Source: Gammaproteobacteria bacterium (GTDB taxonomy: Bacteria; Pseudomonadota; Gammaproteobacteria; Xanthomonadales; Marinicellaceae). Taken from it: DNA of 64,000 nucleotides. Below the pieces are notes generated by a model. That model worked only from the letters and a program-made list of their open reading frames with translations, was not told the DNA's origin and searched no databases. Below, in pieces: positions 1-64,000 of the stretch. The stretch spans positions 1 through 64,000 of the forward strand of contig JAJRQG010000123.1 of assembly GCA_024280395.1 (NCBI GenBank). Reading direction: 5' to 3'. The translations under genes and the position numbers were made by a program. Position 1 is the first letter of the stretch. Every line of letters begins with the position of its first letter.

Positions 1-43
1 GAAAATGGCGTGGTTGTCCATCCAGCTCTGTTATAATCATTGA

Positions 44-2335
44 ATGAAAAAAAACAAGATATCAGGACATGTGCGCAATCGGGTAAGGGAAAGTTTATTT
101 TTTTTGATTATTCCGGTTGCCGCCTATGTCTTGATCTCTTTGATGAGTTACCACCCTCAAGATTCTGGACCTTTTTCTGCTTCTGATACTGATGTTGTAC
201 GCAATTATGGTGGTACAAGCGGTGCATTTTTAGCAGATGTGTTGTTAAATCTTGTCGGATATTTAGCTTATCTTATTCCTTTGGGCCTTACTTTTGTGGG
301 GTGGAGGGTTTACCGAAACCATGACATTGATGAGGTCAGCTGGATAGATACAGGCATCAAAGCTGGTGGTTTTATTTCTGCTTTATTGTCAGGGTGTGCT
401 CTGGCCTATATGTATATCGATACCAATGGAGCCATATTTACTGGTGGCGGCATTGTTGGAGAAGTGGTGGGAAGTACACTTTTTTCTAGTTTAGGAATTA
501 TTGGTGCAACATTAATCTTAACAGCCATATTTTTGGCAGGTACAACACTGTTCACAGGTATGTCATGGATACAATTTGCCGATTTAGTGGGTAAATGGAC
601 ATTTCAATTTGTTGAATGGTTGAAGTTAAAAGTTGAACAATTTAAAGACTGGAAAGCCGGCAAGAAAGCCAAAATTGAACGCGAAGAAGTTCGAAAAATT
701 GATGCGGTTATTCAGGAAAACCGGGAGCCAATTATAGTCGAACCTGCATTTATTCCGCAACCTTCAGAAAGCAAACGTGTCATTAAAGAAAGGCAAGGTC
801 AGTTATTTGATACTTTGCCAGCCAGCAAATTCCCGCCATTAACCTTATTGGATGAACCTAGCAATCAAGTGATTGGTTATTCTAAAGACGAATTGGAAGT
901 TTTATCTCGTCAAGTAGAGCTAAAACTGGCGGATTTTAGAGTCAAAGTCAAGGTGGTTGGAGTCTATCCTGGACCAGTGGTTACACGCTTTGAATTAGAA
1001 CCAGCACCTGGAGTAAAAGTCAGCCAAATTATGAATTTGGCGAAAGATTTGGCGCGAGGATTGTCAGTTATCAGTGTTCGCATAGTCGATGTAATTCCGG
1101 GCAAACCCTATATTGGCGTAGAAATACCCAACAACAACCGAGAAATTGTTTATTTAAGCGAAGTATTGCGTTCGGTCGAGTTTGACAAGTCACGATCTCC
1201 ACTCACTTTGGGTCTGGGCAAAAGTATCGCAGGACGACCTGTTGTGGTTGATATTGCCAAAATGCCACATGTACTGGTTGCAGGAACAACCGGTTCAGGT
1301 AAGTCAGTTGCTGTGAATGCCATGATTGTCAGTTTGCTATATAAGGCAACACCAGATGAAGTCAAGATGATTATGGTGGATCCAAAAATGTTAGAGCTGT
1401 CCGTTTATGAAGGCATTCCACATTTATTGGCCCCTGTAGTTACCGACATGAAAGAAGCCTCCAATGCTTTGCGTTGGTGTGTTGCTGAAATGGAAAGACG
1501 CTATAAACTGATGGCTGCGGTGGGCGTTAGAAATTTAGCAGGTTATAACAAAGCGGTTAAAAAAGCCAAAGCCGACGGTGAACCATTGTCTGATCCACTA
1601 TTTAAACCAGATGCATTGATACCAGGGCAGAAGCCACCCGAATTAGAAACCATGCCATATATCGTTATTATTATTGATGAATTCGCAGATATGATGATGA
1701 TCGTGGGTAAAAAAGTCGAGCAATTAATTGCCCGCCTAGCACAAAAAGCCCGAGCAGCAGGTGTGCATTTAATTTTGGCTACACAGCGACCCTCAGTAGA
1801 TGTAATAACTGGTTTGATTAAGGCCAATATCCCAACACGTATTGCCTTCCAAGTTTCATCAAGAATTGATTCAAGAACTATTCTTGATCAAGGTGGAGCA
1901 GAACAATTATTGGGTCATGGTGATATGTTGTATCTTCCTCCAGGGAAAGCCATTCCTATAAGAATTCACGGGGCATTTGTTGATGACCATGAAGTACATG
2001 GCATCGTTAATTACTTAACCAAACATTATGAAGCCGATTATCAAAAAGGCATTTTAGATGAAGTTCAACTCACTGCAGATGGACAAGAACTCAGTGCTAC
2101 AGGAATGCCACAAGCACCAGAAAGCGATGTAGATGAGTTTTATGACAAGGCAGTATTTGTGGTTACAGAAAGCCGCAAAGCTTCGATTTCATACGTACAA
2201 AGACGATTGCGAGTTGGCTATAATCGAGCGGCAACAATCGTTGAACAATTAGAAGAAAACGGCGTGGTCAGCGCACCGGCCCATAATGGTGCAAGAGAAG
2301 TTTTGGCTCCGGCTCCTGTTTCTATGGATGATTAG
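44..2335 (+). CDS. ftsK: DNA translocase FtsK
   Basis: FtsK is the septum-anchored motor that pumps chromosome termini apart and activates XerCD at dif. The first ~180 residues hold about four membrane segments. A short charged linker follows, then the RecA-like motor with Walker A GTTGSGKS (~residue 413) and Walker B IIIDEFAD (~545), and a C-terminal winged-helix gamma domain ([14 protein letters not shown]). At 763 aa it is much shorter than the E. coli protein because the long Pro/Gln linker is missing; this length is usual for SpoIIIE-like members. A TATAAT lies at 32-37, too close to the ATG to serve it except for a nearly leaderless message. lolA and rarA follow as expected, but only after an inserted helicase gene. 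Confidence 0.97.
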
Positions 2336-2769
2336 GTTGTTTTTCTCGCACTGAATGTATTAAAGAAAGATCAAGATCAAAAACCTATATCGCACGGAGG
2401 CACGGCGAACACGGCGAAAATTAAGATCAAAAGCATTGTTTCTAGCAGAGATAGAGTATACAGTGAAAAAATTAAAAATATTTTCACAGGTATACAGAGA
2501 GCATTAATTTCAAGATGTGAATGTTAATCTCTTTGTATGTTATACTTAAACAATATACATGGCTTTCACATTGCTCGTGTTTCTTGCATATTATTAGCTT
2601 GTGCCAATTATGTTGAATTTTGGTTTGAGGAAAATAAAGCAAAGCTTTTTTGTTTCCCATTATTTTTATTTGGAATTTTTTTTGGGAAAATCTGTAGCAG
2701 TTTTAAAAAACATCGTCATGATAATATATTTATTTTGAGAAAATTGGCTAAACAATAAAACGATTTCGC
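2336..2769. other. Intergenic region between ftsK and the inserted helicase
   Basis: This 434-bp AT-rich gap holds a G+C-rich degenerate repeat (2393-2419) that recurs in inverted orientation beyond the helicase. A 73-codon ORF at 2537-2758 has no ribosome binding site and no recognisable content. I see no RNA gene. Confidence 0.5.
2393..2419 (+). repeat. Degenerate dispersed repeat, copy 1 (helicase flank)
   Basis: The sequence CACGGAGGCACGGCGAAC stands out as GC-rich in AT-rich DNA. It resembles, in inverted orientation, the sequence at 5509-5535 (roughly two thirds identical by eye). The two copies bracket the helicase gene. Confidence 0.4.
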
Positions 2770-5358
2770 ATGGATAATATTGAAAAATTAAAAGAAAAGC
2801 TTAATGAGCAACAACTAGAAGCTGTTACCAGTACAGAAGGATATATTAGGGTTGTTGCTGGAGCAGGGTCAGGTAAAACAAGAGCATTAACATCTAGGTA
2901 TATTTACCTAGTTGAAGCTTTAGGGATAAATACTTCTAATATACTCTGTGTTACTTTTACAAACAAGGCTGCACAAGAGATGCGAACAAGAGTCAAAAAA
3001 ATACTAGGTGCCCAGTCTGATTTAAGTTACATTACTACCTATCACGGTTTTTGTGTCCGAGTATTAAGAGAGGATATAAATAAAATACAATACCCGAAAA
3101 AATTCATAATAATAGATGTCGATGATCAAAAAACAATTCTTAGATCTATTTTTAATGAGTTTGGATTGACTTCGAAAGATTATACTTTCAAAAACGTGTT
3201 AGGATATATTGGAGAGAGAAAAATATCTGGAGATTACCTGAAATATATTCTTGAATTTAAAAAGCATGAAGGAAATGATGGGCTTGAAAGGATATTTATG
3301 AGATATTTGGAAAAGCAACAGAGAAATTTTGCTTTAGACTTTGAGGACTTAATAAACTTTACAATTTATATTTTTAATAAATACCCAGATACTTTGGAAA
3401 AATGGCAAAAGAGATTACAGTATATTCAAGTCGATGAAACCCAAGACAGTTCAGGAAAGCAGTTTGGACTGGTTGAAAGTTTGGCTTTGTTCCATAAAAA
3501 TCTTTTTGTTGTAGGTGACCCTGATCAAACTATTTATGAATGGAGGGGAGCGAAACCTGAATTATTAGTTGATTTTGATAAAAAATATACAGATTCAAGA
3601 ACCATCATTATGAATCAAAATTATCGTTCAACCCCTAATATCTTAAATCTTGGTAATCATATAATCAGGAATAATAAATTAAGAGTTGATAAGGATATGT
3701 TTACGAATAATTGTAAAGGAGTTGAAGTCGTTCATTTTCATGGTAAAAATGAAGATAAAGAAGGCCTATGGATTGCAAGTGAAATTAAAAGACTAGTTGA
3801 AGATGAAAATTGTGTTTATTCAGATTTTGCAATACTTTATCGTGCGCACTATATTTCTAGATATATAGAGCAATCTTTTATAAGACAGGAAATTCCTTAC
3901 TCAATATTTGGAGGGATTAAGTTTTTTGAACGCAAAGAGATAAAAGATGTTTTAGCCTATTTAAGATTGGTTGAAACTGGAGATGATATTTCATTCCTTC
4001 GTATCGTAAACACACCGAGTAGAAAACTAGGGAAAAAGTTTATTAGCAATGTGGCTGAAATAGCAGAGAGAAACAATGTTTCTTTATTTGTAGCTCTAAA
4101 AAGCAATATTACAGATAAAAATTTAAATAAGAAAGGGGCCATAGATTTTTTAAACTTGGTAAATAGGTTTAAAAAGAGAAAAGATATCTTAAATATTTCG
4201 GATTTAGTTAAAGAGATAATGGATGAAAGTGGCTTGTCTGAATATTTCAGAATAGATGGAGACAATGAAAGGTTAGATAATATCAAAGAACTTCAAGATT
4301 CAATAATAATGCTAGAATCACAAGATGAAGAGCGACTTTTGTTAAGTGAATTTTTGCAAGAAATTGCTCTTTACACAGATATGGACATCGAAGATGAGGA
4401 AAATGATAAAGTCAAACTTATGACTATACACATATCTAAAGGATTAGAGTTTCCATATGTCTTTTTGTGTGGTTTTACAGAAGGAGTTTTACCAAGTGCT
4501 ATGTCTCTAAAATTTGGTGGCCCAACGGCATTAGAAGAAGAAAGAAGATTGACTTATGTTGCTATAACAAGAGCAGAAAAGGCTTTTTATATGACTGAGT
4601 CAGAAGGGTTTAGTTATGGTTCCGGTTTTAGTAAGTATCCTTCTCGTTTTCTTTTTGAAATTAGTGAAAGTTTTTATGTTCGTCAAGGAGTTTTAAGCCA
4701 AGAAGTTATTGATGAAGCCAAACAAAGTATAAAAAACAATTCATCTGATTCAGTAATTAAAAGTCAATTTAAAGAGGGGGATTTGGTAAAGCATGATGTT
4801 TTTGGCAAAGGTGAAATACTTAAAATAAATAAGAATCAAACTTATGAAATTAAATTTATAGAATCCAAGATTAGTAGAGTAATAAATTTTGAGTTTAAAG
4901 GTTTGAAATTAATTAGTAAACCCTTTGTAATTAAAGGTATGAATAGTAAAAAACACATTCATAATACAATTAAAAGCGAGTTCAGGCCTGGAGATTTTGT
5001 AAGACATGATATTTTTGGTAAAGGCTGTATAATTGAATCAGATGACATATTTTATCATATCAAATTTAAAAAATTAAAAGACATTAAAGTAATGGCAATT
5101 GAGTTTACAATTTTAAAAAAAGAGAATAAATTACCTAAAAAAACAGATAAAGACAATAAGGAGATAAAACCAGTTACAAAGAAAATAAATAAAACCATAA
5201 ATACAGAAAGTAAAACAAATCTTAACGAATTAGTTATAAATAAAATATCAAATCCGCACCATAATGAAACTAAAGAAGTAGAATTAAGCAAATCATCAAT
5301 AATAAACGAACCTGTAAAAGAAAGTGTGTGGTCCAAGATTAAGAAGTTTTTGTTTTAG
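2770..5358 (+). CDS. UvrD/Rep/PcrA-family DNA helicase with duplicated PcrA-type C-terminal domain
   Basis: This is a superfamily 1A 3'-5' DNA helicase. Visible motifs in order are Walker A GAGSGKT (~residue 32), Ia FTNKAAQEM, II VDETQDSS (DETQ rather than the common DEFQ), III GDPDQTIYEWRGA, IV NYRST, V TIHISKGLEF and VI YVAITRAEKA (~597). The tail carries two similar modules, GDLVKHDVFGKG (~669) and GDFVRHDIFGKG (~739). These match the small Tudor-like C-terminal domain that PcrA/UvrD uses to bind RNA polymerase, which normally occurs once. A Lys-rich stretch follows. The gene is visibly more AT-rich than ftsK and lolA and breaks the conserved ftsK-lolA order, so I infer that it was acquired. 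It may be an accessory repair or defence helicase rather than the housekeeping UvrD. Confidence 0.9.
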   Translation: MDNIEKLKEKLNEQQLEAVTSTEGYIRVVAGAGSGKTRALTSRYIYLVEALGINTSNILCVTFTNKAAQEMRTRVKKILGAQSDLSYITTYHGFCVRVLREDINKIQYPKKFIIIDVDDQKTILRSIFNEFGLTSKDYTFKNVLGYIGERKISGDYLKYILEFKKHEGNDGLERIFMRYLEKQQRNFALDFEDLINFTIYIFNKYPDTLEKWQKRLQYIQVDETQDSSGKQFGLVESLALFHKNLFVVGDPDQTIYEWRGAKPELLVDFDKKYTDSRTIIMNQNYRSTPNILNLGNHIIRNNKLRVDKDMFTNNCKGVEVVHFHGKNEDKEGLWIASEIKRLVEDENCVYSDFAILYRAHYISRYIEQSFIRQEIPYSIFGGIKFFERKEIKDVLAYLRLVETGDDISFLRIVNTPSRKLGKKFISNVAEIAERNNVSLFVALKSNITDKNLNKKGAIDFLNLVNRFKKRKDILNISDLVKEIMDESGLSEYFRIDGDNERLDNIKELQDSIIMLESQDEERLLLSEFLQEIALYTDMDIEDEENDKVKLMTIHISKGLEFPYVFLCGFTEGVLPSAMSLKFGGPTALEEERRLTYVAITRAEKAFYMTESEGFSYGSGFSKYPSRFLFEISESFYVRQGVLSQEVIDEAKQSIKNNSSDSVIKSQFKEGDLVKHDVFGKGEILKINKNQTYEIKFIESKISRVINFEFKGLKLISKPFVIKGMNSKKHIHNTIKSEFRPGDFVRHDIFGKGCIIESDDIFYHIKFKKLKDIKVMAIEFTILKKENKLPKKTDKDNKEIKPVTKKINKTINTESKTNLNELVINKISNPHHNETKEVELSKSSIINEPVKESVWSKIKKFLF

Positions 5359-5508
5359 TATGTTTTGATGATATAAAAAACACTGTCATTTGTATATCTT
5401 TCAAGGGTTATGATACAGACCAATCTTTTTACTCTAAAGAGAGATAAAGTACTTTGACGATTTATTTTAATCTGTTCCGCCTATGGAAAATAACTTTAAA
5501 TTTTATCT

Positions 5509-5535
5509 TTTCATAGCGTTCTCTGCGCCTCTGTG
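5509..5535 (-). repeat. Degenerate dispersed repeat, copy 2 (helicase flank)
   Basis: Read on the minus strand this begins CACAGAGGCGCAGAGAAC and is related to 2393-2419. It lies in the 258-bp gap between the helicase and lolA. Confidence 0.4.
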
Positions 5536-5616
5536 AGAAATAAATCTTTTGATTTTTCTTGAACATACGGTATTAATAAGTGTCTCTGTTATAATGTTCA
5601 AAAATTTATAAAACCT

Positions 5617-6261
5617 ATGAAAATTAAAATATTAATCTTATCCACGATACTTCTTTTCCCACCATTTTTATTGGCAATTGATGTCAATCAATTACTGAAC
5701 AATGTCCGGAAAGATTTGATCTCTCTGTCTGCCGATTTCAAACAATACGAGGTGGATCCGAGTCAGCGCGTGTCGGAAGTATCTACTGGTAAGATGTGGC
5801 TCAATGCACCGAATCAATTTAAGTGGGAATATTTCGAACCTGCTCCGCAACTGATTGTAGCCAATGGACAAAAGGTCTGGATTTTTGATGAAGATTTGGA
5901 TCAAGTCACGATTAAACAACAAGACAGTACAAAAAACCCCATCTATGTTTTATTAAATAAGGAATTGACAGAAACCAATTATACAGTTGAAAATTGGGAG
6001 GAAGATAACAATCAAGATAATAAACAAGCTGGCATAGATTGGATTAGCCTAACCCCCAAAGTAGCGGGTGATGAAATCAAACAGGTGTGGTTAGGAATTG
6101 TTGGTAATGAGCTTAAAGTTCTTAAATTAAAAAATCAATTGGACAATATTGTTGTTTTTGAATTTAGCAACAGTGTTAAAAACCCAGAGTTGTCAGAAGA
6201 TTTTTTCACTTTCGATCCTCCAGAAGGGATAGACATTATTCGCGATGCGATGGGTTTATAA
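5617..6261 (+). CDS. lolA: Outer-membrane lipoprotein carrier LolA
   Basis: LolA is the periplasmic chaperone that carries lipoproteins from LolCDE to LolB. A signal peptide (MKIKILILSTILLFPPFLLA) precedes a ~190-residue mature domain with family hallmarks such as LSADFKQYE, GKMWLNAPNQFKWEY and a C-terminal ITKVEF-like stretch (VVFEFSN). The 214-aa length is normal. The gene abuts rarA with no gap (TAA then TTG), as expected for co-transcription, and is in the conserved position after ftsK apart from the helicase insertion. Confidence 0.95.
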   Translation: MKIKILILSTILLFPPFLLAIDVNQLLNNVRKDLISLSADFKQYEVDPSQRVSEVSTGKMWLNAPNQFKWEYFEPAPQLIVANGQKVWIFDEDLDQVTIKQQDSTKNPIYVLLNKELTETNYTVENWEEDNNQDNKQAGIDWISLTPKVAGDEIKQVWLGIVGNELKVLKLKNQLDNIVVFEFSNSVKNPELSEDFFTFDPPEGIDIIRDAMGL

Positions 6262-7515
6262 TTGCAACCTTTGGCCGATAAACTCCGTCCTAAATTTTTA
6301 GATGATGTTGTAGGACAGCAACATTTAACGGACAATAATCGACCCTTTGCCAAAGTCATTGAGAATAACCATCTGCACTCAATGATTCTGTGGGGTCCGC
6401 CAGGCACCGGAAAAACAACCTTAGCCAGAATCTTGTGTGAACAGTCCAAGGTGCGACAAATCAATTTATCTGCGATTCTTTCGGGCGTCGCGGATATTCG
6501 CAAAGCAGTCAAACAAGCAGAAGAAAATCGCGACATGGGAATGACCACAGTTTTGTTTGTAGATGAAATCCACCGTTTTAATAAATCTCAACAAGATGCA
6601 TTCCTACCACACATGGAAACAGGATTGATTACCTTGATTGGTGCCACCACAGAAAATCCATCTTTTGCTTTAAATAATGCGCTTTTGTCGCGCTCAAGGG
6701 TGTATATTTTAAAAAGCATCAAAGCAGATGATTTGCGAAAATTATTGGAAAAAGGGATTCAAGAAACAGAATTACAGTTGACCACAGAGCAGCAAAATCA
6801 ATTGATTCAAGCAGCTGACGGCGATGCCAGAAGATTATTGACCCAGCTTGAAATATTATCAGATTATTCGGTTGATGGTGTAGTCAAAGATGAAGACGTG
6901 TCATTGATAATCTCAGGACAAGCCACGCGTTTTGATAACAAAGGAGATGTATTTTACGAACAAATTTCAGCCTTGCACAAATGTGTGCGCTCATCCAATC
7001 CCGACGCCGCTTTGTATTGGATGAACCGCATGTTATCGGCGGGTTGTGATGCCCAATACATAGCTCGCAGATTGTTGCGTATGGCCAGTGAAGAAGTAGG
7101 CAATGCTGACCCTAGGGCTTTGACTTTGTGTTTGGATGCTTGGGAAACATGGCGGAGACTTGGTTCACCAGAAGGTGACCTTGCTTTAGCACAAGCGGCA
7201 GTGTATGTGGCCAGTTGTCCAAAAAGCAATGCAGTTTATTCTGCCCATAATGAGTCATTGGCTGATGCGAAAAACTTAGGTTCTCTTGATGTTCCTATGC
7301 ATCTACGCAATGCTCCAACTGGCTTAATGAAAGAACAAGGCTTTGGCGATGGTTATCAATATGATCATGACAGTGACGATTCTGTCGCCTATACACAAAA
7401 AGGATTTCCTGATAAGATGGGTGAAAAAGTCTATTATCAACCCAAGCAAGCAGGTTTGGAAATTAAGATAGCCAAGAAATTAAACATGATAAGAACAAAA
7501 CGCAATGCTAAATAA
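6262..7515 (+). CDS. rarA: Replication-associated recombination protein RarA (MgsA), AAA+ ATPase
   Basis: RarA is a clamp-loader-like AAA+ protein acting at stalled replication forks. Walker A is [10 protein letters not shown] (~residue 49) and Walker [10 protein letters not shown] (~97). Sensor 1 GATTENPSF and the C-terminal RarA domain ([15 protein letters not shown]) are intact. The length of 417 aa fits the family. The start is TTG at 6262, immediately after the lolA stop; [10 protein letters not shown] aligns with the usual beginning of the conserved core, and no ATG lies nearby. The 3' end overlaps crcB by 11 bp. Confidence 0.95.
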
Positions 7516-7876
7516 CATTCTAGCCGTAGCAGCAGGCGGTGCGCTGGGTGCCGTTATTCGATTTTTAAATAACCGTTTAATGGTTAAGTTTTTTACCGTC
7601 AATCTGTACTGGGCTACTTTGATGGTTAATGTCTTGGGCTGTTTTTTGATGGGCATTGCCTATGTTTTGTTGTTGAATAAATACCACACCAATGAACCGT
7701 TTATTTTATTCATCACTGTGGGGTTTCTAGGCGCGCTTACCACTTGGTCAACCTTTTCAATGGAAACAGTTATCTTGATTAATTCGGGTGAGTTTATGAA
7801 GGGTTTTGTCTACTTGATTTCAACATTTATACTGTGTTTTTTGGCTTTTTATTTAGGAATGAGAATAAGCAACTAA
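7505..7876 (+). CDS. crcB: Fluoride channel CrcB/FluC
   Basis: This is a small four-helix membrane protein of 123 aa, the usual size for dimeric fluoride exporters. It shows the family signatures GGALGAVIRF near the N terminus, the Asn-containing VNVLGCFLMG helix, and GFLGALTTWSTFS with the central Thr/Phe residues. The ATG overlaps the end of rarA, so translation is probably coupled. I see no fluoride riboswitch, and the overlapping position leaves no room for one. Confidence 0.95.
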   Translation: MLNNILAVAAGGALGAVIRFLNNRLMVKFFTVNLYWATLMVNVLGCFLMGIAYVLLLNKYHTNEPFILFITVGFLGALTTWSTFSMETVILINSGEFMKGFVYLISTFILCFLAFYLGMRISN

Positions 7877-7906
7877 TTGAAAATTAACAATGGAAAATTG
7901 AAAACT

Positions 7907-8812
7907 ATGAAAAAAACAATAACCTTAATCATTACTTTATTCAGTACCACAGTTTTTTCAGAAGATGCAAAAGAAGAATCAACTGGACTTCCTGGCACTG
8001 AAATTGTTTTGGCCAATATTACAGTCAAGAAAGGTCAGGTGAATTTAAGCAATGCACAAAATATTACGTCAAGAACAGGATATGATTCACAACCAGTATT
8101 TATGGACAAAGGCAAGTCTTTGTATTTTACCCGATATATCAACAAACAAACCGATATTTACCGCATGGATTTAAAAACCCGTGAAGCAAAACCGTATATG
8201 CAAACCCCTGAAAGCGAGTATTCAGCAACACCTATTGCAGGCAGGCAAGGCATCAGTGTTGTGCAGGTTTCGTTGGACAAAAAGCCAGATGGAACCGATA
8301 TTCAGAGCGTTGTTTGGTTGCACAAAAACAAAAGAGGCAATCAAAGTGGGCTGATGAGTGATATTGATAATGTGGGCTATCACAATTGGACAGGCAAGAA
8401 CAAACTATGGATGTTTGTCATCAATGGTGATATTGGCAATTTGTTTTATCAAACCATAGGTAAAAAACCCAAGCAAATGGCCAGCAATATTGGGCGTGCT
8501 ATTAAAACTGATACAAAGTATAAAAACCTCTATTTTGTTGACAAAAGTCAAGATGATTGGTGGATTAAGAAAATTGACACCAAAAAATTTAAACAATCAA
8601 AAATAATAGCTCTACCCAAAGGTGTGGAAGATTTTGCGCGTGATAGCAAGGGCAATTATTGGTGTGGAAAAGGCAATACCCTGTATTTTAGTGATAAAGG
8701 AAAAAACTGGATGATGGTCAAAGAGTTTAGCATTCCCGGGTTGGCTAATATTACCCGGATTGATGTCAATCCCAAGCTGACACAAATTGCCATAACTTTT
8801 GATGAAATATGA
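7907..8812 (+). CDS. Secreted TolB-like beta-propeller (PD40) protein
   Basis: The ORF opens at a TTG (7877), but the ATG at 7907 gives a clean signal peptide (MKKTITLIITLFSTTVFSEDA), so I place the start there (301 aa). The body has repeated strands of the kind seen in WD40-like PD40 propellers: NITSRTGYDSQPVF, LYFTRYINKQTDIYRMD, and a later SKGNYWCGKGNTLYFSD. This suggests a periplasmic or exported propeller related to TolB. No catalytic residues are recognisable. It follows crcB by 30 bp and may share its transcript. The function is unknown. Confidence 0.75.
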   Translation: MKKTITLIITLFSTTVFSEDAKEESTGLPGTEIVLANITVKKGQVNLSNAQNITSRTGYDSQPVFMDKGKSLYFTRYINKQTDIYRMDLKTREAKPYMQTPESEYSATPIAGRQGISVVQVSLDKKPDGTDIQSVVWLHKNKRGNQSGLMSDIDNVGYHNWTGKNKLWMFVINGDIGNLFYQTIGKKPKQMASNIGRAIKTDTKYKNLYFVDKSQDDWWIKKIDTKKFKQSKIIALPKGVEDFARDSKGNYWCGKGNTLYFSDKGKNWMMVKEFSIPGLANITRIDVNPKLTQIAITFDEI

Positions 8813-8917
8813 TATACACTTGTTAATCATTGATTTCAATAGATTATAAAAAATATTGGTTATTTTCAATTGCATATACGAAGATAAAAAGTATTGTATT
8901 AAAAAGGGGTTTTACAT

Positions 8918-11479
8918 ATGAATTGGAAGTTGGGTTGTTTGTTTTTTTTGGTTGTGGGATTCTTGTCTCAAGCACAACCGGTTGAACCTGCAAAGCAATC
9001 AGAGAAAACTTACATCATTGGCCTTTCAGATAACCCGCCTATTTCTTTTATCAATCAAAGTAACCAAGCAGATGGTTTAATTGTAGATCTATTGAATAAC
9101 ATAGCCAAGAATGAAAACTTTAAAATCAAATGGCTTTCTGATGAATGGGATGTTCTATTAACCAAAATTAAAGATGGCAAAATAGACATGCTCACTTCTG
9201 TTGGGTTTTCGGAAAAAAGAACCGAGTTTATGGATTATTCAAAAGAAGGGTTTATTAATAGCTGGTCAAGTATTTATTTGCCTCAAAACTCTGCAATTGA
9301 TAATTTCTTAGATCTAGACAATAAAACAATCGCGCTTTTAACGGGCGATATCAATGGCATTAATTTAATCAACAGATGTGCTAAATTTCAAATTAATTGT
9401 AAATTTATCTATGTAAATACTTACACCAAACTTTTTGAAACAATTGCAAATAACCAAGCAGATGCTGTTGTATCTAATAATATTGCAGGTATATGGTATG
9501 CTAACCGGTATCAAATCATCAACAGTTCTATTATTTTTGATCCATCTTTGACATTTGTTAGTATCCCGCAGGACAATGATCCTTATCTTTTAAACCTTTA
9601 CGATAAATATATGCGAGAGTGGAAGAAAAATCCAGAATCGTTTTATTATAATGTTAAATCTAAATGGTTAACTTCAAGAGCAAGACAAAGCGTTTCTAGT
9701 TCAATGCTGTACACTATTTTGGGGTTATCTGTTTTTGCTTTATTGGCCCTGTTTACGGCGATGATTTTTAAATATGAGATAAAAAGAAGGACTAAAGAGC
9801 TTTCTATTAGAAATGAACAATTTAGTCAAATCATTAACTTGGTTCCTCATGTTATTTATGTGGCTGAAGAAAATGGCAATATTTTGCTGGCTAACACAAA
9901 AGCCAGTCAATATTTTGGGATGACCTCTGAGGAAATTGATCGCTGTAAAATTGATAACTTAAAAACAAACAATTCCAGAGGTATTAGCTTTCTTAATGAC
10001 AATAACTTAAGCAAAGGCATAAAAGAAACGCAATTAACAGAATTAGAGACAAGTGACTATTTAGAAAACAAATATACATTGTTGCTGTCAAAAATGCCCT
10101 TTAAAATTGCTAAAGATAACCCCGCTGCCAGTGTAACAGTTGCTGTAGATATTACTGATATAAAGAAGTATGAACAGCGAATTATGCAGATGGCACATTA
10201 TGATGCGCTTACAGAATTGCCCAACAAACTACTGTTTGCCAATCGCATTAAACAATCAATTAATCAGCACATTAAATCAAAGTTGTTTGGTGCTGTACTC
10301 TCTATTGATTTGGACTCTTTCAAGGATATCAATGATTCTCAAGGCCATGAGATAGGCGACTTATTACTGAAAGCAGTGGCCAGAAGATTTGAGCAAAATA
10401 TTAAGAAAAAACATGTTCTATCTCATTTTGGTGGAGATGAATTTGTTGTTGACTTACCTGAATTAGACATAGATTCAAACATTGCTCAGGGTTTGGCTGT
10501 TGAGTTTGCAGAATTCATTTTAAATGAAATAGCATTGCCTTATGAAATGCAAGAAAGGGTTTTTCAGATTACCGCCAGCATGGGAATTGTTATTTATCCA
10601 CGTGATGCAGAGTCGGTAAATGTATTGATGCAAAGATCAGATACTGCAATGAATAAAGCGAAACAACAAGGAAGAAATACTTGGTGTTTGTTTGATAAGA
10701 AATTGGAATTATCTGTTATTAAAAACCACAGGTTAGAAACAGAATTAAGACAAGCGGTCAGTCAATCCCAATTTGAAATTGTTTATCAGCCTATTCACGC
10801 CAATGGCAACAGAATTGTGGGCGCAGAAGCTTTATTGAGATGGAATCATCCAACAAAAGGCATTATTTACCCTGGTGAATTTATTGACGCTGCAGAAAAG
10901 ATTCAACTCATGGTAAAAATAGGTTTCTGGGTAATTGAGCAAGCCTGTATAATTATTAGACAAAATATTGATCAAGGCAATCCAGATTATTTTATAGCGG
11001 TAAACGTATCTGTTCAACAAATCAAAGACGTCAATTTTTATGACAGTATCGTTGAATATATTCAACAGTATAATATTCCAGCAAATCATTTAGAATTAGA
11101 GATTACAGAATCAGTTTTGATGGAAGATGTTGAATTGTCGATTCAACTTTTTAACAAGCTAAAATTGTTGGGTATCAGGATTTCGATAGATGATTTTGGG
11201 ACAGGTTACTCTTCATTTAGTTACTTAGTTAGACTACCTATAGATAAAATTAAGATTGATCAATCTTTTGTCAAAAATTTACCTCAAAACAAGAACAGTG
11301 CAACAATTGTCAGGACAATCATAATGATGGCAAAAGAGTTGGAAGTGGGAATATTGGCTGAAGGCATAGAAACCAAAGAACAACATGAGTTCTTGATAGC
11401 AGAGGGTTGTGATTTTCTCCAAGGATTCTACCTGAATAAACCCATGCAATACAATAAAATTTTAAAGCTAAAAACATAA
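8918..11479 (+). CDS. Membrane sensor with periplasmic solute-binding domain, PAS, GGDEF and EAL domains
   Basis: This is a cyclic-di-GMP signalling protein of 853 aa. After a signal peptide, residues ~30-250 form a type-3 solute-binding (SBP_bac_3) domain (YIIGLSDNPPISFI). A membrane helix lies at ~260-285, a PAS domain at ~296-410, GGDEF at ~505 (HFGGDEFVVDLPE) and EAL at ~636 (GAEALLRWNHP), with DDFGTGYSS and AEGIET. Both active-site motifs are intact, so it could synthesise and degrade c-di-GMP, probably in response to a small periplasmic ligand such as an amino acid (an inference from the domain type). An AAGGGG lies 8 bp upstream of the ATG. It is a single gene with no obvious operon partner. 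Confidence 0.92.
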   Translation: MNWKLGCLFFLVVGFLSQAQPVEPAKQSEKTYIIGLSDNPPISFINQSNQADGLIVDLLNNIAKNENFKIKWLSDEWDVLLTKIKDGKIDMLTSVGFSEKRTEFMDYSKEGFINSWSSIYLPQNSAIDNFLDLDNKTIALLTGDINGINLINRCAKFQINCKFIYVNTYTKLFETIANNQADAVVSNNIAGIWYANRYQIINSSIIFDPSLTFVSIPQDNDPYLLNLYDKYMREWKKNPESFYYNVKSKWLTSRARQSVSSSMLYTILGLSVFALLALFTAMIFKYEIKRRTKELSIRNEQFSQIINLVPHVIYVAEENGNILLANTKASQYFGMTSEEIDRCKIDNLKTNNSRGISFLNDNNLSKGIKETQLTELETSDYLENKYTLLLSKMPFKIAKDNPAASVTVAVDITDIKKYEQRIMQMAHYDALTELPNKLLFANRIKQSINQHIKSKLFGAVLSIDLDSFKDINDSQGHEIGDLLLKAVARRFEQNIKKKHVLSHFGGDEFVVDLPELDIDSNIAQGLAVEFAEFILNEIALPYEMQERVFQITASMGIVIYPRDAESVNVLMQRSDTAMNKAKQQGRNTWCLFDKKLELSVIKNHRLETELRQAVSQSQFEIVYQPIHANGNRIVGAEALLRWNHPTKGIIYPGEFIDAAEKIQLMVKIGFWVIEQACIIIRQNIDQGNPDYFIAVNVSVQQIKDVNFYDSIVEYIQQYNIPANHLELEITESVLMEDVELSIQLFNKLKLLGIRISIDDFGTGYSSFSYLVRLPIDKIKIDQSFVKNLPQNKNSATIVRTIIMMAKELEVGILAEGIETKEQHEFLIAEGCDFLQGFYLNKPMQYNKILKLKT

Positions 11480-11527
11480 ATTCTTTAGTGCAGACAATCA
11501 TAATCATGTAAAATCACTGTCTACTTA

Positions 11528-11604
11528 GCGCTTGTAGCTCAGTTGGATAGAGCAGCCGCCTCCTAAGCGGCAGGCCGGACGTTCGAATCGTCTCAAGCGC
11601 GCCA
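11528..11604 (+). tRNA. tRNA-Arg (anticodon CCU)
   Basis: The 77-nt cloverleaf has acceptor arms GCGCTTG/CAAGCGC, D-arm GTAGCTCAGTTGGATAGAGC, anticodon stem GCCGC/GCGGC around loop CTCCTAA (anticodon CCT), T-arm GTTCGAATC, and an encoded CCA. A run of seven T follows the CCA and may act as a weak terminator. A degenerate copy of the 3' end lies 5.5 kb downstream (17093-17127). Confidence 0.96.
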
Positions 11605-11622
11605 TTTTTTTGGTATATATCA
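11588..11622 (+). repeat. tRNA-Arg 3'-end direct repeat, left copy
   Basis: The last 17 nt of the tRNA plus 18 nt beyond it match 17093-17127 at 28 of 35 positions without gaps. The match includes GCCATTTTTTTG and a distal TATATCA. This is what an attL/attR pair at a tRNA gene would look like after decay. Confidence 0.5.
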
Positions 11623-11882
11623 CTATATAATAAGTTTTCAATCTCAATACTTCAAAAAACTTATTTACAACAAATAAAATCAAAATATCAGTGGGCAGAA
11701 AAAATATTGCGAATTATCTTTCGTGATGTTTTACACTTTTTTATTAAAAATGTTAATTCATTAAAAATCACACAAGATATTGTCTGGTATTAAGGTTATA
11801 TCTTGGTTTGTGAATGGTGATGAGATTATGATATAATCCTTACTAATATTGATTAATATGTGGGAAACCATGACAAGTATTT

Positions 11883-12893
11883 ATGTTGGAAATTAAAGTG
11901 CCTTATCTGTTGTGCTTGGGAAACACAACAGAATTTATATTCACTAAAACAGCCAAAGGCATATTAGATTGGCGTGCTGAAAAATGCACAGGGCAAATTT
12001 CTCTTCAAGGGTGTACTATTGATTTGGGTTTGCCAGAACTGAGTATCACGCAAGCAGCACAGTTAGGCATCAAAACCTTGGTGCTTGGTGTGGCACCACC
12101 AGGTGGTAGAATTCCGGAAAGTTGGTATGAAATGTTGTTCTTTGCACTAGAAAATGGCATGGACATTGCCAGTGGTTTACATGATAAATTATCCGAGGTG
12201 CCTGGATTGGTGCATCAAGCCAAAGAGGAAGGATGTCAATTGTTTGATGTGCGTCATTCGTCTGAAGATTTTAATGTGGCAACCGGAATTAAACGCCAAG
12301 GCAAAAGGCTATTAGCAGTCGGAACTGACTGTGCTGTTGGCGAAATGTACACTGCATTGGCGATAGAAAAATCCATGCTCAAGCGTAATAAGGATGTTGA
12401 TTTTCGTGCCACAGGTCAAACGGGAATTTTTATTTGCGGAACAGGCGTATCAATTGATGCGGTGGTGTCTGATTTTGTGTCAGGTGCTGCCGAAGCCATT
12501 TCTCCAAACAATAAACCGAAGCATTGGGATATCATAGAAGGACAAGGTTCCTTGTATCATCCGTCTTATGCCGCAGTGACTTTGGGCTTGGTGCATGGTT
12601 CTCAACCCGATGCCTTGGTCTTGTGTCATGATGTTAGCCGAACACATATTATTGGAGTTGAAGGTTATGCAGTTCCTGATTTGGCTGAATGTATGCAGAC
12701 ATACATCAGTGCCGCACAATTGACCAGTCCCAATGCACACTTTGTTGGGCTGTGTTTCAACACATCGAGTTTGTCTGAACAACAGGCGCATAACTATCTT
12801 GAGAAAACCGAAAAGCAATTCAACCTGCCTTGTACGGATCCATACCGTTTTGGAGTGGAAGCATTGGTGGATAAAATTTGTGAGATTGATTGA
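11883..12893 (+). CDS. dgcN: DUF1611 family protein, probable N-acetyl-D-glutamate pathway enzyme (DgcN-like)
   Basis: The 336-aa protein matches DUF1611 in its opening (VPYLLCLGNTTEF, KTAKGILDWR), the LGVAPPGGRIPESW segment and the nucleotide-binding stretch. Family knowledge: marine DgcN proteins acetylate D-glutamate and pair with DgcA, a racemase of the enolase superfamily. That partner gene follows 10 bp downstream, which supports the assignment. One oddity: the phosphate-binding loop reads VGTDCAVGEMYTAL (~residue 145) with Glu where I expect the Walker-type Lys of this family. An out-of-frame mini-ORF (ATG at 11870, nine codons including stop) overlaps the start. Acetyl-transfer activity is inferred from family and context. 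Confidence 0.75.
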   Translation: MLEIKVPYLLCLGNTTEFIFTKTAKGILDWRAEKCTGQISLQGCTIDLGLPELSITQAAQLGIKTLVLGVAPPGGRIPESWYEMLFFALENGMDIASGLHDKLSEVPGLVHQAKEEGCQLFDVRHSSEDFNVATGIKRQGKRLLAVGTDCAVGEMYTALAIEKSMLKRNKDVDFRATGQTGIFICGTGVSIDAVVSDFVSGAAEAISPNNKPKHWDIIEGQGSLYHPSYAAVTLGLVHGSQPDALVLCHDVSRTHIIGVEGYAVPDLAECMQTYISAAQLTSPNAHFVGLCFNTSSLSEQQAHNYLEKTEKQFNLPCTDPYRFGVEALVDKICEID

Positions 12894-12903
12894 GAAAAAA
12901 ATA

Positions 12904-14010
12904 ATGAAAATAACAAAAATTGAAATATTTAAACTAAACTTGCCCTTTAAGTTGTCGTGGAAAATCCCATTGGGCGTGATTGATAAAGCCGCCAATGTGG
13001 TGATAAAAATAAGCACAGACAAAGGCATTATGGGTTGGGGCGAAGGCAGCCCGTTTTCACAAATCACAGGAGATTCACAAGCGACAAATATCGAAACTGC
13101 CAAGCACCTTGCCGCAATTGTCATGGGTAAAAATCCATTGGCAATTGAAACGAGAATGGCCGAAATTAATGTGCTATATTTGGCTGAGCCTTCGATTCGT
13201 TCTGCTTTTGATATGGCCTTTTATGATATTTTAGGTAAATCGGCCCAATTACCCTTGTATGCACTATTGGGTGGAGAAAAAAGGCAGTTACGCACAGATT
13301 TCACCATAGGAATGCAAGACACTGTTGACCAAACATTGGTGGAATTGGATAATTTGCTGTCCATGGGCTTTGATGCAATAAAGATGAAAGTCGGACGTTC
13401 GGGCCTGCAAGATGTGGCCCATGTCAAGGCTGTCAGAGACAAAGTGGGTGATGACATTTTAATAAAAATTGACTCCAACCAAGGCTGGGGTTATCAAACA
13501 GCTTGTGCCAATTTAAAGGCGATGGAATCCTTGAATATTCAATATTCAGAACAACCCATAGCGGCGTGGGATTATGAGAATCTGGCCCGCTTACGCCAAC
13601 GTGTTGCCATGCCAATTTGCGTGGATGAATCCGTGTTTGATGACCATGATGCGATAAAACTAATACAATTAGGTGCTGCGGATTATTTCAATATAAAGCT
13701 AGGTAAATCAGGTGGCATTCACACAGCTTTACGCATCAATGCCGTGGCACAAGCCGCCGGCAATAAATGCATGATTGGCTGTTTTGCCGAATCACGTTTG
13801 GCTTTGAGTGCTTGTGCTCATTTGGCATGTGCTCGACCCAATATCGAGTTTATTGACTTGGATTCTGGTTACCTTTTTAGTCAAGACCCTGTTATTGGTG
13901 GAATGCAATCTGGTCAAGGTGGTTTGATTACGTTGCCAGATGCTGCTGGTTTGGGGGCTGAATTTGATGAGTCATTTCTTGAATGGGTACATACAGAGCA
14001 GAGAGCATGA
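12904..14010 (+). CDS. dgcA: Enolase-superfamily dipeptide epimerase / N-acyl-D-Glu racemase (DgcA-like)
   Basis: This is a muconate-lactonizing-type enolase-superfamily epimerase (368 aa). The catalytic barrel shows IKMKVG (general-base Lys), metal ligands in IKIDSNQGW, SEQPI and CVDESVF, the second Lys in NIKLGKSGG, and the FAESRL loop. The family racemises the alpha carbon of L-Ala-D/L-Glu or N-acetyl-Glu. Next to a DUF1611 gene, the N-acetyl-D-Glu to N-acetyl-L-Glu step is likely. The ORF track begins at 12733, inside dgcN; I use the ATG at 12904, where similarity starts (MKITKIEIFKL). The stop overlaps the next start (ATGA). Confidence 0.82.
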   Translation: MKITKIEIFKLNLPFKLSWKIPLGVIDKAANVVIKISTDKGIMGWGEGSPFSQITGDSQATNIETAKHLAAIVMGKNPLAIETRMAEINVLYLAEPSIRSAFDMAFYDILGKSAQLPLYALLGGEKRQLRTDFTIGMQDTVDQTLVELDNLLSMGFDAIKMKVGRSGLQDVAHVKAVRDKVGDDILIKIDSNQGWGYQTACANLKAMESLNIQYSEQPIAAWDYENLARLRQRVAMPICVDESVFDDHDAIKLIQLGAADYFNIKLGKSGGIHTALRINAVAQAAGNKCMIGCFAESRLALSACAHLACARPNIEFIDLDSGYLFSQDPVIGGMQSGQGGLITLPDAAGLGAEFDESFLEWVHTEQRA

Positions 14011-15146
14011 GTGATTCACTGATTTCTGCTGATTGGACCTTTGCCTTGTGGTCGGTTATGTTTGGCATTGTGATATTTGCTCAAATGGTAGAAAAAACCA
14101 AGTTTGGGGCTACGGTTTCTTCTGTTGTTATTATCATTGTCGTTGCTATTGTTCTTTCAAATTTATCGATTATTCCTAAAGCAGCACCCGCTTATGATTT
14201 GATTGGTGGTTTTCTGTTGCCTCTTGCCATTCCTCTGTTGTTATTCAAGGCCGATTTACGGCGAATTATCCCCGAAACCAAGGGCATGTTGATTGCCTTT
14301 ATGTTTGGCACTTTGGGAACAGTAATTGGTGTGTTGATTGGTGTTTGGTTGTTACCGTTGGGAGAGTCCTCGCCACAATTGGCAGGGATTTTTAGTGCAA
14401 CCTATATTGGCGGCAGCATGAACATGGCAGCCGTTGCTAAAGTGGTGGAAATTGATCCTACCTTGTTGTCTTCAAGTGTGGCTGCTGACAATGTTGTTGG
14501 CGTGATGTATTTGGGTTTGTTGGCAGTGATGCCAGCCATCAAATTATTGGGTCGATTTTTTTCCTCAGATATTATTCAAGAGGCTCTTAAAACAGAAAAG
14601 CAAGTAGAGGCGAACACAAAAGTAATTCACCTAGATTTACTGCATTTAAGTTTTGCAATAGGCTTGTCTTTAACCATTTGTGCCCTTTCAAACTGGATAG
14701 CACAAACTTTAGGCATAAAAAATTATGCGATATTGTTCATCACGGCTATCACTGTTTTGATTGCAAACCTGTTTCCCAAACAATTGGCAAAATTACAGGG
14801 CGATTATGAAATAGGCATGTTATTTATGTACTTGTTTTTCGTTATCATTGGCGCCAGTGCGGACATTGCTTTGATGATAGACGGGGCTTTGGTCTTGGTG
14901 TTGTTTACTGTTATCATCATCTTTTTTCACTTACTGACTATATTGATTGGAGGCAAATTATTCAAGTTGGATTTGGCAGAAATTGTTATTGCATCCAATG
15001 CCTGTGCTATGGGGCCAGCAACAGCTGCTGCGATGGCAGCTAGTAAACGTTGGCATGCACTTATTACTCCGTCCATCATGTTAGGAGTCTTTGGGTACGT
15101 GATAGCCAATTTTATCGGTGCCAGTTTGGCATCATATTTATCCTAA
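14007..15146 (+). CDS. DUF819 family multi-spanning membrane protein (putative transporter)
   Basis: This is a 379-aa integral membrane protein with about ten or more hydrophobic segments and Gly/Ala-rich helices such as ATYIGGSMNMAAVAK and ASNACAMGPATAAAMAAS. It resembles the DUF819 (YjcL) family, which is often encoded beside dipeptide epimerases. The ATG at 14007 overlaps the dgcA stop (ATGA), implying translational coupling. I infer uptake or export of an acyl-amino acid or muropeptide fragment handled by the operon; the substrate is unproven. Confidence 0.8.
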   Translation: MSDSLISADWTFALWSVMFGIVIFAQMVEKTKFGATVSSVVIIIVVAIVLSNLSIIPKAAPAYDLIGGFLLPLAIPLLLFKADLRRIIPETKGMLIAFMFGTLGTVIGVLIGVWLLPLGESSPQLAGIFSATYIGGSMNMAAVAKVVEIDPTLLSSSVAADNVVGVMYLGLLAVMPAIKLLGRFFSSDIIQEALKTEKQVEANTKVIHLDLLHLSFAIGLSLTICALSNWIAQTLGIKNYAILFITAITVLIANLFPKQLAKLQGDYEIGMLFMYLFFVIIGASADIALMIDGALVLVLFTVIIIFFHLLTILIGGKLFKLDLAEIVIASNACAMGPATAAAMAASKRWHALITPSIMLGVFGYVIANFIGASLASYLS

Positions 15147-15183
15147 TTGCTTGTATAACTTACTTATTCTTCAGAGGAATATT

Positions 15184-16869
15184 ATGAAAACTTTGTTACT
15201 AATGACTTTAATGCTACTGCTTAGCAGTTGTGACGTTAACAAGAAAATAAGCATTGAGGATTTCGATATTCTCATTCGCCACGGCAATATCACTGATGGT
15301 ACAGGTTCAAAATCCTATATCGGAGACATCGGTATTAAGGCTGAAAAGATCGTTGCCATGGGTAATTTAAGCGATAAATCAGGCAAGTTAGAAATAGATG
15401 CCACAGGAAAAGTGGTGGCTCCAGGTTTCATTAACATGCTTAGTTGGGCTGTGGATTCATTGATAGAAGATGGGAAATCGCAAAGTGACATTCGACAAGG
15501 CGTGACCCTAGAAGTTTTTGGTGAAGGCTGGTCTTATGGTCCTTTAACTGAGGAATCCAAAAAAGGAATGCTCAAAGACCAATCTGATATCAAATATGAC
15601 ATTACATGGAATACATTGGGTGAGTATTTGGAATTTTTGCAAGATAAAGGAGTTTCCACCAATATTGCATCATTTGTTGGTGCTACCACATTAAGAATTA
15701 ACACGGTTGGTTTTGAAGACCGAGAAGCAACAGACGCTGAATTAGAAGGTATGAAGGACATGGTCAGGGTCGCTATGCAAGAAGGTGCATTGGGCATTGG
15801 TTCTTCTCTTATTTATGCACCCGCTTTTTATTCTACAACCCAAGAGTTGATTGAAATATGTAAAGTTGCTTCAGAATACGGTGGCATGTATATTTCCCAT
15901 ATTCGCAATGAAAGCGATAAAATATTATCCAGTATTGATGAGCTAATCACTATTGCCGAACAAGCCAATATTCGAGCTGAAATCTATCATTTAAAACAAG
16001 GAGGTAAGCAAAATTGGGACAAGTTGGATGCAGTCATTGCAAAAATAGAAGCAGCCCGTGCCAAGGGGTTGCATATCACTGCTGATATGTACAATTATGT
16101 CGCTGGTGCTACAGGTTTAGATGCAGCTATGCCGCCTTGGGTGCAAGAAGGTGGTTATGAGAAATGGGCTCAACGATTACAGGATCCTACCATTCGTCAA
16201 AAAGTAATGAAGGCTATGCGAGAGCCTGCCGAAGATTGGGAAAATTTGTATTATTCTGCGGGCAGTGCAGATAAACTACTGTTCATTGGGTTTAAAAATG
16301 AAGAACTAAAACAATATACAGGCATGACTCTGGAGCAAGTGGCTAAAATAAGGAACAAATCACCCGAAGAGACAGCCATGGATTTGGTCGTTGAGGATGG
16401 GAGTAGGGTTGGCACGGTCTATTTTTTAATGTCCGAAGAGAATGTCAAAAGGCAAATTTCCTTACCATGGATGAGCTTTGGTTCTGACGCAGAGTCATCC
16501 GCTCCTGAAGGGGTGTTTTTAAAATCCAGTACACATCCTAGAGCATATGGGAACTTTGCTCGATTACTGGGAAAATATGTACGTGACGAACAGGTTGTTT
16601 CAATGGAGGAAGCCATTTACAAACTGACTTTATTGCCCGCCAGTAATTTGAAAATTAAGAATCGTGGACAGTTGACACTTGATTATTTTGCAGATGTGGT
16701 CATATTTGATCCTGATAAAATCCAAGACCACGCCACTTTCAAAGACCCCTTACAGTATTCAACAGGCATGAGCCATGTGTTTGTGAACGGTGTACAAGTC
16801 CTCAAAGATGGAGAGCATACTGGAGCGTTACCTGGACAAGTGGTTCGAGGTCCGGGTTGGGAGAAATAA
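15184..16869 (+). CDS. N-acyl-D-amino-acid deacylase (D-aminoacylase) lipoprotein
   Basis: This is an amidohydrolase-superfamily enzyme of 561 aa. It starts at the ATG at 15184, preceded by AGAGGAA; the track start at 15118 lies within the upstream gene. The N terminus is a lipoprotein signal (LLMTLMLLLSSC). The body shows the D-aminoacylase pattern: ILIRHGNITDGTG, DATGKVVAPGFINM, an IYHLKQGG segment and a C-terminal YFADVVIFDPDKI with VFVNGVQVLKDG. The usual HxH after VAPGFI is replaced by NMLSW, so metal binding at that site may be altered. With the genes before it, it would release free amino acid from N-acyl-D-amino acids outside the inner membrane. The specificity is inferred. Confidence 0.82.
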   Translation: MKTLLLMTLMLLLSSCDVNKKISIEDFDILIRHGNITDGTGSKSYIGDIGIKAEKIVAMGNLSDKSGKLEIDATGKVVAPGFINMLSWAVDSLIEDGKSQSDIRQGVTLEVFGEGWSYGPLTEESKKGMLKDQSDIKYDITWNTLGEYLEFLQDKGVSTNIASFVGATTLRINTVGFEDREATDAELEGMKDMVRVAMQEGALGIGSSLIYAPAFYSTTQELIEICKVASEYGGMYISHIRNESDKILSSIDELITIAEQANIRAEIYHLKQGGKQNWDKLDAVIAKIEAARAKGLHITADMYNYVAGATGLDAAMPPWVQEGGYEKWAQRLQDPTIRQKVMKAMREPAEDWENLYYSAGSADKLLFIGFKNEELKQYTGMTLEQVAKIRNKSPEETAMDLVVEDGSRVGTVYFLMSEENVKRQISLPWMSFGSDAESSAPEGVFLKSSTHPRAYGNFARLLGKYVRDEQVVSMEEAIYKLTLLPASNLKIKNRGQLTLDYFADVVIFDPDKIQDHATFKDPLQYSTGMSHVFVNGVQVLKDGEHTGALPGQVVRGPGWEK

Positions 16870-16917
16870 AGGATTGCATCTATTACACGTGGGTTCGTGG
16901 TTTAGGAAATAACAAAT

Positions 16918-17088
16918 ATGCTGAATAACTTTCTACCGCTTATCATCGTTGTCTCAACTCTGTGAATAGCTGACTAGCTCATGCGGCAATATGCACAGTT
17001 GTCACAATACATCACCGTTCTTTTCCTGGCTGGTTCTTTAATTTTGGTATCTGCTCAACATGGTGTTTATTGGTTATATTATTTCTAG
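16918..17088 (+). pseudogene. Decayed N-terminal fragment of an MFS transporter
   Basis: Reading from the ATG at 16918 gives 56 codons ending in TAG, with two internal stops. It aligns without gaps to the start of the intact MFS gene at 18163: the fragment has LPLIIVV and ITVLFLAGSL where the intact protein has LPLTTVV and ITVLFLAGPL. Similarity also holds at DNA level (ATGGTGTTTATTGGTT in both). The fragment stops 4 bp before the degenerate tRNA 3'-end copy, so both sit at one recombination scar. Confidence 0.75.
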
Positions 17089-17092
17089 GAAA

Positions 17093-17127
17093 GCATCTCT
17101 AACGTGCCATTTTTTTGCTCTATATCA
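17093..17127 (+). repeat. Degenerate copy of the tRNA-Arg 3' end (putative att scar)
   Basis: This matches 11588-11622 at 28 of 35 positions in an ungapped alignment. It is part of a 385-bp gap whose remainder (17128-17254) shows nothing I can name. Confidence 0.5.
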
Positions 17128-17254
17128 GGCATCAAATACTGGATATTTGCATTTTAATATCATTACTGATTTCCCCTCTCAATTTTTATAAGCGGTGTAC
17201 ATTGCGATTTTTAAAGAAATATAAGTCAAAAACTCTCGGTGATTAATAATTGGA

Positions 17255-18043
17255 TTAATGGTTTTTTATTGATTTGTAATGTAAATGACTAAGATTCTCA
17301 TTCAGTATTTGTTTTAGGTAATGTACTCTTCCATCAATTTCATATTCAACTATAATTGATCTAGGCCCAGGTATTATGGGATAGAATAAGTCTATGGAGG
17401 TCTTTTCGCTGGGTTTAATAGCGATGGGTAAGTGTGTTTGTCTCTTTATTATTTCATTGTTGATTTTACTGTTGTTTACAATCTTCAATATGCCACCAAT
17501 GGCTATTGCAGGAACGGCAACGAAGACAGCACCACCAGCTGTGGTTAGTGTGCCCGCTGATAGGCCAATGGTACCCCCGCTTGCAGCAGACGCTCCCAAT
17601 CCTGCGCCCAACACTGTTGCTGTTATACTGGTTTCCAGCATTTGAGTAGACCCTTCTCCAATTTTTAATTTTATCCCTGATTGTTTGAAAAGCTTTTTCA
17701 CCAATTTTGTTGCTTTGTTAAGATCTTTGCGGTTCTTTCTAAGAGTGACTTCTAAATCTAAACTATTAATAACAGCAATGTCCTCTATAATTATTACCGA
17801 ATCAGACAAGTTTTCAAATTGAAAAATGTATTCATCCCAGTTGGCATCTTTGGCCCATGAAGATGGGCTGTTTCTTACCAATAAATTTTCTAAAGTTAAT
17901 TTTAGAGAGCCATCTCTTGATTTGGCAATAGGGTGTTTGGGAACTGCACTGCCATCAATGTTTTTTTTGTTGATTCTTGGTCCGTAGCATGATGAAGTCA
18001 CAATGAAAGAACAAATTGATAGCATGTATAAAATGTGTTTCAT
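17255..18043 (-). CDS. Lipoprotein of unknown function
   Basis: This is a 262-aa protein with a lipoprotein signal (SICSFIVTSSC). The N-terminal half is beta-like and mentions no known family. Residues ~120-170 form a Gly/Ala-rich hydrophobic stretch (ATVLGAGLGASAASGG, then GGAVFVAVPAIAIGG) that could insert in a membrane. The C-terminal part (IIVEYEIDGRVHYLKQIL) is again beta-like. It is transcribed towards the tRNA-derived scar and divergently from the MFS gene. I do not recognise it. Confidence 0.7.
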   Translation of the reverse strand: MKHILYMLSICSFIVTSSCYGPRINKKNIDGSAVPKHPIAKSRDGSLKLTLENLLVRNSPSSWAKDANWDEYIFQFENLSDSVIIIEDIAVINSLDLEVTLRKNRKDLNKATKLVKKLFKQSGIKLKIGEGSTQMLETSITATVLGAGLGASAASGGTIGLSAGTLTTAGGAVFVAVPAIAIGGILKIVNNSKINNEIIKRQTHLPIAIKPSEKTSIDLFYPIIPGPRSIIVEYEIDGRVHYLKQILNENLSHLHYKSIKNH

Positions 18044-18162
18044 AAAAATCCTTAGGTAATTAACTCCAGTATAAGTAAATGTTAAATAATAACTAGGTTT
18101 ATATTGTGTTGTTTGAATAATGCCGTGATAATTTAAGTAAAACTAATAATTGAAATAATTTT

Positions 18163-19422
18163 ATGGATTTTGATGCTATATTACCTCTGACTACGGTTGT
18201 TGCTGTATTGATTGCTGTGGCATTTCTGATAAAAAAATATGCTATGTTGTCAACCAACATTACCGTTCTCTTTCTAGCAGGACCTTTGGTATCGGCATCA
18301 GCTCCAATCATGGTGTTTATTGGTTCTATTCTTTCAAGTAAAATGTCATCTGACCCTAGTTTGGTGACATTGCCTTTGGGATTAATGGTGGCAGGTACTG
18401 CCAGTGCAACCATACCAGCCGCGATGTTGGCAAAGAAAATTGGCCGCAGATATGCCAGTATTGTGGGATTCTTCAATGTGCATTTTGGAGCAATACTTGC
18501 AGGTTTCGCTGTCTTAAACCAATCCTTTGTACAGTTTTGCATTGCCTCTTTTATGATTGGATTAAGTACTGCTTTTGCTCAACAACTCAGATTTGCAGCG
18601 ATTGAAAGTGTCGAAGAAAAAGACATCAATAAAGCCCTGTCTATTTTAATGTTTGCGGGCATCTTTTCTGCCATGATTGGGCCTGAGGTAGCAATGCTTG
18701 GGAGTAATATATTTGCAGACAGCATTGGTTTTTCTGCTGCATTTTTTGGCTTGGCAATTATGTCCGTGCTTTCCATGATTGTTATGTTGTGGTTTGAGAA
18801 TCCAGTTGTGTCAGAAGTGGAAATAAATATTCCTGTAAGGCCTTTGTTGGAAATTATTAAACAACCTATTTTTATTATTGCCTTATTGGCAGCTGCACTG
18901 AGTTATGGTTTGATGAGTTACATTATGACTTCTACACCCTTGAGTATGAACCAAGTCCATTCGCACTCTTTGTCAGATACCAAATGGGTGATTCAATCGC
19001 ATATTGCTGCGATGTTTTTACCGTCATTGATAACCACCTGGTTGAGCAATAAAATTGGCATAAAAAACATGTTATTGATTGGGTCAGCTATGTTTGCCTT
19101 GGTCTTGGTGATTGCGACCCAAGGACACACTGTTCTCCACTACTGGTGGGCATTGGTTATTTTGGGTGTCGCATGGAATTTTCTGTTTTTCTCAGGCACT
19201 TCATTGTTGCATTTGAGTTATCATGAAGAAGAAAAACACAAAGTACAAGCCATCAATGACTTTAGTGTCTTTACTTTCCAAGGTGCATCATCACTGATGG
19301 CTGGTTGGGTATTGTTCAACTATGGGTGGGAGGGTGTACTGATTTCAGCCATACCCTTTGTTATTGTTATGTTTTTTATTAGTTTCTATTACCTCGTGCA
19401 TACAAAGAAGATAGAATTTTAA
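18163..19422 (+). CDS. MFS transporter
   Basis: This 419-aa protein has about twelve hydrophobic segments and an MFS-type cytoplasmic loop AKKIGRRYASIVG between helices 2 and 3. The length and layout match small drug/metabolite permeases of the UMF/YfcJ-like type (an inference). The start ATG (MDFDAILPLTT) is the first in frame. A decayed copy of its first 56 codons lies 1.2 kb upstream. Its 3' end overlaps the convergent nitrilase by 4 bp. The substrate cannot be read from the sequence. Confidence 0.88.
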   Translation: MDFDAILPLTTVVAVLIAVAFLIKKYAMLSTNITVLFLAGPLVSASAPIMVFIGSILSSKMSSDPSLVTLPLGLMVAGTASATIPAAMLAKKIGRRYASIVGFFNVHFGAILAGFAVLNQSFVQFCIASFMIGLSTAFAQQLRFAAIESVEEKDINKALSILMFAGIFSAMIGPEVAMLGSNIFADSIGFSAAFFGLAIMSVLSMIVMLWFENPVVSEVEINIPVRPLLEIIKQPIFIIALLAAALSYGLMSYIMTSTPLSMNQVHSHSLSDTKWVIQSHIAAMFLPSLITTWLSNKIGIKNMLLIGSAMFALVLVIATQGHTVLHYWWALVILGVAWNFLFFSGTSLLHLSYHEEEKHKVQAINDFSVFTFQGASSLMAGWVLFNYGWEGVLISAIPFVIVMFFISFYYLVHTKKIEF

Positions 19423-20378
19423 TCTTCATAATCTACCAATGACTGACGTTGTCTATTTACTGTTAACTTGGTAATGTCAGGACGAGAATAATGCCCAACT
19501 ACATCGAAATTTTGTCTTTCCTCTAACACGCGATTAAAGTCGATAGTGCCATAAAAAACCCCTTCTTTATCAACAATAGGTTCAACAATCCACTGTCCGT
19601 CAGGTCCAGCGATACAAGATCCTCCATTGGCCATGGCTTGTGGTGCATTTTCTAAAATTAAATCTAAATGAGGTGTGTCATTTGGAAAATCATCAATGCT
19701 CATTAAGCCAGAAACCGAAACCACAAAAGAGCGTGATTCCTTGGCAATAAATTTGGTAATGTCAATGGTGTTGTGTTCTGCTCCTGGCCACACAGCAATA
19801 TGCAGGTTTTCACCCAATCCATACAAAGCCGTACGACTCAAAGGCATCCAGTTTTCCCAACAATTCAATCCACCCACAGTAAACTGTTTTAATGGATGAA
19901 CTTGCAACCCATGACCATCACCAGGCGACCATGTTAATCTTTCTTCATAAGTGGGTTGTAACTTCCGATGCACAGATTTTATTTCACCCTCGGCATTGAT
20001 ATAAACCAAAGAGCAGTACAGGCTATGCCCACCACGGTTTTGCGCGCGTTCAATTATTCCCAAATAGATAGCTATACTGTATTGTTTGGCAAGTTGACAA
20101 ATACCATCCAAATCCCCAGTTTCAATTTGAATAGAATTCTTAATATAATGCGCATGGATTTCCTTCTGAATCGAAGAATTGAAATTGGCACCACCGGTAA
20201 AATCCAACCAAAAAGGATAACCCGGCAACAAACCTTCACCAAATACGATCAACTCGGCTCTGTTCTCTCCCGCCTCTTGAATACAGGACTTAATCTTGTC
20301 AATGGTTTTACTTTTATTCAACCAAACAGGAGAAATTTGTGCCATCGCTATTCGCAAACTGTCATCGGTATTTGTCAT
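19419..20378 (-). CDS. Nitrilase (carbon-nitrogen hydrolase)
   Basis: This is a 319-aa enzyme of the nitrilase branch, hydrolysing R-CN to acid and ammonia. The catalytic triad is visible: Glu in FGEGLLPGYPFW, Lys in VHRKLQPTYEER and Cys in GGLNCWENWMPL. The CWENWMPLSRTALY context is typical of true nitrilases rather than amidases. The start MTNTDDSLRIAMAQ fits the family. It is convergent with the MFS gene, with a 4-bp overlap, so the two are probably not co-regulated. Confidence 0.92.
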   Translation of the reverse strand: MTNTDDSLRIAMAQISPVWLNKSKTIDKIKSCIQEAGENRAELIVFGEGLLPGYPFWLDFTGGANFNSSIQKEIHAHYIKNSIQIETGDLDGICQLAKQYSIAIYLGIIERAQNRGGHSLYCSLVYINAEGEIKSVHRKLQPTYEERLTWSPGDGHGLQVHPLKQFTVGGLNCWENWMPLSRTALYGLGENLHIAVWPGAEHNTIDITKFIAKESRSFVVSVSGLMSIDDFPNDTPHLDLILENAPQAMANGGSCIAGPDGQWIVEPIVDKEGVFYGTIDFNRVLEERQNFDVVGHYSRPDITKLTVNRQRQSLVDYED

Positions 20379-20558
20379 ACTATTCCTACTAGATATTAAA
20401 ACTTAAATAATTATAAACCAGAACAACCCAAAAGAACTTTGTAATTGAACCAAAACCCCTATAAAATGTCCAACTCTTTACTAAATAGCAATATTTGGTA
20501 ATTTACAAATGAAGACTTTCCTTTTTTAAGGGTTATGTCTTCTGTGCTAGCGCACAGA

Positions 20559-20908
20559 GGGGGCGTCATTGGTTTCGACGTGGGTCGCGAAGTTTGTAGG
20601 TGCATGTCGAGGAGGAAACTACCCTCGTTAAAAATGTTTCAAATGTTATAGTTGCAAACGACGATAACTACGCTTTAGCTGCTTAAGCTAACCCTTACCT
20701 AACTCAGCTTACGGTATTAGGATAAGGGTCACTTAGTAAGATCGCTTCGATCGGTGTTTGGACGATTTGAAGTTAAACTTATCTAAACTGGCAAAACTTG
20801 ATCCTGAATGTCGGAGCTTGTAGCGCGAGATTAAATGACATAGCTAAGCATGTAGATCCTCAGATAGAGGGCTGGCGGACGCGGGTTCGACTCCCGCCGC
20901 CTCCACCA
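20559..20908 (+). ncRNA. ssrA: Transfer-messenger RNA (tmRNA)
   Basis: The molecule begins GGGGGCG and ends CGCCTCC-A-CCA, which pair as the tRNA-like acceptor; GGTTTCGAC and GGTTCGACTCCCGCC are the D- and T-arm hallmarks. The tag frame begins at GCA 20654 and reads ANDDNYALAA then TAA (20684-20686), a close variant of the gammaproteobacterial ANDENYALAA. It rescues stalled ribosomes with SmpB. The 350-nt length is typical of the one-piece form. Confidence 0.98.
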
Positions 20909-20916
20909 ATTAAACA

Positions 20917-20940
20917 AGCAGCCAACTGGCTGCTTTTTTT
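20917..20940 (+). terminator. Rho-independent terminator of tmRNA
   Basis: The stem AGCAGCCA/TGGCTGCT (8 bp, 2-nt loop) is followed by a run of T, starting 8 nt after the tmRNA CCA. Confidence 0.9.
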
Positions 20941-20968
20941 ATGATTAATTAAATACATCCAATTAATT

Positions 20969-20999
20969 CGTAGGCACAAAGCACTGCCTTGTTCCTACG
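20969..20999. repeat. Inverted repeat downstream of tmRNA
   Basis: CGTAGG-x-ACAA pairs with TTGT-x-CCTACG around a 9-nt loop. It lies between the tmRNA and the convergent Sel1 gene and could be a dispersed palindromic unit or part of a transcript 3' end. No T-run follows on either strand. Confidence 0.4.
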
Positions 21000-21058
21000 T
21001 ATATTCTAAAATAAAAATGATTGTTTTGTCGGTTTAATGAAAATGACTCAAGTCAGAA

Positions 21059-22777
21059 CTATTTAGTACACTCAATAAACCTACCAGAGAGGTGTCCTAT
21101 TCCTTCGTTGTAGCCAAATTTTCCAGTGGATGTGTAGTATCCGTATAGCCTGCAATTTTTTTCTCTTATGCTGTCAGCATTTCTTTGGCGGTGGAAGTCT
21201 TTCCAGCTGCCTGTTTTTTTGTAGGGAGCAGTGGCATTTAGCGTGTTATAAGAATTTAATGCCAATGCGTGTTCTTGTTGAATGGCTTTTTTGTACCAGA
21301 TATTGGCATCGAATTTTGACTTTTTGAAAAATTCACCATGATGATACATATAACCTATCTTATATTGGGCGTTGGCATCGCCTTGCTCTGCAGCTTTTTG
21401 GTACCATTTTGAGGCTTTGTAGAAATCTTTCTCAACTTTGATGCCTTTATAATACATACTGCCCAAATGTAATTGGGAATTGAGATGCCCCATTGATGCT
21501 GATTTTACAAACAAAGACACGGCTGAATTGATTTGTCCATTGTTTTCAAGCGTAAATCCTTGTTGGTATATTTTCTGTTCTTCATCGGCCAGCAATTGGT
21601 ATCTGTTTTGTGCTTGTTGGTGGCCTTGTTGTGCTGCTTTTAAGTACCAAGATTTAGCCAACCATCTTGCTTTATTTCCCATGCCCAATCCTTTTTCATA
21701 AAAATACCCCACTTTAAACTGTGCCAGAGAATTTTCGCTATTTGTGGCTTGTTTATAGAGTGTCAGTGCTTGAGAATAACTTTGTTTAACACCTGTTCCT
21801 GTTTCATACATATCAGCCAAAGTCATCATGGCATAGACATTGCCTTGTTTGGCTGATTTTGTGTACCATGTAATTGCTTGTGGTAGTGACTGTAGAACGC
21901 CTTGCCCGATTTGATAGTAACGACCCAAGCTATACTGGGCATTGGTATGACCATTTTCAGCGGCTTTTTGAAACCATTGTGCGGCTTTTTGATAGTCTTT
22001 TTTGGATTCATTAAGTTTGGCGAAATATATTTGTGCATCGCCATTGTCTTTGTCAGCGGCCAATTGGAATAGGAAGTCCATTTTGCTCAAGTCTTTTTCC
22101 TTAACTGCAAGCACGGCTTGATCATAAAGTTGTTGTCCATTTAACTGGTCATACTCTTGAAGGGCGGCTGTGGTTTTCCAAAAAGCATCTGATTTTTTAT
22201 CAGGTCGTGCGACCAAACCATTTTCATAGATATGTTTTAATCTAACACGGGAAAAATTGTCTTGCTCTTTTGCCAAATTGTACCAATAAACAGCCTTCTC
22301 ATAAGACTGAGTCGTAATTCTGCCATTTTCGTAGGCTTCGCCCAGAGAACTTTGTGCTTTGATGTATCCATTACTTCCCGCTACTTCTAACCAGTAAATG
22401 GCTTTTGTGCCACTCTTTATGCTGTCTTCTCCGTAGATATATTTTATACCCAAATCGTACTGGGCATAGACTAGACCTTGTTGTGCTGCTTTTAACATCC
22501 ATTTTATTGCTGTTGTTTCAGAACGGCGTTTAAATTTATTTTCCCCGTATAAAACCCCTAAATTATAATCACCTAAAATATTTTGATTTCTGGAAGCTTT
22601 TAGAAAATATTTTTCGGCTTTGTCATATTGCAATTTATTGACGGCTTTAATGCCTTTTTTTATGTTGCTGTTTTTTGTCAATAAATTTACTTGTTGGCTT
22701 GTTAGGTTATTTATCGGTGCTTCTGCAGATACCGTAGTTAACATAAGTATCATGAATGTTATTGGAATATGCTTCAT
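21059..22777 (-). CDS. Secreted Sel1-repeat protein
   Basis: After a signal peptide (ITFMILMLTTVSAEA), the 572-aa protein is almost wholly Sel1-like repeats of ~36 residues (for example AAENGHTNAQYSLGRYY, AAQQGHQQAQNRY, AAEQGDANAQYKIGYMY), roughly a dozen copies. Such solenoids act as protein-interaction scaffolds in the envelope. The C-terminal ~60 residues (KDFHRQRNADSIREKNCRLYG) are a separate small Cys-containing segment. The start overlaps the upstream FMN-reductase stop (ATGA), so the two are co-transcribed. The partner is unknown. Confidence 0.88.
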   Translation of the reverse strand: MKHIPITFMILMLTTVSAEAPINNLTSQQVNLLTKNSNIKKGIKAVNKLQYDKAEKYFLKASRNQNILGDYNLGVLYGENKFKRRSETTAIKWMLKAAQQGLVYAQYDLGIKYIYGEDSIKSGTKAIYWLEVAGSNGYIKAQSSLGEAYENGRITTQSYEKAVYWYNLAKEQDNFSRVRLKHIYENGLVARPDKKSDAFWKTTAALQEYDQLNGQQLYDQAVLAVKEKDLSKMDFLFQLAADKDNGDAQIYFAKLNESKKDYQKAAQWFQKAAENGHTNAQYSLGRYYQIGQGVLQSLPQAITWYTKSAKQGNVYAMMTLADMYETGTGVKQSYSQALTLYKQATNSENSLAQFKVGYFYEKGLGMGNKARWLAKSWYLKAAQQGHQQAQNRYQLLADEEQKIYQQGFTLENNGQINSAVSLFVKSASMGHLNSQLHLGSMYYKGIKVEKDFYKASKWYQKAAEQGDANAQYKIGYMYHHGEFFKKSKFDANIWYKKAIQQEHALALNSYNTLNATAPYKKTGSWKDFHRQRNADSIREKNCRLYGYYTSTGKFGYNEGIGHLSGRFIECTK

Positions 22778-23277
22778 TGTGTAAAAGTGTTTTTGATTAA
22801 CATTTGAGATTCTGTATTAAAGCCATCGTCGCTGTAATTTTGATAAAAACTGGGTAAGCTTGCTGTAGCAATAATTTCCGCACCAAAATAAGGCAACATT
22901 TTTTGTGCGGCGGCTAAGGCTGAGGCACCACCACCTTTTCCAGGAGAAGTGCTGAACAAAGTTATTTTTTTATTGTCCATAAATTTGTGATTGTGTCTTG
23001 ATAACCAATCCATTATATTTTTGAAAAAAGCAGACATATTGCCATTATGTTCGCAAACTGAGATGATGAAATAATCGGCTGTTGCTAATTTGGCATCAAG
23101 TTTTTTTACGGCCTCAGGGATACCTTTATCCTCCTCAATGTCCATACTATACATGGGAATATTGTAATTTGTTAAGTGAATAATTTCTACTGAGTCTATT
23201 TGTGAAGCGGCATAGTAAATAAGTTTTTGATTAATGGACTTTGAGCTGTTTGAACCAGCAAATGCAATTGTTTTCAT
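22774..23277 (-). CDS. NADPH-dependent FMN reductase family protein
   Basis: This is a flavodoxin-like protein of 167 aa. The FMN phosphate loop is GSNSSKSINQKL at the N terminus; the CEHNGNMSAFFKNIMDWLSR and FSTSPGKGGGASAL segments are typical of the NAD(P)H:FMN/quinone reductase (ArsH/SsuE-like) family. It is the first gene of a two-gene unit with the Sel1 protein. The physiological acceptor is unknown. Confidence 0.88.
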   Translation of the reverse strand: MKTIAFAGSNSSKSINQKLIYYAASQIDSVEIIHLTNYNIPMYSMDIEEDKGIPEAVKKLDAKLATADYFIISVCEHNGNMSAFFKNIMDWLSRHNHKFMDNKKITLFSTSPGKGGGASALAAAQKMLPYFGAEIIATASLPSFYQNYSDDGFNTESQMLIKNTFTQ

Positions 23278-23466
23278 CTTAATACCGTATGGGTTGATTG
23301 AGTATATTGTAGCATTATTTTTGGTTTTGAAAAGTGAAAGTGTTTGCAGACTTATCTGCGACTTGTTAGAAGGTTGAAAATCCTGTTCAAAGTAAGGTTT
23401 CTTTTATTGCTATCTGAGATAAATGATTCGGATATTATGTTCCTGTGTGCAAATATATTTTTCATC

Positions 23467-23494
23467 AAAAAAGCCGTTCCAGTGAACGGCTTTT
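23467..23494 (-). terminator. Rho-independent terminator of rne
   Basis: The hairpin AAAAGCCGTTC/GAACGGCTTTT (11 bp, 4-nt loop) lies 26 bp after the rne stop. On the minus strand it continues into a T-run. Confidence 0.85.
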
Positions 23495-23519
23495 GGGTTG
23501 ATTTGAGATTTAAGAAATA

Positions 23520-26414
23520 TTAAATATCAAAGTCGATGCCGCTTGTAGGATCTGGCATTTTCTTTTTAGGCTTTGGTGGCATTTTCGGTTTGGTTTCGGC
23601 CAAATTAGCTACCTTTGGTTTTTCTACTTTAGGTTTCTCAACTTTAGGCTTCTCTATTTTCTTTTGAACATCTTTTGTTTTTTTAAGTTTTACTTTTTCA
23701 ATTTTAGGTTTGATTTCAGAAGTTGCCTTCTTAGCAGGTTGTTTCTTGACTTTTACCTGTGTAGGTTTGGATTCAACTTGTAGCTGTTCTTTCTTAACTG
23801 GTTTTTTGTTTTCAGTTTTGACTTCAGGCTTTGGGGTATCTTTTTTTACAGGTTTTGCTTTGAGCTTCTCATTCGCCAGGGCTTCTTTAGCTTCGGATTT
23901 AGGTTTTTCATCCTTTTTAGTTCTTGCTTCAGATTTTGGCTTTGTTGCGTTTTTTGAAGCGGCTTGTTTATTTTTATCTTTATTTTCAGATTTTTTTTCA
24001 ACCTTGGCTACAGGTTTCTCTTGCTTTCCTGTCTCATTTACAGCAATTGGTTTTGGTTTGTCAGTTTTCTGATCTGCTTTATCTACAGTTTTTTCTGTAT
24101 TTGCTTTGTCGTCAACTTTTTTTGGCGCTTTGTCCTTTACTACTTTGGTCTCGACATTTACTGTGGTTTCTATTGTTGGCTTAGACTCCTGCTCTTTTTT
24201 ATCCTGCTTAGTGGGTGTTGGTACATCTGGTTTTTCACTTTTAGCTGTGGATTTAACCTCTTTGCCTGTATTGCCCTCAACTGTTTTTTTGCTTGTATCG
24301 TTGCCTTCATTTTTTGCTTTGTTGGCTGCATAAGATGCCACGCTGCCTAACGGACGCTGCAATATTTGTTCATTGGCCTTGGTATCTTCAGTTACAACAT
24401 CATTGTTTTTCTGTTGCTTCGGCAAATTGTTCTTATTAGGCGCCTGCTTGTTATTTTGAGCTTGCTGTGCTTTGTTTGCCTGATTAGGTTGTTGTTTATT
24501 GTGCTGTGGCTTCGTAGGCTGTTGTTGATTATTTTGCTTATTCTTATTTTGGTTATTTTTATTGTTATTGTGTTGTGTTTTTTTGTTTTGTTGCTTGGTG
24601 CCACCTTGTTTGTTTTTATTTTGATTGTTGTGCTGTGGTTTCTTGTGCTGCGGTTTTTTATGGGTATTTTTTTGATTATTATGTTGCGGTTTTTTCTTCG
24701 CAGGTGTGTTCTTTTTGTTCCTCTTTTTGCTTGGTTGACTATTGGAAGTAAACAAATTTTTCAACCAATCAACTACTCCACCTTGTTGTTTTCTAACGGG
24801 AGCTTGTGATTCAGGAACTATCACATCAACTGCCGCAACTTGTCTTTGTTGATGATCGCCTTTTGTTGCTTTTGTTTCTGCTTCTTCTTCATTGTCAGGT
24901 TTTTTGAGCACGATATTGTTACTGTCAACACTGTTGGCTTCAGACTTTTTCAATCGTTCTATATCAAACTGTGGTGTTTGATAAAACTCATTGGCAACGA
25001 CCAACATTGGTACATGGTGTCTTGATTCTAGATCTGCCATTTCTTGGCGTTTTTCATTGGTGATAAAATTGGCCACTTTGGTTGGCACTTGAGCTATAAT
25101 CTTTCCTGTACCTGGTTTCTGTGCTTCTTCTTCCATGATGCGTAAAATTGAAACCGATAGTGATTCAATATTGCGGATAAATCCGTGCCCTGAACATCTA
25201 GGACAGGCGAATTGACTGGTTTCGTTAATTGATGAACGAAGTCTTTGGCGTGACATTTCTAACAAACCAAATCGTGAGATTTTACTGGTTTGAATTCTTG
25301 CTCTGTCATTGCTTAATGCGTCATCCAGTTGTAGTTCAACTGATCTTTGGTTTTTGTGGTTGCGCATATCGATGAAATCGATAACAACCAATCCGCCCAA
25401 ATCGCGTATGCGCAATTGTCTTGCGATTTCATCGGCTGCTTCAAGGTTGGTGTTTAATGCTGTTTCTTCAATATCAGATCCTTTGGTTGCCCTTGCTGAG
25501 TTGATGTCAATAGCAATCATGGCTTCTGTTTGGTCGATTACTATAGATCCACCAGATGGCAATCGCACTTCTCTTGAGAATGCGGATTGTATTTGTCCTT
25601 CAATTTGATAGCGAGAAAACAAGGGTGTTGAATCATTGTAGTAAGATAACTTTTTAAGGTTATGCGGCATGACTTGTTGCATGAAATCGCGAGTTTTTTC
25701 ATATAACTCCTTATTGTCAATTAAAATTTCACCAATATCAGGGCGTAAATAATCTCTTATTGCTCTTGTGGAGATATCACTTTCTTTGTATAGAAAACAA
25801 GGGGCTTTCCGATTTGCTGCGGCGGCATTAACAGCCGTCCAAACTTGATCTAGATAGTTCAAATCCCACTCAAGTTCTTCAGCAGTTCTGCCGATTCCTG
25901 CGGTTCTGACGATGACACCAGAGTTCTTAGGGTGCTTTACGTTTTTAAGAACGGCTTTAAGATCTTGACGGGCTTTGCCTTCAATTCTGCGTGAAATTCC
26001 ACCACCTTTGGGATTTTCTGGCATGTAAACTAAGTATCGTCCAGCAAGGCTAATATAGGTACTGATAGCAGCTCCTTTATTGCCACGCTCTTCCTTGTTG
26101 ACTTGGATGATGACTTCTGTTCCTTCTTTTACAGCGACAGCTATCGGAGGCCTTTCTTTCATCTTGTTGGCGGCAGCTGTGTAGTAGTTTCTGCTGATTT
26201 CTTTGTAGGGTAAAAACCCATGGCGATTTGAGCCGTAATCAACAAATGCTGCTTCTAAACTGGGTTCTACACGGGTAATTTTGCCTTTGTAAATATTCCC
26301 TTTTTTGCGTTCTTGTCCTGGGATGTCGATATCAAGGTTGTATAGTTTTTGACCATCGGCGAGTGCAACACGTATTTCTTCTGAGTGAGTTGCATTGATT
26401 AACATTCTTTTCAT
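23520..26414 (-). CDS. rne: Ribonuclease E
   Basis: RNase E is the essential endonuclease and degradosome scaffold. The catalytic half contains the S1 domain (GNIYKGKITRVEPSLEAAFVD), the DNase-I-like site with Asp in IAIDINSARA (~303) and VVIDFIDM (~346), and the Zn-link CPRCSGHG (~403). All are at positions close to E. coli. The remaining ~440 residues are disordered: first a Q/N/K/H-rich block with repeated PQHNN-type units, then Lys/Glu/Pro repeats (KVEKPKVEKPKV). The tail contains arginine-poor but very lysine-rich RNA-binding-like sequence. A 563-bp leader separates it from divergent rluC, consistent with the known 5'-UTR autoregulation of rne. Confidence 0.97.
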   Translation of the reverse strand: MKRMLINATHSEEIRVALADGQKLYNLDIDIPGQERKKGNIYKGKITRVEPSLEAAFVDYGSNRHGFLPYKEISRNYYTAAANKMKERPPIAVAVKEGTEVIIQVNKEERGNKGAAISTYISLAGRYLVYMPENPKGGGISRRIEGKARQDLKAVLKNVKHPKNSGVIVRTAGIGRTAEELEWDLNYLDQVWTAVNAAAANRKAPCFLYKESDISTRAIRDYLRPDIGEILIDNKELYEKTRDFMQQVMPHNLKKLSYYNDSTPLFSRYQIEGQIQSAFSREVRLPSGGSIVIDQTEAMIAIDINSARATKGSDIEETALNTNLEAADEIARQLRIRDLGGLVVIDFIDMRNHKNQRSVELQLDDALSNDRARIQTSKISRFGLLEMSRQRLRSSINETSQFACPRCSGHGFIRNIESLSVSILRIMEEEAQKPGTGKIIAQVPTKVANFITNEKRQEMADLESRHHVPMLVVANEFYQTPQFDIERLKKSEANSVDSNNIVLKKPDNEEEAETKATKGDHQQRQVAAVDVIVPESQAPVRKQQGGVVDWLKNLFTSNSQPSKKRNKKNTPAKKKPQHNNQKNTHKKPQHKKPQHNNQNKNKQGGTKQQNKKTQHNNNKNNQNKNKQNNQQQPTKPQHNKQQPNQANKAQQAQNNKQAPNKNNLPKQQKNNDVVTEDTKANEQILQRPLGSVASYAANKAKNEGNDTSKKTVEGNTGKEVKSTAKSEKPDVPTPTKQDKKEQESKPTIETTVNVETKVVKDKAPKKVDDKANTEKTVDKADQKTDKPKPIAVNETGKQEKPVAKVEKKSENKDKNKQAASKNATKPKSEARTKKDEKPKSEAKEALANEKLKAKPVKKDTPKPEVKTENKKPVKKEQLQVESKPTQVKVKKQPAKKATSEIKPKIEKVKLKKTKDVQKKIEKPKVEKPKVEKPKVANLAETKPKMPPKPKKKMPDPTSGIDFDI

Positions 26415-26977
26415 TGTATTGTAAGTTCCTGTTTTTAATGCAAAAATTACAATAATATAGAATTGTACCTTTCAATGTACAAGTTGATAATTGGTTGCGC
26501 ATGGCATTGGAATACATATTCCAAGTTTATCGTAAGGGTGTTTTGTTATAAACCCTTGTCTTAGCCATTTATTTTTTAAGCGCTTAAAATTGTTAGCACT
26601 ATTTTCCAATATTAAAAGCAATTCCATTGCCTTTTTTTAAAATTATATTATTGTTTTTTGCATTTATTTATTAAAATGCTGATGTAGTTTTTGTCTTGAT
26701 CATTAAGTCGGATTGCTTAGCTCATTTTGCACCGTCTAATAATTTAGACTCAACCTGTGTCTTTGGGTTGGTGGCTTCCTGCCTTGCTAATCTTTCTAAC
26801 TAAATAAGAGTTTTGTCTTTCTCAAAATCAAGTGATTTATTACATCAAAAGTTTTAGGATTTATTCTTTTAAACCCTTTGTAAATTTGTTTTTGTATTTT
26901 ACTATTTAATTCTGTCTAAATAGAACGCGGAATGATAACATTTCTCGTTTAGTTAATATAGGGTAATTGTTGCTTTT
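26415..26977 (-). promoter_or_regulatory. rne/rluC divergent intergenic region, probable long rne 5' leader
   Basis: This 563-bp gap contains no credible ORF. It must carry both promoters. A perfect hairpin GTCTAA/TTAGAC lies at 26734-26749, and AT-rich tracts flank it. In E. coli, rne has a long structured leader cut by RNase E itself; the same role here is an inference from position and length. Confidence 0.5.
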
Positions 26978-27946
26978 ATGCAAAATAACCAAGAACAAAA
27001 TACCGAAGAAAATTTTAAAAACAAACAAGCAAAAAATATCTTTGTCGTCAAATCAGACAGTGATGGACAAAGGATAGATAATTTTTTGTTGAAAACCTTA
27101 AAAGAAGCAAGCAAATCAAATATTTATAAGCTTTTACGGAAAGGCCAAATACGAGTTAATGGCAAACGGACTAAGCCCATTTATCGCGTGTTAACCGATG
27201 ATGTTGTGCGTATTCCGCCATTTTTAATTCCTGATGAAAAAGGTGAATTGTTTATTAGTGACAACCTTCTGAATCAGGTTCGAGAGGCAATTATTTTCGA
27301 GAATAAGAATTTTGTTGTTATCAATAAACCCAGTGGTTTGGCAGTTCATTCAGGTACAGGTGTGCGTGTGGGTTTGATTGAAATAGCCAAAAAACACTTT
27401 GCAGATATTGATATTCAACTGGCCCACCGCCTTGACCGTGATACATCGGGTTGTGTGGTGCTAACTAAAAATCGCGATGCTTTGAATGATTTTAACACTC
27501 AATCCAAAGGAGATACCTTGATAAAAAAATATTCTGCATTGGTACAAGGTGTGATTAAAAATGATTTTATTGTTGAATTGTCCTTGGATACTTCTGCACG
27601 GCAAAATGGTGAGCGAACAGTTGAAGTCAGTGAGACAGGAAAATGGGCGAAGACAAAGTTTACTGTATCAGAATTTTATCAAGGAAAAGTTCCTGCTACA
27701 TTGTTACAATGCCAATTATTTTCAGGACGTACCCATCAAATACGTGTTCATGCCAGTGCAAGTGATTGCCCATTGGCTGGTGATCAGCGCTATGGAAACG
27801 GCAAGTTTAACAAAAAGATGCGTGATTTGGGTTTGAAACGATTGTTTCTTCATGCCGCCAGTATTCAATTCAAGGATGGAGATGAGTCAATTATTGTTAA
27901 TGCGGAATTACCGAATAAACTACAACAAGTTTTAGAGAAGTTATAA
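26978..27946 (+). CDS. rluC: 23S rRNA pseudouridine synthase RluC
   Basis: The 322-aa protein combines an N-terminal S4 RNA-binding domain (QRIDNFLLKTLKEAS, RKGQIRVNGKRTK) with the RluA-family catalytic domain. The catalytic Asp is in AHRLDRDTSG, and SGRTHQIRVH is intact. RluC modifies 23S U955/2504/2580 in E. coli. The gene is divergent from rne, as in enterobacteria. The start ATG 26978 gives a short disordered N-terminus. The next ORF begins directly after the stop. Confidence 0.95.
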   Translation: MQNNQEQNTEENFKNKQAKNIFVVKSDSDGQRIDNFLLKTLKEASKSNIYKLLRKGQIRVNGKRTKPIYRVLTDDVVRIPPFLIPDEKGELFISDNLLNQVREAIIFENKNFVVINKPSGLAVHSGTGVRVGLIEIAKKHFADIDIQLAHRLDRDTSGCVVLTKNRDALNDFNTQSKGDTLIKKYSALVQGVIKNDFIVELSLDTSARQNGERTVEVSETGKWAKTKFTVSEFYQGKVPATLLQCQLFSGRTHQIRVHASASDCPLAGDQRYGNGKFNKKMRDLGLKRLFLHAASIQFKDGDESIIVNAELPNKLQQVLEKL

Positions 27947-28972
27947 ATGTCAATCTACAATCACCGAGAGAATTACCCCAAGGGATCATTGGTTCAATTT
28001 GAAATCGAGTCAGAAATCCTCAAAGACAACCCTTTAAAAGATCCGCACACAAGAATTGTTTATGTGTATCTGCCAGCTGATTATGATGAAAAGGCGGTTG
28101 ACTTGCCAGTTATGTATTATTTAGCAGCTTATACCAATAGTGGCACTGGTGTGGTTGGGTGGAAAGCTTTTGGGGAAAATATTACTGAAAGATTAGATAG
28201 GTTGATAGCTGAAGGCAAGTTGGGACCAACTGTTGTAGTAATGCCTGATTGTTTCACCTGCTTGGGGGGCAACCAGTATATTGATTCACCCGCGATTGGC
28301 AATTATGCATCATTTATTGTAGAAGAAGTAGTGCCTGTTGTTGAAGAAAACTTTAGCATTAAAAAAGGCATGCAACATCGAGCCGTTTTAGGAAAATCAT
28401 CCGGTGGTTTTGCTGCGATTCGTTTTGCCATGGATTTTCCTGGATTTTGGGGAGCGGTCGCCAATCAGTCTGGTGATGCTGGATTTGATGTGTTGTATCA
28501 AAGAGACTTCCCGACGGTTGCCAATGTGTTGGCTAATTATAAAGGCGATATCAATCATTTTATTAAAAGATTTTGGAAGGCCAAGAAAACTAATGGTTCT
28601 GATATCTTAACTTTAATGATGATTTGTATGGCAGCCACTTATGATCCGCAAGATGAAATCGAACTGCCTTTTGATCTAAACACTTGTGAAATCAAACCTG
28701 AGAGATGGCAAAACTGGTTGGATAATGATCCTGTTAATTTGGTAAAACACAACATCAAAGCACTGCAACAACTCAATGGTTTGTTTATGGACTGCGGAAG
28801 TCGTGATCAGTTTATGATTCATTATGGTATGCGTAGATTGTCCAAACAATTGGAGAAATTCAATATCGAACACAGCTATGAAGAATTCAATGGCACACAC
28901 TCTAGTATTGATTACCGACTGGATATTTCATTGCCATATTTGTATGAAAAAATTAAGGTAAACTCGGAATAA
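27947..28972 (+). CDS. Putative esterase (alpha/beta hydrolase, esterase-D-like)
   Basis: This is a 341-aa alpha/beta hydrolase. The nucleophile elbow is LGKSSGGFAAIRFA, the acid probably in DCGSRDQF, and the His in FNGTHSSIDYR. It resembles the Fes/YbbA/esterase-D group by the N-terminal strand VYVYLPADYDEKAVDLPVMYYL. No signal peptide is present, so it is cytoplasmic. It starts immediately after the rluC stop and is probably co-transcribed. Its stop codon (28970-28972) lies inside the first unit of a 22-bp repeat array. Confidence 0.85.
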   Translation: MSIYNHRENYPKGSLVQFEIESEILKDNPLKDPHTRIVYVYLPADYDEKAVDLPVMYYLAAYTNSGTGVVGWKAFGENITERLDRLIAEGKLGPTVVVMPDCFTCLGGNQYIDSPAIGNYASFIVEEVVPVVEENFSIKKGMQHRAVLGKSSGGFAAIRFAMDFPGFWGAVANQSGDAGFDVLYQRDFPTVANVLANYKGDINHFIKRFWKAKKTNGSDILTLMMICMAATYDPQDEIELPFDLNTCEIKPERWQNWLDNDPVNLVKHNIKALQQLNGLFMDCGSRDQFMIHYGMRRLSKQLEKFNIEHSYEEFNGTHSSIDYRLDISLPYLYEKIKVNSE

Positions 28973-29092
28973 TATGGCGCCTAACTCGGATTAAGCTAGT
29001 GTGAAACTCGGATTAAGCTAGTGTGAAACTCGGATTAAAGATGTGTATAACTCGGATTAAAGACCTGTATAACTCGGATTAATGTTGTTATT
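28961..29092 (+). repeat. Six-unit tandem array with exact 22-bp period
   Basis: Units start at 28961, 28983, 29005, 29027, 29049 and 29071. Each begins with the 12-bp core AACTCGGATTAA (first copy AACTCGGAATAA), followed by 10 more variable bases. Units 2 and 3 are identical. The array starts within the esterase stop codon and ends 44 bp before the DUF4143 ATPase ATG. Confidence 0.95.
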
Positions 29093-29136
29093 TTGGCCTT
29101 GCCAATGTATCATGTCCCTGATTCAAAGGGAAAAAT

Positions 29137-30387
29137 ATGTTTAAAAGAAATTTAGAAACCCTGATAAAAGAACTGTTAGATGAATTTAGGATTGTCTATT
29201 TAACAGGTCCGCGTCAGTCAGGAAAAACCACCTTGGTTCAATTAGTTGGAAAAAACTTAGATATGAGATACTTAACACTGGATGATAAGGCAGTATTATC
29301 AGCCGTAGAAAATGATCCGCAAAGTTTTATTCAATCATTTAAAAACCAAAATATTGTACTTGATGAATTCCAATATTCACCTCAACTCATTCCTGCAATT
29401 AAACAAGCATCAGACCAATTAAGCAATAAACACAAAGGAAAATTTTTATTAACGGGTTCTGCTGATATTTTCAAATCTGCAAAAGTTCAAGAAGCGTTAC
29501 CAGGTCACATGGCAAGATTGGAGTTGTATCCATTATCAATTTCTGAATTAACACAACAACCAATTAATATTATTGATTACTTGATTACTGGTCATTTTGA
29601 TAATGGCAGTGATTTAACCGTGTCAAAACAACAAGTCGCCGACTGGATAATTAATGGTGGTTATCCAGAAGTTCAGAGTAAAAGCCACAAAGGTCAATCA
29701 ATGTGGTTCAAGTCCTACTTGCAAGGCCGTTTGTTAAAAGATTTTGAAACTTTATATACTGCCCGAGGAGATTATCAAGCCAAATTGTCTGCATTGATTG
29801 CCTATTTGTCTGGTTTGTGTGGAAACCTGCTTAAATATGCCAATGTTTCAAATGATTTAGAAATAGATGATAAATCAGTGAAAACATACATTAATATATT
29901 AGAGTTGATGTTTATTGTGAAAACCGTACCAGCCTATTTAAAAAATAGAGCAAAAAGACAAGCAACAAGAATGCCTAAATTACACTTTGTCGATACGGGA
30001 TTAGCCTGTTATTTGTTGGGGCTGAAAAAGTATGAACAACTGGTTTATAGTCAATATTTTGGTGGTTTATTTGAGAATTTGGTTTTTATGGAGTTAACCA
30101 AGCATACGCAATGGGCTATAAATGATGTCTCACTTTATCACTTTAGGGATAAGCGTAAAAACGAAGTAGACATAGTATTGGAACAAAATAATGGTCAAAT
30201 AATTGGTGTAGAAATTAAAGCTTCTTCAACAGTTGGTATAAAAGATTTTAAAGGCTTAACTAAACTGGCTGAATTTGCCGGGAATAAATTTAGCCATGGC
30301 GTTGTGTTTTATACAGGTGCAAATATTTTACCTTTTCACCAAGGAGAAATTAAAATGTATGCTTTGCCGATTGGGTTGTTAAAATAA
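29137..30387 (+). CDS. AAA ATPase with DUF4143 domain
   Basis: The 416-aa protein belongs to the AAA_14/DUF4143 group. Walker A is GPRQSGKTTL (~residue 24), Walker B IVLDEFQYSP, sensor LLTGSAD; the DUF4143 part contains HFVDTGLACYLLGL. The C terminus holds a nuclease-like strand set NEVDIVLEQ ... GVEIKAS that resembles PD-(D/E)xK folds. An AAAGGGA lies upstream of the ATG. Its stop shares a base with the start of the SUKH gene, so the pair is translationally coupled. These ATPases are common in variable regions; their role is not settled. Confidence 0.9.
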   Translation: MFKRNLETLIKELLDEFRIVYLTGPRQSGKTTLVQLVGKNLDMRYLTLDDKAVLSAVENDPQSFIQSFKNQNIVLDEFQYSPQLIPAIKQASDQLSNKHKGKFLLTGSADIFKSAKVQEALPGHMARLELYPLSISELTQQPINIIDYLITGHFDNGSDLTVSKQQVADWIINGGYPEVQSKSHKGQSMWFKSYLQGRLLKDFETLYTARGDYQAKLSALIAYLSGLCGNLLKYANVSNDLEIDDKSVKTYINILELMFIVKTVPAYLKNRAKRQATRMPKLHFVDTGLACYLLGLKKYEQLVYSQYFGGLFENLVFMELTKHTQWAINDVSLYHFRDKRKNEVDIVLEQNNGQIIGVEIKASSTVGIKDFKGLTKLAEFAGNKFSHGVVFYTGANILPFHQGEIKMYALPIGLLK

Positions 30388-30857
30388 TGGACATTAAAGA
30401 GTTGGTCAAGAGATTTGATAATGGTGTAACAGAAGATTATGGACATTATTGCCAAAAAGTTTGCAAACCCACTAAAAAAAGTATTCAAGTCATTAATCAA
30501 TACTTGGGTATGGAAGTTCCTAAATCATTGATTGAGTTTTTAAGACTAAGTCATACAGCAACTTCTTGGTTTGCAAGTTTTGGAGAGGACTTTAAAAATC
30601 CTGTGCATGTGTTGCAACGTAATCGTCGTTTAAGAAAAATTCGAAGAAGAGTTATTGGATGTAGAGGCAAATGGGAATATGTGTTTCCCAAAAATTTGGT
30701 CGCTTTTAATTTCGAATTTGATGGTGATAACTGTTGTTTTGATTTATCTAAATACAATAAAACAACAGGAGAGTATAAAATAGTGTACTGGGCGTCACCT
30801 CGAATTGTTGGAGATGAATACGATAAAGGCTTTCCGTCATTTATGAAAAAAGAATAA
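30387..30857 (+). CDS. SMI1/KNR4 (SUKH) domain protein
   Basis: This 156-aa protein has SUKH hallmarks: VPKSLIEFLRLSHTATSWF early, then FNFEFDGDNCCFDLSK and YWASPRIVG near the C terminus. SUKH proteins are frequent immunity proteins against polymorphic toxins. No toxin gene is visible here, so it may instead be an orphan immunity protein or a partner of the ATPase whose stop codon it overlaps by one base. Confidence 0.8.
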   Translation: MDIKELVKRFDNGVTEDYGHYCQKVCKPTKKSIQVINQYLGMEVPKSLIEFLRLSHTATSWFASFGEDFKNPVHVLQRNRRLRKIRRRVIGCRGKWEYVFPKNLVAFNFEFDGDNCCFDLSKYNKTTGEYKIVYWASPRIVGDEYDKGFPSFMKKE

Positions 30858-30935
30858 AAATATTTTAGAAGATAGCGTAATATATCAATTAACTTGGTGT
30901 AAAATTTAAATAACAATTCAACAAGGACTTAACCT

Positions 30936-31925
30936 ATGCTCACTTTTTTACAATACGTCGGTGGTTTTATAATCGCCATTATTATTATACTTTTTATTGG
31001 CTATCTTTATTTAAAAATAAAGTTTGGGAAGCTACTTGGGGTTGACCCAGATAATGTGCCAATGATGGTACATTTAAATGAAGACCTCGTTACTCCGCAA
31101 TGGCTTGAAAAGCCCAAATCTATTAAGCTAATTAAACAATTGGAAAATTTAGGTTTTGTCAGAGGAAAGCCTTATCGGATACTAGAAATGCATGGTGTTT
31201 CTCTTTTTAGTCTGTTCAATAATGGTTACACTGCTGTAGTGTACACTCATCCTGTGGTAGGTCTTTGGACGGATATTGTTTTTGAGACAAAGGATGAGTA
31301 TCATTATACAGCTACAAATGCTCCAATGGGAGGTGAAATAAATACCTCGCCCAAAGACATTAAAATTTCTGATCCAAGTGCAAGTGTAGAAAAGCTCTAT
31401 TCATTGATTAGTGAGCAAACCCAAGATAAACAAGCAATATTGGTTAACAATGATAACTTTAGAGTGTTTTTTGAAAATGCTTATAAAAGAGAAATGTCTT
31501 GGAAAGCATCTCAAGGAGGTATTACGCGTGAAGAGTTTAGTGAAATTGGAAAAAATGCGAAAATTAAGATAACAGAATCCAACTCAGAGAAAGCTTTCAT
31601 CGATACGAAGTTACAAGAGTTAGAAGACTGGAACGAATATGGGATTGTTGAATTTTATAAAGACAATGGAGAAGATGAATACAACGGGAATGTATTCATA
31701 GTACCTGAAACTTCATACCCATGTGCCTTCATTCATTATATGGAGCAACAGGAGATGATAGAAGATGAGCAAGTGGATGAATTGTGTCAAATGTTAAAAG
31801 ATAAATCCATTAGTAAAATTTTTGAGACAATTAATAACTCATTATCTTCTGAACTTAGAGCGAATAAAATAGGTAAAATTACATACCCTGTTAAGGCCGA
31901 TGTTTATTTAAAAAAATGGGATTGA
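30936..31925 (+). CDS. Membrane-anchored protein of unknown function
   Basis: The 329-aa protein has one N-terminal transmembrane helix (GGFIIAIIIILFIGYLYL) and a long soluble region without motifs I recognise. The soluble part is rich in acidic and aromatic residues and could form two mixed alpha/beta domains. An AAGGAC precedes the ATG. It lies 78 bp after the SUKH gene and may belong to the same accessory group. Confidence 0.7.
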   Translation: MLTFLQYVGGFIIAIIIILFIGYLYLKIKFGKLLGVDPDNVPMMVHLNEDLVTPQWLEKPKSIKLIKQLENLGFVRGKPYRILEMHGVSLFSLFNNGYTAVVYTHPVVGLWTDIVFETKDEYHYTATNAPMGGEINTSPKDIKISDPSASVEKLYSLISEQTQDKQAILVNNDNFRVFFENAYKREMSWKASQGGITREEFSEIGKNAKIKITESNSEKAFIDTKLQELEDWNEYGIVEFYKDNGEDEYNGNVFIVPETSYPCAFIHYMEQQEMIEDEQVDELCQMLKDKSISKIFETINNSLSSELRANKIGKITYPVKADVYLKKWD

Positions 31926-31945
31926 TTTGGTCATTTGTTTTTTAT

Positions 31946-31975
31946 GTTGGGTTTCGTACGCTTAGCTCAACCTAC
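31946..31975 (-). repeat. Dispersed-repeat-like imperfect palindrome
   Basis: On the minus strand it reads GTAGGTTGAGCTAAGCGT... and ends with AAACCCAAC. This resembles a dispersed intergenic repeat type I know from many bacteria (GTAGGTTG...GAAACCCAAC). Only one copy is seen in this window. Confidence 0.5.
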
Positions 31976-32089
31976 AAGTAAGTATTAAATATTAATAGAT
32001 TATACTCTGAGAAAGTTTTACAATACAAAATGGCTTGAATTTTGCCGATTCGCACACATTTTAAGATACAAATAATCAAAGAGAATTAA

Positions 32090-32680
32090 ATGAACATTTC
32101 CGTAGATCCAAAAGCACAAGAGTTTTTAGCCGATGTGATTAATAAACACGATGTTGATGATTTACATTTGCAAGTGATGGTAAAAAACCCTGGTACACCA
32201 ATAGCTGATTGTTTTTTAAACTTTTGCGAGCGCGATGAAGTGCCACAAGATGTTTATGAGTTTAAACAATCCACCTACAGTTTGTTTGTTTCTAAACAGG
32301 ATGAGAAGTATTTGGATGAAGCCTCTATTGAATATGAGGAGTCAGATACTGGTGGTCAATTAAACATTAAAGCCCCAAAATTAAAAGGCAAGAAACCTGA
32401 TGTTGATGCACCTTTACATGATAGAGTGCAGTATTTTATTGATTCCGAATTGAACCCGTCACTAGCGATGCATGGAGGTAATGCCAAGCTAACTTCCATT
32501 GATGATGGCTATGCATTTATTGAATTTGGCGGCGGTTGTAATGGGTGTGGCATGGCTGGACAAACCTTGTCCATGGGCATGGAAACCAAACTACTGCGCC
32601 AATTTCCTGAATTGAAAGGTTTGATGGATGGAACAGATCATTCTACAGGTGAAAATCCTTATTATAAACCGGAAGCCTAG
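32090..32680 (+). CDS. nfuA: Fe-S biogenesis protein NfuA
   Basis: NfuA is a scaffold/carrier that delivers [4Fe-4S] clusters to apoproteins. The N-terminal ~100 residues are the degenerate A-type domain and the C-terminal half is the NifU-like domain with cluster ligands CNGCGMAGQTL (CxxC). The opening of this domain, YFIDSELNPSLAMHGGNAKL, is typical. The length of 196 aa is normal. A thioredoxin-like gene starts 2 bp after the stop. Confidence 0.95.
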   Translation: MNISVDPKAQEFLADVINKHDVDDLHLQVMVKNPGTPIADCFLNFCERDEVPQDVYEFKQSTYSLFVSKQDEKYLDEASIEYEESDTGGQLNIKAPKLKGKKPDVDAPLHDRVQYFIDSELNPSLAMHGGNAKLTSIDDGYAFIEFGGGCNGCGMAGQTLSMGMETKLLRQFPELKGLMDGTDHSTGENPYYKPEA

Positions 32681-32682
32681 TA

Positions 32683-33504
32683 ATGTCTGAGTTTGCAAAA
32701 GCTGTCACAGCTGGTGAATTTGAATTAGAGGTCATCGAGAAGTCAAAAACGGTTCCTGTGCTGATTGATTTTTGGGCTGAATGGTGTGCACCTTGTAAGC
32801 AGCTTATGCCTATGCTGCACCAGATTGTAGAGTCTCTTAATGGTTCTGTACACCTAGCCACAATTGACACAGATGCCGAACAAGAGTTGGCGGTGAATTA
32901 CGGTATTCGCTCTTTGCCAACAGTGTTATTAATGCAAAACGGAGAAATTGTTGAACAATTTATGGGCGTTCAACCTGAGTCCGAAATTCGCAAGTTGTTA
33001 GAACCGCATTTGACACTTGACGAAATCAATGCAGAGGAAGTTGCAACTAGTGCATCAGAGGACATGCAAAAAGCGATGGAATTAATTAATCAAGGTCAAA
33101 TATTGGAAGCCATACCTTATTTACAATCTGACAGTTCTTTTGATGGAAAGTTATTGTTAATCAAAATATATTTAGAGGAAGGGGAAGTAGATAAAGCGAT
33201 TGAATCATTTGCAAGTCTTGATTCGGACGATAAACAAAAACCACAAGCTAAAAGTATGAAAATCACATTGGATTTAATCCAATTGGCCAATAAGCATGAA
33301 GATGAGTCTTTTCGAACAGCAATTCAAGCAACAATTTCAATTAATCCACTACAAGGAATAGAACTGTTGCTTGGTTTATTGGCTAATCACAAAGGTGATA
33401 AAAGGGAACCTATAAAACAAAGCTTGATTTCTGCCTTTGGATTAATAGAAGATGTTAAACTTGTCTCACAATTAAGGCGCAAAATGGCGTCATTGATATT
33501 TTAA
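32683..33504 (+). CDS. cnoX: Thioredoxin-fold co-chaperone CnoX (YbbN)
   Basis: The 273-aa protein joins a thioredoxin domain with active site WAEWCAPCKQ to a C-terminal TPR-like region (AMELINQGQILEAIPYL). This is the CnoX layout, a holdase that protects proteins under chlorine stress and passes them to GroEL. It keeps a CxxC pair, unlike E. coli YbbN (SxxC). It is coupled to nfuA, linking redox damage and Fe-S repair. Confidence 0.88.
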   Translation: MSEFAKAVTAGEFELEVIEKSKTVPVLIDFWAEWCAPCKQLMPMLHQIVESLNGSVHLATIDTDAEQELAVNYGIRSLPTVLLMQNGEIVEQFMGVQPESEIRKLLEPHLTLDEINAEEVATSASEDMQKAMELINQGQILEAIPYLQSDSSFDGKLLLIKIYLEEGEVDKAIESFASLDSDDKQKPQAKSMKITLDLIQLANKHEDESFRTAIQATISINPLQGIELLLGLLANHKGDKREPIKQSLISAFGLIEDVKLVSQLRRKMASLIF

Positions 33505-33528
33505 TACGAAAATTTAAAAGGTAAAAAC

Positions 33529-34074
33529 ATGAGAAAAATCTTAATTATATTGTCTTTAATGCTGGTTGTCAGTGCTCAAGCACAAGTTGCTAAAAAAATT
33601 GTAAAAGTCGTAAAAAAACCACCTTATACTTCCCGCTTATTTCAAAGTGGTAATGTTTATATTGGTGGCCAACCCGAGTATCATGATTTTGAGCTGCTTA
33701 AAAAAGCGGGCTTTACCCGTGTCATTAATATGCGGACACCAGATGAAATGAAAGGGTTGAAATTTTACGAAGATTACTTGTTGAAAAAAGCCGATATACC
33801 CTATAATTTTATTCCCATTGGAGGAAAAGACAATCCTTATTCTCCTGAAAAATTGGCAGAGTTTGCAAGCGCATTGGAAAGCGCGGGTGATGGGAAAGTG
33901 TTAATGCATTGTCGTTCTGGTCACCGTGCTTCACAATTGTGGGCGGCATATTTAGTTAAATACAAAGGAAAAACTCCTGATGAGGCACTAGAGATGGTCA
34001 GCGATATGGGTTGGTGGCCAATGCCTATGGAAACACTGCTTGGTAAAAAACTGCATGTAACTATAGAAAAATAG
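33529..34074 (+). CDS. Exported protein phosphatase-like (DUF442/BLH type)
   Basis: Signal peptide MRKILIILSLMLVVSAQAQ, then a ~150-residue dual-specificity-phosphatase-like fold: GNVYIGGQPEYHDFELLKKAGFTRVINMR and the P-loop HCRSGHRAS. The P-loop has four rather than five residues between Cys and Arg, as in the DUF442 / beta-lactamase-hydrolase-like family. It is probably periplasmic; the substrate is unknown. Confidence 0.85.
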   Translation: MRKILIILSLMLVVSAQAQVAKKIVKVVKKPPYTSRLFQSGNVYIGGQPEYHDFELLKKAGFTRVINMRTPDEMKGLKFYEDYLLKKADIPYNFIPIGGKDNPYSPEKLAEFASALESAGDGKVLMHCRSGHRASQLWAAYLVKYKGKTPDEALEMVSDMGWWPMPMETLLGKKLHVTIEK

Positions 34075-34088
34075 CGAGGTAATTAATC

Positions 34089-34799
34089 ATGAGTAATCCG
34101 CCAGAAATCAATATTATTCCTGCTTTTGCTGTTCCTTTTGGGGCATCATTTTTGGCAGATTGTGGTGCCATGAACCTGGCTTTGAAAGAGCTGTTTTTAT
34201 TTCGCGAAACTGAACAATACAGAAACAAAACCCGCAATTCAAACGAAACGGATTTGGTTTTTGAAAGTAATTTTGATTTGTTTACTTGGCAGCAAAAATG
34301 TGTACAAGATTTAAAAAAATTCATGACTTCTTGTGTTTTAGAAACCATTGGCATGGTCAACAAGTACAAAAGAAGTACTGTTGAAGAGTTTGATATTTAT
34401 GCGGACGCCTGGTATCACATTACTCGTAAAGGTGGGTATTTTACCAACCATAATCACCCAATGGCATCTTGGTCAGCAGTTTATTGTATTGCTGATGGGG
34501 TCACTCCTGGCGAGCCAGAAGACTCAGGGGTTACTCGATTTTTTCATCCACAAACTGCCGCATCTACTTATTTAGATGCAGGAAATCTCAATATGTCTGA
34601 AGCACCTTTTGGTTTTGGACATCAGGTTTTTAAGCTTCAAGCGGGACAAATATTGATTTTTCCATCTTGGATATACCATGAGGTAAGTGCTTATATGGGA
34701 AACTCAGAACGCATTATCGTGGCGGCAAATTATTGGTTTAATCATCCCAATATGAATCCACAAATTGGGCCTAAAATTTATTCAGGCAAAAGGCAATAA
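34089..34799 (+). CDS. Putative 2-oxoglutarate/Fe(II) oxygenase (TIGR02466-like)
   Basis: This 236-aa protein shows the double-stranded beta-helix pattern of the TIGR02466 group: a His cluster in YFTNHNHPMASWSAVYC, and near the end QAGQILIFPSWIYHEVSAY followed by SERIIVAANYWF with His and Arg for iron and 2-oxoglutarate. No signal peptide. It starts 14 bp after the phosphatase-like gene with AGCGAGGTAA upstream. The substrate is unknown. Confidence 0.78.
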   Translation: MSNPPEINIIPAFAVPFGASFLADCGAMNLALKELFLFRETEQYRNKTRNSNETDLVFESNFDLFTWQQKCVQDLKKFMTSCVLETIGMVNKYKRSTVEEFDIYADAWYHITRKGGYFTNHNHPMASWSAVYCIADGVTPGEPEDSGVTRFFHPQTAASTYLDAGNLNMSEAPFGFGHQVFKLQAGQILIFPSWIYHEVSAYMGNSERIIVAANYWFNHPNMNPQIGPKIYSGKRQ

Positions 34800-34827
34800 C
34801 ATAGAAGCACCAAAAGGAGATAAAGTT

Positions 34828-35937
34828 TTGTTTTTTAGAAAAATATTGGCAGTATTATTGCTGTTTATGTTGAATTTCGTTTTTGCGGAAACCGTTGATG
34901 TTAATCAAACATCAATATTGGTGTCTGACACGGTGTCCAATGATTCTCTAAAACTAAGGCAAGCCTTTGCACAAATTGTTGCTAAGAGTACTGGAGAGAA
35001 TATCATTGATGTTTTGTCGAATACTGTTTTTAATTCAACAAATTTTAAAAAGGGAGTAAAACGCTCTTATTTTGAAAAAATAGATTCTAAATATTTTCAG
35101 AATAAGCAACATAAATTTTGGTTTCATCTGGTTATGGATGAAGATTTTGTGCAAAAGACCATTCAAGATGCTGGTTTTTCCTTGTTGCCACATAACAGGA
35201 AAAAAATAATGTTGTGGATTGTTAAAGAATCCATATACATCTCTAATACTGACGATAACCAACCTATTGAAGAAACAATTTTATCTTATGCCTACGAAGA
35301 TGAGTTGACAATGTATTGGGTTGTTCGTTGGGCAAAAGCACTCGGACTTGTGTTGCAAATGCCATATATCGATGAGCAAGACAGGTTAATGGTTTCTCCA
35401 GATTCTATTCAATCTTTGTCGTTCAAAGCCATTGATCAAGCCAATAATCGTTACAAAAATCAACAAAGCCTACTTGTTTATATAAAAGACACCATGCAAA
35501 ACATCAAGATTCGCTCCGGTCTAACTTTCAATGAAAACGATATGTTAATTAAACATTTTCAGGAGCAAGCAGATGCAGAAAGCTCTGTAGAAGAGGGTGA
35601 AGTGCTATATTCAGTATTGCTTGAAGTAGCTCAACAGTATGCTATCATAAATAGAATTAATCGTGAGAACCTAGAAAAACATACCGTGAGAATAGGGGTA
35701 TATGCATTAGATAACTACCAACAAGTTAATTTAATTAGGAAATACCTAACCAGTCTATCTGTCATTGATAGTTATGATATTGTATCTGCATCAAAAGGAG
35801 AACTTTTCTTTAATGTCAATATGTCAATTAATTCAGAAGCTTTTTTGCGTGTTACTCAAAGAGAAGGTGTATTGATTTATGATACTAAAAGTCCATTGAA
35901 CCAAATGTTTTTCAGCCTTGTTAAACCACTGGAATGA
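34828..35937 (+). CDS. DUF2066 family exported protein
   Basis: The track ORF begins at 34765 inside the preceding gene. A TTG at 34828 preceded by AAAAGGAG at good spacing gives a proper signal peptide (MFFRKILAVLLLFMLNFVFA), so I choose it (369 aa). DUF2066 proteins are periplasmic or inner-membrane-attached and usually sit beside hda and perM, as here. Family function is not known. Translation from TTG may keep its level low. Confidence 0.82.
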   Translation: MFFRKILAVLLLFMLNFVFAETVDVNQTSILVSDTVSNDSLKLRQAFAQIVAKSTGENIIDVLSNTVFNSTNFKKGVKRSYFEKIDSKYFQNKQHKFWFHLVMDEDFVQKTIQDAGFSLLPHNRKKIMLWIVKESIYISNTDDNQPIEETILSYAYEDELTMYWVVRWAKALGLVLQMPYIDEQDRLMVSPDSIQSLSFKAIDQANNRYKNQQSLLVYIKDTMQNIKIRSGLTFNENDMLIKHFQEQADAESSVEEGEVLYSVLLEVAQQYAIINRINRENLEKHTVRIGVYALDNYQQVNLIRKYLTSLSVIDSYDIVSASKGELFFNVNMSINSEAFLRVTQREGVLIYDTKSPLNQMFFSLVKPLE

Positions 35938-35944
35938 TTGACTC

Positions 35945-36514
35945 GTGAATTGGCTCAGTTATTTACCCAACGCGATAACGATTGCAAGAATATTTGCAAT
36001 GATTCCATTGGTGTGGTTTATGCTAGAAAAGAACTATGAATACGCTTTGTATATAGCAACTGCTGCGGGTTTTTCTGATTTGCTGGATGGTTTCTTAGCC
36101 AGAAGATTTGGTTGGGAAGGTCGATTGGGTCGAATTTTAGATCCCATTGCCGATAAGTTTATGATGCTGTGCTGTTATTTGTTGTTTGCAGTTCAAGGCT
36201 TGATCCCAAATTGGCTATTAATTGTGGTGTTGATTCGTGATATTTCTATAATTACTGGAGGTGTTTTCTACCATTATGCTATTTTAAAAGTGGACAGAGA
36301 AAGCCCGAGTTTATTGAGTAAATTTAATACTGTATTACAAATTTTATTAATCGTGGTTATTTTGTCTCACTACTCAATTTATCAGTTTAATGAAGCTTTT
36401 ATTGATGTATTGATCTATTTAGTGACTTTTTTCACTGTTGCAAGCGGTCTACATTATGTATATTATTGGTTCAACAAAGCAGTTGATGAAAATAAAAAAA
36501 TACAAAATGAATAA
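35945..36514 (+). CDS. CDP-alcohol phosphatidyltransferase family protein
   Basis: This is a 189-aa integral membrane enzyme with the CDP-alcohol transferase motif SDLLDGFLARRFGWEGRLGRILDPIADK, fully intact. The family makes phosphatidylglycerol phosphate, cardiolipin or related lipids. Its position between DUF2066 and perM-hda is conserved in gammaproteobacteria. It could be a PgsA paralog; I leave the symbol open. The start is GTG, 8 bp after the DUF2066 stop. Confidence 0.88.
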   Translation: MNWLSYLPNAITIARIFAMIPLVWFMLEKNYEYALYIATAAGFSDLLDGFLARRFGWEGRLGRILDPIADKFMMLCCYLLFAVQGLIPNWLLIVVLIRDISIITGGVFYHYAILKVDRESPSLLSKFNTVLQILLIVVILSHYSIYQFNEAFIDVLIYLVTFFTVASGLHYVYYWFNKAVDENKKIQNE

Positions 36515-36536
36515 TAGGGAAAAATAGGAGAAAGAA

Positions 36537-37664
36537 ATGTTTACAGATTCTAATCGGTGGTATTTTATGGCGGTATTTTTACTGCTGGGATTTTTCATCT
36601 ATTTATTGGCACCAATTCTGACGCCTTTTGCAGTAAGTGCATTGTTGGCCTATTTATTTGATCCATTTGCAGATAAACTCGAAAGCTGGAAACTCAACCG
36701 AACCTTCTCTGTGGTAATCGTGTTTTTGGTTATGATCTTGTTGGTTTTTTTAATACTGTTGTTTTTAATCCCGACTTTAGAGCACCAAATCAGCAATTTA
36801 TTAACCAACTTACCAAGATACTTTGAGTGGCTAAGTGAGCATTTGAGCCCTTGGCTACAAGAAAAGTTTGGCATAGAAACAGATTTGTTTAATATGTCTG
36901 AAGTGTCGGCTTTATTGAAGTCGCATTGGAATCAAGCTGGAGGAATTGCCAAAAATGTTATTGCCTCATTGTCGCAAAGTGGTTTAATTTTGGTCAATTG
37001 GATGATGAATATTGTGTTGATTCCTGTGATTACCTTTTACCTATTGCGAGATTGGGACATCTTGACTGCCAGAGTAGGAGAGTTGATTCCACGCCCTGCT
37101 TACCCTACCATTAATAAATTGGTTACAGAATCAAACAGTGTATTAAGTGCTTTCTTGCGAGGGCAATTTTCAGTGATGTTGGCATTGGGCGTGATATATT
37201 CCATCGGTCTGATGATTATTGGTTTGGATTTATCTTTGTTAATTGGTATGGGAGCAGGAATAGTTTCTTTTATACCCTATTTGGGTGCAATCACAGGGAT
37301 GATTGTTGGGGTGATCACTGCCGTGGTGCAATTTGGGGATCCTACTTTTGTGGTATACGTATTGATAGTTTTTGGAATAGGTCAGTTATTAGAAGGCTTT
37401 GTGTTGACTCCACTATTGGTGGGAGACAAAATTGGTTTGCATCCCGTTGCCGTAATATTTGCCGTATTAGCTGGAGGGCAACTGTTTGGATTTGTCGGAA
37501 TTTTATTGGGGCTGCCGATAGCCGCAGTGGTGATGGTCTTGTTGCGTTTTGCTCACCAAAACTATATTCAAAGTAAAATGTACAGCGATGGAGATGAATT
37601 TAGTTTGACCAATAAACAGAATAAAAGCAAAAAGAAAAAGGATGCCAAAGAAAAAAGTGAGTAA
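36537..37664 (+). CDS. perM: AI-2E family transporter / permease PerM
   Basis: This 375-aa membrane protein has the AI-2E permease layout with ~8 helices and the signature ALGVIYSIGLMIIGLDLSLLIG and PYLGAITGMIVGVITAVVQF. PerM-type members are next to hda or purM in gammaproteobacteria. A strongly basic Lys-rich tail (KSKKKKDAKEKSE) overlaps the hda start by 23 bp. Transport substrate is unknown. Confidence 0.9.
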   Translation: MFTDSNRWYFMAVFLLLGFFIYLLAPILTPFAVSALLAYLFDPFADKLESWKLNRTFSVVIVFLVMILLVFLILLFLIPTLEHQISNLLTNLPRYFEWLSEHLSPWLQEKFGIETDLFNMSEVSALLKSHWNQAGGIAKNVIASLSQSGLILVNWMMNIVLIPVITFYLLRDWDILTARVGELIPRPAYPTINKLVTESNSVLSAFLRGQFSVMLALGVIYSIGLMIIGLDLSLLIGMGAGIVSFIPYLGAITGMIVGVITAVVQFGDPTFVVYVLIVFGIGQLLEGFVLTPLLVGDKIGLHPVAVIFAVLAGGQLFGFVGILLGLPIAAVVMVLLRFAHQNYIQSKMYSDGDEFSLTNKQNKSKKKKDAKEKSE

Positions 37665-38361
37665 TTATTCTGGGCAAATGCCACTGGCTTTCAAAAATAC
37701 CCAAGTCAAAACATTTAAAGACTTCGTATTGGGCAAAAATGTTGCATTATTCGACAGTTTGGACTCTTTCCTAGATTCCAAAGAAACTCTTCTGTATATC
37801 TGGGGAGAGCCTGGCAGTGGTAAAACCCATGTTCTACAAGCCACTATAAATTTGCTTAATACTCGCGACAAAACTGCAGTGTTATTGAAGTCAAAGGATT
37901 TATTAGACCGGAAAAATGTCTCACTGATAGCAATGTTTGATTTCATCTGTATAGATGATACTCACAAAATTGCAGGGGATAATATATTAGAAGAATCATT
38001 GTTTTTTTGGATAAATGAAGTCAAACAATTCAGAAAAAAAATCCTATTGGCAGGCCAGTTTTCCAATAAAAGTCGTAGTTGGCAACTGCCTGATTTAAAA
38101 TCTCGGTTGCAATCAGGGAGGACACATGAGCTATTGTCTTTGGACAGAGTCGAGGTGTTAAGGGTGTTTTCAAATATCGCTAAACAAAAAGGCATAACCC
38201 TAGATGAAAGAGTAATGGCGTTCCTAGAGAAAAACTGTCCAATGAACTTGAGTTTTCTAAGTTCATTATTGACTAAACTGGATGAAATAACTCTGGTCGA
38301 AAAAAAGCAAGTAACAATTCCACTTATAAAGAAAATTTTAAAAACAAAACTTGTCAATTAA
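37642..38361 (+). CDS. hda: Regulatory inactivator of DnaA, Hda
   Basis: This DnaA-related AAA+ protein of 239 aa promotes hydrolysis of DnaA-ATP together with the loaded beta clamp. A clamp-binding motif QMPLAF lies near the N terminus. The ATPase core has GEPGSGKTHVLQA and the Walker-B-like CIDDTHKIAG. The ATG at 37642 overlaps perM; a GTG at 37657 is an alternative. The 4.5S RNA gene follows after ~25 bp. Confidence 0.93.
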   Translation: MPKKKVSNYSGQMPLAFKNTQVKTFKDFVLGKNVALFDSLDSFLDSKETLLYIWGEPGSGKTHVLQATINLLNTRDKTAVLLKSKDLLDRKNVSLIAMFDFICIDDTHKIAGDNILEESLFFWINEVKQFRKKILLAGQFSNKSRSWQLPDLKSRLQSGRTHELLSLDRVEVLRVFSNIAKQKGITLDERVMAFLEKNCPMNLSFLSSLLTKLDEITLVEKKQVTIPLIKKILKTKLVN

Positions 38362-38386
38362 AAACAATTCAACGATAATACTCTCC

Positions 38387-38491
38387 GACTTTCGTTGGTC
38401 ACTTAGTAACAGCTAGCGGTGGACTTGGTCAGACCCGGAAGGGAGCAGCCACAGTCGTGAATCTGGGTATTAAGACCGGCTAACGGAAGTC
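38387..38491 (+). ncRNA. ffs: Signal recognition particle 4.5S RNA
   Basis: Contains the invariant SRP domain IV sequence GGTCAGACCCGGAAGGGAGC, with outer arms GACTTTCG/CGGAAGTC closing the hairpin. A run of T starts 3 nt after the 3' arm. The exact 5' end is uncertain by a few bases. Confidence 0.95.
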
Positions 38492-38501
38492 ACTTTTTTT
38501 T

Positions 38502-38960
38502 CTGATGATATTACTTTATTAATTCCTTATCTCATCGCCTGAAAATACTCATTGACATTCGTCAAATCGAATTTTAAGACTCGATATAAGAAATTTCTAA
38601 AGCAATCTAATCAGAAAAACCCACGACATAAGCTGTTTTTTTATTTCTTCCTTATCTCTGCTTTAAAAGTCTTCATACGCACTTACACAACGTGATTTTA
38701 TTCCTCTTTTCCGTCATTGCCGCGAAGGCGGTAATCCATAAAATCGACAAATATTAGCAAATTCTAATCTATATCCAATTCAAAAATAAACATTGAAAGA
38801 TAAAAATAGCCGTGCTAAATTATAAACATCTTACTAGTACTGTGGATTTTGCCTGTTGTTCAAACTCCTCGAAATTCGAAAGAAATAACTGTTCATGACC
38901 AAGCTCCCATTACTAAAAAGATATGGAATATTCATTTTTAATTGACACAGGAGATTCGTA
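38502..38960. other. Intergenic region upstream of the repeat-controlled metzincin
   Basis: This 459-bp gap holds the 4.5S RNA terminator tail, one REP-like palindrome (38711-38739) and, at its end, the leader motif and ribosome binding site of the metzincin. No ORF is convincing; the minus-strand ORF 38834-39031 is the shadow of the tetranucleotide repeat. Confidence 0.5.
38711..38739 (+). repeat. REP-like palindrome
   Basis: CCGTCATTGCCGCGAAGGCG followed by GTAATCC. It resembles the widespread CGTCATTCCCGCG...GGGAATCC palindromic repeats, with a TTGCCGC/GGCGGTAA-type stem. It is a single copy here. Confidence 0.55.
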
Positions 38961-38963
38961 ATG
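38949..38963 (+). promoter_or_regulatory. Ribosome binding site and primary start of the metzincin
   Basis: AGGAG at 38949-38953 stands 7 bp before the ATG at 38961. This is the only well-placed start, but it is out of frame by one base with the protease body beyond the repeat. Confidence 0.8.
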
Positions 38964-38967
38964 AAAA

Positions 38968-39007
38968 ATACATACATACATACATACATACATACATACA
39001 TACATAC
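38968..39007 (+). repeat. (ATAC)10 tetranucleotide microsatellite in the metzincin signal-peptide region
   Basis: Ten perfect ATAC units begin 7 bp after the A of the ATG. Four is not a multiple of three, so each gain or loss of a unit shifts the frame. The present number puts ATG 38961 into a frame that stops at TAG 39036-39038. Confidence 0.98.
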
Positions 39008-39030
39008 TTGCTTGCCTAATTTATGCGTCA

Positions 39031-40611
39031 ATGCTTAGCGCAGCTAATTATCAAGCTTTAGATAAACGACCGGATTTTGTTAACCTTAGTCCTCAACCAA
39101 TCATTCAAAATCATTTAAGACAAGCCAATCTGGGTCAAGATGCAGCGTTGGTATCTGCCAACTATATTAACTTTGACCTGAATGCTCTAAATATAGTCAA
39201 AGGTAATAAAGGAAGGTTTCACAACATCAAAAATACCGAAATGTCAGGGCAAGAAATATCTTTGCGATTGCCCAATGTAGAAAAACCCGTATTGCTGTAC
39301 GTTGACAATGTGCAAAATTTGGTGAAGGGAGTGGTGACTTATACCGGATACAGGATTGGTCAAGTTAATGATTTCTTTATCTTATCCATTGCCGATGAAG
39401 GCGTGATGGCAAAGATCAATTATGGTAAATATATATACATCATCAAACCCATAAAAAGTAAAAGTGTTAAACACACCATTGCCCAATTGGACAAAACCTT
39501 AATTATTAAAGATATACGAGATGATGTGGCTAAAGCAGTTAATCAAAAAAAATTGTCTGCGGTTACTGAAAAATCTAACAATGGGTCGGGACATGTTAAG
39601 GTCTTGTTTTATTTTGAAAATGGTGTTTGGAATCAAAGTTTATACGTCAGCTTAATTGTATCAGAAATGAATGCAGCTTTAAGCCGAAGTGGTGTACCAA
39701 CTAGCAATACCATCTCTTCAGCGGGCATTAAATTATTAGGAGCTTCTTTTACTGGATTGTGTAAAGATGGTATATTGGGTCTTATGGATGCACGTCAAGG
39801 AGCATTTGCAAATATAGATCAGGATCTTAATGCCTATGGTGCAGATATTGCTGTTACTTTAATTAAAACATATACAGGTCAAATTTGTGATCCATTTTCA
39901 GGCCCAGTCGGAAGAGTTGGAGGAGTGGCTTATCCTTACAATCCAGGCTCTCCTTTTGCTGTATTTGCAGATGCTTATGCTTTGGGAGATTTAACAGCTC
40001 TGCATGAGCTGGGTCATGTATTTGGAGGAAGCCATGCAATTATGCAACCTTATATAATTAGGAATCGCTATGCGAAAGGGTTTACAATGAATAACAGTAT
40101 AACTCCTAGTGATAGTTGGCAAACAATCATGGGTTCTTACGGATATTCAAACTGTAATTTTAGTGGTGTTTACTCAACTTGTGAACGGCTTGACTATTTT
40201 AGCAATCCCAATAAAGTAATTTCTTATGAAGGCAATAACATAACATTGGGAGATACTTATAGCAAGATGTATTTGTGGTTAGACATTGGTATGCCAGTGG
40301 TGTCAAACTATAAAGGCTTACCCATTCCACCGCCACCTGCCCCAAACCCAATAAGTGCGACCAATGAATCCTGTTTTGGGTTAAACAGCGTGACTTGGAC
40401 AGCTCAATCTGGCGCGACAGAATATAAACTTTATAAATCTACTAGTTCAAATTTTACGTCGCCAGTTATGTTATATAACGGTACAAATACAACTACAGCA
40501 GTTAACGTTAATTCTGGTTTGTGGTATTTGCGGGCTCAGGCCTGTAATGCTTCAGGTTGTAGTGTCTACAGCAATCAAGTAACAGCTTACAGAATAAGTA
40601 ATTGTTTATAA
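39031..40611 (+). CDS. Secreted metzincin metalloprotease with C-terminal FnIII-like domain (phase-variable, out of frame here)
   Basis: The reading frame contains a zinc protease site HELGHVFGGSH (HExxHxxGxxH, ~residue 325) and a Met-turn-like TIMGSYGY: a metzincin, M12-like. A proline-rich linker (IPPPPAPNP) leads to a ~90-residue fibronectin-III-like domain. The track start at 39031 lies after the signal-peptide core. In the same frame, upstream codons read TYILACLIYASMLSA, a good signal-peptide core, but that frame has no start before a stop at 38962. The proper ATG (38961, with Shine-Dalgarno) is one base off because of the (ATAC)10 tract. With one unit fewer or two more, the protein would be exported. 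As sequenced, the gene is probably OFF. Confidence 0.88.
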   Translation: MLSAANYQALDKRPDFVNLSPQPIIQNHLRQANLGQDAALVSANYINFDLNALNIVKGNKGRFHNIKNTEMSGQEISLRLPNVEKPVLLYVDNVQNLVKGVVTYTGYRIGQVNDFFILSIADEGVMAKINYGKYIYIIKPIKSKSVKHTIAQLDKTLIIKDIRDDVAKAVNQKKLSAVTEKSNNGSGHVKVLFYFENGVWNQSLYVSLIVSEMNAALSRSGVPTSNTISSAGIKLLGASFTGLCKDGILGLMDARQGAFANIDQDLNAYGADIAVTLIKTYTGQICDPFSGPVGRVGGVAYPYNPGSPFAVFADAYALGDLTALHELGHVFGGSHAIMQPYIIRNRYAKGFTMNNSITPSDSWQTIMGSYGYSNCNFSGVYSTCERLDYFSNPNKVISYEGNNITLGDTYSKMYLWLDIGMPVVSNYKGLPIPPPPAPNPISATNESCFGLNSVTWTAQSGATEYKLYKSTSSNFTSPVMLYNGTNTTTAVNVNSGLWYLRAQACNASGCSVYSNQVTAYRISNCL

Positions 40612-40631
40612 TTTATTAAACTGAGTATTAT

Positions 40632-40661
40632 AGATTGGCTTTACAGTTTAATTGCCAATCT
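40632..40661 (+). terminator. Hairpin upstream of the first secreted paralog
   Basis: AGATTGGC pairs with GCCAATCT (8 bp). A related hairpin with a longer stem precedes the second paralog at the same position. It has no T-run, so it could be a processing or translational element rather than a terminator. Confidence 0.45.
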
Positions 40662-40682
40662 ATATCTATAGGTAATAATCTA

Positions 40683-41630
40683 ATGAAAAAAATAAGTATA
40701 AATTATGCAATATTTTTGTTGTTGATAAATACAACAGTTCTAGCTCAACTTTTATCAGGTCCAATTTCACCCTGTGTAAATTGTGAGCAATTAACGGCAA
40801 AAACAGAACCCTTTAATGGAACGTGGTTTAATCCCGATCAATCAGGTACAGGCTTTAGTATCGATGTACAAAATGGCAAACTGTTTGGGGTTTATTATGG
40901 TTACGATGAGCAAGGTAAAGTTATTTGGTTAACTTTCGTGGGCGATTTGGTCGCATCCGAGCAAACCAATGTAATGTGGACGCTAGATGCAGAGTTACTG
41001 CAGTTCAAGAATGGGAATGCTTTTAATCAAGATTATACGGCTCCTGAGACCACAGAATATCAAGGACAAATTCATCTAAAATTCACCCAAAAAAATCATG
41101 CTTTGTTTAGCGTTAATGACGGTGAAGAACAGAATATCGTTCCAATAATCTTTGGTGTACAAAAAACAGTTGATTTTCCAGAAAAAACTTCTTATCAATT
41201 CCCGGAACTAACAGGTTTATGGACATTTGTGAATTATTTTAGAGATCTCAATCTATCGGTAAAATACAGCACTGCTTCAGAAGTTTTGTATATTTGGCCT
41301 AAAGAAGAATTTATCATAGATTCAGATAATGATGGCTATTTGGATATAGAATATGAAGTTTGGAGATATGCTGGAGAGTACCCTGGTGCATTAGGTATAG
41401 GAAAAATACTTTGTAGTCTGATTGATAATGATCTAGGACAGACTGTTGGTCCACAATGTCGTTTTGTTGATAGAAGGTTTGCTACTGACCCCTTTAATCC
41501 ACCCACATACAATATGTCTTTGGGTGGTTTAGGGGCGTTTAGATTGTTTGGAGAAAGTCTTGACTTAGGAACTTTCGAAGCTATAAGGATTGATACAATA
41601 GATCACTCTAGTAATCCAGTAAATAAGTAA
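40683..41630 (+). CDS. Secreted protein, paralog 1 (W-x-N-P-x-Q-S-G-x-G domain)
   Basis: The TTG track start (40635) is replaced by the ATG at 40683, which gives a signal peptide (NYAIFLLLINTTVLAQ); 315 aa. The domain begins GTWFNPDQSGTGFSIDVQNG and continues GVYYGYDEQGKVIWLTFVGDL, a beta-rich module repeated in secreted proteins of gammaproteobacteria. A Cys pair CVNC is near the N terminus and two Cys lie near the C terminus. It is a tandem paralog of 41797-42726. The first ~200 residues are nearly identical between the two; the C-terminal third diverges. Function is unknown; it follows the metzincin gene. Confidence 0.85.
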   Translation: MKKISINYAIFLLLINTTVLAQLLSGPISPCVNCEQLTAKTEPFNGTWFNPDQSGTGFSIDVQNGKLFGVYYGYDEQGKVIWLTFVGDLVASEQTNVMWTLDAELLQFKNGNAFNQDYTAPETTEYQGQIHLKFTQKNHALFSVNDGEEQNIVPIIFGVQKTVDFPEKTSYQFPELTGLWTFVNYFRDLNLSVKYSTASEVLYIWPKEEFIIDSDNDGYLDIEYEVWRYAGEYPGALGIGKILCSLIDNDLGQTVGPQCRFVDRRFATDPFNPPTYNMSLGGLGAFRLFGESLDLGTFEAIRIDTIDHSSNPVNK

Positions 41631-41694
41631 AAATTAGAATAAACTGACAATGTATCAGGAAATTCATTAAATTTCTATAAGCAATATTGAACAA

Positions 41695-41736
41695 AGCAAT
41701 CAAGTAACAGCTTACAGAGTAAGTGGTTGTTTATAA
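41695..41736 (+). pseudogene. Copy of the metzincin 3' end between the two paralogs
   Basis: Matches 40570-40611 at 39 of 42 bases. It translates in frame to SNQVTAYRVSGCL-stop, versus SNQVTAYRISNCL-stop at the end of the intact protease. It is the remnant of a second protease copy, or an inserted tail. Confidence 0.85.
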
Positions 41737-41750
41737 ATTAAAAAAGGTGT

Positions 41751-41778
41751 AGATTGGCTTGGGTAACCAAGTCAATCT
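41751..41778 (+). terminator. Hairpin upstream of the second secreted paralog
   Basis: AGATTGGCTTGG pairs with CCAAGTCAATCT (12 bp with one G-U) around GTAA. It corresponds to the hairpin at 40632-40661 but with a changed upper stem that remains paired. No T-run follows. Confidence 0.45.
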
Positions 41779-41796
41779 GTATTTAGAGGTATAAAA

Positions 41797-42726
41797 ATGA
41801 AAAAATTAAATATATTTAATTCTATACTTATATTATTAATGATAAATACGGGTATCTTTGCTCAAACTTTAATCGGCCCAGTCTCACCGTGTGTGGACTG
41901 CGAACAATTCACTGTTAGAACCGAACCCTTTAATGGCACTTGGTACAATCCTGAACAATCGGGAACGGGCTTTAGTATCGATGTGCAAAATGGTAAGTTG
42001 TTTGGGGTTTATTATGGCTACGATGAGCAAGGAAAAGCCATCTGGTTGACCTTTGTTGGTGACTTGGTGCCATCTGATGAACCCAATGTGATGTGGACTG
42101 TGGATGCGGATTTATTGCAGTTTGAAAATGGCAATGCTTTTAATCAAAATTATTCTGCACCCAATACCACAGAATATCAAGAACAAATCCATCTCAAATT
42201 TACCCAAAAGAATCATGCGATATTTAGCGTGAATAACAGTGAAGAGCAAAATATCGTTCCTATAATCTTTGGTATGCCTGCATCTGTTGATTTTCCAGAG
42301 CAAACTTCTTATCAGTTTCCGGAGTTGACGGGTTTATGGACAATGGTTTATTATTTTAATGTTGAAGATACTCCCGAGCAATTTACTACCACATCGGTTG
42401 TTTATTCCATTTCAAGTAAAAAGTCAAGAGATGTTGATGGAGATGGAATTGAGGATATTTATTATACAATTATACAGTACTATGGAGATCAAGTTATCAA
42501 TGGAGATATAGTTTGTAAAGTTGCGGAAAATAATGGGCAAATTCAAGGTCCTGAGTGTACTTATATAGATCGTTTTTTGATAACAGCTACACAAAAGATT
42601 CCCAGGTATAGAATACCAATAGGAGGGTTGGGGGCTTTTAGATTTTTTGGTGAAGCGGATGACGGAAGTACAGTTGAGGCAATAAAAATCAACTCAAAAG
42701 ATTATATAAATAATCCTGTAAGGTAA
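41797..42726 (+). CDS. Secreted protein, paralog 2 (W-x-N-P-x-Q-S-G-x-G domain)
   Basis: The 309-aa protein has a signal peptide ending at IFAQ and the same module as its neighbour (GTWYNPEQSGTGFSIDVQNG). The C-terminal third contains a DVDGDGIEDIYY segment that resembles a calcium-binding loop; paralog 1 has DSDNDGYLDIEY in the same place. AGAGGTATAAAA precedes the ATG. It arose with the copy of the protease tail by tandem duplication. Function is unknown. Confidence 0.85.
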   Translation: MKKLNIFNSILILLMINTGIFAQTLIGPVSPCVDCEQFTVRTEPFNGTWYNPEQSGTGFSIDVQNGKLFGVYYGYDEQGKAIWLTFVGDLVPSDEPNVMWTVDADLLQFENGNAFNQNYSAPNTTEYQEQIHLKFTQKNHAIFSVNNSEEQNIVPIIFGMPASVDFPEQTSYQFPELTGLWTMVYYFNVEDTPEQFTTTSVVYSISSKKSRDVDGDGIEDIYYTIIQYYGDQVINGDIVCKVAENNGQIQGPECTYIDRFLITATQKIPRYRIPIGGLGAFRFFGEADDGSTVEAIKINSKDYINNPVR

Positions 42727-42864
42727 TATCCTTGTTTGTATTATCTAGCAGGGGTTAATAAATAGATATTTATATGACAAAACTTTGGAAAATGAAGGGG
42801 TATGATTAGTGAATAGAAACTGCCAATCTTTTTATTTTTCAAAGTTTATTGAGGGGTGATTTAT

Positions 42865-44121
42865 TCATGATTTGTAATTCACTCTAGTAAAGACCATTAA
42901 TTCTTTGGTTTTGTTATTATGCGACCAATCATACCCCAAAGAAACCAATTCTCCATCCTGATAAATAAAAGGCGTATTTTGACGTTCCCAGGTTGGAACT
43001 TTGTTCTCTTGGAAGAGTTGTTTACTCGTTTTGCGGAATTGGTGTTTGTGGGTTTTTAGTTTTTGCCCTGTTTGATTAAATTTTATCACTAAGTTTAATG
43101 GTTTATCTCCTTTGTATTCTAACTTCCCACAGCCATTTGGGAAATCAAAGGGTTCTTCTGTGTTCCAAATAAACTCATTGCTTGAATCAATCACATCAAA
43201 ATTTTGAATGCAATAAACGGCTTGTTGCCAGCGGTAGAGTTGGTAGTACTTGTTTTGATAATGCGGGTGTTTGTCGGCATTGGCATGAATAAAATCTTGG
43301 GTGATTTGATTCAATACGGCTTTATCGGGTGTAGGCAGGTTTTTATGGCTTAACCAATGGTACAAAAGAGTGGGTTGTAGAGCGGCAGGCAATTCTTGCA
43401 ATTGTTTAACGGGCAGCGAGCTTCCTTGGAAGTCTAGCAAGTGGTTGAGTAAATCTAAACTGTGGCTGCTATTGTTTGCGCTGCGGGTGATATTTTCAAT
43501 CACATGGGTGAATTGGCTTTCTAGTTGGGGAATAATTTCATTGCGAATAAAATTCCTTTTGTAGTGATTATCAAGATTTGATGCATCCTCTATCCAGCTT
43601 AAATTATTGATGATTAAATAGTCTTTTAGAGTTTCTGGAGAATATTCTAGCAAGGGTCTGGCGATATAACTTTGTGCAAATTTTCGCAGTTTTTCAATGC
43701 CGCACAAGCCCTTAATGCCCGTGCCGCGCATCAGTTTTAACAAAACGGTCTCGGCTTGGTCTTGTGCATGGTGTGCGGTTAATAAAATTTCGTGTGGTCG
43801 CAAGTGTTTTTCAAAAAAACCATAACGGGCTTTGCGGCATGAATTTTCACTGCTATCAGGCAGGTCGGCTTGTTCAATAATCAGAGGGATATTTAATTGT
43901 TCACAAGTGGCTTGACAATGGTCTTGCCAAATTTGTGCTTGGGATTGAATGTTGTGATTGATATGAATGGCACGAACGTTTTCTCTAACATTTCCCAGTG
44001 TTGAAAACAGGTGCAATAATGCGGTAGAATCCGCACCACCACTGTAGGCAACCAGGTAACCTTCATTTTCAGGAAGGTGATCTGTCAGCGATTCAACTTT
44101 CAGCGTCTTGGAAGACACCAT
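42865..44121 (-). CDS. tilS: tRNA(Ile)-lysidine synthase TilS
   Basis: TilS turns C34 of tRNA-Ile(CAU) into lysidine. The PP-loop [12 protein letters not shown] (~residue 29) and the [19 protein letters not shown] segment are intact; the C-terminal TilS domain ([21 protein letters not shown]) is present. The 418-aa length is normal. The start overlaps the end of accA by 29 bp, matching the accA-tilS order of gammaproteobacteria and implying a shared transcript. Confidence 0.95.
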
Positions 44122-45061
44122 AACTCATTAACCTTGCATAGCGTTTTTCGATTAGCTTATCCATATCGATTTTGCTTAATTTATTGAGTTCTTGCTCGAT
44201 TGCATCAGACATAGATTGTGCCACTTTATCCACATCTTTGTGTGCAGATCCCAGTGGTTCTTCAATTATTCTGTCGATTAATTTTAATTTTTTAAGTTTG
44301 CTTGATGTAATGGACAAAGCTTCAGCAGCGATACTGGCTTTTTCTGCACTTCGCCAAAGAATAGATGCGCAGCCTTCAGGTGAAATAACTGAGTAAGTAC
44401 TGTATTGTAACATCATGGTCACATCTCCGACACCAATGGCCAATGCGCCGCCAGAGCCGCCTTCACCAATAACTGTTGCGATAATGGGCACCCTTAAATC
44501 GGACATTTCAGCCAAGTTTCTGGCAATTGCATCATTTTGTCCGCGTTCTTCGGCACTGATGCCAGGATGTGCGCCAGGCGTGTCAATGAAAGTTAAAATG
44601 GGTACATTAAAGCGTTCTGCCATTTTCATTAATCGCAAAGCTTTTCGATAGCCTTCGGGTCTAGGCATGCCAAAATTGCGTTTAATTTTTTCTTTGGTTG
44701 AACGGCCTTTTTGATGGCCAATGATCATTACTGAATGTCCGCGAAATTTAGCCAACCCACCAACAATGGCTGGATCATCGGCAAAAGCACGATCGCCATG
44801 CAACTCGTCAAATGATTCGGTAATTAAATCAATATAATCTTGAGTATAAGGGCGCTTGGGGTGTCTGGCCAATTGTGCGATTTGCCAATCATTGAGTTTG
44901 GCAAATATTTGTTTGGTTTTGTTTTTGAGCTTTTCTTGTAAGCGGCTAATTTCATCATCAATGTTTATCGCATTGTCATCACTGACATTGCGCAGTTCGG
45001 AAATTTTGGCTTCAAGTTCAGCCAACGGCTGTTCAAATTCTAGATAATCGTTATTCATCAA
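44093..45061 (-). CDS. accA: Acetyl-CoA carboxylase carboxyltransferase subunit alpha
   Basis: AccA with AccD transfers the carboxyl group from biotin to acetyl-CoA. The 322-aa protein has the N-terminal coiled segment ([13 protein letters not shown]), RPYTQDYI, the crotonase-like core [34 protein letters not shown] and [15 protein letters not shown]. All are canonical. It precedes tilS. Confidence 0.97.
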
Positions 45062-45158
45062 TTATTTTTTGTAATCAAAACAATCATTTTACGCAAATTA
45101 TTGTTTATCTGCCAGTTAATGGTTAATATTCTCATCTATTTAATAATTTCCAACTATC

Positions 45159-45947
45159 ATGATAATAACGCTTTCACCATCCAAAGGCCAAAATTTTGAG
45201 TCCGCAGCACCAACACAAACCTATACTATCCCAACGCAATTAAGTGAAAGTGAAGTTTTGGTTGAACAGTTGAAAAAGCTCTCAAAGTCTAATATTTCTG
45301 AATTGATGTCAATCAGTGAAAATCTGGCGGAACTGAATTATCAACGCTACAAAGACTTTAAGACACCATTTAATGAACAGAATGCCAAGCAGGCCCTATT
45401 TGCTTTTAAAGGCGATGTGTATTCAGGGATAAACACAGCCAGTATGAACCAAGCTGATTATGACTATGCGCAGAATCATTTAAGAATACTCTCAGGTTTA
45501 TACGGTTGTTTAAAACCATTGGATCTAATTCAACCTTATAGATTAGAAATGAAAACCAAACTAAAAACCAATAAAGCTGATAACCTTTATCAATATTGGG
45601 GTGAGAACATAACCAATGAATTAAATGACGCTTTACAGAACCAAAAAGAAAAAATCATTGTCAATTTGGCATCGAACGAATACTGGAAATCAGTCAAACC
45701 CAAAAACTTAGATGGAAAAGTCATCAATGTGGCATTCAAGGAAAACAAAGATGGAAAAAGCCGCATTATTGCCATATTTGCTAAAAAAGCCCGTGGCATG
45801 ATGGCCGATTTTTTGATTCGCAATCGTGTAGAGTCTGTAGAGGGAATTAAGAATTTTGATTACGCCGATTACAAATTTGATAAAAAAGTATCCAATGATG
45901 ATTTGTTTGTATTTTCAAGAAAGCAACCTAAACCTTTGTCAAAATAA
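45159..45947 (+). CDS. yaaA: Peroxide-stress protein YaaA (DUF328)
   Basis: The 262-aa protein matches YaaA throughout: ITLSPSKGQNFES at the start, FKGDVYSGI, LRILSGLYGCLKPLDLIQPYRLEM, and the C-terminal KKARGMMADFLI. In E. coli it lowers free iron under peroxide stress. It is divergent from accA with a ~100-bp gap and stands alone. Confidence 0.94.
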   Translation: MIITLSPSKGQNFESAAPTQTYTIPTQLSESEVLVEQLKKLSKSNISELMSISENLAELNYQRYKDFKTPFNEQNAKQALFAFKGDVYSGINTASMNQADYDYAQNHLRILSGLYGCLKPLDLIQPYRLEMKTKLKTNKADNLYQYWGENITNELNDALQNQKEKIIVNLASNEYWKSVKPKNLDGKVINVAFKENKDGKSRIIAIFAKKARGMMADFLIRNRVESVEGIKNFDYADYKFDKKVSNDDLFVFSRKQPKPLSK

Positions 45948-46057
45948 TATGTAAATTTATTCACACCACCCAGTAGACAACTTTATTTCAATGTTGAAAT
46001 AAGCACTTGAATGTTATATGATTAAAGATTGTAGAAAAGGGGTATGGGGATAAAGCA

Positions 46058-46810
46058 ATGCGTTATATAAAAGTGGTTCTGATTTTTTTACTGTACTGGG
46101 TGCCTTCTTCGGCTGAAACACAACTCTCCAAATCAGACAATTCATTTATTCTTCAACCCGCTGTTTCTAACAATATTAATGAGCTTCTTAAATCATCAGG
46201 TACCATTCAATTAATGGGTGCTTGTAATACAGGTTTTAATGACTGTAGTGGGGTTTGTGTGAACCTAAATACTAACAATCAAAATTGTGGGAGTTGTGGA
46301 AACATATGTACGACCGCGCAATCCTGCAGTGCAGGACTTTGTGTTGCAGGAACCGATAACGACGATGACGGTTGGTCAGTAGAAAACGGGGATTGTGATG
46401 ACGGAGATGAAAATATAAACCCGGATGCCTCTGATATTTGTGATGGAATAGACAACAACTGTGATGCTGTGATTGATGAGAATGCAAGCCTTCTTTGCCC
46501 AACTGTTGATAGCAGTAATTGTAGTGCAGGAATATGTACTTCTGCCATGTGTGATGTGGTGTTGGCTAGTCTTGGAACAGCTTGTGAAGATGCAAATGCT
46601 TGCACCGCTTTTGGACAATGTAACTCAATGGGCCAATGTATAGGGATTGCTGTTGATTGTGATGATGCTGAGGTATGCACAACTGATTCATGCGACTCCT
46701 CAACAGGTTGTGTCCATACACCAGTAACCAATGGAACTTCTTGTGGTATTGGGTTAACTTGTCAAGAAGGCGCATGTGTTGATGTGGTTTTCAAAAGCGG
46801 GTTTGAATGA
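46058..46810 (+). CDS. Secreted Cys-rich protein with calcium/metal-binding motif and C-terminal GFE tail
   Basis: The signal peptide precedes a Cys-rich 250-aa chain: first a CNTGFNDCSGVC...NCGSCGNIC module, then the repeated-Asp motif DDDGWSVENGDCDDGDENIN with CDGIDNNCD, known as the MopE-type putative metal-binding motif of myxobacterial and other secreted proteins. A second Cys-rich module follows. The last residues are VVFKSGFE. Tails ending in GFE recur in secreted proteins of related bacteria, to my knowledge, and may be a sorting signal. The function is unknown. Confidence 0.82.
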   Translation: MRYIKVVLIFLLYWVPSSAETQLSKSDNSFILQPAVSNNINELLKSSGTIQLMGACNTGFNDCSGVCVNLNTNNQNCGSCGNICTTAQSCSAGLCVAGTDNDDDGWSVENGDCDDGDENINPDASDICDGIDNNCDAVIDENASLLCPTVDSSNCSAGICTSAMCDVVLASLGTACEDANACTAFGQCNSMGQCIGIAVDCDDAEVCTTDSCDSSTGCVHTPVTNGTSCGIGLTCQEGACVDVVFKSGFE

Positions 46811-46936
46811 ATTTTGTTAGTTAATATGTGTAATTAACTGGTTTATAAGGAATTGTGTTTTAAAATTACTCCTCTGGTATTTTCTTATCTTAAATGTAAA
46901 AATACTGCGTTTTAATTACTCGACTAAACTAAACCT

Positions 46937-47941
46937 ATGAAAGAATTTATCGAAAAAATGCCCAAAGTTGAGCTGCACATGCATGTGGAAGGTTCAATGG
47001 AAGCTGAAACCTTATGGGAGTTGGCACACCACAATAACTATAAAATTGAGTACAACAGTATTGAGGAACTTAAAGCTGCTTATAAATTCAATAACTTAAC
47101 TGAATTTATCGATATGTACATGCTTGGTACTCGGGTAATTAAGTCTGAGCAAGATTTGTACGATGTGTGCATGACGTATTTTAAAAAATGTGTCGAGCAA
47201 AATATCCAGCATACTGAGATTCATTCCGATATTCGCACCTATGTGGACTACGGTTATCCACCTGAGTTTGTCATCAATGCGTTGCATGGGGCTTTTGTTG
47301 ATGCCAAAGAAAACTACGGAATAACTGGTGGTTTTATGCCTTGTTTTATTCGGCATTTGGGTAATGATGTGGCAAAAGAAGACTTAGATTTGATGCTGCC
47401 ATTTAAAGACAAAATATTGGCGATTGGGCTGTCAGCTGTAGAAGTGGGTTTTCCACCTTCTCTATTCAAAGATACTTTTGCCAAAGTACACGATGCGGGC
47501 ATAAAAGTAATTGCTCATGCGGGTGAAGAAGCGCCAGCGGATTATATTTGGTCGGCGATTAATGACATCAATGTGGACAGAATTGATCATGGTATCCGCT
47601 GTCTCGATGATGAGAAGTTGGTTGAATATTTGGTTGAAACACAGTTACCATTAACTGTTTGCCCTTATTCCAATGTAGCTTTAAAGATTTTTGACGACAT
47701 TTCTCAACATACATTGCCTATCATGTTAGAAAAAGGTTTAAATGTCAGTATTCATTCGGATGACCCTGCTCATTTCAATGCTTATTTGACAGAAAACATC
47801 ATTGGCATTGCTGAAAATACTTCAGTGAGCAAAGAAGGTATTATCCAGATGGCAAAAAATGCCATAAAAAGTAGTTTTGCTGACAATAGTCGCAAAATAG
47901 AGCTGTTAAATAGCCTGAATCAATATGTTATGGATGCTTAG
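46937..47941 (+). CDS. add: Adenosine/adenine deaminase family protein
   Basis: This is a 334-aa metal-dependent deaminase. Zinc ligands appear in VELHMHVEGS (HxH), IAHAGEE and SIHSDDPAHF; catalytic Glu is in HAGE. The family deaminates adenosine to inosine or adenine to hypoxanthine. The short HVEGS N-terminus and HSDDPAHF fit either subtype, so substrate is uncertain. It is a single gene with a promoter in the AT-rich gap before it. Confidence 0.9.
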   Translation: MKEFIEKMPKVELHMHVEGSMEAETLWELAHHNNYKIEYNSIEELKAAYKFNNLTEFIDMYMLGTRVIKSEQDLYDVCMTYFKKCVEQNIQHTEIHSDIRTYVDYGYPPEFVINALHGAFVDAKENYGITGGFMPCFIRHLGNDVAKEDLDLMLPFKDKILAIGLSAVEVGFPPSLFKDTFAKVHDAGIKVIAHAGEEAPADYIWSAINDINVDRIDHGIRCLDDEKLVEYLVETQLPLTVCPYSNVALKIFDDISQHTLPIMLEKGLNVSIHSDDPAHFNAYLTENIIGIAENTSVSKEGIIQMAKNAIKSSFADNSRKIELLNSLNQYVMDA

Positions 47942-47979
47942 ACGTTGACATTTTCCCTCAATGCTAACAAATTAGTAAA

Positions 47980-48696
47980 ATGCAAAAAAAAATATTAATT
48001 TTATTGATGCTTGTGAGTCCAATATTTGCTAAAAAATTACAAATTCACAAATGTCATGCTACGAATGGCACCGTTTTGTTTCAAGAAAACCCTTGTGAGT
48101 TAGGGCTCAGCAAGAAAAAAGTCAAACAACAAAATAAAATGACCAAGCAGGGTATTCAGAAACCTGTTGTAACTTTACAAGTTTACCAATCTCCATCCGC
48201 CATTACTTCCAAAATTCAGTATGCAACAAAAACAGTTCGTAACCAGGTAAAAGGGTATGATGTTTCATTGAATGTTAAGCAAGCTTGGAGGGTTGTTAAC
48301 AAGGTGTACAACAATAAACTTTTGCACTTAGAGTTTGTCGAAAAAACAGGCCATGATCAAATAGAAATGTTGGTGGATTTTATTTATACCGATGGGAAAC
48401 GTTTTTCTGAGAAAGAGTTGCTTGAATTGGTTTATCTCTCTGGAAGCCGTTTTGTTGAGGGGTCAAACGAAGGACAAATAAATGCTCATTCATTCAAAAT
48501 CAACAAAGGGAAGGGTGTGATGGCAACATTAACCCATTCAAAAGCCGGTTTTAGAGACAAAATATTAAGCAAGGGTGCCATATACAAAAATGGATGGTTG
48601 GTTCAATTTACTTACAATGGGGAGTATATAAATAGTCATTCCCATCAGTTTGTTTTGCAGTCTCTGTTTAAAAACATGCAAATCAATAAGATATAA
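47980..48696 (+). CDS. Exported DUF4124-like protein
   Basis: The signal peptide ends at IFA. Residues ~20-50 (LQIHKCHATNGTVLFQENPCELG) match the DUF4124 pattern of a short Cys-pair domain with a Tyr/Phe-Gln core. The rest (238 aa in all) is a beta-rich domain I do not recognise. It starts 38 bp after the deaminase gene. The role is unknown. Confidence 0.78.
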   Translation: MQKKILILLMLVSPIFAKKLQIHKCHATNGTVLFQENPCELGLSKKKVKQQNKMTKQGIQKPVVTLQVYQSPSAITSKIQYATKTVRNQVKGYDVSLNVKQAWRVVNKVYNNKLLHLEFVEKTGHDQIEMLVDFIYTDGKRFSEKELLELVYLSGSRFVEGSNEGQINAHSFKINKGKGVMATLTHSKAGFRDKILSKGAIYKNGWLVQFTYNGEYINSHSHQFVLQSLFKNMQINKI

Positions 48697-48819
48697 GACA
48701 TACAAAATATTTAAGAGAGTTGTGGATTTAACATTTGTTTGTGTTTTTAACTGATTAGATTATATACTCTAAATATTCGCCTTACATTGGTAGTGAGTTT
48801 AGCAATGAGGGTCGTTTGT

Positions 48820-49260
48820 ATGAAATATGTGAATCTAATCTTTATCTCGGTGTTGTTCATCACTGCATGTAGTTATGTAGGAACAGGCAACTCTGGTGCA
48901 TTGTCACCTATTCAGGCCATTGAAAGATCGGCAGCATCTGCTCCAAAAGCAGTGAATAATGTATTTGAGCTTCAAGTTAAATCTAGTAACAGTCATCAAG
49001 GTTTGGCTTTTCTAAATTCAGAGAAAGACAATCTTGATCAAAGAAACCTTGTTATTGCACTGCGACCTCAAGCAATTAATCAATTAAAAGAAAAATATGG
49101 ACAATCCCCTCAAGAGTATCTTTTGGATAAAAGAATCAGGGTAGAGGGACAAGCAAGGCGGATTAAAACTTGGGTTTTATTTAAGAATAAGAATACCCGA
49201 CAGTATTTTTATCAAACCAAAATATTTGTAAAATCCGCTAATCAGTTAACTGTTTTATAA
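48820..49260 (+). CDS. Small lipoprotein of unknown function
   Basis: The ATG at 48820 gives a lipoprotein signal (NLIFISVLFITAC); the track start at 48787 would put 11 extra residues before it. The mature part (~125 aa) ends in VEGQARRIKTWVLFKNKNTR and a beta-strand segment, suggestive of a small OB-like domain. It is convergent with the GNAT gene, with a 6-bp overlap. Confidence 0.75.
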   Translation: MKYVNLIFISVLFITACSYVGTGNSGALSPIQAIERSAASAPKAVNNVFELQVKSSNSHQGLAFLNSEKDNLDQRNLVIALRPQAINQLKEKYGQSPQEYLLDKRIRVEGQARRIKTWVLFKNKNTRQYFYQTKIFVKSANQLTVL

Positions 49261-49788
49261 GCGCTTAGACATGGGTAAAAATTTTATTTGATTGGTTTTG
49301 TCCATGTTGTGATGTATGTATTGTTCACCTTGGTAGCCATTTTTTTGATAAAAATCAATACCAGATAAAGTTGACATTAGTTGGCACTGTAGGAATCCTT
49401 GGTGTTTCGCTTGCTTCTCGCACTCTTCTAGCAAGAGTTTGCCCAGTCCTTGCCTGGCATACTCTGGATGAATAAAAAATGCCCTGATTTTTGCCGCTTC
49501 ATTTTGTGGGTTAAGTTTCTTAGGGTTGCGAATATTATTGCTGTCACTGCCAAATAACGTTTTTCTGTAGCTCCAGCCGCCACAAGCGACAATGGTGTTT
49601 CCAGACTCAATGACATAATAGGTATTGTCCTTGATGAGTTGAGTGTCAACACCAAAAGCCCCTTGAAGAGCGAGTTCGATGGTCTTCTTGTCATAAAACT
49701 CTCCACCCAATTTTCTGGCAGAGAGTTTTATGAGTTGTGAAATTTCTTGAATATCTTCGAACTCTGCTAACCTAAGGTTGTTGCTCAT
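49255..49788 (-). CDS. GNAT family N-acetyltransferase
   Basis: This 177-aa acetyltransferase starts at MSNNLRLAEFEDI; the track start at 49809 adds seven residues inside the upstream gene. Motif A is IRAFFIHPEYARQGLGKLLLEEC with the acetyl-CoA loop RQGLGK, followed by GIDFYQKNGY. The start overlaps the amidase stop (ATGA). The substrate is unknown. Confidence 0.9.
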   Translation of the reverse strand: MSNNLRLAEFEDIQEISQLIKLSARKLGGEFYDKKTIELALQGAFGVDTQLIKDNTYYVIESGNTIVACGGWSYRKTLFGSDSNNIRNPKKLNPQNEAAKIRAFFIHPEYARQGLGKLLLEECEKQAKHQGFLQCQLMSTLSGIDFYQKNGYQGEQYIHHNMDKTNQIKFLPMSKRL

Positions 49789-50564
49789 AATGATTTGGGG
49801 TAAATCCAACCTGAAATTTCGCCGCCACTGTTGTTTTTTGATTTTCCAGTCTCAACATCTAATAAAGTATAGTGGCCATTAACATTAAACAATGAAATTT
49901 GGCGGGCATATTTATTGGGTTTTAGCCATTTTTTGTTATTATAGTTTTCTTCTGCTAAATTCACACTGCCTTGTTTTAAATCAACGCCTACCACAACTGC
50001 CACATGACCATGTCGCCATAAAGGGTTGTTTCTGTCGGGGTAGTAAACCACTAAATCACCGATTTTAGGCGGCCGAGTGGCTGTGCCGTTGATTGAGCGT
50101 GCCAAAGGAAAGGTTTTGTTGCTGCGAATATCTTTGCCTTGGGTTAGGTAAATGATTTCGTGAGCACTGTCTATACTGCCATAGGTGATGCCTTTATTGA
50201 TCATCCACCAGCGGCGGGAATATTCCACACATTGGTTAATCAATCCAATATAGTGTAAGTTATCGTCTTTGGGGTTGCTTTTGTGAACAGTGACTTCGCC
50301 TGTTGCTAGGTTTAAAAATGAATATTCATTTTTAACACATTCGGAACGGCAATTTGAATAGGCATCAATACCATTGGCTGAACCCAGGATTTTGCCAAAA
50401 TCAGTAACACAATCGGTTACACACAGTTGTTTGTTTTTTTCAAACATGGCTTTGCTTTGTTCCTGTGTGAAAGCAGGGGGCTTATCTCTTAAACCCAAAC
50501 CATCGCTATGTTCCAATTGTGCAATGCCCATATTACTAATTAATAACAATAAAAAATAACGCAT
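49785..50564 (-). CDS. Exported glutathionylspermidine-amidase-like CHAP protein
   Basis: The ATG at 50564, preceded by AAAGGTG, starts a signal peptide (MRYFLLLLISNMGIAQ); the GTG at 50573 is less likely. The catalytic part is a CHAP fold: Cys in NQCVEYSRRWWMINKGITYG, His in WRHGHVAVVVG, and a third residue in NLAEENYNNK. Ending NGHYTLLDV...ISGWIYP, it closely parallels the amidase half of E. coli Gss, which cleaves glutathionylspermidine, but lacks a synthetase half and is exported. Extra Cys pairs in the N-terminal part (CVTDCVTDF, CRSEC) suggest disulfides. It could be a peptidoglycan amidase instead. It lies between an enoyl-CoA hydratase and a GNAT gene. Confidence 0.82.
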   Translation of the reverse strand: MRYFLLLLISNMGIAQLEHSDGLGLRDKPPAFTQEQSKAMFEKNKQLCVTDCVTDFGKILGSANGIDAYSNCRSECVKNEYSFLNLATGEVTVHKSNPKDDNLHYIGLINQCVEYSRRWWMINKGITYGSIDSAHEIIYLTQGKDIRSNKTFPLARSINGTATRPPKIGDLVVYYPDRNNPLWRHGHVAVVVGVDLKQGSVNLAEENYNNKKWLKPNKYARQISLFNVNGHYTLLDVETGKSKNNSGGEISGWIYPKSL

Positions 50565-50565
50565 A

Positions 50566-51342
50566 TTATTCACCTTTAAAGTTGGCTTTTCTTTTTTCTA
50601 AAAATGCAGATGTGCCTTCTTTCATGTCAGTGGTCGAACAAGTCACGGCAAAAGCTTTGGCTTCATAATCCAAACCATCCAATAGTGAGCATTCCGCACC
50701 ATGATTGATGCTGTCAATAATGCATTGCAAGGCAACAGGCGCTGAAAAGGTCAGTTGTTTGGCCATTTTTTCTACGGTTGGCATTAAATCTTCTTGAGAA
50801 ACTACCTGATTCACTAAGCCCATTTCATAAGCGCGATTGGCATCAATCATATTACCCATTAAATTCATTTCCATCGCTCTACCTTTGCCAATTAAACGCA
50901 CCAATCGCTGGGTTCCTCCAAATCCAGGAATGACACCCAGTTTAATTTCTGGTTGTCCAAATATGGCATTGTCTGATGCAATTCTCATGTGGCAAGACAT
51001 CGCTAACTCACAACCACCACCCAATGCAAAGCCATTAATTGCTGCTATGACTGGTTTGCTGGATTGTTCGATTGTGGTCATGACCTTTTGGCCATAAGTG
51101 GCAAACTTCATACCGGTAATGGAATTGGACTGTGCAAGTTCAGAAATATCGGCGCCCGCAATAAAGGATTTTTGCCCATTTCCTGTGATAATGATTGCAG
51201 CTACTTCGTTGTTGTCTTGTGAATCAAGAATTGCTTGTTCAACTTCTCTTAATGTTTGTTGGTTTAACGCGTTGAGTTTTTCTGGTCGATTGATGGTTAA
51301 GGTTAATATTTTATTATTGATTTTTGTGAGGATATTAGACAT
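50566..51342 (-). CDS. Enoyl-CoA hydratase/isomerase family protein
   Basis: This is a 258-aa crotonase (from ATG 51342; the track start 51402 gives an unrelated 20-residue extension). Oxyanion and CoA-binding segments are FIAGADISELA and GFALGGGCELAMSCHMRIAS; the catalytic Glu pair is in FGQPEIKLGVIPGFGG. It probably hydrates short-chain enoyl-CoA in fatty-acid or amino-acid breakdown. It opens a three-gene minus-strand unit with the amidase and GNAT genes. Confidence 0.92.
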   Translation of the reverse strand: MSNILTKINNKILTLTINRPEKLNALNQQTLREVEQAILDSQDNNEVAAIIITGNGQKSFIAGADISELAQSNSITGMKFATYGQKVMTTIEQSSKPVIAAINGFALGGGCELAMSCHMRIASDNAIFGQPEIKLGVIPGFGGTQRLVRLIGKGRAMEMNLMGNMIDANRAYEMGLVNQVVSQEDLMPTVEKMAKQLTFSAPVALQCIIDSINHGAECSLLDGLDYEAKAFAVTCSTTDMKEGTSAFLEKRKANFKGE

Positions 51343-51525
51343 ATAGCTACTCAAATAGATTAAAAGAGAGATTATATCAATAATTGAACTGAATAGGGTC
51401 AAATGTGTCTATAGAGTTGTTAATAGTCGTGCTGTATCATAAAATACGCACCTTTGAAAATTCGATAATTCGAAAGAATAGAAAAATTAAAAAACCGTAA
51501 AAATCAACATCGAGGAATTTGATAG

Positions 51526-52251
51526 ATGAAATTAAAATTAATAATAACTGGAGCAACTTTATTGTTGTCTTTGGTAGCATCGGCTCAAGATGCATCACAA
51601 AAACCTGCAAACATCACTTTTGATAAGAATAAAACCAGTTATGCCATGGGTTATCGTTTGGGTTTACAGTTCGCAACAACTATGGAAAGCGAATTCGAAT
51701 TGGATACTGATGAAGTAATCAAGGGAATGAGAGATGCGAGTTCAAAAAAAGAGCCAACCATTGCAAGAGAAGAAATGGCTTTGAATGTACAAGGATATGA
51801 AAATAAAATGAAGCTGAAGCAATATGAAGCATTTAAAGCTTTGGCAGAAAAAAACAAAAAACGCAGCGACGATTTCTTGAAAATGAATCGCAAGAAAAAA
51901 GGCATTAAAGAATTGGCGTCAGGCATTCAATACAGAGTTATTGAAGATGGTATTGGCAATCACCCAACTTTAGACAGTGAAGTTACAATTCATTACAGAG
52001 GTTCTTTGATTGGTGTAGATGATGTTAATAACTATCAAGAGTTTGACAGTTCATTTGTTCGTGGCGAACCAAAAACCATCAAAGTAAACGAAGTTCTAAA
52101 AGGTTGGCAGGAAATCATTCCATTAATGCGTCCAGGCGGAAAATGGCAAGTATTTATCCCACCAGAATTAGCTTATGGTGTGCGTGGTCAAAATCCTATT
52201 GGTCCAAATGAAATATTAATATTTGATATCAATTTATTGGATATTAAATAA
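51526..52251 (+). CDS. FKBP-type peptidyl-prolyl isomerase (Mip/FkpA-like)
   Basis: A signal peptide (LLLSLVASAQ) is followed by an N-terminal dimerisation region (TSYAMGYRLGLQFATTM), a charged helix and a C-terminal FKBP domain with VTIHYRGSLIG, GWQEIIPLMRPGGKWQVFIPPELAYG and the terminal FDINLL. This is the FkpA/Mip periplasmic chaperone layout (241 aa). A clear terminator follows. Confidence 0.93.
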   Translation: MKLKLIITGATLLLSLVASAQDASQKPANITFDKNKTSYAMGYRLGLQFATTMESEFELDTDEVIKGMRDASSKKEPTIAREEMALNVQGYENKMKLKQYEAFKALAEKNKKRSDDFLKMNRKKKGIKELASGIQYRVIEDGIGNHPTLDSEVTIHYRGSLIGVDDVNNYQEFDSSFVRGEPKTIKVNEVLKGWQEIIPLMRPGGKWQVFIPPELAYGVRGQNPIGPNEILIFDINLLDIK

Positions 52252-52285
52252 TTATTAATTGTTAATGATGTCTATTAACAAGATG

Positions 52286-52317
52286 AACGGGGTAGTTAAT
52301 AATTACTCCGTTTTTTT
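52286..52317 (+). terminator. Rho-independent terminator of the FKBP gene
   Basis: A ~12-bp hairpin (AACGGGGTAGTT with AATTACTCCGTT, two G-U pairs) is followed by seven T. The next gene starts only 3 bp later, so its promoter must lie within or upstream of this structure, or read-through feeds it. Confidence 0.85.
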
Positions 52318-52319
52318 GT

Positions 52320-52916
52320 ATGTTTAATATTGAAAATAAAGACAATCTTTATACAAACCTCAAGTCTGTATTAAAAACTAAAATGTTGCCAACAGAAATC
52401 TGGCAAGCATCGGGGCACGATGAGTTCCGTCCAGCAGCTGTACTTGTACCTTTGTTTTGGAAGAACGATGAAGTTTATGTATTATTAACCAAACGTTCAG
52501 AACAGCTTAAACACCATGCAGGTCAAATTAGTTTTCCTGGCGGTGGATTTGATGAGTCTGATATAACGATCCGTCAAGCTGCTATTCGAGAAACCCATGA
52601 AGAGATTGGTGTTGAGAGTAAAGATATTGAAGTAGTGGGGTACCTTGATGACGTTGAAACTATTTCTGGCTTTTATGTTACGCCTTTTGTAGCAATCTTA
52701 AAAGAAGGATTTAACATTAAGATTAATCATGATGAGGTATCTGAGGTGTTTTCCATACCCTTGAGGTACTTCTTAGATGAGGCAAACTGCGAAAAAAAAT
52801 CAGCCGAATTCAAAGACAAAATGGTAAACTACTATGTCTATCCCCATGAAAAGCACACCATTTGGGGCGTAACAGCAGAAATCATCGTTAAATTAGCACA
52901 GAAACTAAATAAATAA
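52320..52916 (+). CDS. NUDIX hydrolase, CoA pyrophosphatase type
   Basis: The 198-aa protein has the NuCoA signature [21 protein letters not shown] running straight into the NUDIX box with RETHEEIGV. Members cleave CoA to phosphopantetheine and 3',5'-ADP. The ATG is 3 bp after a terminator T-run, with no evident Shine-Dalgarno; a later ATG (MLPTEIWQ) could be used. It may be co-transcribed with miaB (9-bp gap). Confidence 0.9.
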
Positions 52917-52924
52917 ACAGAATT

Positions 52925-54268
52925 ATGACAGCAAAAATTAAAGGCAAACTATTCATTAAGACACATGGTTGTCAGATGAATGAATACGATTCATCCAAAA
53001 TGTTGGACGTGTTGACAGATACCCATGATTTGACGATAACAGATGTTGAATCAGAAGCCGATGTGATTTTATTAAACACTTGCTCTATTCGTGAAAAAGC
53101 CCAAGAAAAAGTATTTTCACAATTGGGCCGTTGGCGAAAACTCAAAGAAAAAAATCCCAACTTGGTCATTGGAGTAGGTGGCTGTGTAGCATCACAAGAA
53201 GGCGATAATATTTTAAAACGTGCACCTTATGTTGATATCGTATTTGGTCCACAAACTTTACACCGTTTGCCAACTATGCTCTATGCGGTAAAAAGTGAAG
53301 CAAAGCCACAAATGGATATTAGCTTTCCTGAGATAGAAAAATTTGACAATATGCCAGAACCCAGAAAAGATGGAGCATCAGCGTTTGTTTCTATTATGGA
53401 AGGTTGTAGTAAATACTGTACGTTTTGCGTGGTGCCCTATACACGTGGCGAAGAAGTTTCTAGGCCATTGGATGGTGTGCTTGCCGAGATTATGCAATTG
53501 GCCTTGCAAGGGGTTAAGGAAGTCAATTTATTGGGTCAGAATGTTAACTCTTATCGAGGTGAAACCCATAAAGGTGAGTATGTAGACTTAGCACACTTGA
53601 TTCATTATGTTGCAGCCATTGATGGCATAGAGCGCATTCGATTCACTACCTCGCACCCTGTAGAATTTACCGATGCTTTGATTGAAGCGTATCGTGATGT
53701 ACCCAAACTGGCTAACTATTTACATCTGCCAGTGCAAAGTGGTTCTGATAGGGTCTTATCTGCCATGAAACGTGGTCATACTGCTATTGAATATAAACAA
53801 AAAATTCGTAAATTGCGTGAAGTTCGTCCAGGCATTTCTTTGTCTTCTGATTTTATCATAGGATTTCCAGGGGAAACAGATAAAGAATTTGAAGCGACCA
53901 TGAAACTGATTGAAGATATTAGGTTTGATCAAAGTTTTAGTTTTATCTATTCCAAGCGCCCTGGAACTCCCGCTGCCAATATTGAAGATGAAATACCCAT
54001 GTCAGTTAAGAAAGAAAGATTGTATAGGTTGCAAGAAACCATCAATGATTTTGCTGCCGAAATTTCTCAAGAGATGATTGGTACTGTGCAAAATGTCTTG
54101 ATTGAAGGCTTGTCTAAAAAGGACGACAAACAGTTGGCTGGACGAACAGAAAATAACCGTGTGGTTAATTTTGATGGTAATCCTAGATTGATAGGACAGT
54201 TGGTTGATGTAGAAATAACTGAAGCAGTACGAAATTCACTAAAAGGGAAATTAATTATTAATGACTAA
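52925..54268 (+). CDS. miaB: tRNA methylthiotransferase MiaB
   Basis: MiaB adds the 2-methylthio group to i6A37. The 447-aa protein has the N-terminal UPF0004 domain with cluster cysteines ([22 protein letters not shown]), the radical-SAM motif [15 protein letters not shown] and a C-terminal TRAM domain ([13 protein letters not shown]). It is the first of miaB-ybeZ-ybeY and overlaps ybeZ by 8 bp. Confidence 0.97.
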
Positions 54269-55220
54269 AAAAACCATTGAAATAAAAGAAGTAAAAAACG
54301 AAGTGCTGATAAACCTGTATGGACATCATGACGAACACATCAAGTTGTTGGCTAAACATTCTAATACAAAAATCAATGCCCGTGGCAACCAATTACAAGT
54401 GGAAGGTAATGACTCTCAAATTGTTCAAGTAGCAAATTGTTTAAACCTCATGTTGGATGAAGCACTTGAAGGGACGCTAACTTTGGAACTGACTCATGTG
54501 ATTTTGCAAGGAAACTGTCAAGATACCAATAACAATGATCAAGATGCATCTGATGTACAAGAAGTTAAAATTCAAACACGCAAAGGAGTGATTACAGGGC
54601 GTTCTCCTAATCAAAAATTATATTTACACAACATAGTGACTCATGACATCAACTTTGGTATTGGTCCAGCGGGTACGGGAAAAACCTATTTGGCAGTAGC
54701 TTGTGCGGTTGAAGCCATTCTTAACCAAGACGTACAACGCATTATTTTGGTGCGTCCAGCGGTTGAAGCAGGTGAACGATTGGGTTTCTTGCCTGGTGAT
54801 TTATCGGACAAAGTTGATCCCTATTTGCGGCCTTTGTATGATGCATTGTATGAAATGTTAGGCGTAGAAAAAGTCGAGCGAATGATGGAAAAGAACATCA
54901 TTGAAGTAGCGCCGCTTGCATTTATGCGTGGTCGAACTTTAAACAATGCCTTTGTGATATTAGATGAAGCACAAAATACCACGGTAGAACAAATGAAGAT
55001 GTTTTTAACCCGCACAGGATTCGGTACAACCGTAGTTGTTACTGGTGATGTTACACAAGTGGATTTACGACCTGGACAAACCTCGGGTTTAAAACATGCA
55101 ATAGAAGTGTTAAAAGATGTCAAAGACCTAAGCTTTAGTTGGTTTGAGTCAAAAGACGTTGTTCGCCATAATTTAGTACAAAAAATTATTAATGCTTATG
55201 AATCCAGTACTGCTGAATAA
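54261..55220 (+). CDS. ybeZ: PhoH-like ATPase YbeZ
   Basis: The 319-aa protein has a KH-like N-terminal region, then the PhoH ATPase with Walker [12 protein letters not shown] (~residue 135) and Walker [11 protein letters not shown]. It works with YbeY in 16S rRNA processing and ribosome quality control. It overlaps miaB upstream and ybeY (29 bp) downstream. Confidence 0.95.
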
Positions 55221-55641
55221 CGAAACGGAAAATGAAATTCCAAGTCTTGAGCGCTTTAATGATTGGATAAACACTGTCATTAAACATCATGGCAAGTTCT
55301 TTCAAGTCAGTATAGAAATAGTTGATAAGGCAACAAGCCAAGACTTAAATAAAACTTATCGTGGCAAAGATAAACCCACCAATGTTTTGTCATTCCCTTT
55401 AGAATTGCCAGAATTTATTAAAGAAGATTTAATCGGCGATTTAGCGATATGTGCCCAAGTTGTAGAACAAGAAGCACTTGAACAAAACAAGCTCATTATT
55501 AATCACTGGGCACACCTAACCATCCATGGAACTCTACATTTATTGGGCTATGATCATATTGATGATGTTCAAGCAGAGGAAATGGAGACCTTAGAAATAA
55601 AGCTTTTAGGTCAATTGGATATTAAAAACCCTTATGACTAA
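55192..55641 (+). CDS. ybeY: Endoribonuclease YbeY
   Basis: This 149-aa metal-dependent RNase has the metal site HLTIHGTLHLLGYDH (H3xH5xH) and the TYRGKDKPTNVLSFP segment. It matures the 16S rRNA 3' end. The start could be ATG 55192 or 55198; both lie in the overlap with ybeZ. The next gene overlaps by 8 bp and is not the usual corC/ybeX. Confidence 0.96.
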   Translation: MLMNPVLLNNETENEIPSLERFNDWINTVIKHHGKFFQVSIEIVDKATSQDLNKTYRGKDKPTNVLSFPLELPEFIKEDLIGDLAICAQVVEQEALEQNKLIINHWAHLTIHGTLHLLGYDHIDDVQAEEMETLEIKLLGQLDIKNPYD

Positions 55642-56509
55642 TATTATTGTTGAATGTAATCAATGCAAACATCAATACAAGGTTGAAGATAACCGTATTG
55701 GTGAAAAATTTCATTGTTATTGCGGTGAGTTATTAACTGTGCCAACGATAAAAACCCATGATGCTGCGGTAGTTCGGTGTTCGTCATGTGGCGGGGCAAG
55801 AGGAAAAGAATTAGAGCCTTATTGTCGTTATTGCGGATCTAGCTTCACTTTGCATGAAAGAGATCTAAACACTATCTGCCCCAGATGTATGACAAGGATT
55901 AGTTCAAAGGCAAAGTTTTGTCATTCGTGTGCAACACCCATAGTGGGAGACAGTGGCACTTTTGAGAAAACAAAATTGCCTTGTCCTAATTGTAAAAATA
56001 AATACTTACATTCTCGACAAATGTATGACAACAGTTCGTTCAATCTAAAAGAGTGTTCACATTGTGCTGGAATTTGGATTTCATCAGATGTTTTTCATTA
56101 TCTCGAGCAAAAGGCCCAAAGAGAATCAGTCTCAGGTTTGTTTGAAGGCATTTTGGAAACTCGACTTCAAGTAAATAATCAAGTGGTAGGTAATTTCTAT
56201 CGTAATTGTCCATCCTGCGAAGTTCTTATGAACCGAAAAAATTATGCCAAATCAAGTGGTGTGGTCACCGATGTCTGTCGTAAGCATGGCATTTGGTTCG
56301 ATATGGGTGAATTAGACAAAATATTAAGTTTTATTCGATCTGGAAAGTTATTAAAACACCAAGAAAGAGCTGCCAGAAAAGCTAAACATGCCACTTCAGA
56401 AAAAAAGAGTGCTCCTTTGCAGAATACTAATTTTAGCCACAATACCGTCTACGATCTTGATTCAAGTGGAGATTTTTTTGCAGAGATAATTGATTGGATA
56501 GTTGATTAA
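55634..56509 (+). CDS. Multi-zinc-ribbon protein with TFIIB-type zinc fingers
   Basis: This 291-aa cytoplasmic protein carries many CxxC pairs: CNQCKHQY, CSSCGG, CRYCGS, CPRCMTRISSKAKFCHSC, CPNCKNK and CSHCAGIWI, plus CPSCEVLM and CRKHGIWFDMGELDKI. The last three are zf-TFIIB-like (CxxC...G.W). A probable RNA or ribosome-linked zinc protein, judging from the company of miaB-ybeZ-ybeY. It occupies the place of corC in E. coli. Confidence 0.82.
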   Translation: MTNIIVECNQCKHQYKVEDNRIGEKFHCYCGELLTVPTIKTHDAAVVRCSSCGGARGKELEPYCRYCGSSFTLHERDLNTICPRCMTRISSKAKFCHSCATPIVGDSGTFEKTKLPCPNCKNKYLHSRQMYDNSSFNLKECSHCAGIWISSDVFHYLEQKAQRESVSGLFEGILETRLQVNNQVVGNFYRNCPSCEVLMNRKNYAKSSGVVTDVCRKHGIWFDMGELDKILSFIRSGKLLKHQERAARKAKHATSEKKSAPLQNTNFSHNTVYDLDSSGDFFAEIIDWIVD

Positions 56510-56616
56510 ATATTAACAAGTATTAATAAACAATAAAATTAATTCAGTAATTAGTGTGTTTGCTCTAGACAAATCGTTTTAAATGGGCACCATCAATAAT
56601 TAATGAGGACAAAATC

Positions 56617-57270
56617 ATGGCAGTTAAGAAAACATTAAAGAAAAAAGTCGGCATTAAAAAAGCCGCAGTTAAGAAAACAGCAAGTAAAGTTTCAGCAAAG
56701 AAAGCAAACATGGCTGAAAACATTATGGGTTCAGCAAACGAGATTTGGTTGGCTGGTTTGGGTGCTTTTGCAAAAGCCCAAGAAGAAGGTGTGAAAATCT
56801 TCAATAAATTGGTTGATGAAGGAAAAGGATTAGAAAGCGTAATCAAAAAGACTTCAGAGTCTGCAACCAAAGAAGTGAAGACTAAAGTAAACAAAGTAAC
56901 TACTAAAGCAACCAAGAGTTGGGATAAGTTAGAAAACATCTTTGAAAGCCGCGTAGAAAAAGCACTGGCAAAATTAGACATTCCTACAAGTGATGAAATT
57001 TCTGCTTTATTGGCTAAAATTGAAACTTTGGCAAGCGAAGTTTCAAAGTTAACAGGTACTTATGTTAAAGATGTAAAGACAGTTACAAAAAAAGCAGTTA
57101 AGAAGGCACCTGCAGCTAAGAAAGTAACCAAAAAGGTTGCCAAGAAAGCAACTGCAGCAAAGAAAACAGTAACAAAATCTGTTAAGAAAGTAGCAAAGAA
57201 ATCACCAACAGTTAAAAAGCCAGTGACTAAAGTGGCGACTACTGTAGTTAAAAGCGTGACTAAAAAATAA
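56617..57270 (+). CDS. Phasin family protein with AlaLysPro-rich tail
   Basis: The 217-aa protein starts with a Lys-rich N-terminus, then a phasin-type amphipathic domain (ENIMGSANEIWLAGLGAFAKAQEEG, KLVDEGKGLESVIK), and ends in ~65 residues of KKAPAAKK/KKVAKK repeats like histone-H1-type tails. It matches PhaF/PhaI granule proteins that coat PHA and bind DNA. No PHA synthase gene is in the window. Confidence 0.88.
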   Translation: MAVKKTLKKKVGIKKAAVKKTASKVSAKKANMAENIMGSANEIWLAGLGAFAKAQEEGVKIFNKLVDEGKGLESVIKKTSESATKEVKTKVNKVTTKATKSWDKLENIFESRVEKALAKLDIPTSDEISALLAKIETLASEVSKLTGTYVKDVKTVTKKAVKKAPAAKKVTKKVAKKATAAKKTVTKSVKKVAKKSPTVKKPVTKVATTVVKSVTKK

Positions 57271-57286
57271 TTAAATAATTATTTTC

Positions 57287-57329
57287 ACCCACAAAAAAAC
57301 CACGATTTGATCGTGGTTTTTTTGTGGGT
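57287..57329 (+). terminator. Long bidirectional terminator between phasin and Slp-like genes
   Basis: A perfect 20-bp stem (ACCCACAAAAAAACCACGAT with its complement) around TTG. It contains a T-run in both directions and can end both convergent transcripts. Confidence 0.93.
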
Positions 57330-57346
57330 TTATATATAATTTTTTC

Positions 57347-57874
57347 TCAATAACAATAGCCTGAAATACTACTAAACCCACAGTTAAAGTGGCCAAAATT
57401 GTGAAAAAAGAAATTATTGTTAAATCTGTTGTAGTTATTAAAACGTGGATTTTTTCTCCAAATATAGACCTTGTCAGCCTTGACAACAGGATATTCATAT
57501 TTGAATTCTCCAATGTCTTGCTCTGTATAAGCCACTAAGCTCCCAGTGATGGTGACATTGCGTTTATTAAAAGCTGTGGGTTCTAGAAATCCTTCTTTAC
57601 AAGCCAAGAATCGGCCACCATTTTTTGGAATAATTTTCTTAGGACTTAAATCTTTATAAGTTTCACTTTCTACAATTTCAAAACAGGTTTTATCTTTTCG
57701 GTTAAGTGTCTGGATAATATATCCTGACCATCGAATTGACTCATTCATGATGTGTTGTTTTTTTGCTTGTGCTGGATTTATCGGTGAAAATTCACCTTGT
57801 AAAACCTTTGGAACTGTCGTACAGCCAGAAATTACAATGACAGTAAGGGTGGGGATCAGTTTAAAAAAATTCAT
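57347..57874 (-). CDS. Slp-family outer-membrane lipoprotein
   Basis: The 175-aa protein has a lipoprotein signal ending VIVISGC and an Slp-type body (VPKVLQGEFSPINP, RFLACKEGFLEPTAFNKRNVTITGSL, VVKADKVYIW). In E. coli Slp is induced on carbon starvation. The last ~30 residues (NNYNRFNNNFFFHNFGHFNCG) are an unusual Asn/Phe-rich tail not seen in Slp. Confidence 0.8.
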   Translation of the reverse strand: MNFFKLIPTLTVIVISGCTTVPKVLQGEFSPINPAQAKKQHIMNESIRWSGYIIQTLNRKDKTCFEIVESETYKDLSPKKIIPKNGGRFLACKEGFLEPTAFNKRNVTITGSLVAYTEQDIGEFKYEYPVVKADKVYIWRKNPRFNNYNRFNNNFFFHNFGHFNCGFSSISGYCY

Positions 57875-57963
57875 ATTAACTCACATTTGGATTGAACAAA
57901 TTCATAATTATAGTTTAACTAGATGAATTTATCCTGAATATTCTATGAATACTATAAATACTA

Positions 57964-58968
57964 CTAAAATTCTTGTCGAGGACCTCGAGACATTAATTCT
58001 CTAACAGCGTCTTGGGGAGTCATTTTTCCATTAACTACTTTCCAGACATGTTCTGAAATTGGCATGTCAACTTTGTATTTTTTTGCCAATCGCATGACTT
58101 CATCAGCTGTTCCTATGCCTTCAACCACTTGACCAATTTCTTTCTTGGCTTGTTCTATGGTTTTTCCTTGCCCCAATGCCAAACCCATTCTTCTATTTCG
58201 CGATAAATCGCCCGTGCTAGTAAGCACTAAATCACCAAGACCGGATAAACCCATTAGTGTCTCTGGTTTGCAATCCATAGCCGCACCAAGACGCATCATC
58301 TCTGCCATTCCTCTGGTCAATATGGCTGCGCGTGTATTGTCACCCAATCCCATTCCATCACAAATTCCAGTAGCTAATGCTAAGACATTTTTAACTGCGC
58401 CTCCTAGTTCTGCCCCAATAATATCATCGGAAATATATACCCGAAAATTCTCATTGTGTAATGCGTGCGCGACATCTTCAGCAAAATATTGGTTAGAACT
58501 CGCTACTGTAACTAGGGTTGGTTTACTTTCTGCAACATCTTTGGCAAATGATGGGCCTGTTACTAGAGCGATAGGACGGTTGTGACCAACGGAGTCTTTA
58601 CCAAGAATTCCTTCGGCAACTTCGTGTAAAAATCGACCTGATCCTGGTTCAAACCCCTTGGATGCCCATGCCAAAGGACGGTTCTGAATATAGGGTTTGA
58701 TTTTATGTAAGATTTCAGAAAAGGCATCTGATGGTGAAACAACCAAAATCGCATCGGCTGCACCGATGGCTGTTTCTAAATCACTTTCAATAATTAAATC
58801 ATCGGGAAAACCAATGCCAGGAAGATAGGCTTCATTACTGCGAGCACTTTGCATATCTTCTAGGTGTTTGGAGTTTCTTCCCCACAAGTAAGTGGTGCCG
58901 TTTCTTGCCAATTGCATCCCAAGAGCAGTTCCCCAAGAGCCGGCACCAATTACTGTAAATAGCATCAA
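57964..58968 (-). CDS. gpsA: Glycerol-3-phosphate dehydrogenase [NAD(P)+]
   Basis: GpsA makes sn-glycerol 3-phosphate for phospholipids. The Rossmann loop is GAGSWGTALGMQLA; the catalytic Lys is in GGAVKNVLALATGICDGM, and GLSGLGDLVLTSTG is typical. The 334-aa length is normal. The secB stop is directly before its start. Confidence 0.97.
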   Translation of the reverse strand: MMLFTVIGAGSWGTALGMQLARNGTTYLWGRNSKHLEDMQSARSNEAYLPGIGFPDDLIIESDLETAIGAADAILVVSPSDAFSEILHKIKPYIQNRPLAWASKGFEPGSGRFLHEVAEGILGKDSVGHNRPIALVTGPSFAKDVAESKPTLVTVASSNQYFAEDVAHALHNENFRVYISDDIIGAELGGAVKNVLALATGICDGMGLGDNTRAAILTRGMAEMMRLGAAMDCKPETLMGLSGLGDLVLTSTGDLSRNRRMGLALGQGKTIEQAKKEIGQVVEGIGTADEVMRLAKKYKVDMPISEHVWKVVNGKMTPQDAVRELMSRGPRQEF

Positions 58969-59463
58969 TTACTGCTTAGTTGCTGATTCAGCTTGAGCTT
59001 GAGCTTGTTGCATCTGTTGTGCATAAAGCTGATCAAAATTAACGGGTTGTAATAATAGAGGTTGAAAACCACCGTTCATTACTAAATCGGAAATCATTTG
59101 ACGGGCATATGGAAACAGAACATTAGGACAATAAGATCCTAGAGTTTGATGCATAATATTTTCTTCAAAATTGGCTAAGCTAAAAATACCAGCTTGCTCA
59201 ACCTCAACTAAATACGCAGTTTTTTCCAAAATTTTACAGGTAACAGTAACTGCTAAAACCACCTCATATGTATCATCAGCTATTTTCTTAACCTTTTGAT
59301 TTAGGTTCATTTTAATTTCAGGTTGGCCCTTCTCATTGAAAATATCTGGTGCATTAGGTGTTTCAAATGAAACATCTTTGACATAAATTTTTTGCATTGA
59401 CATTGTTGGTGCATTTTCAGGGTTGCTGGCTTGTGGCGCTGCAGTTTTGTTTTCTTCAGTCAT
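58969..59463 (-). CDS. secB: Protein-export chaperone SecB
   Basis: SecB keeps preproteins unfolded and hands them to SecA. The 164-aa protein has SMQKIYVKDVSFETPNAP, QAGIFSLANF, LGSYCPNVLFPYAR and GGFQPLLLQPVNFDQLY. It stands between a rhodanese gene and gpsA; the usual grxC between yibN and secB is missing. Confidence 0.97.
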   Translation of the reverse strand: MTEENKTAAPQASNPENAPTMSMQKIYVKDVSFETPNAPDIFNEKGQPEIKMNLNQKVKKIADDTYEVVLAVTVTCKILEKTAYLVEVEQAGIFSLANFEENIMHQTLGSYCPNVLFPYARQMISDLVMNGGFQPLLLQPVNFDQLYAQQMQQAQAQAESATKQ

Positions 59464-59518
59464 GATTGACTCCTAATTTGATTGTTAAAGTTAGACTAAT
59501 GTGAACGTAAATTTTATA

Positions 59519-59941
59519 TTATTTTACCAGAGGTAATTTTTCACCTATCCAGCTATTGATTCCACCAGTTAAGTTGAAAACATTGCTCACACCCGATTTA
59601 ATTAAATGTTTACAGGCTGATTTTGAGGTTATTCCACTGACACAATAGGTGATGACCGTTTTGTCTTTCAGGTTATCTATTGATTTGTTGCCTGAGATGA
59701 TATCCGACAACGGCATATTTATTGCGTTAACAATATGACCATTGTTGAAATCGTTGGTAGAACGCGTATCAATGACCACAGCATCTTTGTGATTGACCAA
59801 CTGGGTCAATTGTGAGGTGTTGATATTTGAAAAAGCCTGCATCTTTTCATTCATAACCATTGATAAATACAAAAAAATAACAGCTATAAATGCCAGTGAC
59901 AACCATAAGTGATTGCCAATAAATTCAGCCAATTGTGACAT
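59519..59941 (-). CDS. Membrane-anchored rhodanese (YibN-like)
   Basis: Starting at MSQLAEFIGNHLW (59941) gives 140 aa with an N-terminal membrane helix (LSLAFIAVIFLYLSMVM) and a rhodanese domain with VIDTRSTNDFNNGHI and catalytic Cys in ITYCVSGITS. The track start (60025) would add 28 unlikely residues. It is first of yibN-secB-gpsA and divergent from envC. Confidence 0.9.
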   Translation of the reverse strand: MSQLAEFIGNHLWLSLAFIAVIFLYLSMVMNEKMQAFSNINTSQLTQLVNHKDAVVIDTRSTNDFNNGHIVNAINMPLSDIISGNKSIDNLKDKTVITYCVSGITSKSACKHLIKSGVSNVFNLTGGINSWIGEKLPLVK

Positions 59942-60101
59942 AGTGATTTCCCATAAACTCTTAGCCACATTTATATGGTTTAATTTGCCAATTTCAAGGG
60001 CGAATGAAATTATTCTATCAATCACCTAGGCTAAGTAAGTTTTTATTGTTTAAAAAGTGGCAAGCATTCTATAATAACTGCTCATTTACTTCTATTAATT
60101 C

Positions 60102-61256
60102 ATGTTTAAAGCAACAATATTCCTTTTATTTGTATTTTCAGCAACGATTCGAGTGCAGTCTGCAGAATCAAATGCGGAAAATAAAAGTGAAGTGGCAATT
60201 GAAGCTAAAATTCAAAATATTCAACAAAAGCTTAAAATCTTGAAAAAAAAGCTAAACAAAGCCTACGGCCAAGAACAATTGTTGCTAGAAAAATTAGAAG
60301 CCCAAGATAAAAATATAAGCAATATTGTACAAAAAATCAATACCAGTAATACCCAAATAAAAGAACTGGTTGAAGAGATTGGCCAGATAAACCAGAAAAT
60401 TGGCGAAAATAAAAACAGCATAGAAATCCAGAAGAACCAAATAGTTCGTTTGCTAAAGCTTCAGATATATTTAAACCACGACAAAACTTTAAAGATGTTG
60501 TTGGCCAGTCCGCAAAATAACAGTATCTCTGACTCCAAGCATCAAATTAAATATCTGCAAAATCGATTGTATAATTTGATTAAAGAAGTGGCGATTAATA
60601 TTCAGGAATTAGAAGTCCTTAAAAGCAGCCAAGAGGAATTAAAGAACCATGAAAACCTCAAGAAGCAAACTCTTCTTTTACAAAAAGATACTTTAGATGA
60701 GCAAAGAAATATTCGTTTAATAACCCTCAACACTTTAAAAAATGAAATTGCCAAACATGAGAGTAAGAGCGATGGTTTAAACAAGGACCAATCAAGATTA
60801 CAGCAATTGTTGAATGAAATCCAAGTTCTGCTCAGTGATTTGCCCTCAGACCTGGGGTTCAATAAACCATTTGCGAAATTAAAGGGAAAATTATCCAAGC
60901 CTGTAAAAGGAACTTATATTCGATCCTTTCATTCTAGGAGATCAGAAAATACCCGATGGAATGGTGTGGTTATCAGAGCAGATTTAGGTGAGCAAGTTAA
61001 AGCCATCGCTTATGGACGTGTGGCTTTTGCCGATTGGTTACGTGGATTTGGAATGCTGGTTATCATTGATCACCAAGATGGTTATATGTCGTTGTATGGG
61101 TTTAATGAATCCATCAATGTAGAAGTCGGTGACTGGGTCAATAACCAGCAAGGCATTGCGACCATTGGCAATAGTGGGACATTAGCGATTCCTGCGGTTT
61201 ATTTTGAAATCCGAAAAAATGCCAAGCCCTTGAATCCAAATGCCTGGGTTAAATGA
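60102..61256 (+). CDS. envC: Murein hydrolase activator EnvC
   Basis: EnvC is the periplasmic activator of the AmiA/B amidases at the septum. A signal peptide is followed by ~230 residues of coiled coil (IQQKLKILKKKLNKAYGQEQ) and a C-terminal LytM domain (VVIRADLGEQVKAIAYGRVAFADWL, IDHQDGYMSLYGF, AVYFEIRKNAKPLNP). The canonical zinc ligands are not all present, as usual for EnvC. The last 59 bp recur at 62947-63005. Confidence 0.93.
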   Translation: MFKATIFLLFVFSATIRVQSAESNAENKSEVAIEAKIQNIQQKLKILKKKLNKAYGQEQLLLEKLEAQDKNISNIVQKINTSNTQIKELVEEIGQINQKIGENKNSIEIQKNQIVRLLKLQIYLNHDKTLKMLLASPQNNSISDSKHQIKYLQNRLYNLIKEVAINIQELEVLKSSQEELKNHENLKKQTLLLQKDTLDEQRNIRLITLNTLKNEIAKHESKSDGLNKDQSRLQQLLNEIQVLLSDLPSDLGFNKPFAKLKGKLSKPVKGTYIRSFHSRRSENTRWNGVVIRADLGEQVKAIAYGRVAFADWLRGFGMLVIIDHQDGYMSLYGFNESINVEVGDWVNNQQGIATIGNSGTLAIPAVYFEIRKNAKPLNPNAWVK

Positions 61257-61283
61257 ATAATAGAAACATAAAAATATATGTTG

Positions 61284-61295
61284 ACAATATATTGT
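61284..61295. promoter_or_regulatory. Perfect 12-bp palindrome overlapping a TTGACA box
   Basis: ACAATATATTGT is a perfect palindrome that overlaps the 3' end of TTGACA (61281-61286), just past the envC stop. It is a candidate operator for the genes beyond, though 160 bp before the next start. Confidence 0.3.
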
Positions 61296-61442
61296 GTTGT
61301 TGGCAATATGTGGCTGGTAACCTGTTAAGTTATCGCCTTACAAAGTTGACCACAATCGAAGAAAATATTCATTATTCTTTGAAATGCCCACTTTATAAAA
61401 TTTCGATTCTTCAATAGTGTTGCCTTTTTAATTGATACATAC

Positions 61443-61457
61443 AAAGGAAATAATATG
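61443..61457 (+). promoter_or_regulatory. Ribosome binding site and primary start of the (AAGC)11 gene
   Basis: AAAGGA at 61443-61448 stands 6 bp before ATG 61455. Like the metzincin start, this ATG is one base out of frame with the secreted protein beyond the repeat. Confidence 0.75.
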
Positions 61458-61476
61458 AAAAATATAAACACATTAA

Positions 61477-61990
<514 letters not shown>

Positions 61991-61998
<8 letters not shown>

Positions 61999-62839
61999 AA
62001 AATACTTAGTAATAATTTTATTTGTCCTGGCCTTAGGGCTGGGATTTTTTTTCAATATTCAGGACAATAAAGTTTCAATTGCTCTAGATTCAGAAGTGAT
62101 TTCTGTTGATGCTATTAGTATTCCAAATTTAGATATAAAAAAGCAAAACATTGATAACATAAATACTATTATCGAGCAGGAAGACTTTTCTAAAGCTTCA
62201 GAAAATTCTAGATTGGTAACATTTGGTGTTTGTAATAAGAGCATAAATGAACTCAATGATGCCTTCTATCAATTTGAAGGGCTAAAAGAACTTACTGAAG
62301 AGCAATTGCTTGTGAAAAGTAGATTGATTAAAGGTTGTGAGAATTGGTATGAATATACGAATACCTTATCAAAAAAGGATGCAGATCACTTAATAGAAGA
62401 AAGAAAAAACACTATAGAACAGAATAAATATTTTTATAAAAACATTGAGATTCCAGATGATTCGAAAATAAATGAAGCCCGCTCAATTATGGCAACGGGT
62501 GGAGATTCTTCAAATCTCACAGGAGGTGCGCTGTCATATTTAATGACAAGTGATAGTGATTTTATCAGTGAGGTGGCTAAAAGGCAGGGAACAACAGATT
62601 TAAACTTGATTAGACAAAGTAGCACTGCTGTTATGGGTTTATATTCATGCAAGGTGGACCCTTATAGCTGTTCAGCTAATTCTCTTCAAATGATGTCATT
62701 ATGTATATCAAACGAAGTAATGTGTGGGCTCAGTTATAATCAATATTATGCAAGTACCGTTACACCAAATCACTATGCTGATATGATGAATATAATTAGA
62801 ATCATTGAAGCTATGATTCAACAAGGTTATTTTAATTAG
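61991..62839 (+). CDS. Exported or membrane-anchored protein of unknown function
   Basis: GTG start at 61991 overlaps the preceding stop by 8 bp, so translation is coupled to the repeat-controlled gene. The 282-aa chain has one N-terminal hydrophobic segment (YLVIILFVLALGLGFFF) and a helical, acidic periplasmic part with a C-rich stretch YSCKVDPYSCSANSLQMMSLC. I recognise no family. Because of the coupling, its expression may follow the switch state upstream. Confidence 0.72.
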
Positions 62840-62946
62840 AAAACTTATGAACCATTTTGGGATAAAACTGTATTTTTAAGTTAGTTTACCTGTAAATCTA
62901 TTTAAAGCCATTGTAATCTCAGTAATAACGGAAGCTTGTCTATTCA

Positions 62947-63010
62947 TGCGGTTTATTTTGAAATTCGAAAAAATGCCAAGCCTTTGAATCCAAAGGCTTG
63001 GGTTAGGTAA
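62947..63010 (+). pseudogene. Duplicate of the envC 3' end
   Basis: Its first 59 bp match 61193-61251 at 55 of 59 positions. It translates to AVYFEIRKNAKPLNPKAWVR-stop, versus ...NPNAWVK-stop in envC. Most differences are synonymous, so the copy came from an envC that had been under selection. Confidence 0.9.
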
Positions 63011-63025
63011 TTGTTTGAAACTCAA

Positions 63026-64000
63026 TCAGGATTTTTGTGCCAGTATTAAATCTCTTTGTTGTTCCAGTTCGGTTAAATCCCAACCTACTGTTTTTGCAGA
63101 TTTGATTGCGGCCTTTATTGATTTTAAGGCTTTAGAGTGTTTGTTTAACTTGTTTTGAACAAGCGCATGAGTTTGATACCATTGAATAGTTTTATATACA
63201 TTCTTTTTATAGCTTATTAAGTACTCTTGAGCAAGCTTCAACTCAGTAGTTGTAGGGTTTGGTAGGCTTGCAATCTCCTTCGCATAACGAATTTGAGCAA
63301 TATCCAATCCATTTTTCGCAGCTTGTTTCAACCAATATATTGGAGGTTGATTGGATTGGTTAATGATATTTTTGTTCTGTAACATTTGATATGCCATGTA
63401 TTCGGCATCGGCATTGCCAATTTGTGCTGCTTTCATTATCCAGTCAAGTCCTTTTTGTTTTTCAACTTTACAGGATTTGCCGTAATAAATATTTTTACCA
63501 AGGCGATATTGGGCATCCACAATACCATTTTGTGCTGCGTTAAACAACCATTGGTTGATCTCTTTGCCATCTACTACACCTTCCTTTTTTAGGAATGTAT
63601 CATAAAGAATAGAATATGAATATTGGGCTTCTATGTCACCATTTCTGGCATTTTCAATTAGTTTGTCAAGGTAGTCCTGTTGTTTTTTTGAAAAGCCTTT
63701 TGGTGCGCCTTTTAATTTAAAATCAATTCTGGTTGTTGTTGGAATGGGCTCATCACTTTTATGTGAGGATGAGTTAAATGTAAAGTGATATTTCTCAATT
63801 GACTTTATGGTCTCGATTGCAAACAAACCATCTGATGGCACCTCTTCAATGACCTGAAAGTCTCTTGCTGATCCATCGGGATAAACGTAAAAGATCACAT
63901 CTACCCAGCCCTGAATACCCTTCAATGCCATTGTTCTTGGATAATTTGGGGGAATTCTTTCTACAGATTTGTACGCGGATTGCCTTACATCTGTTGTTTG
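63026..64000 (-). CDS. TonB C-terminal domain plus Sel1-repeat protein (5' end beyond window)
   Basis: The track ORF begins at an internal Met (63931). The frame stays open to the window end and reads SVERIPPNYPRTMALKGIQGWV, the start of a TonB C-terminal domain, so the gene is partial here. After TonB_C (VDVIFYVYPDGSARDFQV) come Sel1 repeats (ARNGDIEAQYSYSI, AAQNGIVDAQYRLGKNI, AAQIGNADAEYMAYQML), then a helical tail. A probable envelope protein; the N-terminal anchor is not visible. Confidence 0.85.
   Translation of the reverse strand, partial: QTTDVRQSAYKSVERIPPNYPRTMALKGIQGWVDVIFYVYPDGSARDFQVIEEVPSDGLFAIETIKSIEKYHFTFNSSSHKSDEPIPTTTRIDFKLKGAPKGFSKKQQDYLDKLIENARNGDIEAQYSYSILYDTFLKKEGVVDGKEINQWLFNAAQNGIVDAQYRLGKNIYYGKSCKVEKQKGLDWIMKAAQIGNADAEYMAYQMLQNKNIINQSNQPPIYWLKQAAKNGLDIAQIRYAKEIASLPNPTTTELKLAQEYLISYKKNVYKTIQWYQTHALVQNKLNKHSKALKSIKAAIKSAKTVGWDLTELEQQRDLILAQKS

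Follow-up and report, generated by a model that had tools for sequence, protein, structure and literature searches.

Evenly stepped direct repeats stand immediately upstream of the gene for an AAA_14-DUF4143 ATPase in the window (the whole 64,000-nucleotide stretch of DNA that was analysed, from a gammaproteobacterium of the family Marinicellaceae), and the same arrangement recurs before most of its close relatives as the probable control switch of a very common, never-tested candidate anti-phage gene. The reading that we favour, and consider probable, is that the repeats form an iteron-like operator to which the ATPase binds cooperatively with its own winged helix, thereby regulating its own gene. 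The protein belongs to PDC-S01, which a 2026 paper reports to be the fourth most common prokaryotic defence system, with 29,494 bacterial and 9,986 archaeal copies, and the anti-phage activity of which it describes as still unvalidated (PMC12988326). The array marks only one clade of this family, for which it offers a handle on both control and DNA target, in the form of a defined candidate site and a predicted binding domain. In the literature we found no described array before DUF4143, COG1373 or PDC-S01 genes, and no control region in PDC-S01 papers.

In the window, the array consists of six units on the forward strand (28961-28982, 28983-29004, 29005-29026, 29027-29048, 29049-29070 and 29071-29092), each of which opens with a 12-bp core (28961-28972, 28983-28994, 29005-29016, 29027-29038, 29049-29060 and 29071-29082), the step between cores being 22 bp throughout. 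Five of the six cores (units 2-6) read exactly AACTCGGATTAA, and that of unit 1, AACTCGGAATAA, differs by a single change. By chance, 0.42 core matches with at most one mismatch are expected per window and six were reached in no shuffle; the same array was recovered independently by TRF, which bears out the original prediction of six 22-bp units with a 12-bp core. The array ends at 29092, as had also been stated, 44 bp before the ATG of the ATPase gene at 29137. Throughout the genome (3,771,384 bp in 158 contigs), the exact core is confined to five units of this array, and matches with one mismatch elsewhere are no commoner than those of a reversed control pattern. The spaced pair TCGGAWTA-N14-TCGGAWTA was found across 61 genomes in the window array only, and a comparison of the 191-bp region with plasmids gave no match. 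The window array is not a CRISPR array, in which repeats of some 23-47 bp alternate with unique spacers of greater length and cas genes are present, as its conserved part is about 12-14 bp, its spacers are 8-10 bp and no cas genes were found among the neighbouring proteins scanned in the window.

The array begins at the very end of a putative esterase gene (PF00756; 27947-28972, forward strand), an upstream neighbour that is conserved in the genus and lies outside the system. As originally noticed, the array overlaps the stop codon of this gene; the core of unit 1 is in frame (AAC TCG GAA TAA, i.e. Asn-Ser-Glu-stop, 28961-28972), so that the array provides the final three codons and the stop of the esterase, most orthologs of which in the same genus end a few residues sooner. 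The in-frame TAA is thus real, but a function in supplying stops looks incidental, since a 22-bp step is not divisible by 3 and, in other genomes, those arrays that were inspected are independent of a neighbouring stop codon. On the other side of the ATPase gene, a SUKH-family protein (PF09346) is encoded at 30387-30857, its ATG overlapping the ATPase stop codon. This protein, which had been put forward along with the ATPase as a candidate binder, does not fit: no SUKH gene was found next to the ATPase in two relatives of the same genus (G010 and G004), nor among the other downstream first ORFs inspected, and it was rejected as a conserved partner. The gene downstream of the ATPase is not conserved across the loci inspected, which leaves the ATPase as the only constant partner of the array.

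The pitch of the array is a property of the ATPase clade, as seen in a larger set of loci from the class, from other members of the phylum and from plasmids. A period spectrum of 105 upstream regions reveals a strong repeat at 22 bp in 25% of them and at 23 bp in 30%, as against 0-4% at other periods apart from the multiples 44 and 46 (the only peaks being at 22, 23, 44 and 46) and 1-4% at 22 bp in coding and far-upstream controls. By a strict test, which demands at least 10/12 identity at 22/23 bp, direct repeats lie just 5' of the start codon in 68 of the 87 genes of the ATPase clade, membership of which was read from a tree for genomic and viral loci and from similarity to a clade member for plasmid loci. 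The same test yielded 0-2/87 for other period pairs, 0 for a coding control, a mean of 0.74 for shuffles and 2/41 for sister DUF4143 clades, and when one sequence was kept per 60%-identity group, 34/47 were positive in the array clade versus 1/27 in the sister clades (p = 4e-9). A tree of 112 proteins places nearly all arrays in one clade, the sister DUF4143 clades being nearly without them. The 19 remaining members of the 87 are without a clear array by the strict test, and a few of them have inverted repeats instead. In a subgroup of the clade (L070, L071, L082, L084, L152 and L197), the start codon has inverted repeats or palindromes close to it, in some cases likewise at a 22-bp step.

The same layout is found on plasmids of Rhizobium, Ensifer, Agrobacterium, Azotobacter, Novosphingobium and others, one of them p42f (L192) of the laboratory strain Rhizobium etli CFN 42. 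A reverse search of 339 genomes for two CAATTGGMCG cores at 23 bp returned five places (the reversed pattern returned none). For four of them, tblastn places a DUF4143 ATPase behind the array; the fifth, at the end of a contig, was judged from its sequence to lead into the beginning of an ATPase gene of this kind. Where relatives occupy other loci (L060-L062), hardly any upstream DNA apart from the array is shared. A single-sequence scan of genome contigs for relatives gave one match only, and one ortholog (L059) resides in a MAG labelled Lysobacterales. Within the genus, the ATPase follows the same esterase in G010 and G004 (67% identity), where the DNA before it is mostly unrelated to that of the window, yet has TCGGAA cores at exactly 22 bp; at a different locus, G006 encodes an ATPase of 40% identity with four TTGGAA-type cores at 22 bp. 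In G006 there is also an ATPase remnant (C-terminal part, with stops) after the same esterase, 77% identical (contig C17, 47717-48217), which is a case of loss of the ATPase gene in a relative. Other relatives in the genus have the esterase followed by other genes, the presence of the ATPase being patchy. Conservation on a family-wide scale contradicts the idea, against which the original prediction had staked itself, that the core is variable-number junk.

What is conserved within a unit is a short site. Once aligned in phase, units share a 14-bp consensus, TTTaCAATTGGaCG, which takes the form GTATAACTCGGATT in the window (29067-29080 at unit 6), and across arrays the identity between units is mostly at least 0.7 over the site versus 0.2-0.5, near chance, over most of the spacer; in the window the corresponding values are 0.97 for the core and 0.43 for the spacer. 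Spacing of the cores by two helical turns had originally been taken as a sign of cooperative binding by a repressor, and the cooperative part now has comparative support from the 22/23-bp pitch, the 14-bp conserved site, the drifting spacers and the position 5' of the gene across the ATPase clade, while repression and the identity of the protein are things that we infer. The end of the last site precedes the start codon by a median of 16 bp (range -7 to 90 bp, some units overlapping the start codon), and across array loci no promoter element was found at a clearly constant distance from the array, so that activation is conceivable as well. Right behind the last core of the window lies a weak sigma-70-like promoter candidate (TTGTTA-N17-TATCAT; 29085-29113, forward strand), which is a 9/12 match of a quality equally common in shuffled DNA. 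As for translation signals, the value for Shine-Dalgarno-like sequences is 0.29 in array loci versus 0.16 in others. Alternating A/B/A/B units are visible in some arrays (L069, L102, L139, L144, L192 and L140); a two-unit super-period was rejected, as it was not significant over 31 arrays (lag 2 versus lag 1, p = 0.89).

The proposed binder is a protein of 416 residues (29137-30387, forward strand) that matches the PADLOC model for PDC-S01 (PDLC04790) over nearly its full length with E = 1.3e-132, and PF13173 (AAA_14, 3.5e-25) and PF13635 (DUF4143, 2.4e-42) above the curated Pfam cut-offs; the PDC-S01 model is also matched by 14 of 14 members of A1. In an AlphaFold2 model (mean pLDDT 89.5, pTM 0.90) made from an alignment of 13 sequences (the window ATPase and related loci), an AAA+ domain (residues 1-205, 29137-29751; Walker A GPRQSGKTT, Walker B LDE) is followed by a winged-helix region, the putative DNA-binding domain (residues 206-285, 29752-29991), and then by a PD-(D/E)XK-like nuclease region (residues 308-411, 30058-30369) with invariant E313, D345, E359 and K361, all on the forward strand. 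The winged helix is made of helices 214-225, 234-241 and 245-257, the last of which is the putative recognition helix (29869-29907, forward strand), and of a wing. When this segment is searched alone (pLDDT 77.7), its structural matches are MarR, ArsR/SmtB and PadR regulators (E 0.006-0.04, probabilities near 1), and its Pfam HTH matches are weak. With the whole model, the matches nearest by Foldseek are the archaeal AAA+ ATPases SSO1545 (2fna) and PABY2304 (2qen), at about 17% identity, with ORC, RuvB and DnaA close by and the nuclease Card1 also listed. A search of solved structures by sequence found no match to the ATPase, a viral fold library gave generic AAA+ matches only and Pfam detected no Rep domain in the array-linked ATPase. 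Of the two binders first suggested, the ATPase fits, by its clade-specific linkage and its winged helix, and it may well bind the array through the latter. Phylogeny accounted for most of the signal when core bases were tested for covariation with ATPase residues, and the winged helix showed no excess, with 11 of the top 60 pairs (11.5 expected) and its recognition-helix stretch no higher than the 90th percentile.

The operator would consist of sites of about 14 bp, spaced every 22 bp along the control region 5' of the ATPase gene, and the ATPase most likely contacts them via its central winged helix, and the AAA+ domains of adjacent subunits could pack side by side on the DNA. A step of 22-23 bp amounts to 2.1-2.2 turns, and the subunits would track one face of the DNA with a slow twist, like an AAA+ filament or open ring. 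Occupancy of the array would set the expression of the ATPase, most likely by repression, and a potentially harmful ATPase-nuclease would be kept scarce until either subunits are titrated away or the protein switches state, possibly in a defence role upon invasion by foreign DNA. Like an iteron-type operator, the array consists of direct repeats stepped evenly by about two turns beside the gene of the proposed binder.

Plasmid replicons with iterons, such as that of R6K with its pi protein, combine 22-bp direct repeats with a winged-helix protein encoded alongside, which often regulates its own gene. Direct repeats of about 22 bp are thus common to both, the winged-helix binder of the array being putative, but, in contrast to plasmid iterons, no replication origin or Rep homology was found here and the window gene, which is chromosomal as far as seen, encodes an AAA+-nuclease. 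Closer to defence, the locus-encoded repressor RptR represses a defence island via three direct repeats (PMC12255303), and, like the array with its candidate defence gene, its operator has several direct repeats at the promoter of the locus. RptR is, however, a small separate repressor of 9-bp repeats around TAGCTA (PMC12255303), whereas the only constant partner of the array is an effector-like ATPase and the pitch is 22/23 bp. In Thermus thermophilus, the DUF4143 ATPase TT_P0211 has a value of 6.6 in a table of genes changing with plasmid DNA present (PMC4406477), which would fit regulation by foreign DNA.

An alternative that we consider unlikely is that array and ATPase form a one-gene mobile cassette, the array being a recombination end that the ATPase-nuclease binds in order to move. 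At 15 of 86 DUF4143 loci, host DNA is indeed duplicated on the two sides (32-383 bp, 74-97% identity, direct orientation in 15/15), and at several loci the left copy ends close to the array; controls gave 0/18 for esterase loci and 1/86 for upstream versus upstream. These loci are L012, L061, L065, L074, L079, L088, L129, L139, L164, L197 and L200 in the array clade, and L032, L130, L142 and L176 among the others. In an example of the pattern, a gene truncated to its 5' end precedes the array, and its complete counterpart follows the ATPase. Duplicated pieces include lptE-like fragments in L074, fragments like the start of a type I restriction gene in L079 and L088, and a small gene in L065 (names read from translations, without a family search). 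The union of AAA+ and a PD-(D/E)XK-like domain in one protein and the patchy presence in the genus also speak for a cassette. Against it, a right-hand site (at least 12/14 match) is found in 1 of 56 loci, and that one (L139) is a repeated flank; the duplications have no fixed length, in L061 they are a host dispersed repeat, non-array clades have them too and the window locus has none. With their varying lengths, one host dispersed repeat and none at the window, the duplications are a sign of past mobility that is a lead and not a result.

Tn7 offers a comparison, as its proteins bind repeated sites at the transposon ends (TnsB sites), next to AAA+ and PD-(D/E)XK genes, but the window array is one-sided and accompanied by a single gene, and no transposase domain was found. 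A transposon with sites at both ends, Tn7-like or other, was rejected, as 55 of 56 loci have no downstream site. We hold as unlikely, too, the composite in which array and ATPase make up a mobile defence cassette of one gene, whose product (AAA+, winged helix and PD-(D/E)XK-like nuclease) would assemble on its own iterons to silence that gene as well as to move the cassette, and would leave the long direct duplications of host DNA behind. Downstream of the ATPase in L139, the left flank, a single array unit and the leader occur a second time but the gene does not, as would be left by a tandem copy with an internal deletion.

It is quite unlikely that the array serves mainly to mark or nucleate the ATPase-nuclease as a defence complex (as a cis scaffold or self-recognition site) rather than in transcription. 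AAA+ proteins with DNA-binding domains do often assemble on repeated sites, structural neighbours of the model include ORC and DnaA, and PDC-S01 is listed as a defence candidate, but the array occupies the 5' side of the gene and ends near the start codon, as control of that gene predicts. Control of the ATPase by some other host protein that binds the array seems decidedly improbable, since the exact core and the spaced core pair are unique to the window array in its genome, and arrays, though recurring in unrelated species and on plasmids, remain tied to this one ATPase clade. A possibly toxic gene preceded by tandem repeats recalls the layout of type III toxin-antitoxin loci, but an action of the repeats as RNA in this style, or in translation of the ATPase, is very improbable: the array RNA folds no better than shuffles (z = +0.65), so that it does not resemble a structured antitoxin RNA, the fixed helical pitch and drifting spacers fit DNA binding, and some units overlap the start codon. 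A non-functional minisatellite born of slippage is hardly credible, as slippage, although some window units did arise by duplication (the adjacent units 2 and 3 are identical), is insufficient alone where spacers drift while some 14 bp are kept, and is refuted as a full explanation by the contrast between core and spacer and by the same pitch in dozens of independent loci.

Elsewhere in the window, two tetranucleotide repeats, ATAC x10 at 38968-39007 and AAGC x14 at 61488-61545, are possible phase-variable tracts.
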